Origin: Burkholderiales bacterium | Lineage (GTDB): Bacteria; Pseudomonadota; Gammaproteobacteria; Burkholderiales; Burkholderiaceae_C | Assembly (NCBI GenBank): GCA_947372465.1 | Contig: CANBTT010000001.1 | Location: forward strand, 62,001-126,000 | Length of the DNA stretch: 64,000 nt | Direction of reading: 5' to 3' | Part shown: positions 1 through 64,000 of the stretch, in pieces | Numbering within the stretch: position 1 is the first letter of the stretch | Layout: each line of letters begins with the position of its first letter | Position numbers and translations under genes: made by a program | The notes under the pieces: generated by a model | Database searches by the model: none | The model's input: only the letters and a program-made list of their open reading frames with translations | Told to the model about the DNA's origin: nothing

Positions 1-301
1 TGTTGCTCATCAATCGCGCCCCCTCTTGGAGCTCTATGATGGCGATGACGTAGGGCAACTCTTCTTTGAACGCTGGATCGGGTGCTCGGTGCACCTGTGT
101 ATAAGAGATGATCACACCACGCCCCTTGGACTCCACCGATTCGAACTGCGTCGCCCCGCAAGCACACACATTGCGTGTTGGCACATGGTGAGCACCACAA
201 CTCGTACAGCGCAAAAGCATCAAACGATCCTTTGCACAGTTCTGCCAAAACGACTCGGTCCACGCAGTGGGTGAAGGCTGGGGTTTTTTAAATTCACTCA
301 T
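1..301 (-). CDS. DUF35 / OB-fold zinc-ribbon protein, C-terminally truncated by window edge
   Basis: I read this partial gene directly from the reverse strand: an ATG at 301-299 opens a frame without stops to the window edge. The product starts MSEFKKPQ and has a zinc-ribbon cysteine set (CTSCGAHH then CACG, around residues 32-50), followed by an OB-fold-like stretch with GRGVIISYTQVHRAP and YVIAIIELQEGARL. This layout is that of the DUF35 acyl-CoA-associated proteins, which form complexes with thiolase-like enzymes. It lies 11 bp downstream of the thiolase-like gene in the same direction, the usual pairing. Likely role: CoA-thioester-binding partner subunit. The C-terminus is missing. Confidence 0.8.
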   Translation of the reverse strand, partial: MSEFKKPQPSPTAWTESFWQNCAKDRLMLLRCTSCGAHHVPTRNVCACGATQFESVESKGRGVIISYTQVHRAPDPAFKEELPYVIAIIELQEGARLMSN

Positions 302-311
302 TTTGTAATCC

Positions 312-1460
312 TCATTGACCCAAGAGCAATGTGCTTGACAAGGACATGGGCCCACCAATGCCGTGCGCCAAGCTCACCTTCGCACCCTTGACCTGATTGA
401 TGCCTGCATCTCCTCTGGCTTGTCTCACCGCTTCGGGCAACACAATGATGTGCGCATTGCCCCAAGTCATCATGCCCCCAGTGGTGTTGGTTGGCAAAGC
501 GCCTCCAAGAGCCGTCTTGCCAGAAGCAAAATAAGATGCTCCCTCACCTTTTGCGCACAAACCGATTTCCTCCAAGGCCAAAATGGCCGCGATAGAAAAC
601 GCGTCAAACACCTGCGCCACGTCCACATCTTTGGGCGTGAGCCCAGCCATTTCAAAGGCCCGCTTGGCGGCCACTGCGGTTGCAAGGCTTGGCAACTCTC
701 TTGTCTCGTGCAAGTGGTATGCACCATGCCCTTCGCCCGCACCAAGTATTCTCACGGGCTTGGCCCTCATGTCCCGGGCACGCTCAAGACGGGTGACCAA
801 GACCGCGCCACCCCAATCCGACACAGGACAGCAATCAAGCGCGTGCAAAGGAGAAGCAATCATCGGGGACTTCAACACGGCTTCAATGCTGAGGGGCTCC
901 TTCTTAAGTGCATTGGGCTGGCGCCTGCCGTGCTCGCGAGCTGCCACAGCCACGCTGGCCAAGTCCTCAGGTCTTGCGCCGTAGCGGTGCATCCAAGCTT
1001 GTGCAATCAAGGCATATTTGGCCGGTACCGTCAAACCAAAGGGATCCTCAAAGTCATCGCTCCAAGGTCTGGCTGCACGCATGGCTTGAATTTTGTCGCC
1101 CTTGAACTTGGCTCCTCTGCTGTCGCTCTCACACACGAGCACCGTGTGCGCCTCGCCACTGGCAATGGCTCTGGCGGCATACATCACACCCAACAAGGGC
1201 GAGGCACCGGCATTTTGCAAAGCGGTGGTGACACGAGCATTGATGTTCAAGGCTTCACACACAAGAGAGGAGAAGACAAAATGCGGATCGGCCGCGGGAC
1301 TGGCCGTGATCACGCCATCTATTTCTTTTGAGCTGATCCCAGCATCGTCCATGGCTTTAAGAGCCGCCTCGACCGCCAAATCTTTGGCAGATCGAACCCG
1401 ATCAACAAAGAGATCGGCCTCTCCAACCCCCGCAATTGCAATAGAAGAATATATATTCAC
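312..1460 (-). CDS. Thiolase-like (SCP-x type) protein, probable non-classical thiolase or retro-aldolase
   Basis: The protein of about 382 residues has the SCP-x thiolase fold pattern: N-terminal SSIAIAGVGEAD, mid-protein VFDAFSIAAI, and C-terminal NTTGGMMTWGNAH and HGIGGPMS. The usual nucleophilic Cys is replaced in the segment QNAGASP, and the thiolase GHP histidine motif reads GNAH, so classical Claisen chemistry is doubtful. Known relatives of this degenerate group pair with DUF35 proteins and some (Ltp2-type) are retro-aldolases of acyl-CoAs. The DUF35 gene follows directly. The start is uncertain: I chose GTG at 1460 because it begins just before the conserved domain. A TTG at 1496, overlapping the stop of the preceding gene, would add 12 residues. 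Confidence 0.75.
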   Translation of the reverse strand: MNIYSSIAIAGVGEADLFVDRVRSAKDLAVEAALKAMDDAGISSKEIDGVITASPAADPHFVFSSLVCEALNINARVTTALQNAGASPLLGVMYAARAIASGEAHTVLVCESDSRGAKFKGDKIQAMRAARPWSDDFEDPFGLTVPAKYALIAQAWMHRYGARPEDLASVAVAAREHGRRQPNALKKEPLSIEAVLKSPMIASPLHALDCCPVSDWGGAVLVTRLERARDMRAKPVRILGAGEGHGAYHLHETRELPSLATAVAAKRAFEMAGLTPKDVDVAQVFDAFSIAAILALEEIGLCAKGEGASYFASGKTALGGALPTNTTGGMMTWGNAHIIVLPEAVRQARGDAGINQVKGAKVSLAHGIGGPMSLSSTLLLGQ

Positions 1461-1492
1461 CGTGTTCAGCCCAACCTTTTCTTTTAAACAGA

Positions 1493-2944
1493 TCAACCCA
1501 TGGTCAAATTAAAACCCGCCTTGGACACATGAACCATGTTGCCATTGGCCACGCTTGAGAGATCCTTGATCAGCGAGGACAAATTCAAGCCCTCGGTCTG
1601 GTAAAGATCCACGCCCGTGCCTTTGGCCCGCATCTTTTGGATGTCTTCTTTTCTCATCAAGTAACTTAGCAAGAAGTCTTCGTCCGACAGGGACTCGGCA
1701 TCTAAATTTTTTCTGATCTCCTTCAAACTCAAAGCCTTGAAGGTCGACTTGGACAACTCCTTGGCCCTTGGGCTGTTCAAAATTTTCTCTCTCACCTCGG
1801 GATTCATGTCTTTGGCCACATCGCCTCCGAAATGTCCCAAAGCAAATCGAATGGACTGATCCGTCACCTGCTCATAGCGCTTGCCAGTCATCACATTCAC
1901 CGCCGCTTGGCTGCCTACAAATTGCGACAAAGGCGTGACCATGATGGGGTAGCCAAAGTCCGCTCGAACCTGAACCGCCTCTTGTAGGGCCAAAGGCAAC
2001 TTGTCCTCTGCCCCCACTTCTTTGAGCTGATTTCTCAAGTTGGAAATCATGCCACCAGGCACTTGGTGAATGTACTGTGCACTGTCGAATTCGACGGGCC
2101 GCCCAACAGGAAAATGCTCTCTGTGCGCGATCTTCTCAAAATGACTTTTGATGGGATACAAAAGGGATTCATCCACATCCACTTGGTAACCCAGAACACG
2201 CAAATTAGAGATCACATTAAAGACCGACGGCAAAGACGCATCATCGGCCAAAGGAGGAATCGACGTGTTGATGATGGTCACGCCCAACTTCACCGCTTCA
2301 ATGACACACAAGGGGCCCAAGCCCGTGGAGCAATGGGTGTGCAACTCTAATGGCGTTGTCTTTGCCAAGGCCAGCATCTTGGGCACCAACTCACGGGTGC
2401 GCTCAGGCGTCAAGAGTCCACCAGGATCTTTCAAGCAAATTCGAAAGGGCTTTAATTTGAGCGCCTCTTTGGTTTTTTGTACGTAATACTCGGTGGTGTG
2501 CTTGGGCGATATCGAGTAGGTGATGTTGATGATGGGTTTTACGCCTGCCTTGCTCGCGGAGCCCGCCCTCAAGGCCCAAACAGAAGGGTCGTTCCACGAG
2601 TCAGACACCCGGACCTCTTGTATACCCGTCCCCGCCAAAATTCGCCAAAACAAGTCAAGCATAGCGGGCTGATCGGTGCCAAACACATTCAATCCCCCCG
2701 CGTTCACACGCAGGGGCGTCTTGCCCCCTTTTTCGTACAGGAGTCGCATTCTTTGAAAGGGATCCTCTGACAAATCTCTCACACATTTGCCGATGAACGA
2801 GGGCGACAAGACCTCTAAAGCATCAAAGCCCGCACGGTCCAAACGCTCAATCACGGGCAGCATCATCCCTGTGGTCATCCTCTCGGCCCACAGACTTTGG
2901 TGTCCATCTCTGAGTGTCACGTCAACGAGTTCAATCTTGTTCAT
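1493..2944 (-). CDS. Carboxyltransferase subunit of a biotin-dependent carboxylase (pyruvate carboxylase / oxaloacetate decarboxylase alpha type)
   Basis: The 483-residue TIM-barrel protein has the HMGL-like metal site: DVTLRDGHQS near residue 8, ICLKDPGG (candidate carbamylated Lys), and ELHTHCSTG with the two metal-binding His. PIMVTPLSQFVGSQA matches the region contacting biotin in OadA/PycB proteins. Unlike those proteins, it ends without a C-terminal biotinyl domain. The separate BCCP and biotin carboxylase genes directly upstream supply the other functions, giving a three-polypeptide enzyme. No membrane beta subunit is present, so a sodium-pumping decarboxylase is unlikely. A GAGGTG ribosome-binding site precedes the ATG. 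The substrate is unknown; pyruvate or another 2-oxo acid is the default expectation. Confidence 0.85.
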   Translation of the reverse strand: MNKIELVDVTLRDGHQSLWAERMTTGMMLPVIERLDRAGFDALEVLSPSFIGKCVRDLSEDPFQRMRLLYEKGGKTPLRVNAGGLNVFGTDQPAMLDLFWRILAGTGIQEVRVSDSWNDPSVWALRAGSASKAGVKPIINITYSISPKHTTEYYVQKTKEALKLKPFRICLKDPGGLLTPERTRELVPKMLALAKTTPLELHTHCSTGLGPLCVIEAVKLGVTIINTSIPPLADDASLPSVFNVISNLRVLGYQVDVDESLLYPIKSHFEKIAHREHFPVGRPVEFDSAQYIHQVPGGMISNLRNQLKEVGAEDKLPLALQEAVQVRADFGYPIMVTPLSQFVGSQAAVNVMTGKRYEQVTDQSIRFALGHFGGDVAKDMNPEVREKILNSPRAKELSKSTFKALSLKEIRKNLDAESLSDEDFLLSYLMRKEDIQKMRAKGTGVDLYQTEGLNLSSLIKDLSSVANGNMVHVSKAGFNLTMG

Positions 2945-2965
2945 TCTTTACACCTCAAAACATCA

Positions 2966-4363
2966 TTAATTCGATGACGCATTTTTGCATTGCGCCATTT
3001 CTGTGATCATCTTGTCCACCAGCACGGTGTTGACCTGTGCCCCCACAAAGTCCGCGTGCGTGATGGCAAATTTGATAAAAGGCAGCGTCGTGCCAACACC
3101 TTCAATTTCAAAATAATCCAGCGCGTGCTTGAGTCGTCTGATGGCATCGAGTCGATCGCTGCCATAAACGATCAGCTTGGCGAGCATCGAGTCGTAGTCT
3201 ATGGGGACTCTGTAGCCCTCAAAGCAGTGGGTATCGAGTCGGATATTGGGCCCTGAGGGAGGTCTCCATTTGGTGATCAAACCGGGGCTTGGACGAAAGC
3301 CTTCAGCAGGGACCTCGGCATTGATTCGACACTCAATGGCGTGCCCTCTAAAGAGCACATCCTCTTGCCTAAATCGCAAGACCTCTCCAGAGGCAATTCG
3401 GATTTGTTCCTCGACCAAATCAATCCCAGTCACCGTTTCGGACACAGGGTGCTCGACTTGAATTCGGGTGTTCATCTCTAGAAAATAAAATGCCTGCGTG
3501 TCCCCGTCCAAGATGAATTCAACCGTGCCCGCATTGCGGTACTCGATCGCTTTGGCCAACTTCAAGGCCGCCGCTCTGATCTGCTCACGAACGCACGCCT
3601 CCAAAGCGGGCGCAGGCGACTCCTCCACCACCTTTTGGTGGCGCCGCTGCAGTGAGCAGTCTCTCTCGCCCAAGTGGATCAGATGCCCGTGGTGATCCCC
3701 CAAGACTTGAACCTCCACATGCCTTGCGTTTGAGATGTACTTTTCTAAGTAGAGCGTGTCATCCCCAAAAGCCGACCTGGACTCTGCGCTGGCTGAGGCA
3801 AAGAGCGTCGCCATTTGATCCGCAGAGCGCACAATTTTCATGCCCTTGCCGCCCCCACCCGCAGCAGCTTTGAGCATCACGGGATAAGAAATTTTCTCAG
3901 CCAAGGACAAGGCGTGTTGCGCATCCGTGACCTTTTCTGAGCCACTGAGCATGGGCACCTGCGCCACCTTTGCGAGCGCACGGGCTTGCAATTTATTGCC
4001 CATGCTCAAAATTTGAGCTGAAGTTGGACCAATGAATGCGATCCCCTCCTCCTCACAAGCCTTTGCCAAATCTTCTGATTCGGCCAAAAAACCATAGCCC
4101 GGGTGCAAAGCCTCACATTGCGTCCCACTCGCCACCGCCATCAGGGCAGAAATTTTTAAATAACTCTCGCTCGAATTGGCTGGCCCAATGCACACCACCT
4201 TGTCTGCCATTTTTGCAGCCAAGGTGTTCTTGTCAGCCTCTGACACAGCCAAAACCGATTCAATGCCCAATGCCCTGCACGCATGAACAATGCGAACGGC
4301 AATCTCACCTCTGTTGGCAATCAAAATGCGTTTAAAGGGGATGGTGTCAAAAGCGTTCGCCAT
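2966..4363 (-). CDS. Biotin carboxylase subunit (AccC family)
   Basis: The 465-residue ATP-grasp enzyme carboxylates biotin on the carrier protein using ATP and bicarbonate. Visible motifs are the N-terminal RILIANRGEIAVRI, the glycine-rich ATP loop KAAAGGGGKGMKIV, HVEVQVLGD, the ERDCSLQRRHQK segment, and the active-site EMNTRIQVEHPVSE. Length and motif order are normal for AccC. It lies between the BCCP gene and the carboxyltransferase gene in one operon. It probably serves this local carboxylase rather than fatty-acid synthesis, because the partner carboxyltransferase is of the pyruvate-carboxylase type and no accA or accD is nearby. Confidence 0.9.
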   Translation of the reverse strand: MANAFDTIPFKRILIANRGEIAVRIVHACRALGIESVLAVSEADKNTLAAKMADKVVCIGPANSSESYLKISALMAVASGTQCEALHPGYGFLAESEDLAKACEEEGIAFIGPTSAQILSMGNKLQARALAKVAQVPMLSGSEKVTDAQHALSLAEKISYPVMLKAAAGGGGKGMKIVRSADQMATLFASASAESRSAFGDDTLYLEKYISNARHVEVQVLGDHHGHLIHLGERDCSLQRRHQKVVEESPAPALEACVREQIRAAALKLAKAIEYRNAGTVEFILDGDTQAFYFLEMNTRIQVEHPVSETVTGIDLVEEQIRIASGEVLRFRQEDVLFRGHAIECRINAEVPAEGFRPSPGLITKWRPPSGPNIRLDTHCFEGYRVPIDYDSMLAKLIVYGSDRLDAIRRLKHALDYFEIEGVGTTLPFIKFAITHADFVGAQVNTVLVDKMITEMAQCKNASSN

Positions 4364-4437
4364 GGTAGAAAGTGTTTTCCGAGTTTAAAAACAAATGGAC
4401 GTCAATTTGGGTAGGTGTGTCATTGAGTTGTTGCGAT

Positions 4438-4956
4438 TTATTTCACTTTGACATGAAACAAAATTTGGCCATACTCCACCAACTCACCATCGGTCACACA
4501 AATTTTTGAAATCTTGCCCTTTACACCAGCAGGCACCGCATTGAACATTTTCATCGCCTCAATCAAGGCCACTGTTGTATCTGATTGAACCTCAGCACCC
4601 AAGTCCACATATTTTTTTGCACCGGGCTCTGCCTGAGAGTAGTAACGCCCCACCAGGGGTGATTTGATTGCAAGCTCATCAGCGCCAAGCGTTGCCTGGA
4701 CGCCTCCTGGGGCTGCGCCAACCGAGGCGCTAGAAGGCGCCGACTGAGCAAGGGCTGGCAAAGGCGACTGCGGTTTTGGTGCAACACTTTGAGACGGCAA
4801 GGCGCCTGAATCGGGCAAAGCACCTTTGCCAATTTTTATCTTCAAGTCGCCCAACTCAAGGTCCAAGTAGTTCAGACTCGAATCGTTGAAGGTGGAGATG
4901 ATTTGTTTGATGTTTTGAACTTCTGTATCGTTCAAAGGAATGTCGGATTGACTCAC
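4438..4956 (-). CDS. Biotin carboxyl carrier protein
   Basis: The 172-residue protein has an N-terminal AccB-like segment, an Ala/Pro/Ser-rich flexible linker (about residues 48-90) and a C-terminal biotinyl domain. Its EAMKMFN motif contains the biotinylated lysine. It starts with GTG at 4956 after a GAGGT ribosome-binding site. It resembles AccB more than the BCCP domains fused to PycB or OadA, so an ACC-style carrier is combined here with a pyruvate-carboxylase-style carboxyltransferase. The CoA-transferase genes lie directly upstream in the same direction. Confidence 0.9.
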   Translation of the reverse strand: MSQSDIPLNDTEVQNIKQIISTFNDSSLNYLDLELGDLKIKIGKGALPDSGALPSQSVAPKPQSPLPALAQSAPSSASVGAAPGGVQATLGADELAIKSPLVGRYYSQAEPGAKKYVDLGAEVQSDTTVALIEAMKMFNAVPAGVKGKISKICVTDGELVEYGQILFHVKVK

Positions 4957-4972
4957 TGTAAGACCTCGAGAG

Positions 4973-5668
4973 TTAAGATTGATAGAGATTCACGCCATTG
5001 GTGGCCGTTTTAGGCACAAGCATCTCGCGACAATGCGCTGGTACGATCAACTGAGCCTCGGTCATGGATTGGATTTTGATGGGATCATATCCCGGCATGT
5101 ATTCGTTCAGAATCAAACCCTCTTGCGTGAGGTCTATGACCGCGATGTCGCTGTAGATTCTCTTGACACATTGTTTGGCCGTCAAAGGGGCTGAACAACG
5201 TTGAACAATTTTTGGTTTTCCTTTGTTGCTCACATGCGTCATGGCCACATAAATATTGGGCGAACCGATGGCCAAATCCATGGCGCCGCCAACACCAGGG
5301 ACCGCTTCACCCGGCACTTTCCAATTGGCAAAGTCTCCATTTTCTGCAACCTCAAGAGCGCCCAAGATGGCATGGCTCAAGTGTCCTCCACGCATCATGG
5401 CGAAAGAAATTTGCTGATCAAACAAGCTCGCGCCCAATGCCAGGGTACAAAACCCCTTGCCTGCACTGATCAAATCCAGATCTGTGTCCTCTTTGCTGGG
5501 CTTGGGTCCAACACCAAGAATCCCGTTCTCGCTGTGCAGAAATATTTCCTGATTGGGCTCCAAGTAATTAGACACCAAGACAGGGATACCCACGCCCAAA
5601 TTCACATAACTGCCCTCGTGCAAATCGCGAGCAATTCTCCATGCAATTCCATCTCTAGATAAATTCAT
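4973..5668 (-). CDS. 3-oxoacid CoA-transferase subunit B
   Basis: The 231-residue subunit belongs to the SCOT/PcaJ family. It contains the catalytic-glutamate motif SENGILG near residue 50, followed by GGAMDLAIG. These enzymes move CoA from succinyl-CoA or acetyl-CoA to an organic acid through a glutamyl-CoA thioester. The ATG at 5668 follows the stop of subunit A by two bases and has a GGAGG site upstream; a TTG six bases earlier is possible. In this operon it likely activates the acid made by the upstream catabolic enzymes. 3-Oxoadipate, acetoacetate or another acid cannot be told apart by reading. Confidence 0.87.
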   Translation of the reverse strand: MNLSRDGIAWRIARDLHEGSYVNLGVGIPVLVSNYLEPNQEIFLHSENGILGVGPKPSKEDTDLDLISAGKGFCTLALGASLFDQQISFAMMRGGHLSHAILGALEVAENGDFANWKVPGEAVPGVGGAMDLAIGSPNIYVAMTHVSNKGKPKIVQRCSAPLTAKQCVKRIYSDIAVIDLTQEGLILNEYMPGYDPIKIQSMTEAQLIVPAHCREMLVPKTATNGVNLYQS

Positions 5669-5670
5669 GA

Positions 5671-6369
5671 TCAAGCACCCTCCTTTGGAAGCTCTAAGAG
5701 TTTTGGCAAGCGCGCGACCTCGACCAAGTGATCTACAAAAATACCCGGCGTGTGAACATTGTCAGGCTCAATGTCCCCGGCTGGGACCAAGTGATCCACT
5801 TCGGCAATGACCGTGTCGCCTGCGCTTGCCATGACCATGTTGAAGTTGCGCATGGTGCCCCGATAGGACAAATTACCAAAGCGGTCACCCAAATGGGCCT
5901 TCAAGAACACAAAGTCGGCTCTCAAGGCCAGCTCCAACACATGTTCGCGCCCGTTCATCATGCGGGTCTCTTTGCCTTGGGCCAATTCGGTTCCAGCACC
6001 CGTGGGGGTGTAAAAGCCAGCCAAGCCATTGCCTCCACAACGAATTCTTTCAACCAAACTGCCCTGGGGCACCAATTCCAACTCCACCTCGCCCTTCAGA
6101 TAACGGTCCCTGAAACCTGCAGCGGTCGGTGCCGGATAGGAGGCGATCAATTTCTTTGCCAAGCCCTCAGCAAACAGTGCCCCCAAGGCAAAAGGCCCAG
6201 TGCCTGCACCGTTGCTGATGATGGTTAAATTTTTAACCTGCTTGCGCCTCAAAGCATCGATCAATTGACCCGGCATGCCTGCATTTCCAAAGCCGCCCAT
6301 CATGATGGTTGCACCATCAAACACGGAAGCGACCGCTTGGTCACAACTGTCTATTTGTTTGTTAATCAA
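5671..6369 (-). CDS. 3-oxoacid CoA-transferase subunit A
   Basis: The 232-residue subunit is of the PcaI/ScoA type, with the CoA-binding glycine motif MMGGFGNAGMP near residue 25 and NGAGTGPFALGALF further on. The start is TTG at 6369, supported by GGGAG eight bases upstream and the absence of a nearby ATG in frame. Subunit B follows immediately. It is the first gene of the CoA-transferase/carboxylase/thiolase block, and the nitrilase-like gene lies 64 bp upstream in the same direction. Confidence 0.87.
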   Translation of the reverse strand: MINKQIDSCDQAVASVFDGATIMMGGFGNAGMPGQLIDALRRKQVKNLTIISNGAGTGPFALGALFAEGLAKKLIASYPAPTAAGFRDRYLKGEVELELVPQGSLVERIRCGGNGLAGFYTPTGAGTELAQGKETRMMNGREHVLELALRADFVFLKAHLGDRFGNLSYRGTMRNFNMVMASAGDTVIAEVDHLVPAGDIEPDNVHTPGIFVDHLVEVARLPKLLELPKEGA

Positions 6370-6433
6370 AACCGAGCTCCCATCAAAAAATTTCTTCGCT
6401 CAAACATTTGCTTGCCTGTCTTCTTCCATGGCT

Positions 6434-8128
6434 TCATGGGTGATCGATCAAACACTTGTATTCTTCGTGCCTTGGACTCAAGAACAAATCGCAACCCAAT
6501 GGGGCCACCGTTTTGTCATCTGTGGCCAACAAATCGAGGCTTGCGCTGACCCGACTGAGCCCGGGCTGCACCCGCAAAGCATCTGGAAAGCGCACGCGCC
6601 AATGGGGCTCGCTCGGAAAAGCACTCGCTTGCACCACCACGGATCCATTGGGACAAGGCGCGTCACTTCGGCTGGCAAAAACAACATGGACCCGGTTTTC
6701 TGCGACTCTTTCTCTAAGTCCCAAGTCAATCTCGCGTGCATCCCCAATCGCACCACTCACACAGATCAATTGGGCACCTTGGTAACTCAAGACCCTAAAG
6801 GACTCGAGGACTTGCGCGTCTGCACCGCACAAAAGCCCAATGCGACCAATGGGTGTTTGGAAAACTTGGAATTGAGCGCCTTCGCTTGCCCAAGCCTTTG
6901 ATGCTTTTGGGACATGGATTTGTAAGTGCGAGCCCACAATCGCACCCCTGGGGTCGATCAAATCTGTGCAAATGTCAAACTTGCTGGGGTCTGTGCCATG
7001 GGCTTTGATGGAAGAGAACACCACCCAACTTGAGCTCGACTGTGCCGTTTGTTGCACCAATGAAAGCGCTTGGAGGTCCTTCAAAGCGGCCAGTGCAGGA
7101 TCAAAATCTCGCGCCCCCACATCGTGCATGAGAAGATAAGGCAAGACAAGCAATCGACTGCCATTTTGAAAGACCGCTTGGCCCCATTCATCGATCGCCT
7201 CGCGCAAAGCATCCATGCCATGGCCCTTGGGTTGAAGGGCTGAAACCCCCAAAGAGGCGGGGCCCTTAAATAGCCCTCCCTCAAAAGGATAAAGAGGCTT
7301 GGATGTCAAAGCCCCATAGCACTCGGGTCGCCTCAACTCTATGACTTCACTCCTTTGAATTTGCGCTTGTTGCGGATCATGGAAGTCAATGTCCGCCCAA
7401 ACGAAGCTGTCCGTGAGTGCATCTGCACGGGCCAAGATGTCGCCTTGTGGGGAGACGATTTGACTGCCGCCGCTAAAGCGATCCAATGCCCCCAAGTCCC
7501 GTTTGCCCACTTTGTTGGCGCTGGCCAGCCACACCCGGTTTTCATATGCGCGAACCGGCACGTGCAAATACGTCTCATCCGAACCGCCGGAATGCAAGGT
7601 GTTGATGAGCAACTGCGCACCCTTCAAGGCCAGCACCCTAGTTGTCTCCGGAATCAAACCATCGGCACAAATATAGACACCCACCCGAGCGAATGGCAAA
7701 GCCACCACGGGGTTGCCCGTGCGCCCCGGTGTGGCCCAGGCGATTTGAGGACCAAAGGGTATTTGCTTTTGGTACTTGAGAACCCTCTCTTTGTCGGGCG
7801 AGATGATCACACTGGTGATGAAAATCTCCTCCTCCAGTTTCTCAATCACACCAATCGCAATGTAGCACCGATGGAGTTGCGCCTTGTCTGCAATCGCACG
7901 CATGAAAGCCCCGTCCATGCTCACGCTGTGCTCGAGTGCATCGGCGCGAGATTTGACCAGGCCCGCAGACCAATTGGACATCTCCGGCAACACGATCAAA
8001 TCAGGCTTGACGCGAGAGGCTTGCTCAATCAAACTCAAACAGGTGTTCAAATTGCTCGCCTCATCGGGGACCAATCCAATTTGACAGCAAGCTATTCGGG
8101 TTGTTTGCAGGGACTTTTCAGGTGTCAT
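6434..8128 (-). CDS. Carbon-nitrogen hydrolase with two nitrilase-fold domains; second domain degenerate
   Basis: At 564 residues this is about twice a normal nitrilase-superfamily protein. Domain 1 (about 10-270) keeps the full triad: Glu49 in VLPEMSN, Lys in KYQKQIPFGPQ and Cys in VYICADG. Domain 2 (about 300-555) keeps a Cys (GLLCGADAQ) and a Lys-containing segment (HVPKASKAW), but the Glu position reads VLPYLLM, so it is probably inactive or structural. The superfamily hydrolyses nitriles, amides and carbamoyl compounds. Beside a molybdenum hydroxylase and a CoA-transferase, hydrolysis of an amide formed on ring opening is plausible but not shown. The ATG start is clear. Confidence 0.8.
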   Translation of the reverse strand: MTPEKSLQTTRIACCQIGLVPDEASNLNTCLSLIEQASRVKPDLIVLPEMSNWSAGLVKSRADALEHSVSMDGAFMRAIADKAQLHRCYIAIGVIEKLEEEIFITSVIISPDKERVLKYQKQIPFGPQIAWATPGRTGNPVVALPFARVGVYICADGLIPETTRVLALKGAQLLINTLHSGGSDETYLHVPVRAYENRVWLASANKVGKRDLGALDRFSGGSQIVSPQGDILARADALTDSFVWADIDFHDPQQAQIQRSEVIELRRPECYGALTSKPLYPFEGGLFKGPASLGVSALQPKGHGMDALREAIDEWGQAVFQNGSRLLVLPYLLMHDVGARDFDPALAALKDLQALSLVQQTAQSSSSWVVFSSIKAHGTDPSKFDICTDLIDPRGAIVGSHLQIHVPKASKAWASEGAQFQVFQTPIGRIGLLCGADAQVLESFRVLSYQGAQLICVSGAIGDAREIDLGLRERVAENRVHVVFASRSDAPCPNGSVVVQASAFPSEPHWRVRFPDALRVQPGLSRVSASLDLLATDDKTVAPLGCDLFLSPRHEEYKCLIDHP

Positions 8129-8156
8129 GATGGGTACAGCTCTGAGGTGAAAAAGC

Positions 8157-9152
8157 TCAATCGACTTTAGAGCCGCTCAATTTGATCACCCCACTCCAGC
8201 GCTTGCTCTCGTCAATCATGTATTGTGCCAATTCTGCAGGCGTGCTCGCAACGGGCTCCATGCTGAGCTCGGCCAACTGTTTGGCCACGTCTGGCATTTT
8301 TAAGGTCTCCGCAACGGCGTGGGCCCACAAGTCTGCAATGGCGATTGGCAATTTAGGAGGACCGACAATCCCAAACCAAACAGCAGCGCTAAAGCCTGGC
8401 AAGGTTTCAGCCAAGGTTGGCGTGTCGGGCAACAATGAACTTCTTTTCTCACTGGCCACTGCAATGGGCTTTAACTTGCCCGAGCGAATGTGCGGCAAGG
8501 CTGTACTGAGTTCGACAAACAACATGTCCACTTGTGAACCCAGCAAGGCCATCAAGGCAGGTGCACTGCCTTGAAAGGGAATGCCAACGATCTTCACACC
8601 CGTCATGTATTTGAACAAATCAGGGGTCAAGGAAGAGGGTGAACCAATGGCACCTGATGCGTAGTTCAACTTGTCTGGTGATGCTTTCGCCGCAGCAATG
8701 AGTTGCTGCAAGTTTTGAATCGATCCACCCACTCTGGTGACCAAGACATTGGGCACGGAGGCCACCACAGTGATGGGCGTGAACTGCTCGGGTTCGTAGG
8801 TGATCTTTGAGTAAAGGGTCTTGTTGATCACCAAAGGTGCAGGATGGGCCAACATCAGGGTGTAGCCATCGGGCGCGGCCTTGAAGACCATCTCTGCCGC
8901 GATGTTACCACCCGCACCCGCACGACTCTCAACCACGACGGGTTGAGACCACTTTTCCGCCAACTTGGTGGCAATCAAACGCGCCAAGACATCCGTTCCC
9001 CCACCGGGAGGGCTTGGGATGATCAATTTGATCGGCTTCAAAGGATAAGCCCCAAGACCCGATTGAGCAAAGCCCGAGCATGTGAAAACCAGTGCCCATA
9101 CAACAAGGCTCAGCCCTGGGCATTTGCGCGAGAAGAAGTGACTGTTAAACAT
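8157..9152 (-). CDS. Bug-family tripartite tricarboxylate receptor (TctC-like)
   Basis: This 331-residue exported binding protein has a signal peptide of about 29 residues ending GFAQ, then the Bug signature PIKLIIPSPPGGGTD, the DGYTLML strand and IPFQGSAPALMALLG. Such proteins bind carboxylates or related small molecules in the periplasm. No TctA/TctB membrane genes are nearby. It precedes the nitrilase-like gene in the catabolic island, so its ligand is probably an island substrate. The ATG is preceded by an AGGA site. Confidence 0.88.
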   Translation of the reverse strand: MFNSHFFSRKCPGLSLVVWALVFTCSGFAQSGLGAYPLKPIKLIIPSPPGGGTDVLARLIATKLAEKWSQPVVVESRAGAGGNIAAEMVFKAAPDGYTLMLAHPAPLVINKTLYSKITYEPEQFTPITVVASVPNVLVTRVGGSIQNLQQLIAAAKASPDKLNYASGAIGSPSSLTPDLFKYMTGVKIVGIPFQGSAPALMALLGSQVDMLFVELSTALPHIRSGKLKPIAVASEKRSSLLPDTPTLAETLPGFSAAVWFGIVGPPKLPIAIADLWAHAVAETLKMPDVAKQLAELSMEPVASTPAELAQYMIDESKRWSGVIKLSGSKVD

Positions 9153-9204
9153 AGCGATCTTTTCCTGGTCTTAATGGATTAAAGGCATTTGAAAATTCAA
9201 GGGC

Positions 9205-10182
9205 TTATTCTTGTTTGATGTTGGCGACCTTGGACATCTTTTTATAAAACTCAATGTCACTGGCCAAGAGCGCAGACGTTTGTTCTGGTGTCTTGTAAAA
9301 GGCATCCAGTCCTGCACCTGCGAGTTTGCTTTGAATGCTCGGCTCTAGAGACATGGCTTTGACATCGGCTTCTAGCTTCTTCAGCAAAGCCTTGGGTGTT
9401 CCTGCATGGGCCACCAAGCCGTAATAATTCTCAACCGCGTAATCCTTGAGTTCAGCCATACCGGACTCACTGACCGTAGGAATCCCCAAAGCATTGGGCG
9501 AGCGTTTGGCGCTCGTGACAGCCAAAGCGCGCATCTTGCCTTGTTGAATAAAGGGCAAGGCTGGCGGCAAGGTCACGGCGATCACATCCAATTGATTGCC
9601 AAGCAAGTCATTGACCGCAGAGGCACACTTGTAGGGAATGTGCTGCGCTTTGGTGCCCGTTTGATATTTCAAGAGCTCCATGGCAAAGTGGTGCGTGGTC
9701 GCAATGCCGCAACTCGCGTAATCCATCTTGCCCGCCTCAGACTTTAAAAGCGCAATGAACTCTTTGAAGGTGTTGGCTTTGACTCGGTTGTTGACTGCAA
9801 TCACAATGGGTGAAGAACTCACCAAACCAATTGGCACAAAATCATTCACCAAATCAAAGGTGATCTTTTCCAACAAGGCTGCATTGCCCACTTGAGAAGA
9901 GGAAACCAAGAGCAAGGTGTAGCCATCGGGCTGTGCATGAAAGACAAAATCGGCCCCCACATTGCCGCCACCTCCAGGCTTGTTGTCAATCAGCACGGGC
10001 TGCTTCCACATCTCCGAGAGCCTTTGACCCACGATGCGAGCAGTCACATCCGCGCCTCCCCCTGGTGGATAGGTCACGATCACTTTAACGGGACGGTTGG
10101 GGTAGTCTTGCGCAAAAACACTCAAAGCACTCAAGGTGCATAAAAGCATCAGTCGGCTTGTTTTAAAAAATGATTGGATCAT
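9205..10182 (-). CDS. Bug-family periplasmic solute receptor (TctC-like)
   Basis: The 325-residue protein has a signal peptide (about residues 1-24, ending SVFAQ) and the Bug motifs PVKVIVTYPPGGGADV and DGYTLLLV. It also has HIPYKCASAVNDLLG, where the usual glycine of PYKG is a cysteine. It is adjacent to the Bug gene at 8157 but clearly diverged from it, so the two probably bind different ligands. It lies just downstream of the molybdenum hydroxylase genes. Confidence 0.88.
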   Translation of the reverse strand: MIQSFFKTSRLMLLCTLSALSVFAQDYPNRPVKVIVTYPPGGGADVTARIVGQRLSEMWKQPVLIDNKPGGGGNVGADFVFHAQPDGYTLLLVSSSQVGNAALLEKITFDLVNDFVPIGLVSSSPIVIAVNNRVKANTFKEFIALLKSEAGKMDYASCGIATTHHFAMELLKYQTGTKAQHIPYKCASAVNDLLGNQLDVIAVTLPPALPFIQQGKMRALAVTSAKRSPNALGIPTVSESGMAELKDYAVENYYGLVAHAGTPKALLKKLEADVKAMSLEPSIQSKLAGAGLDAFYKTPEQTSALLASDIEFYKKMSKVANIKQE

Positions 10183-10212
10183 GGGTGTTTCTCAAAAAGT
10201 GTTGAAGATGTT

Positions 10213-10698
10213 TTATATTTCAGCGCCGTGATTGATCAAGTCCATCGCAGCGTCCACCATTCCCTGGTAGCCCGTGCAACGACATAAATTGCCCGAAAGC
10301 GCAGTGCGCACTTGATCCTCACTCAAACTGCGACCCTTGGACTCGTTCATCAATTCCTTGATGGTCATCACAACCCCAGGGGTACAAAACCCACATTGCA
10401 AGCCATGGTGCTCTTTCATCTTGATTTGGATCTCGGACAAAGAGCCATCTGGATTGGCAAGCGACTCAATGGTTTGAACGTGTGTGCCTTGGGCTTGTGC
10501 CGCCAACATCAAACACCCCCGAACCGTTTGTCCGTCAACAAGCACCGTGCAGGCACCACACACACCATGCTCACATCCAATGTGTGTTCCTTTTAAGCCC
10601 AGTTCATTTCTTAAAAAATCAACCAAATTCAAAGCGCTGTCGACTGTTTTTGAGTGCGCTCGGTCGTTGACAACCAGCTCAATGTGATGTTTAGCCAT
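10213..10698 (-). CDS. Two-[2Fe-2S] ferredoxin subunit of a xanthine-dehydrogenase-family molybdenum hydroxylase
   Basis: The 161-residue electron-transfer subunit (CoxS/HcrC type) has the plant-ferredoxin-like cluster motif CEHGVCGACTVLVDG with a later Cys, and the C-terminal cluster motif CGFCTPGVVM then CRCTGYQ. It passes electrons from the molybdenum centre to the FAD subunit. I chose ATG 10698, seven bases after AGGAG, rather than the TTG just before it. The gene overlaps the FAD-subunit gene by 8 bp, which implies translational coupling. Confidence 0.92.
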   Translation of the reverse strand: MAKHHIELVVNDRAHSKTVDSALNLVDFLRNELGLKGTHIGCEHGVCGACTVLVDGQTVRGCLMLAAQAQGTHVQTIESLANPDGSLSEIQIKMKEHHGLQCGFCTPGVVMTIKELMNESKGRSLSEDQVRTALSGNLCRCTGYQGMVDAAMDLINHGAEI

Positions 10699-11566
10699 CA
10701 ATAGGCTCCTTGTTCATTTGAAGCGCCTGAAGCAAAGCGCGCTTGACCAGGACTTGAGCGAGCTCGTTTCGATATGCCGCCGTGTTGTCCAAGTCGCCCT
10801 CGCCAGGCAATGTCTTGATGTGCGCTTGAATGGCCGACAGCAAGCTGTCAGAGAAATGCTCGCCTTTGAACTGCTGCTCTAGGGCATAGAGCCGAACGGC
10901 ACTTGGGCCCAAACCACCAATGCCGATTTTGAGATGCTCAATTCTTTCTTGGTCGTCCAGCCTTAAAACCACAGCGACCGCACAAATGGAGAAGTCTGCG
11001 GGTCGCCTTGAAAACTCCAAAAACACACAGCGGTCTCGCACATGCGAAAGCGGCATGTAGATCCGCGTGAGGATTTCATCGGGCTCCAAGACCGAACTCA
11101 AAAGGCTTGAGAAAAAATCTTTGAACGCAATTTGACGTTTGCCTCGCGTGCTCGCTACTTCTAGGCTTGCATCCATGGTCAAGGCCACCAAGGGCAACTC
11201 GGCCGACGGGTCCAAGTGACAGATGCTCCCGCCAATGGTCCCACGGTTTCTCGTTTGTTGATGCCCCACATAGCGGATGGCTTGGTACAAAAGTGGGATG
11301 TCTTTTTTAAAGCCCTCAAATTTTTCAATCTGACGCTGCCTGACCATGGCCCCTATTTTGTAGGCGCCCGACACGCGCTCAATGCCACTCAATTCAGTGA
11401 TGCGCCCCAAATCAATCATGTGATCAAAGCCACCCAGCCTTAAATTGAGCATGGGCATCAATGACTGCCCCCCCGCCAACACCCTCGGGTTGTCCAAAGT
11501 CGCCAGCAGCGCCAAGGCCTTATCAAGAGAGCTGGGAGCGTGGTAATCAAAATTTGCGGCTTTCAA
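10691..11566 (-). CDS. FAD-binding subunit of a molybdenum hydroxylase
   Basis: The 291-residue protein is of the CoxM/HcrB type. It starts FDYHAPSSLDKAL and has the FAD-binding motif AGGQSLMPMLNLRL near residue 32 and RNRGTIGGSICHLDP near residue 105. It receives electrons from the [2Fe-2S] subunit and passes them to an acceptor. The start is TTG at 11566 with GAGAAG upstream. It sits between the large and small subunit genes in the order large-medium-small. Confidence 0.9.
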   Translation of the reverse strand: MKAANFDYHAPSSLDKALALLATLDNPRVLAGGQSLMPMLNLRLGGFDHMIDLGRITELSGIERVSGAYKIGAMVRQRQIEKFEGFKKDIPLLYQAIRYVGHQQTRNRGTIGGSICHLDPSAELPLVALTMDASLEVASTRGKRQIAFKDFFSSLLSSVLEPDEILTRIYMPLSHVRDRCVFLEFSRRPADFSICAVAVVLRLDDQERIEHLKIGIGGLGPSAVRLYALEQQFKGEHFSDSLLSAIQAHIKTLPGEGDLDNTAAYRNELAQVLVKRALLQALQMNKEPIDG

Positions 11567-11597
11567 GGGCTTCTCTTTTTTTTAGTGTGATGGATCA

Positions 11598-13934
11598 TCA
11601 AGCCCTGGGGCCTGAATTTTTAGCTTGCGCAATCAAGGCGTGCAACTTGGCGGGTGTGATGGGCAAGTCGTACAAATCGAGTTTGAACTCAGCCAAGGCG
11701 TCATCGATGGCAGACACAATGGCTGATGGCGCACCAATGGTGCCGCTCTCAGCCGCTCCTTTGACCCCCATGGGGTTCAAAGGTGTGGGCGACTCCATGT
11801 GCATGATCTCAATCCTGGGCACCACATCGGCCGTGGGCAACAAATAGTCTGCATAGGTTGCCGTCAAGGGTTGCCCCTCTTCGTCGTAGCGCATCCATTC
11901 AAAAAGGGTGGCTCCAATGCCATGCACCACGCCGCCACAGACCTGACCATCGACCATCATTTGATTGATGATGCGACCGCAGTCGTGCATCACCAAATAC
12001 CGCTTGATCACTACCCCACCCGTTTGCACATCGACCTCCACCTCGGCCAAATGGGTGCCATTCGTGTAGGTGAGTCCAGCGGGCTCAAAATCCACAAACT
12101 CCGCCAAGCCAGGCTTTAAGCCTTTGGGCAGCGCAAAGCCTGGCACACCAGCGAGCTTTCTTGCAACTTGCGCAAAAGACATTTTGATCTCGCCAGCCCC
12201 TTTGACTTTGACAAAGCCACCCTCAAACTCCAAATCATCCTTTGAAACTTCCATGAACTCGCTGGCTGCGAGTTTGATTTTGTCAGCGACCAAATTGGCC
12301 GCTAAAAATACGGCATTGCCCGCTGTCACCGCCTGCCTGGAGGCAAAGGCACCAAAGCCCAATGCACTGGCATCGGTGTCACCATCTTGGACTTCAATGT
12401 CTGTGGCTTGCACACCCAGTTGTTGGGCCACAATTTGTGACAGCATGGTCTTGACCCCTTGGCCTTGCGCTGTGGCACCTGTCGTCACCACAATTTGCCC
12501 AGAGGGTCCGATACGAACGGAGCCGCTCTCAAAGGGCCCGCGACCTGTCGCCTCCACATAATTGGCCAAACCCAATCCAATGTGCTTGCCCTCTAGCCTT
12601 GCACGGCTTTGTCGCTCTTTGAAGGCCAACCAGTCAAAAGCGTCCAAGGCCCTTTTTTGCGACTCCAAATAGTCACCCGTGTCATAGCACATGGCCGATC
12701 CATCTCGTTGCAAAATGGGGACCGTGTAGGGCATGGCCTCGGGCTTGATCAAGTTTCGACGACGCACCTCGGCCCGGTCCAAGTTCAAGGTCTGCGCAAT
12801 TTTGTCTAAAAAACGCTCCATGACAAAGGTGCCCTGGGGCCTGCCCGCTCCTCTTGTCGGTGTTGCAGGCACCATGTTGGTCAAACACAAAGAAATCTCA
12901 ATGTCCAAGGCGGGCAACACATAAGGTCCCACCAAATTGGTGACCGCGTTGTAGGGCAAAGCCACACCATACGGCGTACATGCACCGTGGTCGTGGTACA
13001 AATGGCCTTTGATGGCCAAGAGTTGCCCTTCATCGTTGAACGCCACGTGCATGTCCCAGTACTGAAGGCGCTCCAAAACGGTGGCACTGAAAGACTCCAA
13101 ACGGTCCTCGATCCATTTCACAGGCCTCTCACACAGGATGGCCAAAGCAGGCACCACAATTTCCTCAGGGTGGATGACCGCTTTGGGCCCAAAGCCTCCG
13201 CCCACATCGGGTGCGATCACCCGAACCTGGTGCTCACCCATTTCCAAAGATTGAACCAACAAGTCACGGGCTCGGTGCGGCATTTGCGTGCTGTCCCAGA
13301 CCTTCAACTTCTTTTCAAAACGATCAAAGACCGCCACCACACCTCTAGGCTCGATAGAGTGTCCACCCCCTTTGTTCAAGGTGAAGAGCTGTGAGAGTTG
13401 GTGCGGCGCATTCAAAAAGGCTTGTTCCACTTCACCATAAGACACCTTGGTTTGAGCGACCAAATTGCTCGCACAGTCCAAACGCGCCAAAGGGGAATTC
13501 ACCTCGAGTCCGCGCCGCGGATCGACCACAACAGGCAAACTCTCGTACTCAATGTAGACCATCGCTGCTGCATCCTCGGCAGCGCGACGCGTATCGGCCA
13601 AGACCACAGCGACGGGTTCGCCCACATAACAAACCTCCTCTTTGGCCAGCCAAAAGGGATCGACATCAAATTTGAGCATGGCCGACTGTATCGCTTGTGG
13701 AATGCGCTCTTTTTTGATCACCGCTCGCAAGTCTTCGTGCACATAAATGGCATGCACGCCTGGCGTGTCCTTGGCGTCTTGGGTTTGAATGGAGACGATC
13801 CTTGCATGCGCCACAGCGCTTCTCACGAAACACGCATGCAGCATGCCACTGAGTTCAATGTCGTCGACAAAACGTCCCTGCCCCTTTAAGAGCAAATCAT
13901 CCTCTACGCGCGCAACCGAGCTTGCATTTTTCAT
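11598..13934 (-). CDS. Molybdopterin-binding large subunit of a xanthine-dehydrogenase-family hydroxylase
   Basis: The 778-residue catalytic subunit binds the molybdopterin cytosine dinucleotide cofactor. Visible motifs are GGGFGPKAVIHPEE (about 225), TRGAGRPQGTFVMERFLD (about 355) and the C-terminal KGAAESGTIGAPS, whose Glu is the family active-site base. The copper-binding cysteine loop of true CO dehydrogenase is absent (the segment reads RGAGRPQ), so it is a hydroxylase or aldehyde oxidoreductase of an organic substrate. The family uses water as oxygen donor for aromatic, heteroaromatic or aldehyde substrates. Context favours an aromatic or N-heteroaromatic compound or its CoA ester. Confidence 0.88.
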   Translation of the reverse strand: MKNASSVARVEDDLLLKGQGRFVDDIELSGMLHACFVRSAVAHARIVSIQTQDAKDTPGVHAIYVHEDLRAVIKKERIPQAIQSAMLKFDVDPFWLAKEEVCYVGEPVAVVLADTRRAAEDAAAMVYIEYESLPVVVDPRRGLEVNSPLARLDCASNLVAQTKVSYGEVEQAFLNAPHQLSQLFTLNKGGGHSIEPRGVVAVFDRFEKKLKVWDSTQMPHRARDLLVQSLEMGEHQVRVIAPDVGGGFGPKAVIHPEEIVVPALAILCERPVKWIEDRLESFSATVLERLQYWDMHVAFNDEGQLLAIKGHLYHDHGACTPYGVALPYNAVTNLVGPYVLPALDIEISLCLTNMVPATPTRGAGRPQGTFVMERFLDKIAQTLNLDRAEVRRRNLIKPEAMPYTVPILQRDGSAMCYDTGDYLESQKRALDAFDWLAFKERQSRARLEGKHIGLGLANYVEATGRGPFESGSVRIGPSGQIVVTTGATAQGQGVKTMLSQIVAQQLGVQATDIEVQDGDTDASALGFGAFASRQAVTAGNAVFLAANLVADKIKLAASEFMEVSKDDLEFEGGFVKVKGAGEIKMSFAQVARKLAGVPGFALPKGLKPGLAEFVDFEPAGLTYTNGTHLAEVEVDVQTGGVVIKRYLVMHDCGRIINQMMVDGQVCGGVVHGIGATLFEWMRYDEEGQPLTATYADYLLPTADVVPRIEIMHMESPTPLNPMGVKGAAESGTIGAPSAIVSAIDDALAEFKLDLYDLPITPAKLHALIAQAKNSGPRA

Positions 13935-13955
13935 TCAGTCATTGACCCTTCAGGA

Positions 13956-15020
13956 TCAAACCCCCAATTGCTCGGCCATCCAGTCGGCCGACTGTGCGCG
14001 GTAGCGGTAGCCCCGGTTGTGGGCCACATGGTTGCCGTCCTCAATGACCAACAACTCCACTTTGCCACTCACCTCAGAGGCCAATTTTTTGGCATCCTCT
14101 GGCGGACACAACTTGTCCAAGCCACCCGCCACAATGTAGATGGGACAAGTGATTTGGTGGGTGATGCCCTCTAAGCTCAAAAGATTGGCTTTCGCACGCG
14201 CTTCTTCGTCTGTTTTGCTGTGACTTCTGACGGTGAACGCCTTTTTGGTAAGGTCCGGCAATTTGTCCCACAACTTGCCCCAATGGTAGGGTCCACAATT
14301 GGACACACATGCTTTGACCCTCTTCTCAAAAGCGACCGTTCTTGGCCCGTAATAGCCCCCAAGGCTGATGCCCCAAAGACCGATTTTGTTGGCATCCAAG
14401 TCCTTGTTCTTTTCAATCCAATCGATCACCGGGCCCACCACATTCTCGTAGTCGTAACGAATGGGCAAGTCGTATTCCGCCTCGCCTTGACCGGGTCCAT
14501 CGACCGCCAAAGTGGCCATGCCTCGGTCCAAGAAATACTGTTCAAACAAAATCAACTCTTCTTTGGTGGAGTCCAATCCCATTGTCATGATGACCACGGG
14601 GCTGGGGCCTGATGCATGAAGGGGTCTTCTTAAAATACCGATCAAATGGGTGTTCTCATAGGGAATGGAGACCCTCGCTCCTGGGGGATTCATGTGGGGC
14701 AAGGCAAGGGTGTGGCACTCCACGGCCTTCAGATGTGCCACCTTGTGTTGAGCCATGTCGTTGACGAACAAATATTTTCCAAAGTGATAGGTGACAGCAG
14801 CCCTGGTGAGGTGCTCTGCGGCAGAAATGAACTTGCCTCGCTGTAGCGCCTCTTTGCCCATCAACTCATGAACAAGCGCTCGCTTGGACCAAGCCTCACA
14901 CCAATCGGCCCAGTGGTCAATGGAGTGCGTGACGTCTTTGAAGTCGCTTGCGTTCACACCATTGATGGTGTAGCGGGCCAACATGTGCTCTCGGGCGTGT
15001 TTTACATAGTCATCGGTCAT
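13956..15020 (-). CDS. Alpha/beta hydrolase of the FrsA / 2,6-dihydroxypseudooxynicotine hydrolase-like group
   Basis: The 354-residue cytoplasmic hydrolase has a helical N-terminal cap (about 1-125) and an alpha/beta-hydrolase core. Candidate catalytic residues are Ser in LWGISLGGYYG, Asp in GGLDKLCPP and His in DGNHVAHN. The cap-plus-core layout resembles FrsA/DUF1100 proteins and 2,6-dihydroxypseudooxynicotine hydrolase, which cleaves a C-C bond of a ketone side chain. The gene lies 21 bp upstream of the molybdenum hydroxylase operon, which supports a ring-degradation role. It shares a fold and general layout with the exported hydrolase at 37146. Confidence 0.75.
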   Translation of the reverse strand: MTDDYVKHAREHMLARYTINGVNASDFKDVTHSIDHWADWCEAWSKRALVHELMGKEALQRGKFISAAEHLTRAAVTYHFGKYLFVNDMAQHKVAHLKAVECHTLALPHMNPPGARVSIPYENTHLIGILRRPLHASGPSPVVIMTMGLDSTKEELILFEQYFLDRGMATLAVDGPGQGEAEYDLPIRYDYENVVGPVIDWIEKNKDLDANKIGLWGISLGGYYGPRTVAFEKRVKACVSNCGPYHWGKLWDKLPDLTKKAFTVRSHSKTDEEARAKANLLSLEGITHQITCPIYIVAGGLDKLCPPEDAKKLASEVSGKVELLVIEDGNHVAHNRGYRYRAQSADWMAEQLGV

Positions 15021-15057
15021 TGGATTCTCTGCTTATCGGTTGTTAAAAAAATGCACA

Positions 15058-16023
15058 TTACTCGCCGCGAATATTGTTTTCACGAATCAATTTGCTCCAC
15101 TTGTCAAAATCTTTCTTGACGACTTCGGCGAAAGCGTCGCTTTGAAGTCCAGAGGGTTGGAACTCCATGTCTTTGAACTTGGCCGACAATTCGGCCGACA
15201 TGACCGCCGCACGAACGTCGGCAGCGACCTTATCGACCACGGCTTTGGGGGTTCCAGCGGGTGTAAAAATACCGTGCCATCCGGGCTCTTCGGCCATGCC
15301 CGGTATGAAGCTGGTCAGGGTGGGTACATTGCTCAACACCTCCATGCGTTTTTCACCCGTGACCACCATGGGCTTGACCTTTCCAGCCTTGATCAAGGGC
15401 AGCATGGCAGAGGTTGTATCAAAAACAAGGTCCACTTCACCAGCCAAGAGCGCTTGCGTTGCAGGCGCACTGCCTTTGTAAGGAATGTGAGCGATATCGA
15501 GTTTTAAATTGCTCTTGAGTCGCTCCATGTAAAGATGCAAACTCGAGCCCAGTCCACCGCTGCCGTAGTTCAATTTACCGGGTTGTTTTTTGGCCAACTC
15601 GACCAACTCTGTAAAACTGTTCACAGGCAACTTGGGGCTCACACACAAGACGTGCCAATAGACAACAGGCTGCACCACAGGCACCAAATCTTTGGTCATG
15701 TCAAAAGTCGTTTTCTGCAACTGCTGGGTCACCACGATCAATGAGCCGTTGTACAAGAGTGTGTAGCCATCGGCTGGACTTCTCACCACATGGTCCGCAC
15801 CAATCGCCCCGTTGCCACCGACTCGGTTGTCGACGATGACCGACTGGCCCCAAATGTCGTGCAGTTTGGCTGCAATCATGCGAGCGGTCACATCCAAAGT
15901 GCCTCCTGCAGTGAATGGCACCACCAGTCTAACGGGTCGGCTCGGAAAATCAGCCGCAAAGGACGCAGACCCCAACACCACAGACAAGAGGCCCAGGAAA
16001 AAATATGTGCATCGATGGTTCAT
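15058..16023 (-). CDS. Bug-family periplasmic solute receptor (TctC-like)
   Basis: The 321-residue protein has a signal peptide (residues 1-23, ending SASFA) followed by PVRLVVPFTAGGTLDVTARM, DGYTLLYNG and HIPYKGSAPATQALL. Its start overlaps the end of the UbiD gene by four bases, so the two are translationally coupled. This suggests the receptor delivers the UbiD substrate or a precursor. The C-terminus (WSKLIRENNIRGE) is typical of the family. Confidence 0.88.
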   Translation of the reverse strand: MNHRCTYFFLGLLSVVLGSASFAADFPSRPVRLVVPFTAGGTLDVTARMIAAKLHDIWGQSVIVDNRVGGNGAIGADHVVRSPADGYTLLYNGSLIVVTQQLQKTTFDMTKDLVPVVQPVVYWHVLCVSPKLPVNSFTELVELAKKQPGKLNYGSGGLGSSLHLYMERLKSNLKLDIAHIPYKGSAPATQALLAGEVDLVFDTTSAMLPLIKAGKVKPMVVTGEKRMEVLSNVPTLTSFIPGMAEEPGWHGIFTPAGTPKAVVDKVAADVRAAVMSAELSAKFKDMEFQPSGLQSDAFAEVVKKDFDKWSKLIRENNIRGE

Positions 16024-17489
16024 TTTTTGGTCTCCCCTTCAATTGGTGTTTGATGAACAAACAAATGTTCCCATTTCTTCTCGACCTCTTTCAAGTAAGC
16101 AGGATCGGCTTGCGCAACCTTTGGAAAATCTGCAATCCACTCAAAAGGGCGACACGCATCAATCACCGCTCTGGAGTTGAAGGTGGGGTCGCCCTTTTTG
16201 AGCATCGGCTCGGCTTTGCTGGCCCAAGCACGGCGTATGAAATCAATGCTGGTGTCTGGATCTGTTCTTGTACACACCGCCCAAATCACTTCCTCCAAAT
16301 TGGTCACATCAATGTCCTCGTCCACCACAATGGTGTATTTGCCCATGTAGGCAGCCGCAGGACACTGAGAGGCAATGAAACCAGCTTGCCTTGAGTGACC
16401 TGGATAGCGCTGCTTGATCGACACCACCACAAGCATTCGCCCCCCGCCGCATTCAGGTGCATAGACACCCTTGATCTCAGGAATGCCAGCCGCTACAAGC
16501 GCATCAAAAATCATGGCGGACTTCAAAATGGTTCTCATGTAAGAGTAATCGTGCGGAGGCTTCGCTGGCGGACAACCCAACATGATGGGGTTGTTTCTGT
16601 AGAGGACGCGCTGAACTTTTAGCAGGGGTTCTCGTGAGACACCGCTCACATAGTAACCAGGCCACTCGCCAAAGGGGCCTTCATCCGTTTTCTCACCCTC
16701 TACCAACCACCCCTCGAGCACGATTTCTGCGCCTGCAATGATGGGCAAGCCAGTGACCGTGCTTTTGATGACCTTCACCGGTTCACCGCGAATGGCACCA
16801 ATGTAATTCAACTCGCTCACCCCATTGGGCACTTCGACACCGCTGATGACCATGAACAAGGGGTCCATGCCAATATGGATCACCACAGGCGCACGGCCCT
16901 CTTTGGCCATCCATTTTTGAATGTGCATGTAGCCGTGTTTTCCTGAAACGGCAGCAACCGCGACATGGTTCTTGTCAATCAACATCGAGCGATAGGCGCC
17001 CAAATTGACCCAGTTCTCCTCAGGGTCCACAGTGGCAACAGCCACGCCCGTCCCAATGTAGCGCCCGCCATCCATTTCATGCCAAAAGGGCGTTGGAAAC
17101 TTCATCAAATCAACGTCATCGCCCTCCATGACGTTTTCAAAAACAGCGGAGGTCTCCACGTAAACGGGATCATAGTTTTTCGCCTCTTGCGTCCAGCGGT
17201 TGGGCAGACCCCTCAGCTCAGAGACCAAGCTCGCATCCGTGTGATCGATCCCCATGCGAAGCGTCAAGCCCAACCGCTTCGCGCTGTTGGTCGAAGACGT
17301 GAGAACCCTAAAGCCCTTGGGGTGATCTTTGATCTCATCGAACAAAAGCGCGGGACCGCGCTTCTTGTAATCAATTTCAGAAATCGCACCGATCTCCAAA
17401 TTCCAATCTGCACCTAGGGGGTGCGCCAACTCGCCCATTTCTTGAACAATGTCAATCCATTGTCTCAAGTCATCGTATTTATAGTCCAT
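16020..17489 (-). CDS. UbiD-family prenyl-FMN-dependent (de)carboxylase
   Basis: The 489-residue protein has UbiD hallmarks: an N-terminal DDLRQWIDIVQEMGEL, GAYRSMLIDKNHVAV, the conserved Glu motif TDEGPFGEWPGYY (about 280) and SRQAGFIASQCPAAAYMGKY. The family decarboxylates or carboxylates aromatic and alpha,beta-unsaturated acids with prenylated FMN made by UbiX. No ubiX is in the window, so the cofactor would come from elsewhere in the genome. ATG 17489 was chosen over the in-frame TTG two codons earlier. Bug genes lie on both sides. Aromatic acid decarboxylation is the likely role; the substrate is unknown. Confidence 0.87.
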   Translation of the reverse strand: MDYKYDDLRQWIDIVQEMGELAHPLGADWNLEIGAISEIDYKKRGPALLFDEIKDHPKGFRVLTSSTNSAKRLGLTLRMGIDHTDASLVSELRGLPNRWTQEAKNYDPVYVETSAVFENVMEGDDVDLMKFPTPFWHEMDGGRYIGTGVAVATVDPEENWVNLGAYRSMLIDKNHVAVAAVSGKHGYMHIQKWMAKEGRAPVVIHIGMDPLFMVISGVEVPNGVSELNYIGAIRGEPVKVIKSTVTGLPIIAGAEIVLEGWLVEGEKTDEGPFGEWPGYYVSGVSREPLLKVQRVLYRNNPIMLGCPPAKPPHDYSYMRTILKSAMIFDALVAAGIPEIKGVYAPECGGGRMLVVVSIKQRYPGHSRQAGFIASQCPAAAYMGKYTIVVDEDIDVTNLEEVIWAVCTRTDPDTSIDFIRRAWASKAEPMLKKGDPTFNSRAVIDACRPFEWIADFPKVAQADPAYLKEVEKKWEHLFVHQTPIEGETKK

Positions 17490-17522
17490 GTTCAAACATC
17501 GCTTCTCAATTTAAAACCAATT

Positions 17523-18512
17523 TCAATCCATTTTTGCGCCAGAAGACTTCACAATCTGAGCAAATTTTTCAAACTCTGCCCGCATCACAGCACCGAACTG
17601 AGATGGGGTGATTTTTGGCGCCAAGGTGATCCCATAAGACGTCACCAGCTCCTTCATATCGGGCTCATTGATGGCCAACGAGATGGCTTCGCTTAACTTT
17701 TGAATCACTTCAGCGGGCGTGCCCGCAGGGGCCAAAAACCCAAGCGTTGTGTAGAGATCAAATCCAGGCAAACCACTCTCAGAAATAGAGGCAATATCGG
17801 GCAGTGAGGGGGCGCGAGCAGCGGTGCCTATCCCGAGGATCTTTGTTTTGCCCGATTGCACACCCGCCAGCGCCAAGGGATAACTCAAGAATCCCATCTC
17901 GACCTCGCCACTGGACAAGGCTATCGACGCAGGAGCCCCACCTTTGTAAGGCACGTGCACAATGTTGATATTGGCCAGTGAGCGAAATTGCTCGGCGGTT
18001 AAATGGTGCGAAGAGCCGACGCCGGCCGATGCATAGCTTACTTTTCCTGGATTTTTACGCGCATACTCAATCAACTGAGCGACTGAATGGATTTGAAGCA
18101 CTGTGGGCACGACCAAAAACAGAGGCGCCAAATGGGTTTGCGCCACAGGCATCAGGTCTTTGAATGGATCGTAGGGCAGCTTTTGGTACAAATGCGGATT
18201 GATGGCCCAAATGGGGCTGTCGTAATAAAGCAAGGTGTAGCCATCAGCGGGCGCATTGGCCACCATCACCGCAGAAATATTGCCCGTTGCACCGGGCTTG
18301 TTGTCCACCACCACACTTTGGTGAAGGCTGGCTTTAAGCTTGTCCGCAATTCGCCTGGCAATCACATCGGGCGCGCCACCAGCGGCCGTGCTCACGATGA
18401 TTTTGATGGTTCTGTTGGGGTAATTTTGAGCATCTGCCGACCGAGACAACATCGCGCCCATGTTCAACAAGAACAAGACGATGCACAAAAAGGGTCTCGA
18501 AATGGGTTTCAT
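17523..18512 (-). CDS. Bug-family periplasmic solute receptor (TctC-like)
   Basis: The 329-residue protein is the first gene of the minus-strand island. It has a signal peptide (about residues 1-28, ending SADAQ), TIKIIVSTAAGGAPDVIARR, DGYTLLYYDSP and HVPYKGGAPASIALSSG. The UbiD gene starts 33 bp downstream of its stop. A promoter for the island should lie in the 360-bp gap upstream, but I could not point to one. Confidence 0.88.
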   Translation of the reverse strand: MKPISRPFLCIVLFLLNMGAMLSRSADAQNYPNRTIKIIVSTAAGGAPDVIARRIADKLKASLHQSVVVDNKPGATGNISAVMVANAPADGYTLLYYDSPIWAINPHLYQKLPYDPFKDLMPVAQTHLAPLFLVVPTVLQIHSVAQLIEYARKNPGKVSYASAGVGSSHHLTAEQFRSLANINIVHVPYKGGAPASIALSSGEVEMGFLSYPLALAGVQSGKTKILGIGTAARAPSLPDIASISESGLPGFDLYTTLGFLAPAGTPAEVIQKLSEAISLAINEPDMKELVTSYGITLAPKITPSQFGAVMRAEFEKFAQIVKSSGAKMD

Positions 18513-18875
18513 TGAAAATCACAACACGATAATTTCAATTCTTGAAACTATCCAAAAAATCCATAGGCCTGAAGCCTTCTTGGACCTCGAACAAACTGCA
18601 CAAGCATCGGCCCTGCAAAGCCCGCGCTTGAAATGCACTCCTTGGTACGGGTGTGAGGCTGACTGTAACGACCTGATGCCAGGGCGTAAATGGCGTAAAC
18701 CCTAGAGACAGGAAAAAGGGATGGGCGTTCAATGCGCAAAAAACAGGGTATTGCCTCCCGGTTGCGGGCTCTTGAGCAGTGAGTTTTCTTTAGCAGACGT
18801 CTTGAGTTGCCCCAAGCCCCAAAAAGCAGCCCAATCGCCTTGACCCCCAAAGCGCAAACGATTTGCAGTGTTGGA
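18513..18875. other. Intergenic region without recognised gene
   Basis: This gap of 363 bp separates the first gene of the catabolic island from the phaZ stop codon. Open frames in it are short and lack family features. A short near-direct repeat (GGGCGTAAA / TGGCGTAAA) occurs around 18683-18700. I see no RNA gene, convincing terminator or promoter match. Confidence 0.4.
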
Positions 18876-20093
18876 TCAGCGGGGAATGCTTTGAATGATC
18901 GAGCGAATCACTGGGTAGATCTGAGCCGCCCATTTTCTGCCACTGAAGACGCCGTAGTGGCCAACGCCGGCTTGCAAGTGGTGGGTTTTCATGTACAGGG
19001 GAATGCCCGAACACAAGTCATGCGCCGCCAAGGTCTGGCCCACGCCACAAATATCGTCCCGATCCCCTTCGATGGTTGTGAGAAATGTTTTCTTGATCGC
19101 CCTTGGATTGACCAATCGGCCCTTGTAGCTCAACGCTCCTTTGGGCAATTGATGGGTTTGAAACACCTTGTCAATGGTTTGCAGGTAAAAAGGTCCCGAC
19201 AGATCCATGATGGCAAAGTACTCTTTGTAAAAGTCACGAATTTGATCTGCTTTTTCATGCATGCCTTCGACACGCAACTTGAACAAATCTTTGAAGGACT
19301 GTTGATGCCGCTCCAAATTCATGTTCATGAAGGCACTCAACTGAATAAAACCTGGATAAACACGCCGTCCGGCACCTGCAAACTGGGCAGGAACCACATT
19401 GATGAGATTTTTTTTAAACCACTCAAAGGGCTTGGATTGGGCCAATTCATTGACCTTTGTGGGATTGACTCGGGTGTCGATGGGGCCAGCCATCAAGGTC
19501 AGTGAAGCCGGAACACACGGGTCCTCCTCTTCGGCCAGCAAGCTCGTTGCAACCAAACAGGCCACCGTGGGCTGACAAATGCCCATCAAGTGCGTTTTAG
19601 GCCCCAAAAACTTCAACGCAACAATGATCTCATCGATGTAGCCATCAAAATCAAACTCACCCATTGACTTTGGAATATCCCGAATATTGAGCCAATCGGT
19701 GATGTAGACCTCGTGGTCTTGCACCAAGACTTGCAAAGTGCCACGCAAAAGGGTTGCAAAGTGCCCAGACATTGGGGCCACCAAGAGCACTTTGGGCAAG
19801 TGCTCTTTCGTGTCTTTTCTGAATTTGACCAAATGACAAAAGGCCGTTTGGTGGACCAACTCTTCTTGGATCTCCCAAGTCTGCCCCATCACATCCGTCA
19901 CCGCCTGCAATTCAAAGGCCGGCCGCTTGTGGGTCAGCCCCATCAAGTCAATTTGCTCTTGATACGCGTGAAACTTGCTGAGCGAAGGGGACTCAATGCC
20001 TTTAAAAGTCTCAGACACAAAGAGATTGAACGCTTGCGACATGAAGCGAAACGACTCATTGGCATTGGCCAGGGTCTGGTAATTTTGATACAT
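18876..20093 (-). CDS. phaZ: Intracellular polyhydroxyalkanoate depolymerase
   Basis: The 405-residue protein mobilises stored PHB. It has the family start MYQNYQTLANA, a lipase-like box with Cys as nucleophile in LMGICQPT (about 175, as in the Ralstonia PhaZ1 family), Asp in TIEGDRDDICG, and the C-terminal catalytic His in AGVGHYGVFSGRKW. No signal peptide is present, which fits granule-bound intracellular enzymes. ATG 20093 has AAAGGA eight bases upstream; a longer frame beginning at 20162 adds 23 residues that the family does not have. It is divergent from the GST gene. Confidence 0.92.
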   Translation of the reverse strand: MYQNYQTLANANESFRFMSQAFNLFVSETFKGIESPSLSKFHAYQEQIDLMGLTHKRPAFELQAVTDVMGQTWEIQEELVHQTAFCHLVKFRKDTKEHLPKVLLVAPMSGHFATLLRGTLQVLVQDHEVYITDWLNIRDIPKSMGEFDFDGYIDEIIVALKFLGPKTHLMGICQPTVACLVATSLLAEEEDPCVPASLTLMAGPIDTRVNPTKVNELAQSKPFEWFKKNLINVVPAQFAGAGRRVYPGFIQLSAFMNMNLERHQQSFKDLFKLRVEGMHEKADQIRDFYKEYFAIMDLSGPFYLQTIDKVFQTHQLPKGALSYKGRLVNPRAIKKTFLTTIEGDRDDICGVGQTLAAHDLCSGIPLYMKTHHLQAGVGHYGVFSGRKWAAQIYPVIRSIIQSIPR

Positions 20094-20212
20094 CACGATG
20101 ATCCTTTTTTCTGCTGCCCAAATCGTGAACGATTGAAACAGCAGTCGCAAATCTTGTGCCATGGTGGCATATTTATTGCACCATCTTTGTCATTCACAAG
20201 GGGGAAGGAGCC

Positions 20213-20869
20213 ATGGCCAAGACGACTTTGACAATCAGCAGCAAAAACTACTCATCTTGGTCACTGAGAGGATGGCTCATGGCCAAAATGTCAGGACTGG
20301 ACTTTGAAGAGGTAAAAGTCTCGACCGACACGGCTGACAACAGGGCTGAATTGCTGCTCTTGTCTCCATCAATTTTGGTTCCAAGCCTTCATCACAACAA
20401 AATCAAAGTCTGGGACACGCTGGCCATTGGTGAGTATTTGAACGAAATCGCACCAAAACAGAATCTTTTACCCACCAATCCGGTGCACCGTGCCCATTGC
20501 AGGGCGATCTGTGGAGAAATGCATTCAGGCTTTACGGCACTTCGTTCATCTTTGCCCATGAACATCAAGGCCCGCATCCAGCTGACCCAAGTCTGGTCAA
20601 AAGCCCAACTGGACATCGACAGAATCCTAGAAATTTGGGCAGATTGCCTCAAAACCTACAAAGGGCCATATCTTTTTGGCAAAACCCCTTGCATGGCAGA
20701 TGCCATGTACGCCCCGGTTGTGACCAGGTTTGCCACCTATGGCATCGCCCTGGCCCCCCTCTTTGAGCAGTACTCAAAACAGATCCTCTCGATGCCTTTT
20801 ATGAAAGAGTGGACCGCCGATGCTCTGAAGGAGCCCGATGATATTGAAGAACTTGAAGTGGAGTTTTAA
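20213..20869 (+). CDS. Glutathione S-transferase family protein
   Basis: The 218-residue protein has an N-terminal thioredoxin-like domain (TLTISSKNYSSWSLRGW) with the glutathione-contact motif reduced to SILVPSLHH and WDTLAIGEYLNE, and a helical C-terminal domain. ATG 20213 follows a GGAAGGAG ribosome-binding site by three bases. The stop codon abuts the cupin start codon, so the two are co-transcribed. The SSWSLRGW start resembles GSTs of unknown substrate rather than a defined class. Confidence 0.8.
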   Translation: MAKTTLTISSKNYSSWSLRGWLMAKMSGLDFEEVKVSTDTADNRAELLLLSPSILVPSLHHNKIKVWDTLAIGEYLNEIAPKQNLLPTNPVHRAHCRAICGEMHSGFTALRSSLPMNIKARIQLTQVWSKAQLDIDRILEIWADCLKTYKGPYLFGKTPCMADAMYAPVVTRFATYGIALAPLFEQYSKQILSMPFMKEWTADALKEPDDIEELEVEF

Positions 20870-21307
20870 ATGAACACAATCCGAGACTTTCAAAGTGATA
20901 CCGTCTTCTCCCACGTCAAAGGGAGTGAAACACAATTTTTGCCAGGTGGCCTGAGGGACTTCTTTCTCTACAAGGATCTGGGCGTTGCAAAAGCCACGAA
21001 AGGACGTGTGATTGCGCATATTGCAAAAGCCAACATGCCCCCAGAAGACGGAACAGGTTGGCACTACCATGTTGCAGAGTTTCAAATTGTCTACATGCTC
21101 AAAGGGTGGGCCAAATTCATGTACGAGGACAAAGTCACCTTGGTCAGTGCAGGCGACTGCGTGCATCAAATGCCTGGCATCGTCCATTACCTCTTTGATT
21201 ACTCTGCAGACATGGAATACTTGGAGATCGTAGGACCCGCTGATTTTGGCTCGATTGCTGTCGAGGGTCCTTGCGACGTACCTGGCGTTACCCCTTGGAC
21301 GACCTGA
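20870..21307 (+). CDS. Cupin-domain protein
   Basis: The 145-residue single cupin carries the metal motif GWHYHVAEFQIVYMLKGWAKF (His at about 64 and 66) and the second motif GDCVHQMPGIVHYLF. It starts on the base after the GST stop codon. Cupins of this size act as small dioxygenases, isomerases or ligand sensors; no function can be assigned. The partial cupin at the right edge of the window shares its N-terminal pattern (GLR then YKDLG / YRDLGAKEAT), so they are paralogues. Confidence 0.8.
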   Translation: MNTIRDFQSDTVFSHVKGSETQFLPGGLRDFFLYKDLGVAKATKGRVIAHIAKANMPPEDGTGWHYHVAEFQIVYMLKGWAKFMYEDKVTLVSAGDCVHQMPGIVHYLFDYSADMEYLEIVGPADFGSIAVEGPCDVPGVTPWTT

Positions 21308-21333
21308 AAAATTTAGCGTAATATTCGGGATGT

Positions 21334-21564
21334 ATGAACACCATCACCTCCAAATCAGAGAGCTGCAAAACCTGTCAATACGTTTTGCATTCTGAGTCAT
21401 CCAACACAGGTTTGAGGTGTGGGTTCGAGTATTTCAATGCCAGTTTGATTTTTCGCAAAGTCCGACTGATGACCTTTTACCCGGTCATCCATGACTACAA
21501 CGTGTGCGAAAAATTTTCATACCAAGACCACAGCCTTAAAACCATTGACCCCTTATCGGTCTAA
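21334..21564 (+). CDS. Small four-cysteine protein of unknown function
   Basis: The 76-residue frame has cysteines at 11, 14, 29 and 58 (CKTC, LRCG, NVCEKF). This pattern could bind zinc or an iron-sulphur cluster. It lies 26 bp after the cupin stop in the same direction, with a weak CGGGA site before the ATG, so it is probably the last gene of a GST-cupin unit. I do not recognise a named family. There is no signal peptide or membrane segment. Confidence 0.6.
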   Translation: MNTITSKSESCKTCQYVLHSESSNTGLRCGFEYFNASLIFRKVRLMTFYPVIHDYNVCEKFSYQDHSLKTIDPLSV

Positions 21565-21656
21565 TTGAAAAGGTGCCCATCCTTGGATGCCCTTCTTGCC
21601 TTGACGCTGATTTTTGCTTTGGCTCCAACTCGACTTCTTTTGAAAACACAGCGAGT

Positions 21657-24482
21657 TCAAGGTGCATTCAAACGCAATTTTTTATCCTGAACGGCAACAA
21701 TCATGCGCTTGATCTGCGGCACACACGAGCCACAACTTGTGCCACATTTCAAATCGGTTTGTAAGCTTTGAAGGGCCTCAAGCGACGTGCACGAGGGCGC
21801 TTGCTGATGAAGTTTGTCGATGATTTGAGATTCACTCACGCCAATGCAAGTGCACACCATCTCCGACTTTGATCCCGTGTTCAAATCGCTTGTGCTGGGC
21901 GGTTTTCCTTGAAGCATGTAGCGTGTGAGTCCTTTGACGCTCAAATCTTGCCTGAGCAACTCACCTAGCCACGCTTCACCCGACAAGTTGCCCACGAGCA
22001 TAAAGCCTGTCAACAAAGGATCCACTTGCTCGCTCACAATCATCGACCGCTTGAGCCCTTTTTGTGCATCTTGGTACTTGAGCACGCCAGGAACATCAAA
22101 CGCCAAGATCTGCTCCACCTCCTCCACCCAATGGGATGGCGGCACTTGAGCGCAAGAGGCTCTAAAGACCAAACCCATGCGCTCTTGCCCAAAGGGCAAG
22201 CAAAAGGCGTGATCAAACCTCTTCATGATCGATTGGAGCGATGACCTTTTGCTTTGAAGCAAAGGCGCATCCACCCAAGACACTGCCAGCATCGACCAAG
22301 GCATCTGCGCTTTTGAAATGTGCACCGCCGCGTGCTTGAGCTCTGGTTGCTTGGACTTTTCGCAAAAGCTGGACGTCGTCAATGCGTTCACGCCAGCCAA
22401 GGCTTGTCCGTCGCTTGCGCGTCCACTCAAATACTGCTCGCCCCAGTGCATGGCGATGAAAGCTTGATTCAAACCCATTTCTGCAGAGGCCTTTGCATTG
22501 ATCAAAATACTGCCTCGTTTGCTGCTGACTTTTAACAAGTCGCCATCCACCCATCCATTCCTCGCCATGTCTTCTTGATTGAGCTCGATCACCGGAGAGG
22601 AGACAGCACCAAACAACTTGCTCACCAAACCCGTTCGGCTCATCCCATGCCACTGGTCTCTTAGGCGCCCAGTGTTCAAGGAAAAGGGGTACTTGGACTC
22701 CCGGCTCTCTGAGGTTGGTCGATACTGCACGTTGGCAAATTGTGCTTTGCGTGTAGGGGTCTCAAACCGAAAGTCTTCATACAAGCGCTGCTGCCCTGTC
22801 TCAGCACCCAACTTAAAGGGCCACTGCTGGGGCTGGGCTTCAAGCTTTGCGTAGGTGAGACCCGTGATGTCCAAGTCCCGCCCCTGCGTAGACAAGCGGT
22901 GTTCGTTCCATATTTGCTCTGTGCTTTCATAAGGAAACAAAGACTCTTGTGAAGCCGTGCTTCTTTTAAAAAACGGGTTTGATTCCAGCGCACGGGCAAA
23001 ACTTACCACAATCTGCCAATCGGCCTTGCTCTCACCAGGTGCGGCTTTGGCTGCTCGCACCCGAGAGATGCAACGCTCACTGTTGGTCACCGTGCCTTCC
23101 TTTTCCGCCCAAGTGCTGGCGGGCAGCAACAAATCCGCGTACTGCACCGTCTCCGTGTTCATGAAAGCTTCCTGCACAACGACAAACTCACAGCGCTCAA
23201 GCGCACGCCTGACTGTTCTTTGGTCCGGCATGGATTGCGCAGGGTTGGTGCAAGCAATCCACAAAGCTTTGATCTCCCCATCTGCTGCGGCTTGGAACAG
23301 TTCAACCGCGGTCTTCCCCGCTTTGGACGGCACATCTTTGACGCCCCAAAGAGATGCAACTTCCGCGCGGTGCAAGGGGTTGGCCAGATCTCTGTGTGCG
23401 CTGAGCAAATTGGCCATGCCCCCCACTTCACGCCCGCCCATGGCATTGGGCTGACCGGTCAAGGACAGTGGGCCAGCACCGGGTTTGCCAATCTGTGCTG
23501 TGGCCAAGTGCAAATTGATCAAGGCGGCATTTTTGTCGGTCCCAGAACTTGATTGGTTCAAGCCTTGACAGTACAAACTCAAGGTCGCCGTGGACTGCGC
23601 AAACAAACGCGCGGCCAAAAACAGATCTCTCTCCTTGATGCCACACAGGCGCGCCACATGCTGAGGTGTGTACTCCCTCAGTGTGGCCTTCAAGTCCTCA
23701 AAGCCCTGCGTGTACTGGGCAATGAACTCCGCTTTGATCCACCCCTCCCAGAGCATGATGTGCAGCATGCCGTTAAAGAGCATCACATCCGTGCCCGCTT
23801 GAATGGGCAAATGCAAATCCGCACCGCTGGCGGTGTCTGTCACCCGTGGGTCAACGACGATGATTTTTAAATCCTTGTTGCGCGCCTTGGCGCGCTCTAT
23901 GCGCCTGAACAAAATGGGGTGCGCATAGGCCGTGTTGCTGCCTGCAATGAACAAGCACTGCGCGTGGTCGATGTCTTCATAGCAGGCGGGTGGCGCATCG
24001 GCGCCGAGCGTCCATTTGTAGGCAGCGACTGCGCTGCTCATGCACAGCCTTGAGTTGGTGTCGATGTTGTTGGTGCCAATCAAACCTTTGGCCAACTTGT
24101 TGAACACATAATAATCCTCTGTCAGCAGTTGTCCTGAGATATAAAACCCCACCGAGTCTGGACCATGTGCTTGGATGGTTTGGGTAAAACGATTGCCCGC
24201 CTCTTTGATCGCGTCCGTCCAATTGAGCCGCTCAAGTGGCCCGTGCTTGTGCATCCTTGCCATGGGGCTCAGAACGCGCGTGGCGCTGTGCCATTGAACG
24301 TTTGCACTCAAGTGCAAAGAAGAGCCCTTGCTGCACAAAAGGCCATGGTTCGCAGGGTGATCGGGGTCGCCCTTGACCGAGGTGATCTGCCCTTGACTCG
24401 ACTCAATGATCACACCACAACCCACACCACAATAAGGACACGTTGAACGTGTGAGTTGCGCATTCATATCGGCATGGCCCAT
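21657..24482 (-). CDS. nasA: Assimilatory nitrate reductase, catalytic subunit with C-terminal BFD-like [2Fe-2S] domain
   Basis: The 941-residue cytoplasmic molybdoenzyme reduces nitrate to nitrite. The N-terminal [4Fe-4S] motif is CPYCGVGCGV followed by LLCSKG. The molybdopterin domains follow (NTNSRLCMSSAV, GQPNAMGGREVGG, the C-terminal NTGRLRDQWHGMSRTG). The last 75 residues have four cysteines (VCTCIGV, CGTSCGSCVPQ) typical of a bacterioferritin-associated-ferredoxin-like [2Fe-2S] domain, which likely receives electrons. ATG 24482 follows GGGAGG by seven bases. It is the last gene of the nrtABD-nirBD-nasA operon. Confidence 0.93.
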   Translation of the reverse strand: MGHADMNAQLTRSTCPYCGVGCGVIIESSQGQITSVKGDPDHPANHGLLCSKGSSLHLSANVQWHSATRVLSPMARMHKHGPLERLNWTDAIKEAGNRFTQTIQAHGPDSVGFYISGQLLTEDYYVFNKLAKGLIGTNNIDTNSRLCMSSAVAAYKWTLGADAPPACYEDIDHAQCLFIAGSNTAYAHPILFRRIERAKARNKDLKIIVVDPRVTDTASGADLHLPIQAGTDVMLFNGMLHIMLWEGWIKAEFIAQYTQGFEDLKATLREYTPQHVARLCGIKERDLFLAARLFAQSTATLSLYCQGLNQSSSGTDKNAALINLHLATAQIGKPGAGPLSLTGQPNAMGGREVGGMANLLSAHRDLANPLHRAEVASLWGVKDVPSKAGKTAVELFQAAADGEIKALWIACTNPAQSMPDQRTVRRALERCEFVVVQEAFMNTETVQYADLLLPASTWAEKEGTVTNSERCISRVRAAKAAPGESKADWQIVVSFARALESNPFFKRSTASQESLFPYESTEQIWNEHRLSTQGRDLDITGLTYAKLEAQPQQWPFKLGAETGQQRLYEDFRFETPTRKAQFANVQYRPTSESRESKYPFSLNTGRLRDQWHGMSRTGLVSKLFGAVSSPVIELNQEDMARNGWVDGDLLKVSSKRGSILINAKASAEMGLNQAFIAMHWGEQYLSGRASDGQALAGVNALTTSSFCEKSKQPELKHAAVHISKAQMPWSMLAVSWVDAPLLQSKRSSLQSIMKRFDHAFCLPFGQERMGLVFRASCAQVPPSHWVEEVEQILAFDVPGVLKYQDAQKGLKRSMIVSEQVDPLLTGFMLVGNLSGEAWLGELLRQDLSVKGLTRYMLQGKPPSTSDLNTGSKSEMVCTCIGVSESQIIDKLHQQAPSCTSLEALQSLQTDLKCGTSCGSCVPQIKRMIVAVQDKKLRLNAP

Positions 24483-24504
24483 TCTTGTCCTCCCCTAGCT
24501 TTGA

Positions 24505-24879
24505 TCAAACAAACTGGGCATCGGGCAGCATCAACTCGTTTCGATCCAAAAAAATCTCTTGGTCTTGGGTTTTGACTTGAAAGGTTCTCACTTGCCCCTC
24601 ATCGGGGCTTTGAACCAGGCCCGTTGAAAGACTGAAGTTCCAATTGTGCAAAGGACACGCCACGGTTTCCCCAAACACCATCCCCTGACTGAGTGGGCCG
24701 CCCTTGTGCGGGCACTTGTCCAAGACAGCAAAGATGCGGTCCCCATTCGCTCTGAATACGGCCACCTCAGCACCATCGACACCCTCGGGGCGTTTCACGC
24801 GTCTGCATCCAAGCGGCGCAATGTCAGAGATGTGTCCAATGCTCACCCAGTTGGGCACTTGAGGATGTTGTTCATTCAT
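24505..24879 (-). CDS. nirD: Nitrite reductase small subunit (Rieske type)
   Basis: The 124-residue partner of NirB has a complete Rieske cluster motif: Cys56 and His58 in DKCPHKGG, Cys75 and His78 in ACPLHNW. Some NirD homologues, such as the enterobacterial ones, have lost these ligands; this one should bind a [2Fe-2S] cluster. It lies directly downstream of nirB with 22 bp between them, and upstream of nasA. Confidence 0.92.
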   Translation of the reverse strand: MNEQHPQVPNWVSIGHISDIAPLGCRRVKRPEGVDGAEVAVFRANGDRIFAVLDKCPHKGGPLSQGMVFGETVACPLHNWNFSLSTGLVQSPDEGQVRTFQVKTQDQEIFLDRNELMLPDAQFV

Positions 24880-24901
24880 GGTGTGTTGCTCAAAAATCTA
24901 A

Positions 24902-27397
24902 TTAAATTTCAACGGCTGTGAATTGTCGCAAGTCCACCTGTGCTTTTTCAAAATCAAACCACGGATCGGGCTCACCATCCAAAGAGAATTTCAACCGCTC
25001 CCACAGCGCTTGTCGTGTTGTTGCGTCGTTCAAAATTTTCTCGCGAACATGCTCCATCCCAACTCTAGAGACATAGTGACAGGTCCTCTCAAGGTACCAG
25101 CCCTCTTCTCGGTAGAGTTGAAGAAATGCGCCGCTGTACTCGAGCACTTCTTGCGCCGTTTTGAGTTTGACAAAAAATTGTGCCACCTCTGTTTTGATGC
25201 CCCCGTTGCCCGCAATGTAGATCTCCCAACCGCTGTCCACCCCAATGATGCCAACATCCTTGATGCCCGCTTCTGCACAGTTCCTGGGGCAGCCACTCAC
25301 GGCCAACTTCACCTTGTGAGGCGCATACATGCGCCACAAGGCTCGCTCCAAATCCTTGCCCATTTGCGTGCTGTCTTGGGTGCCAAAGCGACACCACTCC
25401 GAGCCCACACAGGTCTTGACCGTTCTAAGCGCTTTGGCATAGGCGTGTCCACTGGGCATGCCGATGTCTTTCCACACCCCGACCAGGTCCTCCTTTTTAA
25501 CCCCCAAGAGGTCGATGCGCTGCCCACCGGTGACCTTGACCGTTGGGATTTTGTATTTGTCCACGACGTCGGCAATTCTCCTGAGCTCGGACGACGTGGT
25601 TTCTCCTGCCCACATTCTAGGAATGACACTGTAAGTGCCATCCTTTTGAATGTTGGCGTGACTTCTTTCATTGATGTAACGGCTTTGAGGGTCGTCCTTG
25701 GCCTGCTTGGGCCATGTGCTCAACAAGTAGTAGTTGATGGCAGGTCTGCAAGTCGCGCAACCATTTGGAGCTCGCCAAGACAGGGTCTCAAACACACTGG
25801 CCATGCTGATCAACTGCTTTTCTTTGATCGCTTGTCGAGTCTCTTGGTGTGAGAGATCTGTGCAGCCACAAATGGCCTTTTTCTTCGGCGTGGAGGAGTA
25901 ATCTCCACCCGAAGTGAACATCAAAATTTGCTCAACCAACCCGGTGCATGAACCACAAGACGCACTGGCCTTGGTGTGTTTTCTCACCTCCTCCAAGGTA
26001 AAGAGTCCCTTTTCTTTGATCGCCTTGCAAATGGCGCCTTTGTTCACACCATTGCAACCACAGACCTCGTCCTCATCGCGCATGCTTTGCGCTTTGGAGT
26101 GGCCCTCGTGCCCCACATCGCCCAAGTTGGACTCACCAAACATCAATTTGTCCCGGATGTCGGCCACACTCGTGCCCTCTCTGAGCAGCTTGAAGTACCA
26201 ACTGCCGTCCACGGTGTCGCCAAACAAGCACGCACCAATCAAGCGGTCGTTTTTGATCACGAGTTTCTTGTAGACCCCTTCATGGGGGTCGCTCAGCACA
26301 ATTTCTTCGATCTCCGGATCTGCTGGCGTCGCTTTGGCCTGGGCACCTGGCGAGGCACTCAAGCCCATGAACTCGCCTGCACTAAAGAGATCGATGCCTG
26401 TGACTTTTAGTTTCGTGGAGGTCACAGAACCCGTGTAGCGCGCAATGCCCATTTGGGCCAAATGATTGGCAAGCACCTTGCCTTGCTCAAACAGTGGCGC
26501 CACCAACCCGTATGCAATTCCTCGGTGTGATGCGCATTCGCCCAAGGCATAAATTTTGGGATCGGTCACCGATTGCATGGTGTCACTCACCACAATGCCT
26601 CGGTCACAATGCAGTCGCATGCTTTGCGCGAGTGCTGTGTTGGGTCGAATCCCCACCGCCATGACGACCAAATCTGCAGCAATCAATTCACCCCCCTTCA
26701 AGGCCACTTGACAAACACGGCCTTGATCATTGCCGATCAACCTGTCCGTTTGCGCCCCTACCTTGAATGCCAGACCTCTTTGCACCAAGGACTTCTCTAG
26801 CAAGTTGCCTGCAACAAGGTCGAGTTGCCTCTCCATGAGCCAAGGTGCCACATGAATGACGGTGACTTGCATGCCCCGCTTCATCAGTCCGTTTGCCGCT
26901 TCAAGACCCAATAGCCCCCCGCCAATCACCACCGCATGGCGGTAGTGCTTCGCCGCTTCAATCATGGCCAAGGTGTCGGCAATGTCCCGGTAGGCCAAAA
27001 CACCCTCTAAGTTCACCCCTTCAAGAGGCAACATGAAAGGGGTCGAACCCGTTGCAACGATCAAACGATCGTAGTGAGCTTGGAGATCGTGCCCCTCAGC
27101 ATTTTTCGCGTACACGATGCGCTCGCTGCGGTCCACTCGAAGCACCTCAGCGCTCAAATGAAGCGCAATGTGGTGTTCCTCGTACCAACTCAAGGGGTTC
27201 AAAATGATCTCATCCAAAGACTGCTCACCAGACAAGACGGGAGAGAGCGCAATCCTGTTGTAATTGGGATGCGGCTCTGCACCAAACACCGTCACATCGT
27301 ACAAATCCGGACTCAACTTGAAAAGTTCCTCCAAGCACCTGACGCCCGCCATGCCGTTGCCAATCATGACCAACTTGAGTTTTTCTTTGTGTTGCAT
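24902..27397 (-). CDS. nirB: NAD(P)H-dependent assimilatory nitrite reductase, large subunit
   Basis: The 831-residue protein reduces nitrite to ammonium. Its domain order is an FAD/NAD(P) oxidoreductase (VMIGNGMAGVRCLEEL, VVIGGGLLGLEAANGL), two BFD-like [2Fe-2S] segments (CGCNGVNKGAICKAI...CGSC; CGCTDLSHQETRQAI...CATC), and the ferredoxin-like plus sirohaem/[4Fe-4S] domain (GSEWCRFGTQDS, SGCPRNCAEAG). ATG 27397 has GGAG eight bases upstream. The frame extends back to 27499, but those 34 residues overlap nrtD and lack similarity to the family start. Confidence 0.94.
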   Translation of the reverse strand: MQHKEKLKLVMIGNGMAGVRCLEELFKLSPDLYDVTVFGAEPHPNYNRIALSPVLSGEQSLDEIILNPLSWYEEHHIALHLSAEVLRVDRSERIVYAKNAEGHDLQAHYDRLIVATGSTPFMLPLEGVNLEGVLAYRDIADTLAMIEAAKHYRHAVVIGGGLLGLEAANGLMKRGMQVTVIHVAPWLMERQLDLVAGNLLEKSLVQRGLAFKVGAQTDRLIGNDQGRVCQVALKGGELIAADLVVMAVGIRPNTALAQSMRLHCDRGIVVSDTMQSVTDPKIYALGECASHRGIAYGLVAPLFEQGKVLANHLAQMGIARYTGSVTSTKLKVTGIDLFSAGEFMGLSASPGAQAKATPADPEIEEIVLSDPHEGVYKKLVIKNDRLIGACLFGDTVDGSWYFKLLREGTSVADIRDKLMFGESNLGDVGHEGHSKAQSMRDEDEVCGCNGVNKGAICKAIKEKGLFTLEEVRKHTKASASCGSCTGLVEQILMFTSGGDYSSTPKKKAICGCTDLSHQETRQAIKEKQLISMASVFETLSWRAPNGCATCRPAINYYLLSTWPKQAKDDPQSRYINERSHANIQKDGTYSVIPRMWAGETTSSELRRIADVVDKYKIPTVKVTGGQRIDLLGVKKEDLVGVWKDIGMPSGHAYAKALRTVKTCVGSEWCRFGTQDSTQMGKDLERALWRMYAPHKVKLAVSGCPRNCAEAGIKDVGIIGVDSGWEIYIAGNGGIKTEVAQFFVKLKTAQEVLEYSGAFLQLYREEGWYLERTCHYVSRVGMEHVREKILNDATTRQALWERLKFSLDGEPDPWFDFEKAQVDLRQFTAVEI

Positions 27398-27452
27398 CCC
27401 AGTCACTCCAAAAGATGATTGTTGCTGTGTACCCAGCAAATGTGTGTATTGA

Positions 27453-28289
27453 TCATGCTTGCTTTTCAACGTGGGCTTGGCGTGTATAAAGAAAATCAAT
27501 CACTGACTTGCGATAACGTTGATAGTCCAAACTCTCAGCCATTTGAAGCCTGGATCTCGGGCGCTCGAGCTCGACATTTAATATCTCCCCAATGGTCGCT
27601 GCAGGTCCATTGGTCATCATCACGATCTTGTCCGACAAGAAAACCGCCTCATCCACATCGTGGGTGACCATCACCACGGTGCTCTGGGTCTGCGCCACAA
27701 TTTGCGTCAACTCGTCTTGCAATTTGGCTCGGGTCAGGGCATCCAAGGCACCAAAAGGCTCATCAAGCAACAAAACCTGAGGCGCCATGCTGAGCGCTCG
27801 AGCAATGCCCACGCGCTGCTTCATGCCGCCTGAGATTTCACCGGGACGTTTGTACATGGCGTGGCTCAGGCCCACCATCTCTAGGGCCGCTTGTGTTCTT
27901 TCCTTGAGCTTCGCCTTGGGCTCAGCACTTTTGCCTCCCACGCGCGCAGAAGACCCAAACACCCGCTCAACGGCCAAGTACACGTTCTCAAAACAGGTCA
28001 ACCAGGGCAAGAGTGAATGGTTTTGAAACACCACCGCTCGCTCAGGGCCTGGCCCAGTGATTTCTTTGTTCGCACAAATGAGTGTGCCTTGCGTGGGCTG
28101 GGCCAAGCCGGCAATCAAATTCAGCAAGGTTGATTTGCCACACCCAGAGTGTCCAATCAGGGCAATGAATTCACCTTTTTTGACCGTTAAATTGATGTCT
28201 TGAAGGGCCACAAATTCACCCTTGGCCGTGGCAAAGGATTGGTGAACACCTTGAATTTCAAGGAATTTTTGATCGTTGTGTTCATTCAT
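27453..28289 (-). CDS. nrtD: Nitrate ABC transporter, ATP-binding subunit
   Basis: The 278-residue ATPase shows Walker A GHSGCGKST, the signature EISGGMKQRV, Walker B VLLLDEPFGALD and the switch MVTHDVDEAVF. It belongs to the nitrate/sulfonate/taurine class and powers nitrate uptake with NrtB. Thirteen bases separate it from nrtB and 55 from nirB. A single ATPase gene serves this transporter; there is no NrtC fusion. Confidence 0.92.
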   Translation of the reverse strand: MNEHNDQKFLEIQGVHQSFATAKGEFVALQDINLTVKKGEFIALIGHSGCGKSTLLNLIAGLAQPTQGTLICANKEITGPGPERAVVFQNHSLLPWLTCFENVYLAVERVFGSSARVGGKSAEPKAKLKERTQAALEMVGLSHAMYKRPGEISGGMKQRVGIARALSMAPQVLLLDEPFGALDALTRAKLQDELTQIVAQTQSTVVMVTHDVDEAVFLSDKIVMMTNGPAATIGEILNVELERPRSRLQMAESLDYQRYRKSVIDFLYTRQAHVEKQA

Positions 28290-28301
28290 GATGTGGGTCT
28301 T

Positions 28302-29192
28302 TTATTGTTTGACATCGTCAAAGGTGAAAGCGGATGCCAATCGGACCAAGGCGGCCTCCAAGATCAAGCCCACCACACCGATCACAAAAATGGCAATGAT
28401 GATGTTCTTGACATTCAAGTTGTTCCACTCATCCCATACCCAAAAGCCAATCCCAACACCACCGGTGAGCATTTCTGCCGCCACGATCACCAACCAAGCC
28501 GTGCCCACCGACAACCTCACGCCTGTGAGCATGTAAGGCAAAACAGCCGGGAACAAGATCTTGGTCATGATCTTCCATTCGGACAAATTAAGCACCTTCG
28601 CAACGTTCATGTAATCGCTCGGCACCCTTTGCACGCCCACGGCAGTGTTGATGATCATGGGCCAAATGGAGCAGATAAAAATGGTCCAAATCGCTGCAGG
28701 ATTGGCGCCCTTGAAGACCAACAAGCCAATGGGCAACCAAGCCAAGGGGGACACAGGGCGCAACAAACTGATCAAGGGGTTGAACATTTGAGAGGCCCAT
28801 TCAAAACGCCCAAGCACAAAGCCAGCAGGAATGCCGACCAGGGCCGCCAAACCAAAGCCCAAAGCGACACGCTTTAAGGAGCTGTAGATGTTCCAGCCAA
28901 TGCCCTGGTCGTTGGGCCCATGGCTGTAAAAAGGATCGCTGAAAATGTCCTTGGCTTGCAAAAAAGTCGCCCAAGGTGTCGGGAAGGTGTTGCCACTTTT
29001 GATGGAGACAAAGGACCAAATCACGATCAGCACAGCAAAACCAATCAAAGGCGACACCCAACGCAAGAAAAAGGCTTTTTGCGCCAATCGCCTGCTGCGC
29101 TGACGCATCAAAAGGTCTCTTGCATTTTGACGGGTGTCTGGCTCGAGGTTTGGATCGTCTGAACCTGGGGGATGAAAGACTGCGCTGACCAT
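28302..29192 (-). CDS. nrtB: Nitrate ABC transporter, permease subunit
   Basis: The 296-residue inner-membrane permease has a first membrane segment after KAFFLRWVSPLIG and several more along its length. It has the nitrate-permease motifs LLRPVSPLAWLPIGLLVF and VLNLSEWKIMTKILFPAVLPYM (EAA-like loop contacting NrtD). The last segment is VIGVVGLILEAALV. It forms the channel for the NrtA-delivered substrate. It starts with ATG, 14 bp after the nrtA stop. Confidence 0.92.
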   Translation of the reverse strand: MVSAVFHPPGSDDPNLEPDTRQNARDLLMRQRSRRLAQKAFFLRWVSPLIGFAVLIVIWSFVSIKSGNTFPTPWATFLQAKDIFSDPFYSHGPNDQGIGWNIYSSLKRVALGFGLAALVGIPAGFVLGRFEWASQMFNPLISLLRPVSPLAWLPIGLLVFKGANPAAIWTIFICSIWPMIINTAVGVQRVPSDYMNVAKVLNLSEWKIMTKILFPAVLPYMLTGVRLSVGTAWLVIVAAEMLTGGVGIGFWVWDEWNNLNVKNIIIAIFVIGVVGLILEAALVRLASAFTFDDVKQ

Positions 29193-29206
29193 GATGGGCT
29201 TGTCCT

Positions 29207-30451
29207 TTAAGCGTGAATGGCAAAACTATCGGCGTACTTCTTAGGATCCTTGCCATCCCAAACGCCCCCATCCATGAACTTGCTCGTGCGCATCAAGTCT
29301 TTGGGCACGGGCGTCTTGGTCATCGAGGCGGCGTCCTTGTAAACATCCACTTTGTTGATTTGCTTGGCAACCGCCATGTAATCAATGTGCTCTTTGATCA
29401 AACCCCAGCGTTTGTGCTGTGTCAAGAACCACATGCCATCCGAAATGAAGGGAAAATTGGCCAAACCGTCGTCATAAAACTTCATGAAGTTGGGATCGTC
29501 CCAAGTCTTGCCCAGACCGTTTTGATAACGACCCAAAATGCGTTGATTGATCACATCCACCGACGTGTTGACATACGCTTTGTCGGCAATGGTTTCAGCC
29601 ATTTTGTTCTTGTTTTGAAGGCCCGCATCGATCCATTTGCCAGCCTCTAAAATGGCCGCCGTCACCGCTCTTGCCGTGTTGGGGTATTTGGAGATGAACT
29701 CTTGGGTGGTGCCAAGCACCTTTTCTGGATGGTCCTTCCAAATGTCTTGTGTGGTGGTGGCTGTGATGCCAATGCCATCGGCAATGGCTCTGTGCCCCCA
29801 AGGCTCTCCCACGCAGTAACCGTCCATGTTGCCAACACGCATATTGGCCACCATTTGTGGAGGCGGCACGGTGATCACTTTTGCGTCTTGCAGTGGATTG
29901 ATGCCATGAGCGCCCAACCAGTAATACAGCCACATGGCATGGGTACCCGTTGGGAAGGTTTGTGCAAAGGTGTACTCGCGTTTTTCTTTTTTCATGAGCT
30001 TGGACAAGCTCGCCCCATCGACCGCACCACTGTCAGCCAATTTTTTCGACAAGGTAATGGCTTGACCATTTCGGTTCAACCCCATCGTGATGGCCATGTC
30101 TTTTTTAGGTCCCGCAATCCCTAAATGCACGCCATAGACCAACCCGTACAACACGTGCGCAAAGTCAAGCTCCCCACTCACCATTTTGTCGCGCACACCC
30201 GCCCAACTGGACTCTTTCGTGGGCACGATCTTCACGCCGTACTTTTTATCAAGCCCAAGCACCGAAGCCATCACCACGGAGGCACAGTCGGTCAATGGGA
30301 TGAAGCCAATTTTGACCTCCTCTTTTTCAGGTTTGTCTGAGCCTTGTGCATAGACCGCGGCTCTGAGCGCGGGATCAATTGCCAAAGCCCCAACGCCTGC
30401 GGCTTGTAAAAGTGTTCTTCTGCTCATGGTGGGTTTAACGCTGTCGTTCAT
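29207..30451 (-). CDS. nrtA: Nitrate ABC transporter substrate-binding protein (NrtA/CmpA family)
   Basis: The 414-residue binding protein has a twin-arginine signal (SRRTLLQAAGVGALAI, near residue 10) and so is exported folded. The mature part starts near residue 36 with VKIGFIPLTDCASVVMASV, typical of nitrate and bicarbonate binders. GYCVGEPWGHRAI (about 200) lies in the ligand cleft region of this family. Its start follows TTGGAGTG by eight bases. The mRNA leader upstream carries two ANTAR hairpins and a terminator (separate entries), so expression is controlled by NasT antitermination. Being first in the operon, it sets expression of the whole pathway. Confidence 0.92.
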   Translation of the reverse strand: MNDSVKPTMSRRTLLQAAGVGALAIDPALRAAVYAQGSDKPEKEEVKIGFIPLTDCASVVMASVLGLDKKYGVKIVPTKESSWAGVRDKMVSGELDFAHVLYGLVYGVHLGIAGPKKDMAITMGLNRNGQAITLSKKLADSGAVDGASLSKLMKKEKREYTFAQTFPTGTHAMWLYYWLGAHGINPLQDAKVITVPPPQMVANMRVGNMDGYCVGEPWGHRAIADGIGITATTTQDIWKDHPEKVLGTTQEFISKYPNTARAVTAAILEAGKWIDAGLQNKNKMAETIADKAYVNTSVDVINQRILGRYQNGLGKTWDDPNFMKFYDDGLANFPFISDGMWFLTQHKRWGLIKEHIDYMAVAKQINKVDVYKDAASMTKTPVPKDLMRTSKFMDGGVWDGKDPKKYADSFAIHA

Positions 30452-30477
30452 TTGTCACTCCAAGGTGAACTGGCCAC

Positions 30478-30533
30478 AAAAAAAAAGACGCCTAAAACAA
30501 CCGAGGGGCAAACCCCAGCGTTTAGACGTCTTT
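30478..30533 (-). terminator. Intrinsic terminator in the nrtA leader (attenuator)
   Basis: On the minus strand the outer stem pairs GACGTCTAAA with TTTTAGGCGTC (one G-U pair, one bulge), an inner stem pairs GGGG with CCCC around TTTG, and nine T follow. It stands 27 bp upstream of the nrtA start codon and downstream of both hexaloop hairpins, as in ANTAR-controlled attenuators, where antitermination allows read-through. Confidence 0.88.
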
Positions 30534-30540
30534 GTCTTGA

Positions 30541-30565
30541 CACATTGACCTTCGTTGGCCAAGTG
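30541..30565 (-). promoter_or_regulatory. ANTAR-target RNA hairpin 2 in the nrtA leader
   Basis: The minus-strand stem CAC-TTGGCC pairs with GGTCAA-GTG (one bulged T), closing a six-base loop AACGAA. ANTAR proteins recognise paired hairpins with hexaloops that have A at position 1 and G at position 4; both are present. It ends 7 bp before the terminator's first stem. Confidence 0.82.
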
Positions 30566-30566
30566 C

Positions 30567-30586
30567 GAGAACCTTCATTGATCCTC
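30567..30586 (-). promoter_or_regulatory. ANTAR-target RNA hairpin 1 in the nrtA leader
   Basis: The minus-strand stem GAGGATC pairs with GGTTCTC (two G-U pairs) around the hexaloop AATGAA, with the ANTAR-typical A1 and G4. It begins at the transcription start predicted from the sigma-54 promoter (about 30587). It and hairpin 2 are separated by one base. Confidence 0.82.
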
Positions 30587-30597
30587 TGACCTGTTTA

Positions 30598-30615
30598 TGC
30601 AAGACACGTGCCCAA
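30598..30615 (-). promoter_or_regulatory. Sigma-54 (-24/-12) promoter of the nitrate operon
   Basis: The minus-strand sequence TTGGGCACGTGTCTTGCA matches the sigma-54 consensus (TGGCACG-N4-TTGC) except for one base. The invariant GG and GC are ten bases apart. The predicted start is near 30587, which places the two leader hairpins at the very 5' end of the transcript. Sigma-54 promoters need an activator; NtrC is the obvious one. Confidence 0.82.
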
Positions 30616-30728
30616 GCCAATCCACGGATTGAACACAGCAATCAGGACTTGTTGATTCGTAAATCGAAATAAAAAGAATTCATTTCTTTGTTCAAGCTTT
30701 GTGAGCCAAAAAGCCACAAACATAGAAA

Positions 30729-30758
30729 TGCACCAATTCGGAGCTCCACTTTGGTGCA
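30729..30758. promoter_or_regulatory. NtrC-like enhancer palindrome
   Basis: A 30-bp symmetrical element begins TGCACCAA and ends TTGGTGCA (minus-strand reading), with the perfect palindrome GGAGCTCC at its centre. Each half also matches a 17-bp NtrC site of the TGCAC-N-GGTGC type, and the two sites share four bases. It lies about 155 bp upstream of the predicted nrtA transcription start, a normal enhancer distance. It could alternatively form a hairpin after nasT, but only a weak T tract follows. Confidence 0.6.
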
Positions 30759-30783
30759 TCGCACAAAATTGGACCGGACGGTT

Positions 30784-31416
30784 TTAGATCAAAAGCTCTT
30801 CAATGTCCACAATATTTTGGGCCAATTGTGTGATTTTGAGGCCGCGGTTCATGGCAATTTTGCGCATTTTTGCGTAAGCCTCGGGCTCGCTCAAATGGTG
30901 TTTTTGCATGATGAGTTGCTTGGCTCGGTCCAATACACTTTTGCTCTCAAGCGCGCGCTTGGCAAGACTCAGCTCTTGCCGCAAGCCCTCCTCATGCCGA
31001 AAGCGCGCCAAAGCGACTTCCAAAATGGGGCGGATGCGGTGGTGCTCCATGCCAGAGACCACGTAGGCGCAAACGCCCTTGGAGAACGCATCGCCCACGA
31101 AAGAGGTGTCTGCGTCATCGGTGAACATGACAATGGGGCGGCGCTCATCACGGGTCGCAAACACGACATGCTCCAAAGCGTCTCGTGCATCCGACTCGGC
31201 GTCGACAATGATCAAGTCGGGCTGCAACTGCTCAATGCGCTCAGCCAAAAACACATCTGGGGGCAAGGTGGCCACCAGATTAAAACCACTCTCCAGCAAG
31301 CCAATTCTCAGCGTGTTCGAACGCTCAATCATCTCTTGTTGCGCATCCAAGTCGTCCCCCTCGGGCAACAAGTCGGTCGCAACAACAACAATTCTTAACG
31401 CTTGTGGGGTGTTCAA
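30784..31416 (-). CDS. nasT: ANTAR-domain transcription antitermination regulator
   Basis: The 210-residue protein has an N-terminal receiver-like domain (LRIVVVATD, DLIIVDAESD) and a C-terminal three-helix ANTAR RNA-binding domain (about 140-205, with SVLDRAKQLIMQKHHLSEPEAYAKMRKIAM split over two helices). It is expected to bind the two hexaloop hairpins upstream of nrtA and prevent termination. The start is TTG 31416 with GAAG upstream; no in-frame ATG lies near. The usual nitrate-sensing partner NasS is not in this window. Confidence 0.9.
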   Translation of the reverse strand: MNTPQALRIVVVATDLLPEGDDLDAQQEMIERSNTLRIGLLESGFNLVATLPPDVFLAERIEQLQPDLIIVDAESDARDALEHVVFATRDERRPIVMFTDDADTSFVGDAFSKGVCAYVVSGMEHHRIRPILEVALARFRHEEGLRQELSLAKRALESKSVLDRAKQLIMQKHHLSEPEAYAKMRKIAMNRGLKITQLAQNIVDIEELLI

Positions 31417-31582
31417 ATTTCTACTTCAAAAGGGGACCATCAAAGCGGTACAAGCAATTTCACGGCCAAAAATGAAAAAAGCTGCAAACAATCCATCCGA
31501 CTTTTAAAAAGTCGCTGTAGAACGTTCGCAGCCCAAGCGGGGCCCCACAGGACCCCTTGTTCAAATCAAGCCTGTTTGGGGA

Positions 31583-32350
31583 TCAGAAATTTTTCTTCAA
31601 GCCCAAAACCAATGCTGAACCTGACAATTCTTTGGTGCCTGTACCAGGAAGAACGTAGTCACCATGTCTATTTTTGTAGTTGGTGCCCAAAACCGTTGCA
31701 CTGATCACAGTGCCGTCAAGGTCTTTGTTCACAGCGATAGAGTAGTCGCTGTAGCTGGTTGCATTGTTGGCCACATATTGGTCACCCAAATGAGGCACCA
31801 CGGTCAAGCCATTTCCCAAGTCAAGCGTGTAGCTCAAATCGAGGTAACGGCTGTTTTTAGAATTGTAAGCACCGAACAAATTGGTCATGCTGTTGGAGAC
31901 TTTTGCAGCAAAAGGACCCGAGCTCAGGGCCAAATAAAGTTCAAAGGTGTTGGCGTTGACAGCACCAGGAACGGTGTTGAGTGTGTTGCCAGCATAGTAA
32001 TACTGAAGACCACCCACGTCATAAGCAACGGCGTCGCTCAAATTGCCTTTGTAGCCACCGTAAACGTCAATCTCGATGGGGCCTTTTGCGTTGCCCTTTG
32101 GATCGCTGTCTTTGATCCAACTGATGTTGGACGCCCAAACGCCCACATAAGCACCGCTCTTGTCAGCGTAATCAAATCCACCTTGCACTGCAGGCTTCTT
32201 GGCCGTTTGTGCAATACCGCGGTAGCGGTACTCGCTGAACACGCCCAAGTTGTAAGTCAATGAAGACTCAGGCGCCGCAGGCGCTGTTTGAGCCATGGCA
32301 CCAAAAGCCGCTGACAAAGTGAGTGCGAGAATTGTTTTTTGAAACGACAT
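31583..32350 (-). CDS. TorF-family putative outer-membrane porin (TIGR02001-like)
   Basis: The 255-residue protein has a signal peptide ending FGAMA (about residue 18), then alternating beta strands with YNLGVFSEYRYRGIAQT and a terminal GLKKNF ending in Phe, a beta-barrel assembly signal. The SEYRYRG segment and length fit a conserved outer-membrane protein family of unknown substrate. ATG 32350 has GGAG eight bases upstream, better than the ATG four codons earlier. It lies upstream of nasT in the same direction, but the 166-bp gap suggests separate transcription. Confidence 0.75.
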   Translation of the reverse strand: MSFQKTILALTLSAAFGAMAQTAPAAPESSLTYNLGVFSEYRYRGIAQTAKKPAVQGGFDYADKSGAYVGVWASNISWIKDSDPKGNAKGPIEIDVYGGYKGNLSDAVAYDVGGLQYYYAGNTLNTVPGAVNANTFELYLALSSGPFAAKVSNSMTNLFGAYNSKNSRYLDLSYTLDLGNGLTVVPHLGDQYVANNATSYSDYSIAVNKDLDGTVISATVLGTNYKNRHGDYVLPGTGTKELSGSALVLGLKKNF

Positions 32351-32697
32351 AGAAAACTCCATATTGATTTTGTTGATGAGCTAGTGTCTGAACCAGCTGT
32401 CCCACATTTTAAAGGCCGACCTATGGATTACCCTTATTAAAGTCGCTTAATTTATAAAATGTGTCATCAAAACGTCATTTGACAGGTTTTCTGAGCCATT
32501 CAAGCCTTTTTTGTCCTCTCTACTTACCTCTAAAGCCAAAAGTGACCCCTGAGGACCGGTCTTTACCCCCCCCAAGTAAATCCCTTGTTCTGTGCGCTTA
32601 AAGCGCCTGGGTGTGCGCCTCGGGTTTGCGCTCGCGCTAAACTCAAGCCTCTTTGAATGGCACGCATGCTGCACCCCCCTGTCCCAGAATTGAACCC
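32351..32697. other. Divergent intergenic region
   Basis: These 347 bp separate the outer-membrane protein gene (minus) and the exonuclease gene (plus), so promoters for both should lie here. An AT-rich stretch around 32437-32460 is a candidate promoter region for the minus-strand gene, but no box pair is convincing. No RNA gene or repeat was seen. Confidence 0.4.
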
Positions 32698-34092
32698 ATG
32701 ATTGAACTGCCATTGGCGTTTGTAGACATCGAGACCACAGGATCGAATTTTGAGCAAGACCGGATCACGGAAGTTGCTGTCTTGACCCGTTCGCCCGAGG
32801 GGGTGGAGGGTTTTGAGCGGCTGATCAACCCTGAGTGCCCCATTCCAAGCTTCATCCAAACGCTCACCGGCATCACCCCTGAGATGGTTTTGGAACAATC
32901 CCCCTTTGAAGATCAGGCCAAAGCGCTGTTTGAACAACTCCAAGGCAAGCTGTTCATCGCGCACAATGCACGCTTTGATTACGGCTTCTTGAAAGCGTCT
33001 TTTAAAAGAGTGGGACTCGATTTCAAACCCAAAGTGGTGTGCACAGTGAAGCTCTCAAGGTACTTGTTCCCAGAGCAAAAACGCCACAATTTGGACACCC
33101 TCATCGAGGTTCACGGCCTAGAAGTCAGTTCGCGTCACCGGGCCATGGGGGATGCACATTTGCTCCTTCAGTTTTGGTCCCTGTGCTTAGAAAAATTTGG
33201 CCAAGACAAGCTCAATGAAGCGGTCGCTCACCAACTCGGACACGCCAGTTTGCCCCCCCACATCGACAGCGCCTTGATTGACAGCATCCCAGACTCACCA
33301 GGCGTTTATTTGTTCTACGGCGACAATGCATTGCCTTTGTACATTGGCAAAAGCAAACACCTGCGTACACGAGTGCTGAGCCACTTCCAAGGCGCACTCG
33401 GCAAGAGAAAAGAGATGAAGTTGTCTCTTCAAGTCAAGCACATTGAATGGATTCAAACGGCCGGCGAGTTGGGTGCGCTGCTCTTAGAGTCTCGCTTGAT
33501 CAAAGAAAAGCTCCCGCACATGAACATCAAGCTCAGAAGAACCAAGGCGCTTTGTGCTTGGCAATTGAATGAAGACCCATCGGGCTTCATCAAGCCTCAA
33601 TTGATCACGGCCAAAGACATGAACCTTGGCGAAGAGGAAAATATTTACGGCCTCTTCTCCAGCAAGCGGGCCGCCACCTCGGCCTTGAAAGGGCTTGCGA
33701 AAAAGAGCTTCCTGTGTGAGGGCATTTTGGGCCTAGAAAAACTCAGCAAAGATGCGCCTTGTTTTGGTCACCAAGTCAAACTCTGTGCGGGCGCCTGCGT
33801 TGGAAAAGAAGCCCCCGCCAAACACAATCTAAAACTATTGACCGCCATGATCCACCTGAAAGTCAGCACTTGGCCCTACAAAGGACCTGTGGGCATCAAG
33901 GAAATGGATGACGTTCATGTGGTGGACCAGTGGTGCTACTTGGGCACCGTCAAAAATGAAACCGAACTCCACGACACCCTTCATCAAGGCAAAGGAGATT
34001 TTGACATGGACACCTACCAGCTCTTAAAAAAGAGTTTGAGCCAAGCACGCCCTGAGAGCCTTGTCCAATTGAGGCGTCAAAGCGCGCATTGA
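32698..34092 (+). CDS. DnaQ-like 3'-5' exonuclease fused to a UvrC-type GIY-YIG nuclease domain
   Basis: The 464-residue protein has an N-terminal DEDD exonuclease domain (1-170; AFVDIETTGS, the HNARFDYGFLKASF segment, and a final HRAMGDAHLLLQFW with the fifth catalytic Asp). A GIY-YIG domain follows (about 200-290; SPGVYLFYG, LYIGKSKHLRTRV, the Glu in LLLESRLIKEKLP) as in the UvrC N-terminus and Cho. The UvrC C-terminal nuclease and HhH domains are absent. Such fusions occur in several bacteria and probably act in DNA repair. ATG 32698 was chosen because the exonuclease domain begins at once. Its neighbours are unrelated. Confidence 0.85.
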   Translation: MIELPLAFVDIETTGSNFEQDRITEVAVLTRSPEGVEGFERLINPECPIPSFIQTLTGITPEMVLEQSPFEDQAKALFEQLQGKLFIAHNARFDYGFLKASFKRVGLDFKPKVVCTVKLSRYLFPEQKRHNLDTLIEVHGLEVSSRHRAMGDAHLLLQFWSLCLEKFGQDKLNEAVAHQLGHASLPPHIDSALIDSIPDSPGVYLFYGDNALPLYIGKSKHLRTRVLSHFQGALGKRKEMKLSLQVKHIEWIQTAGELGALLLESRLIKEKLPHMNIKLRRTKALCAWQLNEDPSGFIKPQLITAKDMNLGEEENIYGLFSSKRAATSALKGLAKKSFLCEGILGLEKLSKDAPCFGHQVKLCAGACVGKEAPAKHNLKLLTAMIHLKVSTWPYKGPVGIKEMDDVHVVDQWCYLGTVKNETELHDTLHQGKGDFDMDTYQLLKKSLSQARPESLVQLRRQSAH

Positions 34093-34113
34093 ACCCTTTG
34101 CAAGCTCACCTCT

Positions 34114-34854
34114 TTAACTGGCCACTTGGGGGTCTTGAAATCCATCTTTGCGATAGGTCAACACCAAGGTATCTCGGTGCCCCATCTCCTTGAGTCCCTG
34201 GATGGGCGTGGTCTCATGAATGATGCGGTGATCATCTAGGAGCAGCATCGACCAAGGCTCTTTGAGTGTGAACCTCAAACCCTCATTGCCAGAGAGCTCA
34301 AAAATTCTTGTCTCCCCCCCCTTGATGCTTTCTCGTGCCACCAAAATCACCGCCACATAGTCCACGCCATCGCGGTGAGCGCCCTCGGGTGTTGGGCGCC
34401 CGATGCCATCGACCGTGTTGATGCGAAATTGATGGGCTTCGGTGTACCAGGTCTGAGGGGCAGACAATTGGTCCAGTACAGCGCCCACGCCCCCAATCAA
34501 TTGTTGCCAAACGGATGAACCACTGAGGGAAGCATCGATGGGCTCAAAGAGTCGCTCAAGGCCCCCGTGCAGTGCGTTGTAGTCAAGCGACTGCCAATGC
34601 GCTCGGTGGGGGACCAATTGCGAGGCACCGCCTTTGACCACCAAACTGTCGTGTCGACGAAGCCTGTATTTGCCCTGGTCTTTTAAAAATCGATCGGCAA
34701 GGAGCGCATTCCAATAAGGCCCCATGGCCTCTAAAGCCTCGTGCTCTGCCCGCGCAATGCGAGCCACCATTTGAGCCGGGACCAGACAAAAGCCTTGCTC
34801 AGTCATCGCCTGGGAGATGTCAGCCAAGGTGTCAACGGGGGGATGAAGGTGCAT
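34114..34854 (-). CDS. 2-Oxoglutarate/Fe(II) dioxygenase family protein (BsmA/IDO-like)
   Basis: The protein of about 246 residues has the facial-triad pattern: His and Asp in GAHRDGVDYVAVIL and the distal His in DDHRIIHETTPI, with an Arg for 2-oxoglutarate in HRDTLVLTYRKD. This resembles the 2OG-Fe_Oxy_2 group that includes amino-acid hydroxylases. Its substrate is unknown. ATG 34854 was chosen; a TTG-initiated frame to 34926 would add 24 residues without motifs. It is convergent with the exonuclease gene. Confidence 0.75.
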   Translation of the reverse strand: MHLHPPVDTLADISQAMTEQGFCLVPAQMVARIARAEHEALEAMGPYWNALLADRFLKDQGKYRLRRHDSLVVKGGASQLVPHRAHWQSLDYNALHGGLERLFEPIDASLSGSSVWQQLIGGVGAVLDQLSAPQTWYTEAHQFRINTVDGIGRPTPEGAHRDGVDYVAVILVARESIKGGETRIFELSGNEGLRFTLKEPWSMLLLDDHRIIHETTPIQGLKEMGHRDTLVLTYRKDGFQDPQVAS

Positions 34855-34958
34855 GAGAAACCAAACTTTTAAACGACCGTGAAATTTCAACAGGGATTCA
34901 ACAGCGGGTTCGCCCTGACCCTTCAAATTAAAGGATTTGCGCTGTCACACGTTTGGAA

Positions 34959-36002
34959 CTAATCAATGGAGATGAGCTTGTCCCTGGCCAGTGTAGACCA
35001 TTGAAGCATTTGCTGCTTGATGAAACGCTCGGCCGCTTCAGTGTCGCCTTGAAACACCTCTCCTCCCAATTTGCCCACCCGCTCCTTAAACTCTTCGCGC
35101 TGTGAGACTTTGGCAATGGCTGCACTTAACTTTTGAACCACTTCTTTCGGGGTCGCAGCAGGTGCGAAAAGGGCGTTCCACTCATAAATTTCAAAACTCG
35201 GTATGCCCGCCTCTGCCATGGTGGGCACCTCTTGCAAAGAAGGCACACGCTTATTGCTGGTGACCGCCAAAGCCAAAAGTTTTTTTGACTCAATGTATTG
35301 AATGGTTGAACCCACACTGCCAAAAAAGACGGGAATTTGCCCACCCATCACATCGTTCAACGCCAGACCTGCCCCCTTGTAAGGCACATGCTGCATCTCA
35401 ATTTTGGTTTTGTTCGCAAACAGCACACCCGCCAAGTGTTGAGCCGATCCATTGCCAGAAGAGGCAAAGGAGATGGCATTGGGTTTCGCTTTGGCCAGGG
35501 CGATCAACTCCTTGACCGTTCTCACAGGAAGACTCGGGTTCACAAGCAAGACATTGGGGTAAAGCGCCAAAATGCCAAGCGCTTTGAAGTCTCGCTCGGG
35601 CTGATAGGGCAAATTGGGATAGAGAGAAGGGTTGACCGAGTAAGACGACGCGTCGAGCATGATGGTGTAGCCATCGGGCGCGGATTTGGCGACCAAAGAG
35701 GCCGCAATTTGACCTGAAGCGCCAGGCTTGTTCTCAACCACCACGGGGGTCCCAAGGATCTGCCCCAAAGGCGTGGAGATCGTTCTGGCCATGATGTCAG
35801 CGGTGCCCCCTGGCGGGTACGTCACCACCAAGACGATGGGCTTGGCGGGCCAAGTCTGGGCAGATACACAAGGGGCCAACAGCATGCTGGAGAAAAAAGT
35901 GGCCAGCAAAAGCGAGCGATTTAAAAGACCAAGGATCAAGAGCAAACTCCAAACAAAGGGAATGGGGCAAATTAGGGTTTTCATATTATGTCGCAATTGC
36001 AT
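34959..36002 (-). CDS. Bug-family periplasmic solute receptor (TctC-like)
   Basis: The 347-residue protein has an unusually long hydrophobic N-terminus (about 49 residues with two hydrophobic stretches, ending CVSAQ) before PIVLVVTYPPGGTADIMART. Other motifs are DGYTIMLDASS and HVPYKGAGLALNDVMG. Starts at 36002 or 35984 are both possible; neither has a clear ribosome-binding site. It is divergent from the lactonase gene at 36063. Confidence 0.86.
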   Translation of the reverse strand: MQLRHNMKTLICPIPFVWSLLLILGLLNRSLLLATFFSSMLLAPCVSAQTWPAKPIVLVVTYPPGGTADIMARTISTPLGQILGTPVVVENKPGASGQIAASLVAKSAPDGYTIMLDASSYSVNPSLYPNLPYQPERDFKALGILALYPNVLLVNPSLPVRTVKELIALAKAKPNAISFASSGNGSAQHLAGVLFANKTKIEMQHVPYKGAGLALNDVMGGQIPVFFGSVGSTIQYIESKKLLALAVTSNKRVPSLQEVPTMAEAGIPSFEIYEWNALFAPAATPKEVVQKLSAAIAKVSQREEFKERVGKLGGEVFQGDTEAAERFIKQQMLQWSTLARDKLISID

Positions 36003-36062
36003 TTGACATTACATTGATTCGGAGATTTTTAAACCCATTCTTAACCTTAAAAGCAGGAGCTC

Positions 36063-37127
36063 ATGCACGTGAAATACTTAGCCCATCGGTGTTCTCTTTT
36101 TATCTCTTTGTGCCTCGTGGGGGCCCTGAGCGGCTGTCAAACCATGAAGGGACAAGAAAAAACCGTCACGGCGCCTGAGTCTCAATGGCAAGAGATCTCT
36201 AAAACCGGTCTGGTCTTTGCTGAAGGCGTTGTGGCCGATAAGACTGGAAAAATTTACGCCACAGACCTCACACGCACCTTCATCTTGAAAGAGAACAACC
36301 CAGGCGGGACCATCTATCAATACGACCCACTCACCCAGAGGACCGTTAAATTCATGGAGCCCAGCGGCATGGCAAATGGCCTGCATGTCGATAAAAACGG
36401 AGACCTCTTGATCGCTCAAGGTGACGATACGGGCGGCAGAGCACTGGTGAGAAAAAATTTGATCACCGGCGAACTTAAAACACTTGTTCGAACGTTTGAG
36501 GGCAAGCGCTTGAACGGCGTCAATGACATCACAAGCGATGCCCAAGGCCGCATCTACTTCACCGACGCGCGCTACGCACCTGGCGCAGAGGCCATCGAGT
36601 TGCCAAACAGCGTTTATCGCTTGGACAACAATGGGCAATTGACAGCGCTGGACACAGGCCTGTTTCGCCCAAATGGCATTGAGGTCTCCCCAAAAGGTGA
36701 CAAGCTCTACATTTCTGCCACCAACTTCACCCGCCTGCCCATCAACCCTCTGGGGCCCAAGGTGGACCGTTTTGGCATCACGGCAGGCGGGGTCGTGGTC
36801 TTTGATCTTGATGCAAGCGGCCAGATCTCCAACGGCAAGCTGATTTTCAGAGACGATGAATTGGCAACCGATGGCATGACCATGGACAGCTCGGGCAACT
36901 TGTATGTTGCCTCTCACAACGGCAACGCCAAGGAGCCCAAATCCCGCGTTGTCGTGTTGTCCCCTGCTCACGAGGTCCTTCAAATCATTCCAACCCCACA
37001 AGGCTCGCTGTCAACGAATTTAGGCTTTGGTCGAGGCGCCCAATCTCATCTTTTGTTCATGAGCTCGGCGCTGCCTTGGAAAATTTATCAACTGCCTACC
37101 CTCCGAACAGGGCACTATTTCAACTGA
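36063..37127 (+). CDS. SMP-30/gluconolactonase-like lipoprotein
   Basis: The 354-residue protein has a lipoprotein signal with lipobox LSGC (Cys at about 25), then a six-bladed beta-propeller pattern: GLVFAEGVVADKTGKIYATD, NGLHVDKNGDLLIAQ, NGVNDITSDAQGRIYFTD, RPNGIEVSPKGDKLYIS and DGMTMDSSGNLYVA. The repeated NG and NGV-D segments fit the metal site of SMP-30 lactonases. It would act at the membrane surface in the periplasm, opening lactones. The exported hydrolase gene follows after 18 bp, suggesting joint processing of an extracytoplasmic substrate. Confidence 0.82.
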   Translation: MHVKYLAHRCSLFISLCLVGALSGCQTMKGQEKTVTAPESQWQEISKTGLVFAEGVVADKTGKIYATDLTRTFILKENNPGGTIYQYDPLTQRTVKFMEPSGMANGLHVDKNGDLLIAQGDDTGGRALVRKNLITGELKTLVRTFEGKRLNGVNDITSDAQGRIYFTDARYAPGAEAIELPNSVYRLDNNGQLTALDTGLFRPNGIEVSPKGDKLYISATNFTRLPINPLGPKVDRFGITAGGVVVFDLDASGQISNGKLIFRDDELATDGMTMDSSGNLYVASHNGNAKEPKSRVVVLSPAHEVLQIIPTPQGSLSTNLGFGRGAQSHLLFMSSALPWKIYQLPTLRTGHYFN

Positions 37128-37145
37128 TAAAGAAGGAACTTCCCA

Positions 37146-38480
37146 ATGGATCAAGCCGTCAACCCTCGTCGCTCCTTTCTTCACTCCGCCACCGCGATGC
37201 TCGCAGGTGCAGGTCTTGCACAAACCTCGGCCCATGCCGCCTCTGCGCATCCTGGCCCCTTGACCAAACGCTGGACCGAACAGCGCTGGACTTTGGACAA
37301 CACGATCCGTGCGATCGGCATGGACTGGGATCAACCCAGGTCCATCTATCTCTCGGCCCCATGCGGTCCTCAGGCCGCAGGAGACTTCCTGATGGTCAGG
37401 CAACGCATCCAGAAATACGCCGATGCGGCGCCCGCATTTGAAGCTCAAGCCAGGCGTCGAGAAGCACAAGCCAAGGCCGCAGACGCAGCGGGTGAGACGG
37501 TCAACGCGCGAGACAACTACTTCATTGCAGCGGTCCATTGGGGTGCGGCCCAGTGGCCCATCGATGAAAACAACGAGCAAAACAAATTCTACAATCAACG
37601 CAAACGCGAGTGCTATCAACAATACGCCAAGCTCGCTGAGCACAAGGTCGAGGAAGTATGGATTCCCTTGCCTTCCTCCTTGGGCGGCAAATCGCTCCCC
37701 GCATGGCTGCACCTGCCCGCCGATTACAAGGGTGGCAAACTTCCCGTCGTGATCAATGTGCCCGGCATGGACAGCTTCAAAGAGATTGGCACCTCACTGT
37801 ATGGCGACAAGTATTTGACGCGTGGCATTGCCGTGCTGAACATTGACGGGCCTGGCCAATACGAGTCGGCCGTATTGGACATTCACTTCTCCATGCAAGC
37901 CTGGATGGCAACGGGCACCGCCTGTGTCGAGTGGCTCAGCCAAAGAGCAGAAATTGACAGCAAAAAAATTGGCATCGCGGGTGGCAGTTTTGGCTCCTTC
38001 TTCTCAACCATTGCTGCAGCCAATGAGCCACGCATCAGCGCAGTGGCCGTGACCTCTGTGTGCCATGAGCCTGGGTTTCACACCATCTTTGAGGAAGCAT
38101 CTCCCACCTTCAAGATGCGTTTCATGTACATGTCGGGCTTCACGGATGAAGCCAAATTTGATGCCTTCAGAAAGACCATGACTTGGGAAGGTCACACGAT
38201 CAAAATCAAACAACCTTACCTGTGCTTGGCAGGCGAATCGGATGAGCTCTCCCCCATCGAGCACACAGAGCGACTCATGAAAACCTTGCAAGGCCCCAAA
38301 AGACTCTTGGTCTATCAAGACTCAAGGCACTCTGTGGGCAACGTCCCCGCCGCCTATCTCGGCCCCAATCCTGCAACGCATGTGGCAGAGTGGATGCTGG
38401 CCCAATTCCAAGGCAAAACCTTCCCCAGTGAGCGTTGGTTCATCACCTCAAGCGGACAGATCAACAAGGTCCCCTATTGA
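37146..38480 (+). CDS. Exported alpha/beta hydrolase with twin-arginine signal
   Basis: The 444-residue protein has a Tat signal (PRRSFLHSATAMLAGAG, residues 7-23) ending near SAHAA, a helical cap region and an alpha/beta-hydrolase core. Candidate triad: Ser in IAGGSFGSFF, Asp in AGESDELSP and His in DSRHSVGN. The layout resembles the cytoplasmic hydrolase at 13956 (FrsA/DUF1100-like). ATG 37146 is preceded by GAAGGAA. The gene is probably co-transcribed with the lactonase lipoprotein gene. Export through Tat indicates a folded periplasmic enzyme; the substrate is unknown. Confidence 0.78.
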   Translation: MDQAVNPRRSFLHSATAMLAGAGLAQTSAHAASAHPGPLTKRWTEQRWTLDNTIRAIGMDWDQPRSIYLSAPCGPQAAGDFLMVRQRIQKYADAAPAFEAQARRREAQAKAADAAGETVNARDNYFIAAVHWGAAQWPIDENNEQNKFYNQRKRECYQQYAKLAEHKVEEVWIPLPSSLGGKSLPAWLHLPADYKGGKLPVVINVPGMDSFKEIGTSLYGDKYLTRGIAVLNIDGPGQYESAVLDIHFSMQAWMATGTACVEWLSQRAEIDSKKIGIAGGSFGSFFSTIAAANEPRISAVAVTSVCHEPGFHTIFEEASPTFKMRFMYMSGFTDEAKFDAFRKTMTWEGHTIKIKQPYLCLAGESDELSPIEHTERLMKTLQGPKRLLVYQDSRHSVGNVPAAYLGPNPATHVAEWMLAQFQGKTFPSERWFITSSGQINKVPY

Positions 38481-38553
38481 GAACACCCGTTGAAAAATAC
38501 CGTTGGATCAATAAACTCTTTTGGGTGAACCCCAGACCCTGTGATTCGAACAA

Positions 38554-38588
38554 GGGCTTTTGAACAAAGCCTCCTCTTTATTTTTTTA
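38554..38588 (+). terminator. Probable intrinsic terminator after the exported hydrolase
   Basis: The stem GGGCTTT pairs with AAAGCCT (one G-U pair) around TGAAC, followed by a T-rich tract. It falls between the hydrolase stop (38480) and the ATG of the BKACE gene (38599), and it contains the alternative TTG start of that gene, which argues against that start. Confidence 0.45.
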
Positions 38589-38598
38589 CAGATTGATC

Positions 38599-39537
38599 AT
38601 GAGCGCTCGCCCGAAAAAGAAAGTCATCATCACCTGTGCCATCACGGGGGCCATCCACACCCCAACGATGTCACCACACCTGCCCATCACATCAAAGGAC
38701 ATCGCCGAGCAAGCCGTTGAGGCCGCGCGTGCCGGCGCGGCCATTGTGCACCTGCATGCCCGAGACCCCAAAGACGGCAAGCCCCTGCAAGAACCCGCTG
38801 CCTTTCGAGAGTTTGCGGTCCCCATCAAAGCGCAAAGCGATGTGGTGTTGAACTTCACCACGGGAGGAGCGCCCACCATGGACATTGAAGAGCGACTCCA
38901 ACCCGCCCTTCAACTCAAACCCGAGGTGGCCTCATTGAACATGGGCTCCATGAACTTTGGCTTGTACCCCATGGTGGGACGGTTTAAAAATTGGAAACAC
39001 GAGTGGGAGAAGCCGTATCTTGAAGAGTCGGATGGTCGCATCTTTAAGAACACCTTCAAAGATATCCAATATATTTTGGAGAGTTGCAAAGCGAACCGAA
39101 CGCGTTTTGAGATTGAGTGCTACGACATTGGCCACCTCTACACGGCAGCGCATTTCTTGGAGCGACAAATTCTTGAACCCCCGCTTTTCATCCAGTCTGT
39201 CTTTGGTATTCTTGGTGGGATTGGGCCACACCCGGAGGATGTGATGCAAATGAAGCGCACCGCGGACCGCTTGTTTGGAGACGATTATGTTTGGTCCGTG
39301 CTTGGCGCTGGGAGAAACCAAATGCCCATCGCGACCATGAGTGCAGTGATGGGCGGCAATGTGAGGGTGGGCCTTGAAGACTCCCTGTGGGAAGGGCCTG
39401 GACAGTTGGCCAAAACCAATGCCGATCAAGTCAAACGTATTCGCACCATCATTGAGGCCCTGTCTTTGGAAGTGGCAACCCCAGACGAAGCCAGAGAGAT
39501 CTTGGCGCTCAAGGGGGGCCACAACGTGGGGTTCTAA
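38599..39537 (+). CDS. Beta-keto acid cleavage enzyme (BKACE, DUF849 family)
   Basis: The 312-residue TIM-barrel protein starts ARPKKKVIITCAITGAIHTP and has the zinc-binding VHLHARDP (about 48-55), SLNMGSMNFGLYP and GGNVRVGLEDSLWEGPG. BKACE enzymes, including 3-keto-5-aminohexanoate cleavage enzyme, condense a beta-keto acid with acetyl-CoA to give acetoacetate and a new CoA ester. The ATG at 38599 is preferred over a TTG at 38560. The keto-acid specificity cannot be inferred. The secreted lactonase and hydrolase just upstream could produce its substrate. Confidence 0.86.
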   Translation: MSARPKKKVIITCAITGAIHTPTMSPHLPITSKDIAEQAVEAARAGAAIVHLHARDPKDGKPLQEPAAFREFAVPIKAQSDVVLNFTTGGAPTMDIEERLQPALQLKPEVASLNMGSMNFGLYPMVGRFKNWKHEWEKPYLEESDGRIFKNTFKDIQYILESCKANRTRFEIECYDIGHLYTAAHFLERQILEPPLFIQSVFGILGGIGPHPEDVMQMKRTADRLFGDDYVWSVLGAGRNQMPIATMSAVMGGNVRVGLEDSLWEGPGQLAKTNADQVKRIRTIIEALSLEVATPDEAREILALKGGHNVGF

Positions 39538-39652
39538 AGCCAGTGGCTTCGTGCCAAGCCGCTGCCTTTTTACCTTGGAAAAGAAGACGCACCGTGTTGC
39601 GGACTCTAAATGCGTGATCCCCGCCAAGCCCTCAGCCCAGAGGCCTTGGCCC

Positions 39653-40234
39653 TCAACTGTCGCCAAGTCCAATCGGAGCCGGGGCGTGGTTGGTGATCTT
39701 GCTAAACAAATTTTGATAGACACTGTCAACCGAGTGGCTGAGCCAAGGGTCGCTGTTGTCCTCAAAGGCCTCGTCCATCAATGACCACTCCTCGTCATCC
39801 AACACCTTCAGGGCCTTGGGAATGATCAAGGAGTTTTCAAGCTGCAGGTGGTGCAAATAAAAGTCATAGTACTTTTTGGCTGCCGACCTAAATTCCGCTT
39901 GGCAATCGTCTCCAAGAATTTCCCAACGCAGCAACAAATGCTGCAGCTCTCTGATTCTGTATTCCCCCACCTTGTGATCGAGCTCAAGTTGCTCAATGGT
40001 CTCCTTGAGCTCAGGCGCCTTTTTTAACACCGGCGGAAACAAGTACAAATTCTCTTTGGGATGGTGCTGCTTTTCTGGGAATTCATCAATGTAGAAAAGC
40101 ATGGCGCGCAGCACCTCAAAAAACAAGGGGCGATTGCCTTTGGGCCCTCGCCTCTCCATCATCTCAATGGAGTAAAGCATTGCAGAAATGGTCGCATGCT
40201 CTTGATTGATGATTTGTATGGATTTGTGGTTCAT
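39653..40234 (-). CDS. Hemerythrin-domain protein
   Basis: The 193-residue all-helical protein carries the diiron hemerythrin pattern: His in NQEHATI (about 13), the HHPKENLYLFP segment with His and Glu, His in ELDHKVGE, and HHLQLENSLIIP. Such proteins bind oxygen or NO or take part in iron-sulphur repair under low oxygen. It is divergent from ligA across a perfect FNR/Anr box, which fits oxygen-responsive control. ATG 40234 is preferred over an upstream TTG at 40240. Confidence 0.85.
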   Translation of the reverse strand: MNHKSIQIINQEHATISAMLYSIEMMERRGPKGNRPLFFEVLRAMLFYIDEFPEKQHHPKENLYLFPPVLKKAPELKETIEQLELDHKVGEYRIRELQHLLLRWEILGDDCQAEFRSAAKKYYDFYLHHLQLENSLIIPKALKVLDDEEWSLMDEAFEDNSDPWLSHSVDSVYQNLFSKITNHAPAPIGLGDS

Positions 40235-40299
40235 GTTCAAGCTTCAAAAAAAATGAATTCCCAATGCGCATATTTTCAGTTGGAAGGGCAAGATTTTTA

Positions 40300-40341
40300 T
40301 TGATTTAAATCAAGCCTTTGAAAAACTCAAAAGTTTATGAT
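40300..40341 (+). promoter_or_regulatory. FNR/Anr box with class II promoter for ligAB, possibly bidirectional
   Basis: TTGATTTAAATCAA (40300-40313) is a perfect FNR/Anr palindrome. A -10-like TATGAT lies at 40336-40341, so the predicted start is near 40348 and the box is centred at -41.5, exactly the class II activator position. The hemerythrin gene reads away on the other strand at a suitable distance and may share the box. Confidence 0.75.
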
Positions 40342-40365
40342 CATTTCAATATTCATCAACTCTTT

Positions 40366-40722
40366 ATGAGCACGACCATGCAACACAAACCTATCTATGG
40401 AACCACCTTGTTTGACGGTGAACAGGCTCAAAAGGGTTATCAATTGAACAAAATGTGTTTTTCATTCAACGCCTTGGTCAACAGGGAGGACTTCAAAAGG
40501 GATGAAAACCAATACATGGAGCGCTATGCCTTAACGCCTGCTCAAAAGCAGGCCATCACCGCCAGAGATGTTTTGGATTTGATCCGACAAGGCGGCAACG
40601 TTTACTACTTGGCCAAATTCGCAGGCATTTTGGGTCTCGATGTCCAAGACTTGGGGGCGCTCCAAACGGGTATGACACGAGAAGCCTTTTGCAACAAATT
40701 GCTAGAAGCAGGGAGGGCATAA
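40366..40722 (+). CDS. ligA: Protocatechuate 4,5-dioxygenase-like alpha subunit (LigA family)
   Basis: The 118-residue helical subunit has LigA-type segments: KGYQLNKMCFSFNALVNRE, ERYALTPAQKQAITARD and NVYYLAKFAGILG. It covers the active site of the catalytic beta subunit in extradiol ring-cleavage enzymes. Its stop overlaps the ligB start (TAATG). I chose ATG 40366; ATG 40378 is equally possible since no ribosome-binding site is clear. Transcription from the FNR-box promoter would give an 18-base leader. Confidence 0.85.
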   Translation: MSTTMQHKPIYGTTLFDGEQAQKGYQLNKMCFSFNALVNREDFKRDENQYMERYALTPAQKQAITARDVLDLIRQGGNVYYLAKFAGILGLDVQDLGALQTGMTREAFCNKLLEAGRA

Positions 40723-41564
40723 TGGCTGAAATACTTGGCATGGTCACCACCTCTCACGTTCCCTCCATAGGCAACGCCATTGCAAGAAACATCCAACACA
40801 ATGCATATTGGGGGCCCTTTTTTGATGGCTTCAAACCCATTCAACATTGGCTCAATGACCACAGACCAGATGTGGTCGTGGTTTTCTACAACGACCATGG
40901 GCTGAACTTTTTCCTAGACACCATCCCCACGTTCTCCGTTGGTGCTTGCAACCAGTACACCAATGAAGACGAGGGCTGGGGCATTCCAACTTTGCCGCCC
41001 TACAAGGGAGATGCAAAGCTGTCATGGGAAATCATTGAGGGTTTGGTACAAAGAGAATTTGATGTGGCCTCGTGTCAAGCAATGAAGGTCGATCATGCGT
41101 TCACGCTTCCCTTAAAGTTGCTCTGGCCAGATGAAGCTGTTTGCCCCGTCATCACGATCCCCATTTGCATCAACACGGTGCAATTTCCCCTGCCCAGTGC
41201 AAGTCGCTGTTACCAATTGGGCAAAGCCGTGGGCGAAATCATTCAGTCAATGGACTCCGATTTGAAGTTCTTGATCATGGGAACGGGCGGACTCTCTCAT
41301 CAATTGGACGGCGAGAGAGCGGGCTTTATCAACAAACAGTTTGACCAAGAGTTCTTAGAAAGCATGGTCACACACCCTGCCTGGGCCACGCAGTTCACCA
41401 ACCACGAGCTCATTGAACAAGTGGGCACTCAAGGCATTGAACTCATCATGTGGTTGGCAGCAAGAGCCGCCCTTGGCGGTCACGTCAAACCCATCTCTAC
41501 AACCTACCATGTGCCCATTTCCAACACGGCTGGGGGCATCATGTTGCTTGAAAATTTGAACTAA
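40722..41564 (+). CDS. ligB: Protocatechuate 4,5-dioxygenase-like beta subunit (LigB family)
   Basis: The 280-residue catalytic subunit of a class III extradiol dioxygenase has candidate Fe(II) ligands His12 (TTSHVPS) and His about 60 (YNDHG), and a late Glu in TNHELIEQVG. The conserved GTGGLSHQLDGER segment is also present. It cleaves a catechol ring next to the hydroxyls using molecular oxygen; protocatechuate, gallate or a related acid is likely. A GGGAGG site precedes its ATG inside ligA. Neighbouring 4,5-cleavage pathway genes (ligC, ligI, ligJ) are not in the window. Confidence 0.87.
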   Translation: MAEILGMVTTSHVPSIGNAIARNIQHNAYWGPFFDGFKPIQHWLNDHRPDVVVVFYNDHGLNFFLDTIPTFSVGACNQYTNEDEGWGIPTLPPYKGDAKLSWEIIEGLVQREFDVASCQAMKVDHAFTLPLKLLWPDEAVCPVITIPICINTVQFPLPSASRCYQLGKAVGEIIQSMDSDLKFLIMGTGGLSHQLDGERAGFINKQFDQEFLESMVTHPAWATQFTNHELIEQVGTQGIELIMWLAARAALGGHVKPISTTYHVPISNTAGGIMLLENLN

Positions 41565-41678
41565 AAAACAAAAGAGGTCATTGGTACTACTTTACTTTAT
41601 AGGCAAGCATTAATTTCAGTTTAAACAACATGCATGGAGAAGTAAAAGGACGCCAAACAGATGAAATAGAAAGAAACA

Positions 41679-41720
41679 TTGATCTGGCTCAATGTATTGA
41701 ACAAATCAAAAATGGATACT
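41679..41720 (+). promoter_or_regulatory. FNR/Anr-like box and -10 element upstream of hemN
   Basis: TTGATCTGGCTCAA (41679-41692) matches the FNR consensus with one mismatch. GATACT at 41715-41720 sits where a -10 box should be if the box is at -41.5, giving a start near 41727. HemN genes are common FNR/Anr targets. The match is weaker than that at 40300. Confidence 0.5.
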
Positions 41721-41726
41721 GAAAGC

Positions 41727-43127
41727 ATGAAAATTGATCAAAAAATGCATGCGCCAACGGATGAGCTCATCAGGCAATACGACATAGTTGGTCCAAGGTA
41801 CACCTCCTACCCGACGGCGGACCGCTTTGTCAATGCATTCGATCACGACCAATACACCAATGCATTGTCTCTCAGAAGAAAAGGACTCACATCCAATGTT
41901 CTGCCGCTCAGCATATATATACACATCCCGTTTTGTGAATCCCTTTGTTACTACTGTGCGTGTAACAAAATCATCACCAAACACTACGATCGAGCACTCA
42001 ACTATCTTGACCTTTTAGAAAAAGAGATCGCCTTACAAACCAACTTTTTAGGCCCCAAACAATCGGTCTCACAACTGCACTTGGGTGGCGGCTCCCCCAC
42101 CTACATCAATGACGATGATCTGCATCAACTCATGATCACGCTCAGGGAAAAGTTCAACTTCACCTCAAAAGCTGAGATGTCCATTGAAATTGACCCCCGG
42201 ACCGTTGACAAAAATAGATTGGTTCACTTGAGAGCGCTCGGGTTCAACCGAATCAGCTTTGGTGTTCAAGACTTTGACCCAGCCGTTCAACTAGCCATTC
42301 ACCGTGTTCAACCCTTTGAACAAGTCAAAGCCTTGATGCAATCGGCTCGCAGCATCGGTTTTGAGTCCATCAACACCGATTTGATTTATGGCTTGCCAAA
42401 GCAAAGCCTTGAGTCCTTTGAGAAAACACTTGAACAAATCATTGAGATCAGCCCAGACCGCATCGCAATTTACGGCTATGCACATTTGCCTGAAAAATTC
42501 AAACCCCAAAGACGCATCAACACCGACGAGTTGCCCACTGGCGCTGAAAAAATTTCCATGCTCTCTAACGCCTTGAGCACCTTGCAGTCCCAAGGCTATG
42601 TTTACATCGGCATGGACCACTTTGCCAAAGAAACGGATGGCCTCACCATCGCGAAAAAAACGGGTCGCTTGCACAGGAACTTTCAAGGCTACAGCACTCA
42701 ACCCGACGGGGATTTGCTCGCGTTTGGCGTGTCTTCCATTGGCAAAGTGGGCGCCACATACAGTCAAAACGCAAAAACGATTGAAGAGTATGCAGACTTG
42801 CTCGATCAAGGACAGATCCCCATCGTCAAGGGACTCAGACTCTCAAGAGAGGACTTGTTAAGACGTGCGGTGATCATGGCCATCATGTGCCAAGGTGAGA
42901 TCGTCTATGAATCCATTGAGTTTGATTACCTCATTGACTTCAAACACACGTTCAAGCACGAACTGGAAAAACTCGAAGTTTTCCACGACCAGGGCATGGT
43001 TGTCATGGACGACAAAGGCTTCAAAGTCACCGAAATGGGATGGTATTTCGTCAGGGCCATCGCAATGCAATTTGACAAGTATTTAAATTTCGACTTCGAA
43101 AACAACAAGTTCTCAAAAATCATTTAA
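41727..43127 (+). CDS. hemN: Oxygen-independent coproporphyrinogen III oxidase
   Basis: The 466-residue radical-SAM enzyme makes protoporphyrinogen IX precursors for haem without oxygen. It has GPRYTSYPTA near residue 22, IHIPFCESLCYYCACNK with the CxxxCxxC cluster motif plus the HemN-specific extra Cys, LHLGGGSPTYI and GFNRISFGVQDFD. ATG 41727 was chosen because the FNR-type promoter would start there and the N-terminal length matches HemN; ATGs at 41712 and 41745 are alternatives. It heads a gene run for multihaem cytochromes, supplying haem under low oxygen. Confidence 0.92.
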   Translation: MKIDQKMHAPTDELIRQYDIVGPRYTSYPTADRFVNAFDHDQYTNALSLRRKGLTSNVLPLSIYIHIPFCESLCYYCACNKIITKHYDRALNYLDLLEKEIALQTNFLGPKQSVSQLHLGGGSPTYINDDDLHQLMITLREKFNFTSKAEMSIEIDPRTVDKNRLVHLRALGFNRISFGVQDFDPAVQLAIHRVQPFEQVKALMQSARSIGFESINTDLIYGLPKQSLESFEKTLEQIIEISPDRIAIYGYAHLPEKFKPQRRINTDELPTGAEKISMLSNALSTLQSQGYVYIGMDHFAKETDGLTIAKKTGRLHRNFQGYSTQPDGDLLAFGVSSIGKVGATYSQNAKTIEEYADLLDQGQIPIVKGLRLSREDLLRRAVIMAIMCQGEIVYESIEFDYLIDFKHTFKHELEKLEVFHDQGMVVMDDKGFKVTEMGWYFVRAIAMQFDKYLNFDFENNKFSKII

Positions 43128-43143
43128 CACAAAGGTGTACACC

Positions 43144-43494
43144 ATGAAAAAAACAAAGGCCACTTTAAAAATCGCATTGTTGACGTCAACTTTTCTTTTA
43201 TGCAATCTCGCGCAAGCTGTGGATGCCGAGGCCGCCAAGGCTCTCGCTCGCCAGAACAATTGCCTTAAATGCCACGCCATCGACAAAGAAAAAGATGGCC
43301 CAGCTTATCACGCAGTTGCTGAGAAGTTCAAAGGCAAGCCCAACGCAGAGGCCAGGTTGATCGAGCACATCACATCAGGTGAGAAAGCCAAATTTCCAGA
43401 CGGTCACGAAGAGGAGCACAAAGTTGTGAAAACATCCCCCCCAAAGGACATGGAGCAAATCAAAAATTTGGTCCAATGGATTTTGTCTTTATAA
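43144..43494 (+). CDS. Periplasmic monohaem cytochrome c (class I-like), no canonical axial Met
   Basis: The 116-residue protein has a signal peptide ending AQA (about 25) and one haem motif CLKCH (40-44). In place of the usual PMPP loop it reads KTSPPKDMEQ. The only internal Met (about 103) sits in the last-helix region, while His88 and His92 in DGHEEEHK are alternative sixth ligands. The C-terminal LVQWILSL is typical of class I cytochromes. ATG 43144 has AAAGGTG upstream. Position and size match the MtoD-type electron shuttle of Mto clusters. Confidence 0.85.
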   Translation: MKKTKATLKIALLTSTFLLCNLAQAVDAEAAKALARQNNCLKCHAIDKEKDGPAYHAVAEKFKGKPNAEARLIEHITSGEKAKFPDGHEEEHKVVKTSPPKDMEQIKNLVQWILSL

Positions 43495-43518
43495 ATATCA
43501 AAAAAAAGTGAGATCGCT

Positions 43519-44502
43519 ATGAAGCCAACTAAATTTCTCCTCATCGTGTTATTCATGCTCAGTGCAAGTGGATTCAACATGGGGTATGCGCAATCCCCGC
43601 AATTGCCAAATTTAGGTGAAACGGTTTCAAGAGAAATCATAGCCAAAGAAGCTTTAAAAAAGGATGCCGTTTGCACCAAATGTCACGATGAAAGTGAAAC
43701 AGCGCCTGTGTTGTCCCTCTACCAAACAAAACACGGCTTAAGAGGTGACAGCCGAACCCCCACCTGCCAGTCCTGCCACGGCAGCAGTGAAAAACACGTC
43801 AAAGGAGACCCGGTCACGAAAGTGCGAGTGGCGCCAGACTTTGTGTTCAAGAAAGGCGCCTTCCCTGTCTCAGACGACAAAGAGAGGTCCTCTCAATGTT
43901 TGAATTGCCACAAGGGCACAAAACGCAACAATTGGGATGGCGCAGCTCACCAAAACAATGGGGTTGCTTGCAACAGTTGCCACACAGTGCACAAACCACA
44001 AGACAAAGTGCTCAGCAAACTCTCACAGCCTGAGGTTTGCTTTAATTGCCACAAAGAGCAACGCGTTGACAGCAAAAAAATCTCCCATCACCCCATTCAA
44101 GAGGGCAAAGTCTCCTGTGCGGACTGCCACAACCCACACGGCTCTTCTGGTCCTAAATTGATGAAGAAAAACACGGTCAACGAAACCTGTTTCCAATGCC
44201 ACGCTGAAAAACGCGGCCCCTTCCTCTTTGAACACCAACCCGTGGTGGAAGACTGTGCCAATTGCCACAACCCGCATGGCTCCAACATCGCGCCTTTGCT
44301 CAAATCACGTGCACCCTTCATGTGTCAAGAGTGTCACGATGGCCCTCATGCCAGCCAAAGCCCAGTGGGCCCCTCTGCTGCGGGCAAGCAAGCTGGATTG
44401 ACAGCGGCGCCCAACAAAAATGTGGTTGGTCGAGCATGCATGAACTGTCACTCCATGGTCCATGGCTCCAACAGTCCTGCTGGCGGCTACTTACAACGGT
44501 AA
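43519..44502 (+). CDS. mtrA: Decahaem c-type cytochrome (DmsE/MtrA/MtoA/PioA family)
   Basis: The 327-residue periplasmic protein has a signal peptide ending GYAQ (about 25) and exactly ten CxxCH motifs: CTKCH, CQSCH, CLNCH, CNSCH, CFNCH, CADCH, CFQCH, CANCH, CQECH and CMNCH. The length and haem number equal those of MtrA. It is expected to sit inside the MtrB-like barrel encoded next and carry electrons across the outer membrane. Direction, outward to metal or DMSO or inward from Fe(II), cannot be decided from sequence. ATG 43519 follows a weak GAG site. Confidence 0.93.
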   Translation: MKPTKFLLIVLFMLSASGFNMGYAQSPQLPNLGETVSREIIAKEALKKDAVCTKCHDESETAPVLSLYQTKHGLRGDSRTPTCQSCHGSSEKHVKGDPVTKVRVAPDFVFKKGAFPVSDDKERSSQCLNCHKGTKRNNWDGAAHQNNGVACNSCHTVHKPQDKVLSKLSQPEVCFNCHKEQRVDSKKISHHPIQEGKVSCADCHNPHGSSGPKLMKKNTVNETCFQCHAEKRGPFLFEHQPVVEDCANCHNPHGSNIAPLLKSRAPFMCQECHDGPHASQSPVGPSAAGKQAGLTAAPNKNVVGRACMNCHSMVHGSNSPAGGYLQR

Positions 44503-44520
44503 AGGAACAGGTGAAACATC

Positions 44521-46863
44521 ATGAGAAATCTAAATTCAAACCAACTCTTCAAAAGAAGTGCAATCGTTCTGGCCTTGGCTGCCTTTCAAACCGCTGTCTT
44601 GGCCAATGACGAGGAGACCGCTTTAAAGCAGCCCACCAATACCATCGAGACCGGCGTGGTCAACACCTCTCAAGACTCCTCAAAATTTGGTGAATACAAC
44701 GGACTGAGCAAATCGGGACCTCACTTTATTGGCAACGTGCTCATCAAAGGTGGGGATGGATACAAGAACAATGAAAACGGCGGCATTCGCCGCTGGACGA
44801 TCAATGGCGAAAATTTGGGGCTATCCAACCGCTCATTGAACCTCTCTGTGGGTGACCAAGGGGATTGGACCTTTGGCAGCAAATACGATGAGTTGCACCA
44901 CAGTTTGTCTGACACCTATCAAACGCCCTATTCTGGCGCCATGGGCGGTAATCAATTTTATTTGAACAAAAGCACAGTCGATACAACGGTGTTGAGTTCT
45001 CTGCCCCCGTTGACCACCATGGGCATTGAAAGCATTCGAAAAAATTCAAACCTTTACGGCACCAAAGTGATTGATCACTTTTGGGACATGAATTTTGACT
45101 ACAACCATTTGGAGCAGTCTGGTGCCAAACTGATGGGCTTTGGATCGGCCAAGAATGGCAATGAAAAAGGACAAGGCGTCTCCATACTGCCCAACCCCAC
45201 AAGCTCGAGAACAGACACCTTGAATTTGGGCTTGAATTACAAGTTGGATGACAAGTTCTTGACCTTTGGCTACTTTGGATCCTTTTTTAGAAACAACTTT
45301 GATCGCGTGACCTTTAGCACCTTTTACGGTGCAAACGACACCCAGAACATGAGCACCATGCCCAGCAACAACTTCAACCAGTTGATTTTGTCTGGCGGCA
45401 TGAAAGTGACACCAAAGACCAAGTTGTCCAGCACGCTCTCTTACGGATACAACACACAAAACGACCCCTTTGTCGTGGACTCCTTCTCTATGCTCAACCC
45501 CAACCTGTCGGCCCTTCCCAGACAATCCTTGGGTGGTGTCGTAGAGACTTACCATGCAGATCTGAAATTAAGCAACCAGTATTCCAATGATTTGAACCTC
45601 ACGGGAGGTGTCAAGTTTGATGAGCGCAACAATAAAACGCCATCCAGCATGTACAACTTTCACTCCATCGATGGCGGCAACGATGCCTTCTACCCCAACA
45701 CACCCATCAGCAATAAAAAGGGCTCCCTCGATCTGGCCTCAGACTACCGGGTGAACAAGGGCGAGTATGTGCGACTGGCCTTCAACCACGAAAACATCGA
45801 TCGTTGGTGCAACAACTACGCAACTGGCGTGGGTTACCCCGCAGGCTCAAACTGCGTGACGGCCAAGCAAAGCAAAGAGGACAAAATTGACGCCACGTAT
45901 CGTTTCAGCGACGGAGATGGTTTGAGCTACAAAGTAGGTGCTGGCTACGCTGCCAAGCAAGCCACCTTTGACCCCAATGCAATCGCCGCGTTCATTGGTC
46001 AGTTGGGCAGTTACAACTACACCAACACCTTCAACAACACAGCCGCCTTGTACACCAAGGGCTTGAACGGTGGAGACTTTCCTGGCTTTTATCCTTTCTT
46101 TGATGCATCCAGAAAACAGCAGTTCGTCAAAGCCGGTACCAACTGGGAGGCCAATCAAAATTTGAGTTTCGGCATCAACGGAAAAATCTCCAAAGATGCC
46201 TACAACGACTCCACCTATGGTGTTCTTGGGGGCAACTCACTCAGCATCAACTTTGACTCCGCCTACAACTACAGCGAATCAGGTCAGGTCAACATTTATT
46301 TAAGTCACCAAAAACGCAGTCGAGACATGACCGACTACTACTACTCTTATAGAGCGGTGAGCAGCACCAATCCGACGGCTTACTTGGGCGGCAAAGGTTC
46401 GTGGAGCAACTCGCTCACCGATGTCGACGACTCTTTGGGCATTGGCTTCAAACAAGGCAACTTGATGGCGGGCAAATTGGAGCTTTCTGGTGACTATGCG
46501 TACACAATTTCCACCAGTTCCTACAACACCGCGGTTGGCAGCGATTATGTGGTCTATGCAAACGCCGCCGCCCAAGCATCCAACACCAGCACGTCGTGCT
46601 CACTGGCCAGTGTATTGTCTTGCGGCGCACTGCCTGACATCAAAACAGTCATCGCACAATTCAAACTCGCTGGGGTGTATGCCGTGGACAAAGAAACCAA
46701 AGTCTCTGTACGCTACATGTACAGCAAATTGAACAACACAGACTACTACTACAACGGCTATCAAACGGGCATGACGCCCTCTACCTTGATGCCCACCAAT
46801 CAGCAACCCGGTAACTACAGCATCAATTTGATTGCCGTGAGCTTGATTCACAGTTTTAATTGA
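44521..46863 (+). CDS. mtrB: MtrB/PioB-family outer-membrane beta-barrel for a decahaem cytochrome
   Basis: The 780-residue protein has a signal peptide ending AVLAN (about 29) and repeated amphipathic beta-strand patterns through to the C-terminal LIAVSLIHSFN. The MtrB/PioB barrel wraps the decahaem cytochrome. The start of the mature protein lacks the CxxC motif seen in Shewanella MtrB. The start follows AAAGGAACAGG, and only 18 bp separate it from the decahaem gene. No extracellular MtrC/OmcA-type cytochrome gene follows. Confidence 0.9.
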   Translation: MRNLNSNQLFKRSAIVLALAAFQTAVLANDEETALKQPTNTIETGVVNTSQDSSKFGEYNGLSKSGPHFIGNVLIKGGDGYKNNENGGIRRWTINGENLGLSNRSLNLSVGDQGDWTFGSKYDELHHSLSDTYQTPYSGAMGGNQFYLNKSTVDTTVLSSLPPLTTMGIESIRKNSNLYGTKVIDHFWDMNFDYNHLEQSGAKLMGFGSAKNGNEKGQGVSILPNPTSSRTDTLNLGLNYKLDDKFLTFGYFGSFFRNNFDRVTFSTFYGANDTQNMSTMPSNNFNQLILSGGMKVTPKTKLSSTLSYGYNTQNDPFVVDSFSMLNPNLSALPRQSLGGVVETYHADLKLSNQYSNDLNLTGGVKFDERNNKTPSSMYNFHSIDGGNDAFYPNTPISNKKGSLDLASDYRVNKGEYVRLAFNHENIDRWCNNYATGVGYPAGSNCVTAKQSKEDKIDATYRFSDGDGLSYKVGAGYAAKQATFDPNAIAAFIGQLGSYNYTNTFNNTAALYTKGLNGGDFPGFYPFFDASRKQQFVKAGTNWEANQNLSFGINGKISKDAYNDSTYGVLGGNSLSINFDSAYNYSESGQVNIYLSHQKRSRDMTDYYYSYRAVSSTNPTAYLGGKGSWSNSLTDVDDSLGIGFKQGNLMAGKLELSGDYAYTISTSSYNTAVGSDYVVYANAAAQASNTSTSCSLASVLSCGALPDIKTVIAQFKLAGVYAVDKETKVSVRYMYSKLNNTDYYYNGYQTGMTPSTLMPTNQQPGNYSINLIAVSLIHSFN

Positions 46864-46879
46864 TCTCAAAGGGAAGAAC

Positions 46880-47473
46880 ATGTCTGAACCCACTGGCCGC
46901 ATTTCTAGGTTCATCACTTTCATCAGAAAGCCAAGCGCCAAGTATTCGATATTGGCCATATCAAGTGTTGGTTTTTTTGCCGGCATCATCTTTTGGGGAG
47001 GATTCAACACAGGGCTTGAGATGACCAACAGTCTTGAGTTCTGCATTTCCTGCCATGAGATGAGGGACAACGTCTACGCAGAATACAAAGAGACCATTCA
47101 CTACAGCAACCGAACCGGTGTGCGTGCCATTTGCTCAGATTGCCATGTCCCGAAAGACTGGACGCACAAGATGATCAGAAAGTCCAAAGCCAGTTTCGAG
47201 GTCTTGGGCAAGCTCATGGGCAGCATCGATACTCGCGAAAAGTTTGAAGCCAAACGGATCGAACTGGCAACCCACGAGTGGGACCGCATGAAAGCCACCG
47301 ATTCACGCGAGTGCAGGAACTGTCACAGCTTTGAAGCCATGTCGCCTGAATTGCAAAAGCAAACCCCCTACAAGAAACACATGAAAGCACGCGACGAAGG
47401 CAAAACATGCATTGACTGCCACAAAGGCATTGCTCACCACTTGCCCAAAGAGTACGAAGATCCAGACGAGTGA
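46880..47473 (+). CDS. Tetrahaem NapC/NirT-family quinol dehydrogenase (CymA-like)
   Basis: The 197-residue membrane-anchored cytochrome has one N-terminal membrane segment (about 26-46, SILAISSVGFFAGIIFWGG) and four haem motifs: CISCH, CSDCH, CRNCH and CIDCH. It exchanges electrons between the quinone pool and periplasmic carriers. In this operon it is the inner-membrane end of the chain to the decahaem/porin conduit, as CymA is in Mtr and Mto systems. AGGGAAG precedes the ATG. Confidence 0.92.
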   Translation: MSEPTGRISRFITFIRKPSAKYSILAISSVGFFAGIIFWGGFNTGLEMTNSLEFCISCHEMRDNVYAEYKETIHYSNRTGVRAICSDCHVPKDWTHKMIRKSKASFEVLGKLMGSIDTREKFEAKRIELATHEWDRMKATDSRECRNCHSFEAMSPELQKQTPYKKHMKARDEGKTCIDCHKGIAHHLPKEYEDPDE

Positions 47474-47519
47474 TATTTTTGAGTCGCGGGAACTGTTTGT
47501 TCAACCAGGCGCTTGAATC

Positions 47520-48056
47520 ATGAAAAATTTGCCCCCTCCCCTTGAGATGTTTGAGTTTCTTGATGAGACACACAAAGAGATTCAAACCCGAATCGCTCAA
47601 CTCAAAGACATGGTTCAACTCGTGACCCAGGGCAGCAGACAGGAGCTTGACACCAAAAAGCTCAATGCCATTTGTAACTTCTTTGATGCCTCCGTTAGAC
47701 TGCATCACTTGGATGAAGAGCGCCACGTGTTTCCCGCTTTGATCGCCTCAAGCGACGAAAGTACCATTGCCATCACGCGACAACTTTACCAAGACCACGG
47801 CTGGCTGGAGAGCAACTGGATGGAACTGGCCCCCATGCTCAAGGGCCTCATTCACAACAACGTCTGGTTCAGCGAGGCAGCATTGCAGCACGCGTTTGAT
47901 ATTTTTTCAAACTTGAACTTAGAGCACCTCCAACTCGAGGAGTCGATCGCCTACCCCAAAGCCAAAGCATGCATCTGGACCTGGGACGCGCCCGGCATTG
48001 GGCAAGAGATGTATCGCAGAAAACGCCTTCGAAACAACACATCTTTGCCAGCTTGA
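47520..48056 (+). CDS. Hemerythrin-domain protein
   Basis: The 178-residue protein carries a diiron hemerythrin pattern: His in DETHKEIQTR, HHLDEERHVFP with His and Glu, His in YQDHGWLE and EHLQLEESIAYP. It has no signal peptide. It is the last gene of the hemN-cytochrome operon and is followed by a strong terminator. Likely roles are oxygen or NO sensing or scavenging that protects the anaerobic electron chain. It is diverged from the hemerythrin at 39653. Confidence 0.85.
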   Translation: MKNLPPPLEMFEFLDETHKEIQTRIAQLKDMVQLVTQGSRQELDTKKLNAICNFFDASVRLHHLDEERHVFPALIASSDESTIAITRQLYQDHGWLESNWMELAPMLKGLIHNNVWFSEAALQHAFDIFSNLNLEHLQLEESIAYPKAKACIWTWDAPGIGQEMYRRKRLRNNTSLPA

Positions 48057-48076
48057 AATCAGTTTTTCCCTTACAT

Positions 48077-48099
48077 AGCGCCACTGATTGGCGCTTTTT
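48077..48099 (+). terminator. Intrinsic terminator of the hemN-cytochrome operon
   Basis: AGCGCCA pairs perfectly with TGGCGCT around a five-base loop CTGAT, and T residues follow directly. It lies 21 bp after the hemerythrin stop codon. Confidence 0.88.
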
Positions 48100-48221
48100 C
48101 ATGAAATAGGCAGGACTTTCTTGGGCAAGATGTGTGCATTGAACAACAAGGCCGAGCACCCTCTTACAACTGAGCACATTGAAATACAATGCCTAACTTG
48201 TACACGCTCAAGCCCTCAACC

Positions 48222-48863
48222 ATGAAACTTACACTTGCCTACTGCCCCATCGCTTGCTCCATGGTGCCCTATATCCTATTGAACGAGGTCAATGCACCGT
48301 TTGAGACTCGGGTGATCAATCTGGGCAAGGGTGAACACTTGAGCAAAGAGTACCTTCAACTCAACCCCAAAGGCAAAGTTCCCACACTGATCGTGGATGG
48401 TCAAGCCTTGAGTGAAAATTTGGCCATCCAAGTCTGGATTGCTCAGCAATTTCCAGCCTTTGAACTCTTGCCCCAAAACCCCATGGCCGCAGCCCAAGTG
48501 CTCTCCTTCATGTCATGGTGCAGTTCAGCCATCCACCCCAAACTCACCCAACAAGCCCGCCCTGAGCGCTATTGCGACCTGCCCGACTCGGCTGAGCGTG
48601 TGAAGGCATTGGGTTCAGACGCCTTGCTGGAGCTCTTTGACATTGCAGAGCACCAGATCAAAGACCGCGAGTGGTTTTTCGATCGATTTTCTTGTGCAGA
48701 TGCTTACTTTTACTGGTGCTTTAGAAGAGGCTCCATGTTCAAAGGTGACACCTCGACTTTCAAGAACTGTGTGCGGCACATGCACCAAATGGAACAGCGG
48801 CCCAGCGTTCAAAAACTCTTGGCTTTTGAAAAAGAAGTCTTGCAGTCATTTGAATCCCTTTGA
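48222..48863 (+). CDS. Glutathione S-transferase family protein
   Basis: The 213-residue protein shows a thioredoxin-like N-terminal domain (MKLTLAYCPIACSMVPYILL), the glutathione-binding NPKGKVPTLIVDGQALSENLAI and a helical C-terminal domain with FSCADAYFYW (N-capping box). ATG 48222 matches the common GST start; an ATG at 48189 would add 11 residues. The gene stands alone after the terminator. Cys9 near the N-terminus suggests a beta-class-like GST. Confidence 0.85.
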   Translation: MKLTLAYCPIACSMVPYILLNEVNAPFETRVINLGKGEHLSKEYLQLNPKGKVPTLIVDGQALSENLAIQVWIAQQFPAFELLPQNPMAAAQVLSFMSWCSSAIHPKLTQQARPERYCDLPDSAERVKALGSDALLELFDIAEHQIKDREWFFDRFSCADAYFYWCFRRGSMFKGDTSTFKNCVRHMHQMEQRPSVQKLLAFEKEVLQSFESL

Positions 48864-48953
48864 GAGCAGGCCTTCCTGCACGCCCTTAACATGAGGGCTC
48901 GCATCAAGCATTTCACCACCCTTTCACGCAAAAGAACGCCAAAAGGAACACCC

Positions 48954-49433
48954 ATGTCGATCGGCATTCGAAGAGTCATCACAGGTCACGATCAAAACGG
49001 ACATGCCATGGTCCACATCGATGAAGACATCACCAACGCGAGCTCAGGCCGGGTTGGTGTCACCTCCAGCGTGGCATGGTCAACCCAAGGTTTTCCCGTT
49101 GACAACGACCTCAACATTGACCCTACAAGTGGCGCCTATAAAACCACCCTGGACAATGGAACTATTTTTAGAATTGTTCGTTACCAACCTGGTGTTTTGC
49201 CGCGTAACCACCGCACAGACTCTATCGACTATGCGGTGGTGATGGCCGGACAAATCGACATGGAGCTTGACGAAGGTGTGGTCGTGACGCTCAAACAGGG
49301 CGACGTTTTGGTGCAAAGGGGCACGGTTCACAATTGGAACAACCGCTATGCAGAGGACTGCATCATTGCCTTTGTTCTGATCAGCGCCAAACCCGTCACC
49401 CTCAATGGCCAAACACTGAAAGCGCACGGGTGA
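48954..49433 (+). CDS. Cupin-domain protein, family of the 50447 cupin
   Basis: The 159-residue protein starts SIGIRRVITGHDQNGHAMV and has a C-terminal cupin barrel with LPRNHRTDSIDYAVVMAGQ and GDVLVQRGTVHNWNN (metal-ligand-like His). ATG 48954 follows AAAAGGA. It is 50 percent or more alike by eye in its opening segment (RRVxTGHDxNG) to the cupin at 50447, with which it flanks a Bug gene. No enzyme function can be assigned. Confidence 0.8.
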   Translation: MSIGIRRVITGHDQNGHAMVHIDEDITNASSGRVGVTSSVAWSTQGFPVDNDLNIDPTSGAYKTTLDNGTIFRIVRYQPGVLPRNHRTDSIDYAVVMAGQIDMELDEGVVVTLKQGDVLVQRGTVHNWNNRYAEDCIIAFVLISAKPVTLNGQTLKAHG

Positions 49434-49439
49434 AACCCA

Positions 49440-50402
49440 TTACATCGGCTCTATTTTTGCAGCCCTAAAGGGCTCCTTCATTCTCAGGACTTCGTTTCTA
49501 AAAAAAGTATTGATTTCTTGCGCATTGCGGTTGTCGGGGAAGTAGCCATCGCGTTGCATCAAATTGGCCACATTGGCCACCTTGACCGCTTCACGAATGG
49601 ATGCATTGAGTTTATCAATCACTTCATTTGGTGTTTTGGCGGGTGCAAAAAAGATCCCCCAAGAGCCTATGGGATCAAATGCAGGATAGGCCTCTTTTAG
49701 CAAAGGCACATCGGGCAAAGGTCCAAATTTCTTGCTGCCCGTGAAGGCAATGGGCCTGACTTTGCCCTCCAACACCAAGTTCAAGACAGACGGCGGCGTA
49801 GCCACCATCACTTGAATGCTGTCGCTCAAAAGCCCCGTCATGACCTCGGACGTCCCCTTGTACGGAATGTGCTCCATGTTGATGCCCGCATTGAGATTGA
49901 TGGACTCACTGGCCAGATGAATGATGTTGCCAACACCGGGCGAGCCATACATGATGCGTTCTTTTTTGGCTTTTTCGATCAAATCACTGAGCGTGTTGAT
50001 GGTGGACTTGGCGTTGACCAAAACGAGCATGCCATCCAAAATACCCACACTCGCAACGGCACGCAAGTCCTTTAACAAATCAAATCCAGGATTTTTATAC
50101 ACATAAGGCGTAGAGGAAATAGAAGAACTGGAGAACAAGAGCGTATAGCCATCGGGATTTGACTGGGCCACTGACTTGGCGGCAATGGTGCCATTCGCCC
50201 CCATCCTGTTTTCAATATAAATGGCCTGATTCAACTGAAGGGAAAGTTGCTGCGCCACAGTATGGGCCTGTATATCTGGACCACTTCCGGCAGCAAAACC
50301 GACCAACACTTTGATGGTCTTGTTGGGATAGTTTTGAGCACAACTCAAACTGATCAGACCAAAGCAAAGGCTTATAAAAAGACAGATTCGGACAGCTTTC
50401 AT
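49440..50402 (-). CDS. Bug-family periplasmic solute receptor (TctC-like)
   Basis: The 320-residue protein has a signal peptide (about 23 residues, ending SLSCAQ), TIKVLVGFAAGSGPDIQAHT (PGG altered to AGS), DGYTLLFSS and HIPYKGTSEVMTGLL. ATG 50402 has AGGAG six bases upstream. It is convergent with the cupin at 48954 and lies downstream of the related cupin at 50447, so it may belong to a receptor-cupin pair. Confidence 0.88.
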   Translation of the reverse strand: MKAVRICLFISLCFGLISLSCAQNYPNKTIKVLVGFAAGSGPDIQAHTVAQQLSLQLNQAIYIENRMGANGTIAAKSVAQSNPDGYTLLFSSSSISSTPYVYKNPGFDLLKDLRAVASVGILDGMLVLVNAKSTINTLSDLIEKAKKERIMYGSPGVGNIIHLASESINLNAGINMEHIPYKGTSEVMTGLLSDSIQVMVATPPSVLNLVLEGKVRPIAFTGSKKFGPLPDVPLLKEAYPAFDPIGSWGIFFAPAKTPNEVIDKLNASIREAVKVANVANLMQRDGYFPDNRNAQEINTFFRNEVLRMKEPFRAAKIEPM

Positions 50403-50446
50403 GTTCAACTCCTAAGTCAATTCAGATTCACAGGTTCACAGGGGCT

Positions 50447-51019
50447 TTACTCAAGCCTTTTTTTTAGATCCTCATCAAATTGTCCATCAATGAGAATAAA
50501 TGCCACCAAACACGGCTCCTTTGAACGGTTGGTCCAAGCATGGTTGGTACCACATTGCACCAAGATGTCTCCCGCTTTCAGCAAGACCTCAGAGTCGTCA
50601 AGCAGCATGGTGATCTCCCCTGAGAGCACAATGGCGTAATCAATGGTCTCGGTTTGGTGCATCAGTGGGTGGCGGCCGTTTTGCGCAAAGGTACTGCCCG
50701 CTTTGTTGCCCAAAGACGCAAAAAGTTCTTGGGACGCAGAAGCATCTAGTTTATCCAAGCCTTCGTGATCGGGTGGGAAACAGTTAACGCGCAGCACTGT
50801 GCCGTGCTTCTCGGGCAACTGGCGCCTTGGTCCGCTCGTGGTCTCCGCAGTTTGCGCACTGACCACCGCAGGGGTTTCATGGGTTCTAAAGATGTCGGTG
50901 GAAAAATAATTGGGCCTCAATGGGACCGTGTGAACAAAGGGTGAGGGACCATCCGAGATCACAACCGCTTTTCCATTTTCGTCATGACCTGTCACAACTC
51001 TTCTTACAATGCCGTTCAT
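50447..51019 (-). CDS. Cupin-domain protein, family of the 48954 cupin
   Basis: The 190-residue protein begins NGIVRRVVTGHDENGKAVV, has an insert of about 30 residues relative to its paralogue, and ends with a cupin barrel (HPLMHQTETIDYAIVLSGE, GDILVQCGTNHAWTN). The His-containing strands could bind a metal. It is preceded by AAGGA and lies in the minus-strand run ThDP enzyme, CMD-like protein, Bug, cupin, Bug. Confidence 0.8.
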   Translation of the reverse strand: MNGIVRRVVTGHDENGKAVVISDGPSPFVHTVPLRPNYFSTDIFRTHETPAVVSAQTAETTSGPRRQLPEKHGTVLRVNCFPPDHEGLDKLDASASQELFASLGNKAGSTFAQNGRHPLMHQTETIDYAIVLSGEITMLLDDSEVLLKAGDILVQCGTNHAWTNRSKEPCLVAFILIDGQFDEDLKKRLE

Positions 51020-51053
51020 GTTCTGTCCTTGTGTTGAATGTCTAATTTCAATA

Positions 51054-52016
51054 TCAATCCAATGCGATGTTCTTTTCCTTGATCAACTTGGACCAGATCG
51101 CTGTTTCGGAATTGATCATGTTCGTGAAGCTTTGTCCACTGAGTACGAGAGGAACGGCACCCGCTTCTGCCAATCGTTTTTTAAACTCCTCGGTTTCAAA
51201 TGACTTGCTGATCGCTTCTGCTATTTTTTGCGCACTTGCTTGTGGTATGCCCTTGGGACCCATGATGGCAAACCATGGCAAGATCTCAAGCCCCGTATAG
51301 CCTTGTTCAGCGATGGTGGGCACCTCTGGTAGCAGAGCGCTTCTTCGTCCGACCACCGCAATCATTTTGACTTTTCCAGTTTGCACGGAAGGCCTGGCCA
51401 AGCCAACACTGATGAACATGCCTGATATCTGACCGCCCAGTACATCCGCATACGCAGGCGTCGCACCCTTGTAGGGCACGTGCAAAAGATCGATGTTCGC
51501 CACATCCTTTAACAATTCAATATAGGCGTGAAGGATGTTGCCCTTGCCCGCAGAACCAAATGACAAAGGCGCACTTGAGGTCTTGGCCAAAGCCACCAAT
51601 TCCTTTAAATTGTTCGCTGCAATATTTTTCGCAACAATCACACCAATTTCTGTTTGAGCAATGCAAACAATGGGCACCAAATCCTTGGCGGGATCATAGG
51701 GAATGGACTTGTCGATCAAGGGATAAAAGGTGATCATCCCAGAACTTGCAAAGAGCAAATTGCTGCCATCGGGTGAACCTTGTTTTAAAAGATTAACACC
51801 AACGGCACCATTGCCTCCGGCATGGTTCTCGGTCACAACCGTGGCTTTGAGGTGGGTGCGCAAAGCATCAGCGGCCAGACGGCCATAAATGTCTGTGGGC
51901 CCCCCAGCAGCCAGCGGAATGATGATGCGCATATTGCTCGGTAGGTTTTGCGCACCAGCATTAAGAAGGAGCAGCGCCAAACCCAGCAAGACCCCACATT
52001 TGAACACTCGATTCAT
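51054..52016 (-). CDS. Bug-family periplasmic solute receptor (TctC-like)
   Basis: The 320-residue protein has a signal peptide ending LLNAGAQ (about 22), MRIIIPLAAGGPTDIYGRLA, DGSNLLFASSG where DGYT is usual, and HVPYKGATPAYADVLGG. ATG 52016 has GGAGG six bases upstream, which rules out the ATG four codons earlier. It lies 18 bp after the CMD-like gene, indicating co-transcription with the cytoplasmic ThDP enzyme. Confidence 0.88.
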   Translation of the reverse strand: MNRVFKCGVLLGLALLLLNAGAQNLPSNMRIIIPLAAGGPTDIYGRLAADALRTHLKATVVTENHAGGNGAVGVNLLKQGSPDGSNLLFASSGMITFYPLIDKSIPYDPAKDLVPIVCIAQTEIGVIVAKNIAANNLKELVALAKTSSAPLSFGSAGKGNILHAYIELLKDVANIDLLHVPYKGATPAYADVLGGQISGMFISVGLARPSVQTGKVKMIAVVGRRSALLPEVPTIAEQGYTGLEILPWFAIMGPKGIPQASAQKIAEAISKSFETEEFKKRLAEAGAVPLVLSGQSFTNMINSETAIWSKLIKEKNIALD

Positions 52017-52034
52017 ATAGACCTCCATTTCACT

Positions 52035-52589
52035 TCAACCTCTTGGCAAGGGAACAGCACCTTCTGGAATGGGCTGCCTGATGGCGTTCAAAATGACCGA
52101 CACAAAACCAAAATAACCAATGGTGGACAGCAAGTCCAAGGTGGTCAACTCACCAAATCTTGAGATGGCTTTTGCATATGTGACGTCGCTCACGTCTTTA
52201 TCGAACAAAATTTCATGTGTGAACGCATAAATAAGCGACAAATCCGTGTTTTCTAAAGAAGGCCTCTCACCATTTCGAATGGACTCAATGATCGCGGGAT
52301 GCAAGCCGAGTTCAAGCGCCAATTTGCTGTGTGCATACCACTCGTAATCGGCAGACCAAAATTTTGCAGTGATCAAAATTGCAAACTCACGGTGCAAGGG
52401 CTCAAGCGTGCTTTCAAATCGGATGCTATCGCCCAAGAGACGAACGCGGTCCGTGAGGGTTGGGTTTCGCAGCAGTGCATTGAACGGCCCACGCAGACCC
52501 TTTCTCGGGCCGTTGATCAGCGCCTGGGCAGCAGCTTGTTGCTGCTCGTTCATTTGTTCCAAGGGAATGGGTTTGAATCTTTGTGTCAT
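52035..52589 (-). CDS. Carboxymuconolactone decarboxylase-like protein
   Basis: The 184-residue all-helical protein resembles CMD/AhpD-like proteins, with GPFNALLRNPTLTDRVRLLG and REFAILITAKFWSADYEWYAHSKLA. The AhpD redox CxxC is absent (the position reads FWSADYEW), so it is closer to CMD-type proteins of uncertain activity. ATG 52589 is preceded by AAGGTG. Its start lies 9 bp downstream of the ThDP enzyme stop. Confidence 0.8.
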   Translation of the reverse strand: MTQRFKPIPLEQMNEQQQAAAQALINGPRKGLRGPFNALLRNPTLTDRVRLLGDSIRFESTLEPLHREFAILITAKFWSADYEWYAHSKLALELGLHPAIIESIRNGERPSLENTDLSLIYAFTHEILFDKDVSDVTYAKAISRFGELTTLDLLSTIGYFGFVSVILNAIRQPIPEGAVPLPRG

Positions 52590-52597
52590 GGGGCACC

Positions 52598-54274
52598 TTA
52601 AGTGGGTAACCAAGCCATCGGCGCTTGGTAAGCAAATTCTGTTTTTACATCAATCACAGTGGGCAAATGGCTTTGAAGGGCTTGCTCAAAAGCCTGTTGA
52701 AAATCATCGGCCTTCTCTACCGTGAGGCCCAAACAGCCGTAGGCTTGGGCAATTTTTGCAAAGTCAGTTTTTTCATAAACATAGCACTCTGATTTTTTGC
52801 CCTCCTCGCGACCTGCATAGGCGATGTTGAGATTCTTGAGACCTTGTGAGAGGCACTCGTTGTTGTTCACAATCACGATCACATTGAGGCCCATTCGCTT
52901 GGCTGTTTCAAGCTCGGGCAAATGGTAGGCAAAGCCCCCGTCTCCAGTAAAACAAACGACGGCTCTGTTTGGAGCTGCAGCTTTTGCGCCAATGGCGGCA
53001 GGGAATGACCAGCCCAAAGAACCCGCGGCTCTGATGTAGGTTTGATCCTCGTGGGTGAACTCCACATAGTTGCCTGTCCACAATGCCGAATAACCCGTAT
53101 CGGCCACCAAAATGGCATCTTTGGGCAGCAATCTTGTCAACTCCGCGCACAGTCTTTGAGGTCTGATAGGGGCTTGAGCTCGGCTCAAGTCGGCTTGAAT
53201 GTCTAGTCGCCACTGTGCAAGAAGGGCCGCTGAATGGTCCAACCAATCGGTGTGTTTAAGGGGCTCCATGACAGCGCACAAGTCCGTTAAAAAGCTCCTG
53301 ATATCACTTTGAACCGCGAGGGTATGGGTGTAATTTCGACCAAGCTCTACAGGATCCATGTCCACTTGAATAATGGGCGTACCCACCCTTGGCAATTTCC
53401 AATTGCCCGTGGTGTGATCGCTCGTATTGCTGCCCAGATAAATCACCAAATCCGACTCATCCACGATGTGATTGCTGCAACTTCGTCCATACAAACCAAC
53501 CGTTCCACGGTAATAAGGATCGCGCTCGATCATGATGGATTTGGCATCCAAGGTGGTCACCACGGGGGCATCGATTTTGGCAGCGAAAGATTTCAAGGCC
53601 TCGCGTGCGCCCGAGATCACCGCACCTCGGTCAACCACAATGACGGGCTTGATGGAGTTGTTGATCGCTGTCTTGCATTGTTCGATCAGTGCCAGATCGG
53701 GCCTGGGTCTAAAGGCGGGAAACTGCGCATGCACGGCATCCACAACCACCTCCTCACTCATTTCAAGCGGCGTGATGGCGTCCCCTGTGAAACCAGCCAC
53801 GTCGATGTGAACAGGCCTTGGAGTGCTTGTCGTGGCCTCTCTAAAGGCTTGCCTGATCAAATGAGGCATTTGTTCGATGACCTCCATTTGTGCACTGAAC
53901 TTGGTCACGGGTCTGAACAGTGGGGTGTGCTCCACCTCTTGGTATGCGTTCTTGTACTGCATGGCAGCCACATGGCGCCCGGTGAAAGCAATCACACTGG
54001 AGTGACCCAAATAGGGATCTTGCATGGAAGCCGCCAAATTGGCTGCACCCACCGATTGAGCCATGCAAATGCCTGGTTTGCCCGCAATTCGAGCATAACC
54101 ATCCGCCATGTAACCCACACCCTTTTCGGAGTGACCCAGCACGCGAACAATGGAAGTGTCCTCAATTTCAGCCAGCATGCGGCGCAAAATCGCATCCATG
54201 AAAAAAATATGTGTCACACCATATGCTTGTAGCATCTGTGCGAAAAATGTCGCACCCGTTTTCTTTGAGCTCAA
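52598..54274 (-). CDS. Cytoplasmic ThDP-dependent enzyme (acetolactate synthase-like superfamily)
   Basis: The 558-residue protein has the three-domain ThDP architecture: an N-terminal Pyr domain with activating Glu50 (GHSEKGVGYMADGYAR), a central domain (KPVIVVDRGAVISG) and a C-terminal PP domain (CFTGDGGFAYHLPELETAK to IVNNNE). Acetolactate synthases, benzoylformate decarboxylases and related lyases share it; the reaction is unassigned. It starts with TTG 54274 after GGAGA; an ATG 13 codons in would cut into the family N-terminus. It heads a run with CMD-like, Bug and cupin genes. Confidence 0.83.
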   Translation of the reverse strand: MSSKKTGATFFAQMLQAYGVTHIFFMDAILRRMLAEIEDTSIVRVLGHSEKGVGYMADGYARIAGKPGICMAQSVGAANLAASMQDPYLGHSSVIAFTGRHVAAMQYKNAYQEVEHTPLFRPVTKFSAQMEVIEQMPHLIRQAFREATTSTPRPVHIDVAGFTGDAITPLEMSEEVVVDAVHAQFPAFRPRPDLALIEQCKTAINNSIKPVIVVDRGAVISGAREALKSFAAKIDAPVVTTLDAKSIMIERDPYYRGTVGLYGRSCSNHIVDESDLVIYLGSNTSDHTTGNWKLPRVGTPIIQVDMDPVELGRNYTHTLAVQSDIRSFLTDLCAVMEPLKHTDWLDHSAALLAQWRLDIQADLSRAQAPIRPQRLCAELTRLLPKDAILVADTGYSALWTGNYVEFTHEDQTYIRAAGSLGWSFPAAIGAKAAAPNRAVVCFTGDGGFAYHLPELETAKRMGLNVIVIVNNNECLSQGLKNLNIAYAGREEGKKSECYVYEKTDFAKIAQAYGCLGLTVEKADDFQQAFEQALQSHLPTVIDVKTEFAYQAPMAWLPT

Positions 54275-54372
54275 AACCGATTCTCCGTTTTTAAAACTTT
54301 GTTACTTGGTGAATGATCTTTTTTTGGGTCGAATGCGTGCGATAAAGCACTAAAGCATCGACAAAAACCCAT

Positions 54373-54412
54373 AAAAAAGCGAGATCACCCAAACATGCAG
54401 CAACCTCGCTTT
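54373..54412 (-). terminator. Intrinsic terminator downstream of the cytochrome c gene
   Basis: On the minus strand AAAGCGAG pairs perfectly with CTCGCTTT across a 21-base loop, and a run of T follows. It separates the exported-ThDP/cytochrome unit from the cytoplasmic ThDP gene at 54274. Confidence 0.7.
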
Positions 54413-54471
54413 AACCCGTCAAATGAGTTCTCAAGAGACTGAACGAACAGCCCCTAAGGCGCCCAGTCCCT

Positions 54472-54834
54472 TTATTTCATCTGCAACAAAGGCAAGGTCT
54501 TGGGGTCTGGCGCAGCTGGCATGCTCTCAAGATAGGCATGGATATTGGCCAACTCTTCAGCCGAGAGAATTTTCTCGGAATAAGGTGGCATGGGACCCAC
54601 CGTGTTTCGAATGAAAGCATTGAAATAGGCCAAGGGTTTTGGATTGGGCGCAAGCTTGAGACCTGCAACTCCTCCCTGACCTTGTGTTCCATGGCACTGC
54701 CAACAACCATTTTTCATGTAAGCCGCCTCTCCCTCCTTGGCAGTCGCAGCGTGAGACCATGGGGTCTGAGACAAGAGCACCAAGGCACCTAAAGAAAATG
54801 CAATGGATTTCATTTTTTTAACAGATACTTTCAT
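54472..54834 (-). CDS. Periplasmic monohaem cytochrome c
   Basis: The 120-residue protein has a signal peptide ending PWSHAA (about 30), one haem motif CWQCHG and a conventional axial-Met region VGPMPPYSEKILSAEELANI. ATG 54834 was chosen because AAGGA lies eight bases upstream; longer and shorter starts exist. It begins 29 bp after the exported ThDP enzyme's stop, and a terminator follows, so the two form a two-gene unit. It is the likely electron acceptor of that enzyme, by inference from position. Confidence 0.87.
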   Translation of the reverse strand: MKVSVKKMKSIAFSLGALVLLSQTPWSHAATAKEGEAAYMKNGCWQCHGTQGQGGVAGLKLAPNPKPLAYFNAFIRNTVGPMPPYSEKILSAEELANIHAYLESMPAAPDPKTLPLLQMK

Positions 54835-54863
54835 CAATAATTCCTTCATTGGCTTGCGTTGCA

Positions 54864-56867
54864 TTATCTAGGTTGAGTCCACACGTTCAAAAGCGCTGGG
54901 TGACCAGACTTGACCACCTCCACGGCTTCCTTCAGCGCTGGACCCAAATCCTCTGGGCGCTTAATGGGTCCCTTGGCCCACCAGCCCATTGACTCAGCCA
55001 ATTTATGGTATTCAATGTCAGGGTTTTGAATGCTGGTACCAATGGGTCCCATGTCATTGCCGTTGTTGACTTTTCTATTTCTAAAGTTGGCCAACCTTTG
55101 CAAATGCATCACCTCTTGGTGATAGCCTCGGTTGTTGTGCATGACCGACAACAATGGAATCTTGTGGTGTGCCGCAGTCCATAAAACACCAGGCGCAAAC
55201 ATCAAGTCACCGTCTGATTGAATGCTCACTGAGAATCGACCCAAGTCACGGTTTGCAAGAGCAGCACCAACAGAGGCGGGCGCACCATACCCTACACCAT
55301 AACCCCCTGAGCGACCCAACCACTGATAGTGCTTCTCAAACGGCCACAAACGGTTGGGCCAGTTGCTGACATTGCCTTCAGAGGCAACCAGTGACCAATC
55401 CAGATGCTTGATCGCGTGATAAATCTCCATAGAGAACCGCGCCGTGCTGATGGGGCTTGCATTCCAAGCCACTGCGGCTTGGGCTTGCGTCTTGGCAAAC
55501 TCCTCGGCATAGGCCTTCTTTGCATTCTCACCACGCTTGGCAATTTGGTCTTTTTTGTCGTTGGGGATGGCCGATTTGAGCGCCTCAATCAAGGCGGGCA
55601 TGGTCGCCTCCGCATCTGCGGGCATAGAGACGTCAATCTCTTGAAAACGCTGGAAATCTTGGTAATTGGCTTTGGTGATCAACTCAGCCGCATTGATGCT
55701 GATGAGCTTGGTGCCGGGCTTGATCTTGGAGGCCTGAGAGCCCGTGCCCTCGTTCAAGTGGTTGTCGGTGTACTGATTGACCGTGGCCCAAAAGTCAGAC
55801 AACTCCAAGCCCAAAATCACATCCGCTCCTCCAATGACAGCAGCGGGACTGCTCAGATAATGGGTCCTTGGGAAGTTCATGCGACTGCCCTGATCCACCA
55901 CACGTGCTTGCAAGACTTCAGCGAGCTCAACCAACAAACCCACCCCTTTGGGTGTTCTTGCACTGCGATCAACCACGATCACGGGGTTTTGAGCTTGGGC
56001 CAACAAACGAGCGGCCTCCTTGACTGCGCCAGAATCACCCTGAGGTGGGCTGCTTGGAATGTACCTAGGAATGGTGGGCATGAAGCCCCCCTTCTCTTTC
56101 ACAGGCTCAGACTGCAAGGCCGCGTCCAAAGAAAACGCCACAGGCCCGAAGGGCGGCGTCATGGCAATTTTGTAGCCCCTGACCATGGATTGAGCAAAAT
56201 GCTGCAATGACACAGGCGCATCGTCCCATTTTGTGTAATCACGCACAATGGCGCAAATGTCTTGTGCCGAGTGGAAGGTGGGCACACCAGGCGGACGGTA
56301 AGCTGCATCGGTGTCGTTGCCGCCCACCACAATGACGGGCACTCGATCGCACCAAGCGTTGTACATGGCCATGGTCGCGTGCTGAAGACCCACTGTCCCG
56401 TGACACAAAGACATCAAAGGCTTGCCCGACGCCTTGAAGTAGCCATGCGCCATGGCAACGGCAGATTCCTCGTGCATGCAACTGATGTACTCGGGCATGA
56501 CATTTTGGCCATAGTCAATCAAGGACTCGTGAATCGCTCTGAAGCTTGAGGCGCAATTGGAAGGAATGTATTTGATGTCCAAGGTCTTGATCACGTCGAC
56601 CATGAAATCTGATCCCGCCTTGCCGTGCACTCGGCCGCCAAGCTCAGGCGGCATGCCGCTTTCATTTCGTATGCCGTGGCCAGAGGGAGGCAATGCAGAC
56701 GGCTTCTTGGGCTCAGCGGGCGCTTTGTCAGCGGCTTGGGCCACACCAGCAGCGGAAGCACTCATCACGCCAACGGCGCTGCTTGCCACCACGCTGTTCA
56801 AAAACTGTCGCCTGGCCAGTGTGTTTTGGGGTTCTTGCTTAGGCTCTTTTTTGGGCTCTTGCTTCAT
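54864..56867 (-). CDS. Tat-exported ThDP-dependent enzyme
   Basis: The 667-residue protein begins with a lysine/glutamate-rich stretch, then a twin-arginine signal (ARRQFLNSVVASSAVGV, from residue 18) with a cleavage site after GVAQA (residue 45). The mature part is a full ThDP enzyme: activating Glu in SCMHEESAVAMAHGYF (about 132), a central domain (NPVIVVDRSAR), and the PP-domain motif QSDGDLMFAPGVLW to SVMHNNRGYH. ThDP enzymes of this superfamily are normally cytoplasmic; Tat export of a folded, cofactor-loaded enzyme is unusual. A cytochrome c gene follows. The reaction, possibly oxidative decarboxylation of a 2-oxo acid, is inferred only. The ATG has AGGAAG upstream. Confidence 0.85.
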   Translation of the reverse strand: MKQEPKKEPKQEPQNTLARRQFLNSVVASSAVGVMSASAAGVAQAADKAPAEPKKPSALPPSGHGIRNESGMPPELGGRVHGKAGSDFMVDVIKTLDIKYIPSNCASSFRAIHESLIDYGQNVMPEYISCMHEESAVAMAHGYFKASGKPLMSLCHGTVGLQHATMAMYNAWCDRVPVIVVGGNDTDAAYRPPGVPTFHSAQDICAIVRDYTKWDDAPVSLQHFAQSMVRGYKIAMTPPFGPVAFSLDAALQSEPVKEKGGFMPTIPRYIPSSPPQGDSGAVKEAARLLAQAQNPVIVVDRSARTPKGVGLLVELAEVLQARVVDQGSRMNFPRTHYLSSPAAVIGGADVILGLELSDFWATVNQYTDNHLNEGTGSQASKIKPGTKLISINAAELITKANYQDFQRFQEIDVSMPADAEATMPALIEALKSAIPNDKKDQIAKRGENAKKAYAEEFAKTQAQAAVAWNASPISTARFSMEIYHAIKHLDWSLVASEGNVSNWPNRLWPFEKHYQWLGRSGGYGVGYGAPASVGAALANRDLGRFSVSIQSDGDLMFAPGVLWTAAHHKIPLLSVMHNNRGYHQEVMHLQRLANFRNRKVNNGNDMGPIGTSIQNPDIEYHKLAESMGWWAKGPIKRPEDLGPALKEAVEVVKSGHPALLNVWTQPR

Positions 56868-57072
56868 GTGCTTCCTACTTGTTTTGGGGTTCGCAAATCG
56901 GGCTCAACAACAAGCCCACTTCTTAGGACAGAACCATACCTAAAAGAAAACCGATTGACCACACGCATTTACCCTAGCCAAGACCGACTTTCCCTACAAT
57001 GGGGGATGACTTTTATTCACAGCCCCCAAGTGCAGCGCTGTAGATTTGCACTTTTAAACGCTCAACAGAAAG

Positions 57073-58491
57073 ATGCGCATGAACTTTGAATTTGAGGCGA
57101 TGAACGCTGTATTTGCTTTACAAAAGGATTTATCCCGCAAAACCCCACCCACATCCCTATCGCAACGACGTGCCCAACTGCTCAAATTACTGGACGTTCT
57201 TGGCAGCAAAAAAGAGGCCCTTCAAGCGGCGATCAACGCAGACTTTCAAACACGAAGTGCGCATGAAACCTTGGCCGCAGAGATCATGACCAGCATGCAA
57301 GAGATCCACTACACGCTCAGACATTTAAAGAAGTGGATGAAAGACACCCCTGTGAAAGTACCTTATTGGCTTCAACCTGGGCGCGCCAAAATCAAACCCC
57401 AAGCCTTGGGATGCGTTGGCATCATCGTGCCCTGGAATTACCCTTTGTACTTGGCGATTTCACCGCTTTGTGCTGCACTTTCAGCAGGCAACCGCGTGAT
57501 GATCAAAATGTCTGAGCAAACGCCAAATTTTGCGGCCTTTTTCAAAGATGAAATTGACAGCATCTTCTCCAATGAAGAGGTGCATGTGGTCAACGGTGAG
57601 AGGTCTCTTGGCGTGGCCTTTTCACAATTGCCTTTTGACCATTTGTTCTTCACGGGATCCAGTGCGGTGGGCAAAGAGGTGATGAAAGTCTGTGCAACAA
57701 ACCTCACGCCCCTGACTTTGGAGTTGGGTGGCAAGTCCCCTGCTTTGATCACCCCAAAATGCAATCTTAAAGATGTTGCTCAAAAAATCATCTACGGCAA
57801 GCTCTTCAACGCAGGACAAACCTGTATCGCACCCGACTATGTCTTGGTGCCCAAAGTGCAGCGTGAAGATTTGCTCATTGAACTCAAAGCCGCCTGCGAA
57901 AAGCTCTTCCCCAGTTTAGAGGCAAATCCAGACTTTAGCGCCATCATCAACCAGACACAACACACTCGACTGCAACGTTTATTGCTTGAGGCACAAACGC
58001 TCAAGGCCACAGTCACGCCTCTTCATCCCGAAACATTGAACACCTTGAGCAGAAAATTCGCGCCCACAGCGGTCTTACTGGACATGGATTCACCGCTTTC
58101 GTTGATGAGAGAGGAAATATTTGGCCCCATCTTGCCCATTGTGGCTTATGACAACATGGACGAAGCCATCGCCTTCATCAATGCCAAAGACAGGCCCTTG
58201 GCTTTGTATGTCTTTGGGCAAGACACCTTGCTGATCGAAAACGTGCTCAACCACACCGTGTCAGGTGGGGTCACCGTCAACGGCGTGTTTAACCATCTGC
58301 TGACCCATGAGTTGCCCTTTGGAGGGGTTGGGCAAAGCGGCATGGGCGCCTACCATGGCAAAACAGGGTTTGACACCTTTAGCAAACAAAAAAGCATTTT
58401 CACGCAAAGCCCATGGTCCATGGCGTTCTTGCTTTACCCCCCCTATGGATGGTTTTTCAAAAAAGTCATGCAATTCATCATGGGCAAATGA
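57073..58491 (+). CDS. Aldehyde dehydrogenase, coniferyl-aldehyde dehydrogenase-like
   Basis: The 472-residue NAD(P)-dependent enzyme oxidises an aldehyde to an acid. It has VPWNYPLYLAISPLCAALSAGN, FTGSSAVGKEVM, the general-base Glu in LELGGKSPALI, the nucleophilic Cys in NAGQTCIAPDYVLVP and a C-terminal hydrophobic tail (WSMAFLLYPPYGWFFKKVMQF). The APDYVLVP variant and short N-terminus fit the coniferyl-aldehyde/class 3 group. The exact aldehyde is unknown. It is divergent from the exported ThDP enzyme, whose aldehyde product it could oxidise if that enzyme is a decarboxylase, although the compartments differ. Confidence 0.88.
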   Translation: MRMNFEFEAMNAVFALQKDLSRKTPPTSLSQRRAQLLKLLDVLGSKKEALQAAINADFQTRSAHETLAAEIMTSMQEIHYTLRHLKKWMKDTPVKVPYWLQPGRAKIKPQALGCVGIIVPWNYPLYLAISPLCAALSAGNRVMIKMSEQTPNFAAFFKDEIDSIFSNEEVHVVNGERSLGVAFSQLPFDHLFFTGSSAVGKEVMKVCATNLTPLTLELGGKSPALITPKCNLKDVAQKIIYGKLFNAGQTCIAPDYVLVPKVQREDLLIELKAACEKLFPSLEANPDFSAIINQTQHTRLQRLLLEAQTLKATVTPLHPETLNTLSRKFAPTAVLLDMDSPLSLMREEIFGPILPIVAYDNMDEAIAFINAKDRPLALYVFGQDTLLIENVLNHTVSGGVTVNGVFNHLLTHELPFGGVGQSGMGAYHGKTGFDTFSKQKSIFTQSPWSMAFLLYPPYGWFFKKVMQFIMGK

Positions 58492-58640
58492 AGTCTGTTT
58501 TTGCTTTAAAAAATTGAGATCAGGTTTCCTTATTTTTTCTAGCGTTAACCCTGATCTGCATCTCGAGAATTTGAGGTTCAATAGGGGGTCTTTGAAACTT
58601 CAGCGCTGTGAGGTTTTACGTCACCCGCTTTTTCAAAAAG

Positions 58641-58667
58641 TCCTCTTTTTCACAGAGGATTTTTTTT
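58641..58667 (+). terminator. Intrinsic terminator between the aldehyde dehydrogenase and Bug genes
   Basis: TCCTCT pairs perfectly with AGAGGA around a seven-base loop, followed by eight T. It lies 150 bp after the aldehyde dehydrogenase stop but only 38 bp before the Bug start at 58706. It may therefore act as an attenuator for that gene if transcription starts upstream. Confidence 0.8.
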
Positions 58668-58705
58668 AAACAACCTTCGCCTCCCTTCAACTTGATTTGC
58701 CATTT

Positions 58706-59713
58706 ATGCCTTGTTTTCCTAAAACGATTCAAACTGTGCGAACCACTGCCTTTTGCTTCAGTGCTTTGCTCTCTTTCTTTGGCGCAGTGAATGTCTGCGC
58801 ACAAAGCACTGCCAATTATCCAAACAAGCCCATTCAAGTGATCGCACCCTCGACGGCTGGGGGTGGGTTCGATTTGGTGGGAAGAGTTCTTGGCATGAAA
58901 CTCTCTGAGCAAATGGGGCAACAATTTGTCGTCGAGAACAAACCCGGAAGCGGCACCTTGGTGGGCACACAAACCATCGCCAAAGCATCGGCCGATGGCT
59001 ATCACATCTTGGTCGGCGGCTTGTCGAACATTGCGCTCAATATGGGCCTGTACAAGCAACCGGGATACGACCCGATCAATGACTTCATTCCTTTGCGATT
59101 GGTGGTGAGTCACTCCTACACCTTGATTGGCACCAAAACTTTACCCGTCAACAATTTAAAGGATCTCTTGGCATATGCCAAAGCCAATCCAGGCAAACTC
59201 AACATCGGCTCGAGTGGGCCTGGCAGTGGACAATTTATTTTGGCAACCTTGGTGCGAAGCCTTGGCAATGTGGACATTCTTCAAGTGCCTTACAAGGGTG
59301 CACAACCAGTTTACATGGACTTGATCTCTGGCAGGGTTGATTTATTTTTTGACAATTCCACCACCACACGCTCATACCTAGAGGCCGGTCAAGTCAAGGG
59401 CCTGGCTGTTTCCAGCAAGTCTCGGGCACCAGATGCACCCGGCATTCCGACCTTAAAGGAAACGGGTGCGATGGATTTGGAAATGGAGACTTGGTTTGGG
59501 TGGTTTGTGCCGGCAAAAACACCTGCAGCTATTGTTGAAAAACTGCGAGCAGAAATTGACAAAGCAATGACACAACAAGATGTCCGCTCAAAACTCCAAC
59601 AAGGCAGCGGAAGAATTCTGCAAATGAACACCCAAGAAACCGAGACTTTTATCAAAAGCGAAGTGCTCAAATGGACACAATTGTTAAAACAAGCAGGCAT
59701 TGTTCCTGAATAA
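58706..59713 (+). CDS. Bug-family periplasmic solute receptor (TctC-like)
   Basis: The 335-residue protein has a signal peptide ending NVCAQ (about 33), PIQVIAPSTAGGGFDLVGRV, DGYHILVGG and QVPYKGAQPVYMDLISG. ATG 58706 was chosen over an upstream TTG. No ribosome-binding site is clear. The SnoaL-like gene starts 14 bp after its stop, and the amidohydrolase follows, so its ligand may be their substrate. Confidence 0.87.
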   Translation: MPCFPKTIQTVRTTAFCFSALLSFFGAVNVCAQSTANYPNKPIQVIAPSTAGGGFDLVGRVLGMKLSEQMGQQFVVENKPGSGTLVGTQTIAKASADGYHILVGGLSNIALNMGLYKQPGYDPINDFIPLRLVVSHSYTLIGTKTLPVNNLKDLLAYAKANPGKLNIGSSGPGSGQFILATLVRSLGNVDILQVPYKGAQPVYMDLISGRVDLFFDNSTTTRSYLEAGQVKGLAVSSKSRAPDAPGIPTLKETGAMDLEMETWFGWFVPAKTPAAIVEKLRAEIDKAMTQQDVRSKLQQGSGRILQMNTQETETFIKSEVLKWTQLLKQAGIVPE

Positions 59714-59726
59714 AGATCCATCAATC

Positions 59727-60332
59727 ATGTCAGACACCTTTTATTTTTTAGAAAAATTAAGCATCATCGATGTCGTCCAGAGTTGGGCCTTGTACCGCGA
59801 CACAGGCGACTGGGAGGGATTGCGCTCAACTGTGCACCCCAATGCGCACATGACGGCCACGTGGTTTGATGGCAGTTTTGAAGACTTCATCACCTCTGTT
59901 CAAGCATCATGGAGAAAGGGCTCAAAGAGTCAGCATTTTTTGGGCGGCAGTGTGGCACAAATCAAAGGCAGCAAAGCCATTGCACAAACCCGCATGTCGA
60001 TCATGGTCAGGGGCACACTAGACACGCAAGAGGTCGATATCACTTGTACTGGCCGCTTTTACGACCGCGTCGAGAAAAGAGATGGCAAGTGGAAAATTTT
60101 AAAAAGAAACGTGATCTATGAAAAAGACCGCATGGACCTCTTGGACCCCAGTGCAAGCCTGCGCCTAGATCCTGCCCGCTTGAGCCAATTCCCTGAGGGC
60201 TACCAGCATTTGGCCTACTTGCAAAGCACGCACGGCGCCAATGTCAGCCCCCATTTGGCCACCGGCAGTGGACCCGCTTTTGACGCCTTGGTGCTCGAGG
60301 CGCAAGCGTGGCTTGACACCCCAAGCAGTTGA
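59727..60332 (+). CDS. SnoaL-like / NTF2-fold protein
   Basis: The 201-residue protein has an NTF2-like alpha-plus-beta pattern (IDVVQSWALYRDTGDWEGLRS, HMTATWFDGSFEDF, GRFYDRVEKRDGKWKI) in its first 140 residues and a C-terminal extension of about 60 residues. Proteins of this type act as small-molecule isomerases, dehydratases or dehalogenases. No catalytic residues can be assigned safely. It is embedded between the Bug and amidohydrolase genes. Confidence 0.72.
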   Translation: MSDTFYFLEKLSIIDVVQSWALYRDTGDWEGLRSTVHPNAHMTATWFDGSFEDFITSVQASWRKGSKSQHFLGGSVAQIKGSKAIAQTRMSIMVRGTLDTQEVDITCTGRFYDRVEKRDGKWKILKRNVIYEKDRMDLLDPSASLRLDPARLSQFPEGYQHLAYLQSTHGANVSPHLATGSGPAFDALVLEAQAWLDTPSS

Positions 60333-60434
60333 TTGACCTGTGACCCATTCATCCCACGTCCCTGAGCACACCAGCCCCCACACAAACCCCAAACGCTTTC
60401 AACGCAACCACTTTTACACCAAGGAGAACCCTTC

Positions 60435-61553
60435 ATGAAACTTTTTTCTTGTGCCTGCAAAGGTCTTGATCACCAAAGCCATCTTTATACCGGCGAGCAA
60501 CGCAGCATTGACACCTCAAAACGAGGTTTTTTAACGGGCTTGGCGGGTGTCGCAGCAGGTCTGGGTGGCGCTGGCTCCCTCCTAATGGGATCCATGGACA
60601 ACGCACACGCTCAAAGTGCGGTGAAACCTCACCGCATCGACATCCATCACCACGTGGTGCCACCGGCCTATGTTGATGCAGTCAAAAACCGCGAAGGCGT
60701 GGCAGCACCCAAATGGAGCCCACAAGCTTCCATTGAAGACATGGACGCGAACGGCATCGCAACGTCTGTCGTTGCCCTGATTCAACCAGGCGCCTACTTC
60801 AAAGATGTTGAGTTGGATCGCCGCTTGTCCAGAGACTCCAACGAGTACGTGGCAAAAATGGTCCAAACCTATCCAGGTCGTTTTGGCTCCTTTGCCACCT
60901 TGCCTTTGATGGATGTCCCAGGCAGTTTGAAAGAAATTGAATACGCCATGGACACGCTCAAAGCCGATGGCATTGGCCTGATGACCTCTTACGGCACCAA
61001 GTATTTGGGTGATAAACATTTTTGGCCCATTTGGGAAGAACTCAATCGCCGAGGTGCCGCAATCTATGTTCACCCTCTGATGCCCGAGTGCTGTAAAAAC
61101 CCCTTCCCAGAGGTTCCCCCTTCTGCGATTGAATATGCAACCGATACCACACGCACGATCGCCAGCATGCTCTTTGGTGGTGCGGCCAACAAGTTCCCCA
61201 ATATCAAATGGATTTGGTCACACAGTGGTGGCACAATGCCTTTCCTTTGGAGTCGCTTTACACGCCAAGAAGTGGACATGAAAGAAAAGGCCAAGGAAGT
61301 TTTGCCCAATGGCGTGCTCGCAGAGGTCAAACGCTTTCACTATGACACAGCGCAAGGTCATCACGAAGGGGCCATGGCTGCATTAAGAGCCCTCATCCCC
61401 ACTTCACAAATCATGTTTGGCAGCGACTTCCCTTACAGAAAAGGCGCCGAAGTCAAAGATGGCTTGGCTGCACGCAGTTTCACGGCCGAAGAGAGAATGG
61501 CCATAGATCGCGGTAACGCTTTGCGCATCATGCCCAAGCTTAAAACGATTTAA
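60435..61553 (+). CDS. Exported amidohydrolase (ACMSD-like amidohydrolase_2 family)
   Basis: The 372-residue protein has an N-terminal signal with SKRGFLTGLAGVAAGLGGAG (residues 28-47), a Tat-like motif in which the first Arg is Lys, ending near AHAQS. The mature enzyme shows the metal-binding DIHHHVVPP, IYVHPLMPE, WSHSGGTMPF and the catalytic Asp in FGSDFPYRK. The family performs non-oxidative decarboxylation or hydrolysis of aromatic and related acids. AAGGAG precedes the ATG. Periplasmic location is inferred from the leader. A perfect terminator follows. Confidence 0.82.
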   Translation: MKLFSCACKGLDHQSHLYTGEQRSIDTSKRGFLTGLAGVAAGLGGAGSLLMGSMDNAHAQSAVKPHRIDIHHHVVPPAYVDAVKNREGVAAPKWSPQASIEDMDANGIATSVVALIQPGAYFKDVELDRRLSRDSNEYVAKMVQTYPGRFGSFATLPLMDVPGSLKEIEYAMDTLKADGIGLMTSYGTKYLGDKHFWPIWEELNRRGAAIYVHPLMPECCKNPFPEVPPSAIEYATDTTRTIASMLFGGAANKFPNIKWIWSHSGGTMPFLWSRFTRQEVDMKEKAKEVLPNGVLAEVKRFHYDTAQGHHEGAMAALRALIPTSQIMFGSDFPYRKGAEVKDGLAARSFTAEERMAIDRGNALRIMPKLKTI

Positions 61554-61593
61554 TTTGAAGTCAGTTCGCCCGATCAGATGGATCCGGGCGGCA

Positions 61594-61629
61594 AAAGAAA
61601 CAATGCCCTTTCAAGGGCATTGTTTCTTT
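61594..61629. terminator. Bidirectional intrinsic terminator
   Basis: This is a perfect 17-bp inverted repeat (left arm AAAGAAACAATGCCCTT) with a two-base spacer. It is flanked by A on one side and T on the other inside the arms. It lies between the convergent amidohydrolase and Bug genes and can stop transcription from both sides. Confidence 0.9.
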
Positions 61630-61640
61630 GAGAACGGGTT

Positions 61641-62663
61641 TTAATCGAGGGTGATTTTTTGACTCTGAATCAACTTGTTCCACTGCGCTCGGTCTTTCAG
61701 AACAAACTCCTGAAAAGACTCTGGCGTACCACCCCCAGGTTCAGCGCCAAAGATGGCCAACTTGTCCACCACGTCTTTTGACTTCAGCACCTTGTTCAAT
61801 GCCTCATTGAGTTTCATCTGAATATCTCTGGGCAGATTTTTGGGCCCATAAAATCCCCACCAATTGACGGACTCGAAATCTTTCAAACCAAAGGATCCAC
61901 CAATTTCTTTCATGGTTGGCGTATTGGGCAGCAAGGGCGAGCGGTTCTTTCCAAGGACTGCCAACACCATCAAATTGCCATCCTGAACATGCGGCAAACC
62001 CGACACAATGCTGTCAAACAGCACGTGAACTTTGCCAGTGATCAAATCGGGAATGGACAAACCAGAACCTTTGTAGGGGATGTGCATCATCTGAACGCCT
62101 GCCTCGGTCTTGAACGCCTCCCCCGTCAAGTGCATGATCGTGCCAGTTCCAGCAGATGAAAAATTTAAAAAATTGGGATTTGCCTTTGCAAATGTTATGA
62201 AGTCTTTTAAATTTTTAGCCGGCAGCGTCTTGGTGATCAGAAAGATATTGGGCGCCACTGCACCGTAAATGATCGGTGTGAAGTCAGTGTCGTAATTGAA
62301 AGGTGCATTCTTGTTGATGATTGCGCCAATCGAATGCGTGCTTGAAGATGTGATCAAAATGGTGTAGCCATCAGCTGAGGCCTTGGCAACCATGTTGGCG
62401 CCAATGTTGCCGCCAGCGCCAGCATGGTTTTCAACCACAACAGGCCTGCCCAGCACGTCTGTTAACTTTTGAGCAATCGCTCTTGCGACAAGATCGGTTG
62501 AACCCGCAGCAGGAAAAGGGGTGATCAAAGTGATCGGGCGGTTTGGGTAGTCGCTCGCCTGAGCACAGACCCGTTCTGTCGCACTCAAAGCCACAAGCAA
62601 GCTCACACTTAAGCCACAAAGACCTTGCCACATCAATGCTTTTGTCAATTGTATTTTCATCAT
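61641..62663 (-). CDS. Bug-family periplasmic solute receptor (TctC-like)
   Basis: The 340-residue protein has a signal peptide ending RVCAQA (about 36), PITLITPFPAAGSTDLVARA, DGYTILITSS and HIPYKGSGLSIPDLITG. ATG 62663 was chosen; a TTG seven codons earlier and an ATG one codon later are alternatives. The gene is monocistronic in this window, with the lytic transglycosylase gene divergent upstream. Confidence 0.88.
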   Translation of the reverse strand: MMKIQLTKALMWQGLCGLSVSLLVALSATERVCAQASDYPNRPITLITPFPAAGSTDLVARAIAQKLTDVLGRPVVVENHAGAGGNIGANMVAKASADGYTILITSSSTHSIGAIINKNAPFNYDTDFTPIIYGAVAPNIFLITKTLPAKNLKDFITFAKANPNFLNFSSAGTGTIMHLTGEAFKTEAGVQMMHIPYKGSGLSIPDLITGKVHVLFDSIVSGLPHVQDGNLMVLAVLGKNRSPLLPNTPTMKEIGGSFGLKDFESVNWWGFYGPKNLPRDIQMKLNEALNKVLKSKDVVDKLAIFGAEPGGGTPESFQEFVLKDRAQWNKLIQSQKITLD

Positions 62664-63045
62664 GGAATCCGGCCTTGTATTCAAAATGATGGGTGGATTC
62701 GAAATACAAATCGAATCTCCTCACCATCAGGCAATGCAATTATTGAGCCATGAATAAAATGGGTGCAAGAATCGATCGAGCTGCCTTTTAAGTCCTTGGA
62801 TTGCCCTCGACCAGCGCAGATGCTCAATTGCGAGCGCACTAAATTTGTGCAAAGATGGATGGCGTCAACACAATCCATGCATCAACGGTGCACGCAGGCT
62901 TAAACTTGGTGCAATGCATTTTTAACTCACTTACAATCGCCTTGGTCTTGAATCCGAACGCTCCCATCAGGACGTTCTTGAAGGATTTATGCAGGCTTCT
63001 TTTCTAACCCATCGAGCTTCTCACAAGGGGCCCTTTTAGAGCGAG
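62664..63045. other. Divergent intergenic region
   Basis: This region of 382 bp separates a Bug gene (minus) and the lytic transglycosylase gene (plus). It contains the words ATGCAT and GGTGCA twice each (62877-62919), in the orders ATGCAT-GGTGCA and GGTGCA-ATGCAT, possibly a regulator site. No RNA gene or convincing promoter pair was identified. Confidence 0.4.
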
Positions 63046-63594
63046 ATGATATTGACGACAAGCGTTCAAAGTGGTCTTTTAATCCACCCCATTCAATGGT
63101 TTTGCGGGTGTACAGGCCTTGTCTTGAGCTGTCTCGTGAATGGCGCCACCTTGCCAACTCAGCCGCCTTCAAATACACCTCAAAACAACGAACAATGCAT
63201 TCCCGCTGCATCGACTTACCACGATGTCAACGCAGCCGTGCTAAAAGCCATTTTGATGGTCGAGTCTGGCCTGAATGCCTGGGAAGTCAGAAAAAACAGA
63301 AACGGCACCGTGGATGTGGGCATGGCTGGCATCAACTCCATTCACTTCAATGAGATTGCAAAATACGGGATTGCGCCTGAACAGCTCTTGGATGCCTGCG
63401 TGGCAACCTATGTTGCCGCTTGGCATCTAAAAAAAGGCATCCGCCAATATGGCAACACTTGGTTTGGTATTGCAGCCTACCATTCGGTCACCCCTTATCT
63501 CAACACCCGTTATCAAATCATGGTGTACAACCAATTGGTCAAAAACCATTCCATCAATGGCCAACTGCTAAAAGTCCCCCCCATCAATCCTTAG
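63046..63594 (+). CDS. Lytic transglycosylase (SLT domain)
   Basis: The 182-residue protein has a hydrophobic N-terminal segment (about 10-34) likely to act as signal or anchor, then a small SLT domain with catalytic Glu in ILMVESGLNAWEVRKN, DVGMAGINSIHF and YHSVTPYLNTRY. It cleaves peptidoglycan. The size and IINS-like motif resemble IagB/VirB1-type transglycosylases that open the wall for secretion or pilus machines, but no such genes are adjacent. Confidence 0.83.
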   Translation: MILTTSVQSGLLIHPIQWFCGCTGLVLSCLVNGATLPTQPPSNTPQNNEQCIPAASTYHDVNAAVLKAILMVESGLNAWEVRKNRNGTVDVGMAGINSIHFNEIAKYGIAPEQLLDACVATYVAAWHLKKGIRQYGNTWFGIAAYHSVTPYLNTRYQIMVYNQLVKNHSINGQLLKVPPINP

Positions 63595-63619
63595 AGGCAT
63601 GCATCTCTTTGGTTTTCTT

Positions 63620-63674
63620 CGATCAAGGGATAGGGTCACTGGGCAAGCAAAGACAAAGGGTATTCCCTTGATCG
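63620..63674. repeat. Near-perfect inverted repeat between the transglycosylase and cupin genes
   Basis: CGATCAAGGGATA (63620-63632) and TATTCCCTTGATCG (63661-63674) are inverted copies apart from one extra base, 28 bp apart. It could be an operator or a structured 3' end of the transglycosylase transcript. No T tract follows, so it is not a standard terminator. Confidence 0.6.
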
Positions 63675-63758
63675 GTGTTTACCGTGGGTACAAACGACTG
63701 ATTTCAGGGGTAAACTTTTAAGTCATTGACCCCTCAAACATCAACATCTTAAGCCCTT

Positions 63759-64000
63759 ATGACTCAAACTCCATCCAAGCCCCAACTTCACAAAGTCACT
63801 GCAGAAAATGCGATGCAATCTTTGGGAGACTGGCCAATACAAAAGTTCCATGTCTCTCACTTGGCTGACGCCGAGTTCAAAGGTGAAGGCCTGCGTCCCT
63901 ACATCGTTTACAGAGATCTAGGCGCCAAGGAGGCAACAGGCGGTCTTGTCGATGCGCACATCAATGCCAGGGGCAGGCCTTTTGATCAAGAGGCTGTCAC
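63759..64000 (+). CDS. Cupin-domain protein, N-terminal part (cut by window edge)
   Basis: I translated this directly: an ATG at 63759 opens a frame to the edge, beginning TQTPSKPQLHKVTAENAM and continuing GLRPYIVYRDLGAKEATGGL and VDAHINARGRPFDQEAVT. The pattern aligns with the cupin at 20870 (GLRDFFLYKDLGVAKATKG then VIAHI), just before where that protein has its GWHYH metal motif. It is therefore probably a paralogue whose metal site lies beyond the window. Confidence 0.68.
   Translation, partial: MTQTPSKPQLHKVTAENAMQSLGDWPIQKFHVSHLADAEFKGEGLRPYIVYRDLGAKEATGGLVDAHINARGRPFDQEAV

Follow-up and report, generated by a model that had tools for sequence, protein, structure and literature searches.

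Organization of the gene pair

The window (the whole 64,000-nucleotide stretch of DNA that was analysed) contains on its minus strand a gene for a 667-residue ThDP-dependent enzyme with a predicted export signal, followed by a gene for a small cytochrome c. The following features are considered below.

54864-56867, minus strand: ThDP-dependent enzyme with twin-arginine (Tat) signal, 667 aa (open reading frame, Pfam domains, structure model)
56730-56867, minus strand: twin-arginine signal peptide (ARRQFLN, hydrophobic stretch, AQA-A), 46 residues (read from the sequence)
56466-56474, minus strand: His132-Glu133-Glu134, Glu133 being the expected ThDP-activating Glu (alignment)
56400-56402, minus strand: His156, invariant in alignment A1
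55131-55217, minus strand: ThDP/Mg-binding motif SDGD...NN, residues 551-579 (sequence and alignment A1)
54472-54834, minus strand: monohaem cytochrome c, Sec-type signal by eye, 120 aa from the conserved start (Pfam, alignment A2, model)
54691-54705, minus strand: CWQCH haem-binding motif (sequence and alignment A2)
54475-54513, minus strand: conserved C-terminal tail (K-T-L-P-L-L) beyond the cytochrome domain, candidate docking element
54373-54412, minus strand: terminator-like hairpin and U tract closing the gene pair (strand folding)
57073-58491, plus strand: divergent aldehyde dehydrogenase, PF00171 (context only)

The ThDP-dependent enzyme

In the profile search the 667-residue protein matches PF02776, PF00205 and PF02775, each above the Pfam cut-off, and it has the domain order TPP_enzyme_N, M, C of the ThDP decarboxylase family. 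Its predicted structure (pLDDT 79.7) is matched by Foldseek to the same family, the top match being benzaldehyde lyase 2uz1 (TM 0.76 by target, ~20% identity). By sequence it comes closest, among solved proteins, to benzoylformate decarboxylases and to benzaldehyde lyase: the latter ranks top in the single-sequence search, and 4q9d together with benzoylformate decarboxylase are the top matches of the family profile. None of the best 25 of 49 NCBIfam matches reaches the cut-off of its own model. The top one among these 25, PRK08327 (NF006203, thiamine pyrophosphate-requiring protein), scores 207.7 bits and stays far below its cut-off of 456, and the benzoylformate decarboxylase model NF005485 is not passed either (147.5 bits against 493).

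The preliminary description of this locus credited the protein with ThDP-binding motifs. The signature SDGD...NN is indeed present, with Ser replacing the first Gly of GDG, and D552, G553, D554, N578 and N579 are invariant in all 35 aligned family members (alignment A1); the loss of ThDP-contacting residues, envisaged there as possible counter-evidence, does not occur among these members. Glu133 aligns with the HE of benzaldehyde lyase and with the Glu of QEAC in benzoylformate decarboxylase. Its position is occupied by Glu in 34 of the 35 members and by Asp in the remaining one (locus L027). At the position of the invariant His156, benzoylformate decarboxylase has its NLHSAAG His, which we take to be the catalytic His70 of that enzyme.

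The known respiratory members of this ThDP fold use flavin. The acetolactate synthase loops GGG, TLMGLG, LGMHG and GARFDDR, presumably the FAD contacts, are absent both from the present family and from a second Tat-ThDP family encoded in the same genome (see below); the reference for this comparison was the acetolactate synthase of the same genome.

The twin-arginine signal

The twin-arginine signal and the AQA site reported previously are read directly from the sequence: RR is formed by residues 19-20 and is followed by F22, a hydrophobic stretch and AQA-A at positions 43-46. The RR pair is invariant in 35/35 members of alignment A1. RRxF precedes the core in all 78 untruncated enzyme N-termini among the 81 loci described below (three more are cut by contig ends), and the 14-residue stretch after RRxF has a mean hydropathy of at least 1.22 (median 1.66) in the same 78 N-termini. 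TatC is encoded in the source genome. This genome has nine ThDP enzymes over the cut-off; two of them bear a Tat signal, each with a CXXCH neighbour of its own.

Enzymes with this ThDP fold normally reside in the cytoplasm, and the export considered here is a sequence prediction. This would suit an enzyme which stays in the cytoplasm with its Tat signal unused, next to a cytochrome that is an unrelated neighbour. Such a situation is very improbable in view of the strict conservation of RRxF and the hydrophobic stretch, the presence of TatC and the CXXCH frame that accompanies the enzyme at every one of the 81 loci. Since ThDP sites are formed between subunits, export would have to move a dimer or let the dimer assemble outside.

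The partner cytochrome c and the terminator

The downstream protein matches PF13442 (4e-11) and PF00034 above the cut-off and has a single CWQCH. Its reading frame is open to 54864, where it touches the stop codon of the enzyme. The ATG at 54834 is favoured as the start by the relatives at L010, L011 and L012 (by eye) and leaves a gap of 29 nt to the enzyme stop, in agreement with the signal-bearing monohaem cytochrome 29 nt downstream that had been described. Alignment A2 has 9 invariant columns in 34 sequences, including CXXCH and a Met-Pro pair; as judged from the alignment, the latter would suit the sixth ligand of the haem.

In the structure model of the cytochrome (pLDDT 85.7) the C-terminal tail has values of 90-93. 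The tail pattern (K-x-I-P-L-L-N) is matched in 70 of 78 complete partner cytochromes and in none of six other complete cytochrome frames of the source genome, a seventh frame being cut by a contig end and the PF13442 matches C7:10195, C7:26265 and C16:34500 having been left out of this comparison. The pattern is not fully specific, because it also matches two cytochromes of the second Tat-ThDP system, where it lies inside a helix. The conservation of the tail suggests that it may help docking.

A terminator had been said to close the pair. A simple scan limited to loops of 3-8 gave none at this place, but on folding the strand forms a terminator-like hairpin with 16 base pairs and a single bulge, ahead of a run of U's (-18.7 kcal/mol, z -4.83; none of 200 shuffles reached so low a value).

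Conservation of the enzyme-cytochrome pair

The contig scan found 117 relatives of the enzyme, of which the best 80 were kept; together with the copy in the window they make up 81 loci, and this sampling leans to near relatives. A CXXCH frame lies no more than 314 nt downstream of the enzyme stop in 81/81 loci, so the co-occurrence of both genes, which had been proposed as a check, is observed throughout this set. By title the records with the pair belong to Alpha- and Betaproteobacteria, Acidobacteria (L065, L073) and one Deltaproteobacterium (L059), and most of them are metagenome-assembled. With four family members added later, a cytochrome neighbour is present in 84 of 85 examined. Further members with a cytochrome are L100, on a Caballeronia plasmid and with a dihaem partner, L101, on a Novosphingobium plasmid and with two CXXCH genes, and L128. 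The exception, L129, comes from an acidobacterial genome with three copies of the enzyme: the cytochrome is found at L123 (the same as L073) and at L128, and L129 has a Tat signal with no cytochrome within about 3 kb. The dihaem cytochrome of Caballeronia zhejiangensis is located at L100:9749-10369 on plasmid p3, which is typed as mobilizable.

The distances among the enzymes correlate with those among the cytochromes (r 0.835 for 72 loci, the best of 999 permutations giving 0.24); a high correlation of this kind is also given by joint inheritance alone. The 3.05-Mb source genome has 14 matches to PF13442, 11 of them over the cut-off. Despite this abundance, a CXXCH gene beside both Tat-ThDP genes and at 81/81 loci is more than chance.

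At its own score level, the family turns up once in the phylum sample of 398 genomes, namely in the source genome itself; the second match, G238, is an outgroup. Of the 397 genomes in the order sample drawn around the Bradyrhizobium record, the centre genome alone has the family, at most three candidates per genome having been scored in both the phylum and the order sample. Within the genus it is found in 7 of 37 genomes.

Relatives of the enzyme outside the family

Eighteen relatives with 31-38% identity (L090, L097, L099, L102-L106, L125-L127 and L133-L139) served as the outgroup. A CXXCH frame longer than 70 aa was found beside 0/18 of them in about 1 to 1.4 kb searched on each side. A loose RR occurs somewhere in the whole open frame in 4/18 (L090, L105, L136 and L138): at L105 it precedes the annotated start, and at L090 and L136 no hydrophobic stretch follows it. 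L138 is borderline: after its RRRL comes a stretch whose hydropathy, 1.14, is just below the family minimum, and this RR precedes the apparent ATG. Where annotation exists, the outgroup genes have aldehyde dehydrogenases, tricarboxylate transporters or hydroxyacid enzymes beside them or close by, a setting that would suit cytoplasmic 2-oxo acid decarboxylases. In two quick tree searches, in which long branches are present, the Tat family forms one clade (SH-aLRT 99) and groups with these relatives.

A second Tat-signal ThDP system in the same genome

Another ThDP enzyme with a Tat signal is encoded elsewhere in the source genome:

G000:C7:61232-63160: second Tat-signal ThDP enzyme (L107; L115:9233-11161), between two CXXCH genes

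It has the signal ISRRGFL and is about 25% identical to the first enzyme. The downstream CXXCH protein belongs to PF13442. The protein encoded upstream matches no Pfam family and resembles SorB only weakly (24.8 bits against a cut-off of 93). The second enzyme is present in 8 of 37 genomes of the genus, with both flanking CXXCH genes in 8/8, and in no genome of the phylum sample beyond 1/398. All 7 genomes of the genus with the first family also have the second, which shared ancestry may explain. A topology in which the two Tat families form a single clade is rejected with p-AU 0.00435 (quick tree with long branches, signal region removed, 24 of 48 rows). A paralog on contig C3 has two nearby CXXCH-bearing frames, which by eye are unlike cytochromes.

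These data bear on the possibility that the ThDP enzyme has another direct oxidant, O2 or quinone, and that the cytochrome merely shares its transcript or guards against reactive oxygen. ThDP oxidases which use O2 or quinone, such as pyruvate oxidase and PoxB, do exist, and the acidobacterial copy with a Tat signal and no cytochrome would fit this explanation. It is nevertheless improbable: the FAD loops of the acetolactate synthase type are absent, records from two phyla retain the cytochrome next to the enzyme, and the second family again has a CXXCH neighbour.

Genomic surroundings

The 76 near neighbours analysed come from 39 of the 81 loci and represent a part of 154 listed ones, long or doubtful frames having been skipped for the next one. 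They fall into 75 Pfam families (E up to 1e-5), and only TctC is frequent (8/76). Clustering of all flanking frames likewise gives TctC-like proteins in 29 loci, with the runner-up family in 10. The presence of TctC (Bug) receptors near the pair was rejected as a clue to the substrate because the source genome has at least 150 of them. Given such mixed surroundings, no shared dehydrogenase explains the cytochrome, and the pair is a largely self-contained module.

In the window the cytochrome gene is adjoined, beyond the terminator, by a cytoplasmic-type ThDP gene (52598-54274). Between this gene and a TctC gene lies a frame for a 192-aa protein (52035-52613, minus strand) with no Pfam match at E 1 and an AhpD-type look by eye. 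On the plus strand, 60435-61553 encodes an Amidohydrolase-2 family protein with a Tat-like signal containing a KR pair (TSKRGFLTG). Its relatives cluster in 9 loci, and so do those of the adjacent SnoaL-like gene.

The divergent aldehyde dehydrogenase has MdlD as its top NCBIfam model (344 bits, below the cut-off of 550). It was rejected as a pathway partner, since it clusters in only 4 loci including the window; it has no sign of export. No neighbouring gene identifies the substrate. A weak hint at aromatic 2-oxo acids comes from this MdlD-like gene and from aromatic ring dioxygenase genes, which in Caballeronia lie upstream of the pair.

The same gene has to be considered in another explanation, according to which the enzyme is a periplasmic non-oxidative decarboxylase or lyase that releases an aldehyde or acyloin, while the cytochrome serves a separate dehydrogenase oxidizing this product. 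Its nearest solved sequences, benzoylformate decarboxylase and benzaldehyde lyase, point in this direction, as do the aldehyde dehydrogenase genes beside or near the outgroup relatives L104, L105 and L106 and the divergent one in the window. However, no dehydrogenase gene is seen to recur beside the pair, the divergent one is confined to the few loci mentioned and lacks any export sign, and the cytochrome is the sole near-constant partner. We regard this explanation as unlikely, although it is the most serious of those opposed to direct electron transfer.

Proposed function of the pair

Judging from the sequences, the pair is probably a two-gene, periplasmic, flavin-free 2-oxo-acid dehydrogenase which reduces its own cytochrome c. 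Oxidative decarboxylation with the cytochrome as acceptor is the simplest reading of the data, in which export, electron transfer and the chemistry are all deduced. The earlier interpretation of the locus, a periplasmic ThDP enzyme passing electrons to a cytochrome, is supported by the present analysis, with a 2-oxo acid as its presumed substrate.

The following course of the reaction can be proposed. The enzyme would take up ThDP and Mg2+ as it folds in the cytoplasm, before its export by Tat, and the cytochrome would leave by Sec and gain its haem in the periplasm. A 2-oxo acid would add to ThDP with loss of CO2, and the resulting enamine would be oxidized by the dedicated cytochrome c in two one-electron steps with no flavin involved. 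Hydrolysis of the acyl-ThDP would yield the carboxylic acid, and the electrons of the cytochrome would pass to a terminal oxidase.

A broader proposal can be made more tentatively, and we hold it to be possible rather than probable: more than once, a ThDP decarboxylase may have become a periplasmic flavin-free dehydrogenase which delivers the enamine electrons straight to a dedicated c-type haem docked via the conserved C-terminal tail, and 2-oxo acids could thus be respired without entering the cell.

In some bacteria of fresh water and soil, an apparently exported ThDP enzyme is almost always encoded next to its own small haem protein, which points to an undescribed route by which an organic acid could give up electrons in the periplasm. 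If this is true, direct coupling of a periplasmic ThDP enzyme to haem c would provide respiration with a new point of electron entry and the Breslow intermediate with a new redox partner. One would then also have to ask how a cofactor bound between two subunits gets exported. The module is a small one, is met again in a second lineage and lends itself to direct testing.

Comparison with known systems

The preliminary description did not recognize the arrangement as a described pathway, and no description of a Tat-ThDP/cytochrome pathway was found in a search limited to the PMC open-access literature. A term search within two papers on Tat substrates (PMC3305326, PMC6085387) likewise gave no description of such a pathway.

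With benzoylformate decarboxylase and benzaldehyde lyase the Tat-ThDP enzyme shares the fold, the ThDP/Mg motif and the aligned active-site Glu, and with benzoylformate decarboxylase only it also shares the active-site His at the aligned position. It is about 20% identical to these enzymes and differs from them by its Tat signal and near-constant cytochrome partner. Both of the known enzymes are non-oxidative. Pyruvate oxidase and PoxB are ThDP enzymes which oxidize a 2-oxo acid and pass the electrons to O2 or quinone. They need FAD and are cytoplasmic or located on the inner face of the membrane, whereas the Tat-ThDP enzyme has no FAD loops of the acetolactate synthase type. Pyruvate:ferredoxin oxidoreductase carries out a one-electron oxidation of the ThDP enamine, and this is its likeness to the chemistry proposed here; it uses Fe-S clusters and CoA, is cytoplasmic and has another domain order. 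SorAB sulfite dehydrogenase is a molybdenum enzyme with its own cytochrome c. It resembles the present pair in this respect, and its SorB subunit is the one to which the CXXCH protein encoded upstream of the second Tat-ThDP enzyme gives a weak match.

A similar arrangement is met in NicA2/CycN and related amine dehydrogenases, where an enzyme with a Tat signal is reported to be combined with an operon-encoded cytochrome c in several clades (PMC12224317). Among these flavoprotein amine oxidoreductases, dehydrogenases that use a cytochrome were predicted from a Tat signal together with a neighbouring cytochrome c, and the prediction was confirmed by kinetics (PMC12224317). They contain flavin and not ThDP and belong to another enzyme superfamily. 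They are the closest experimental precedent for the Tat-ThDP/cytochrome pair.
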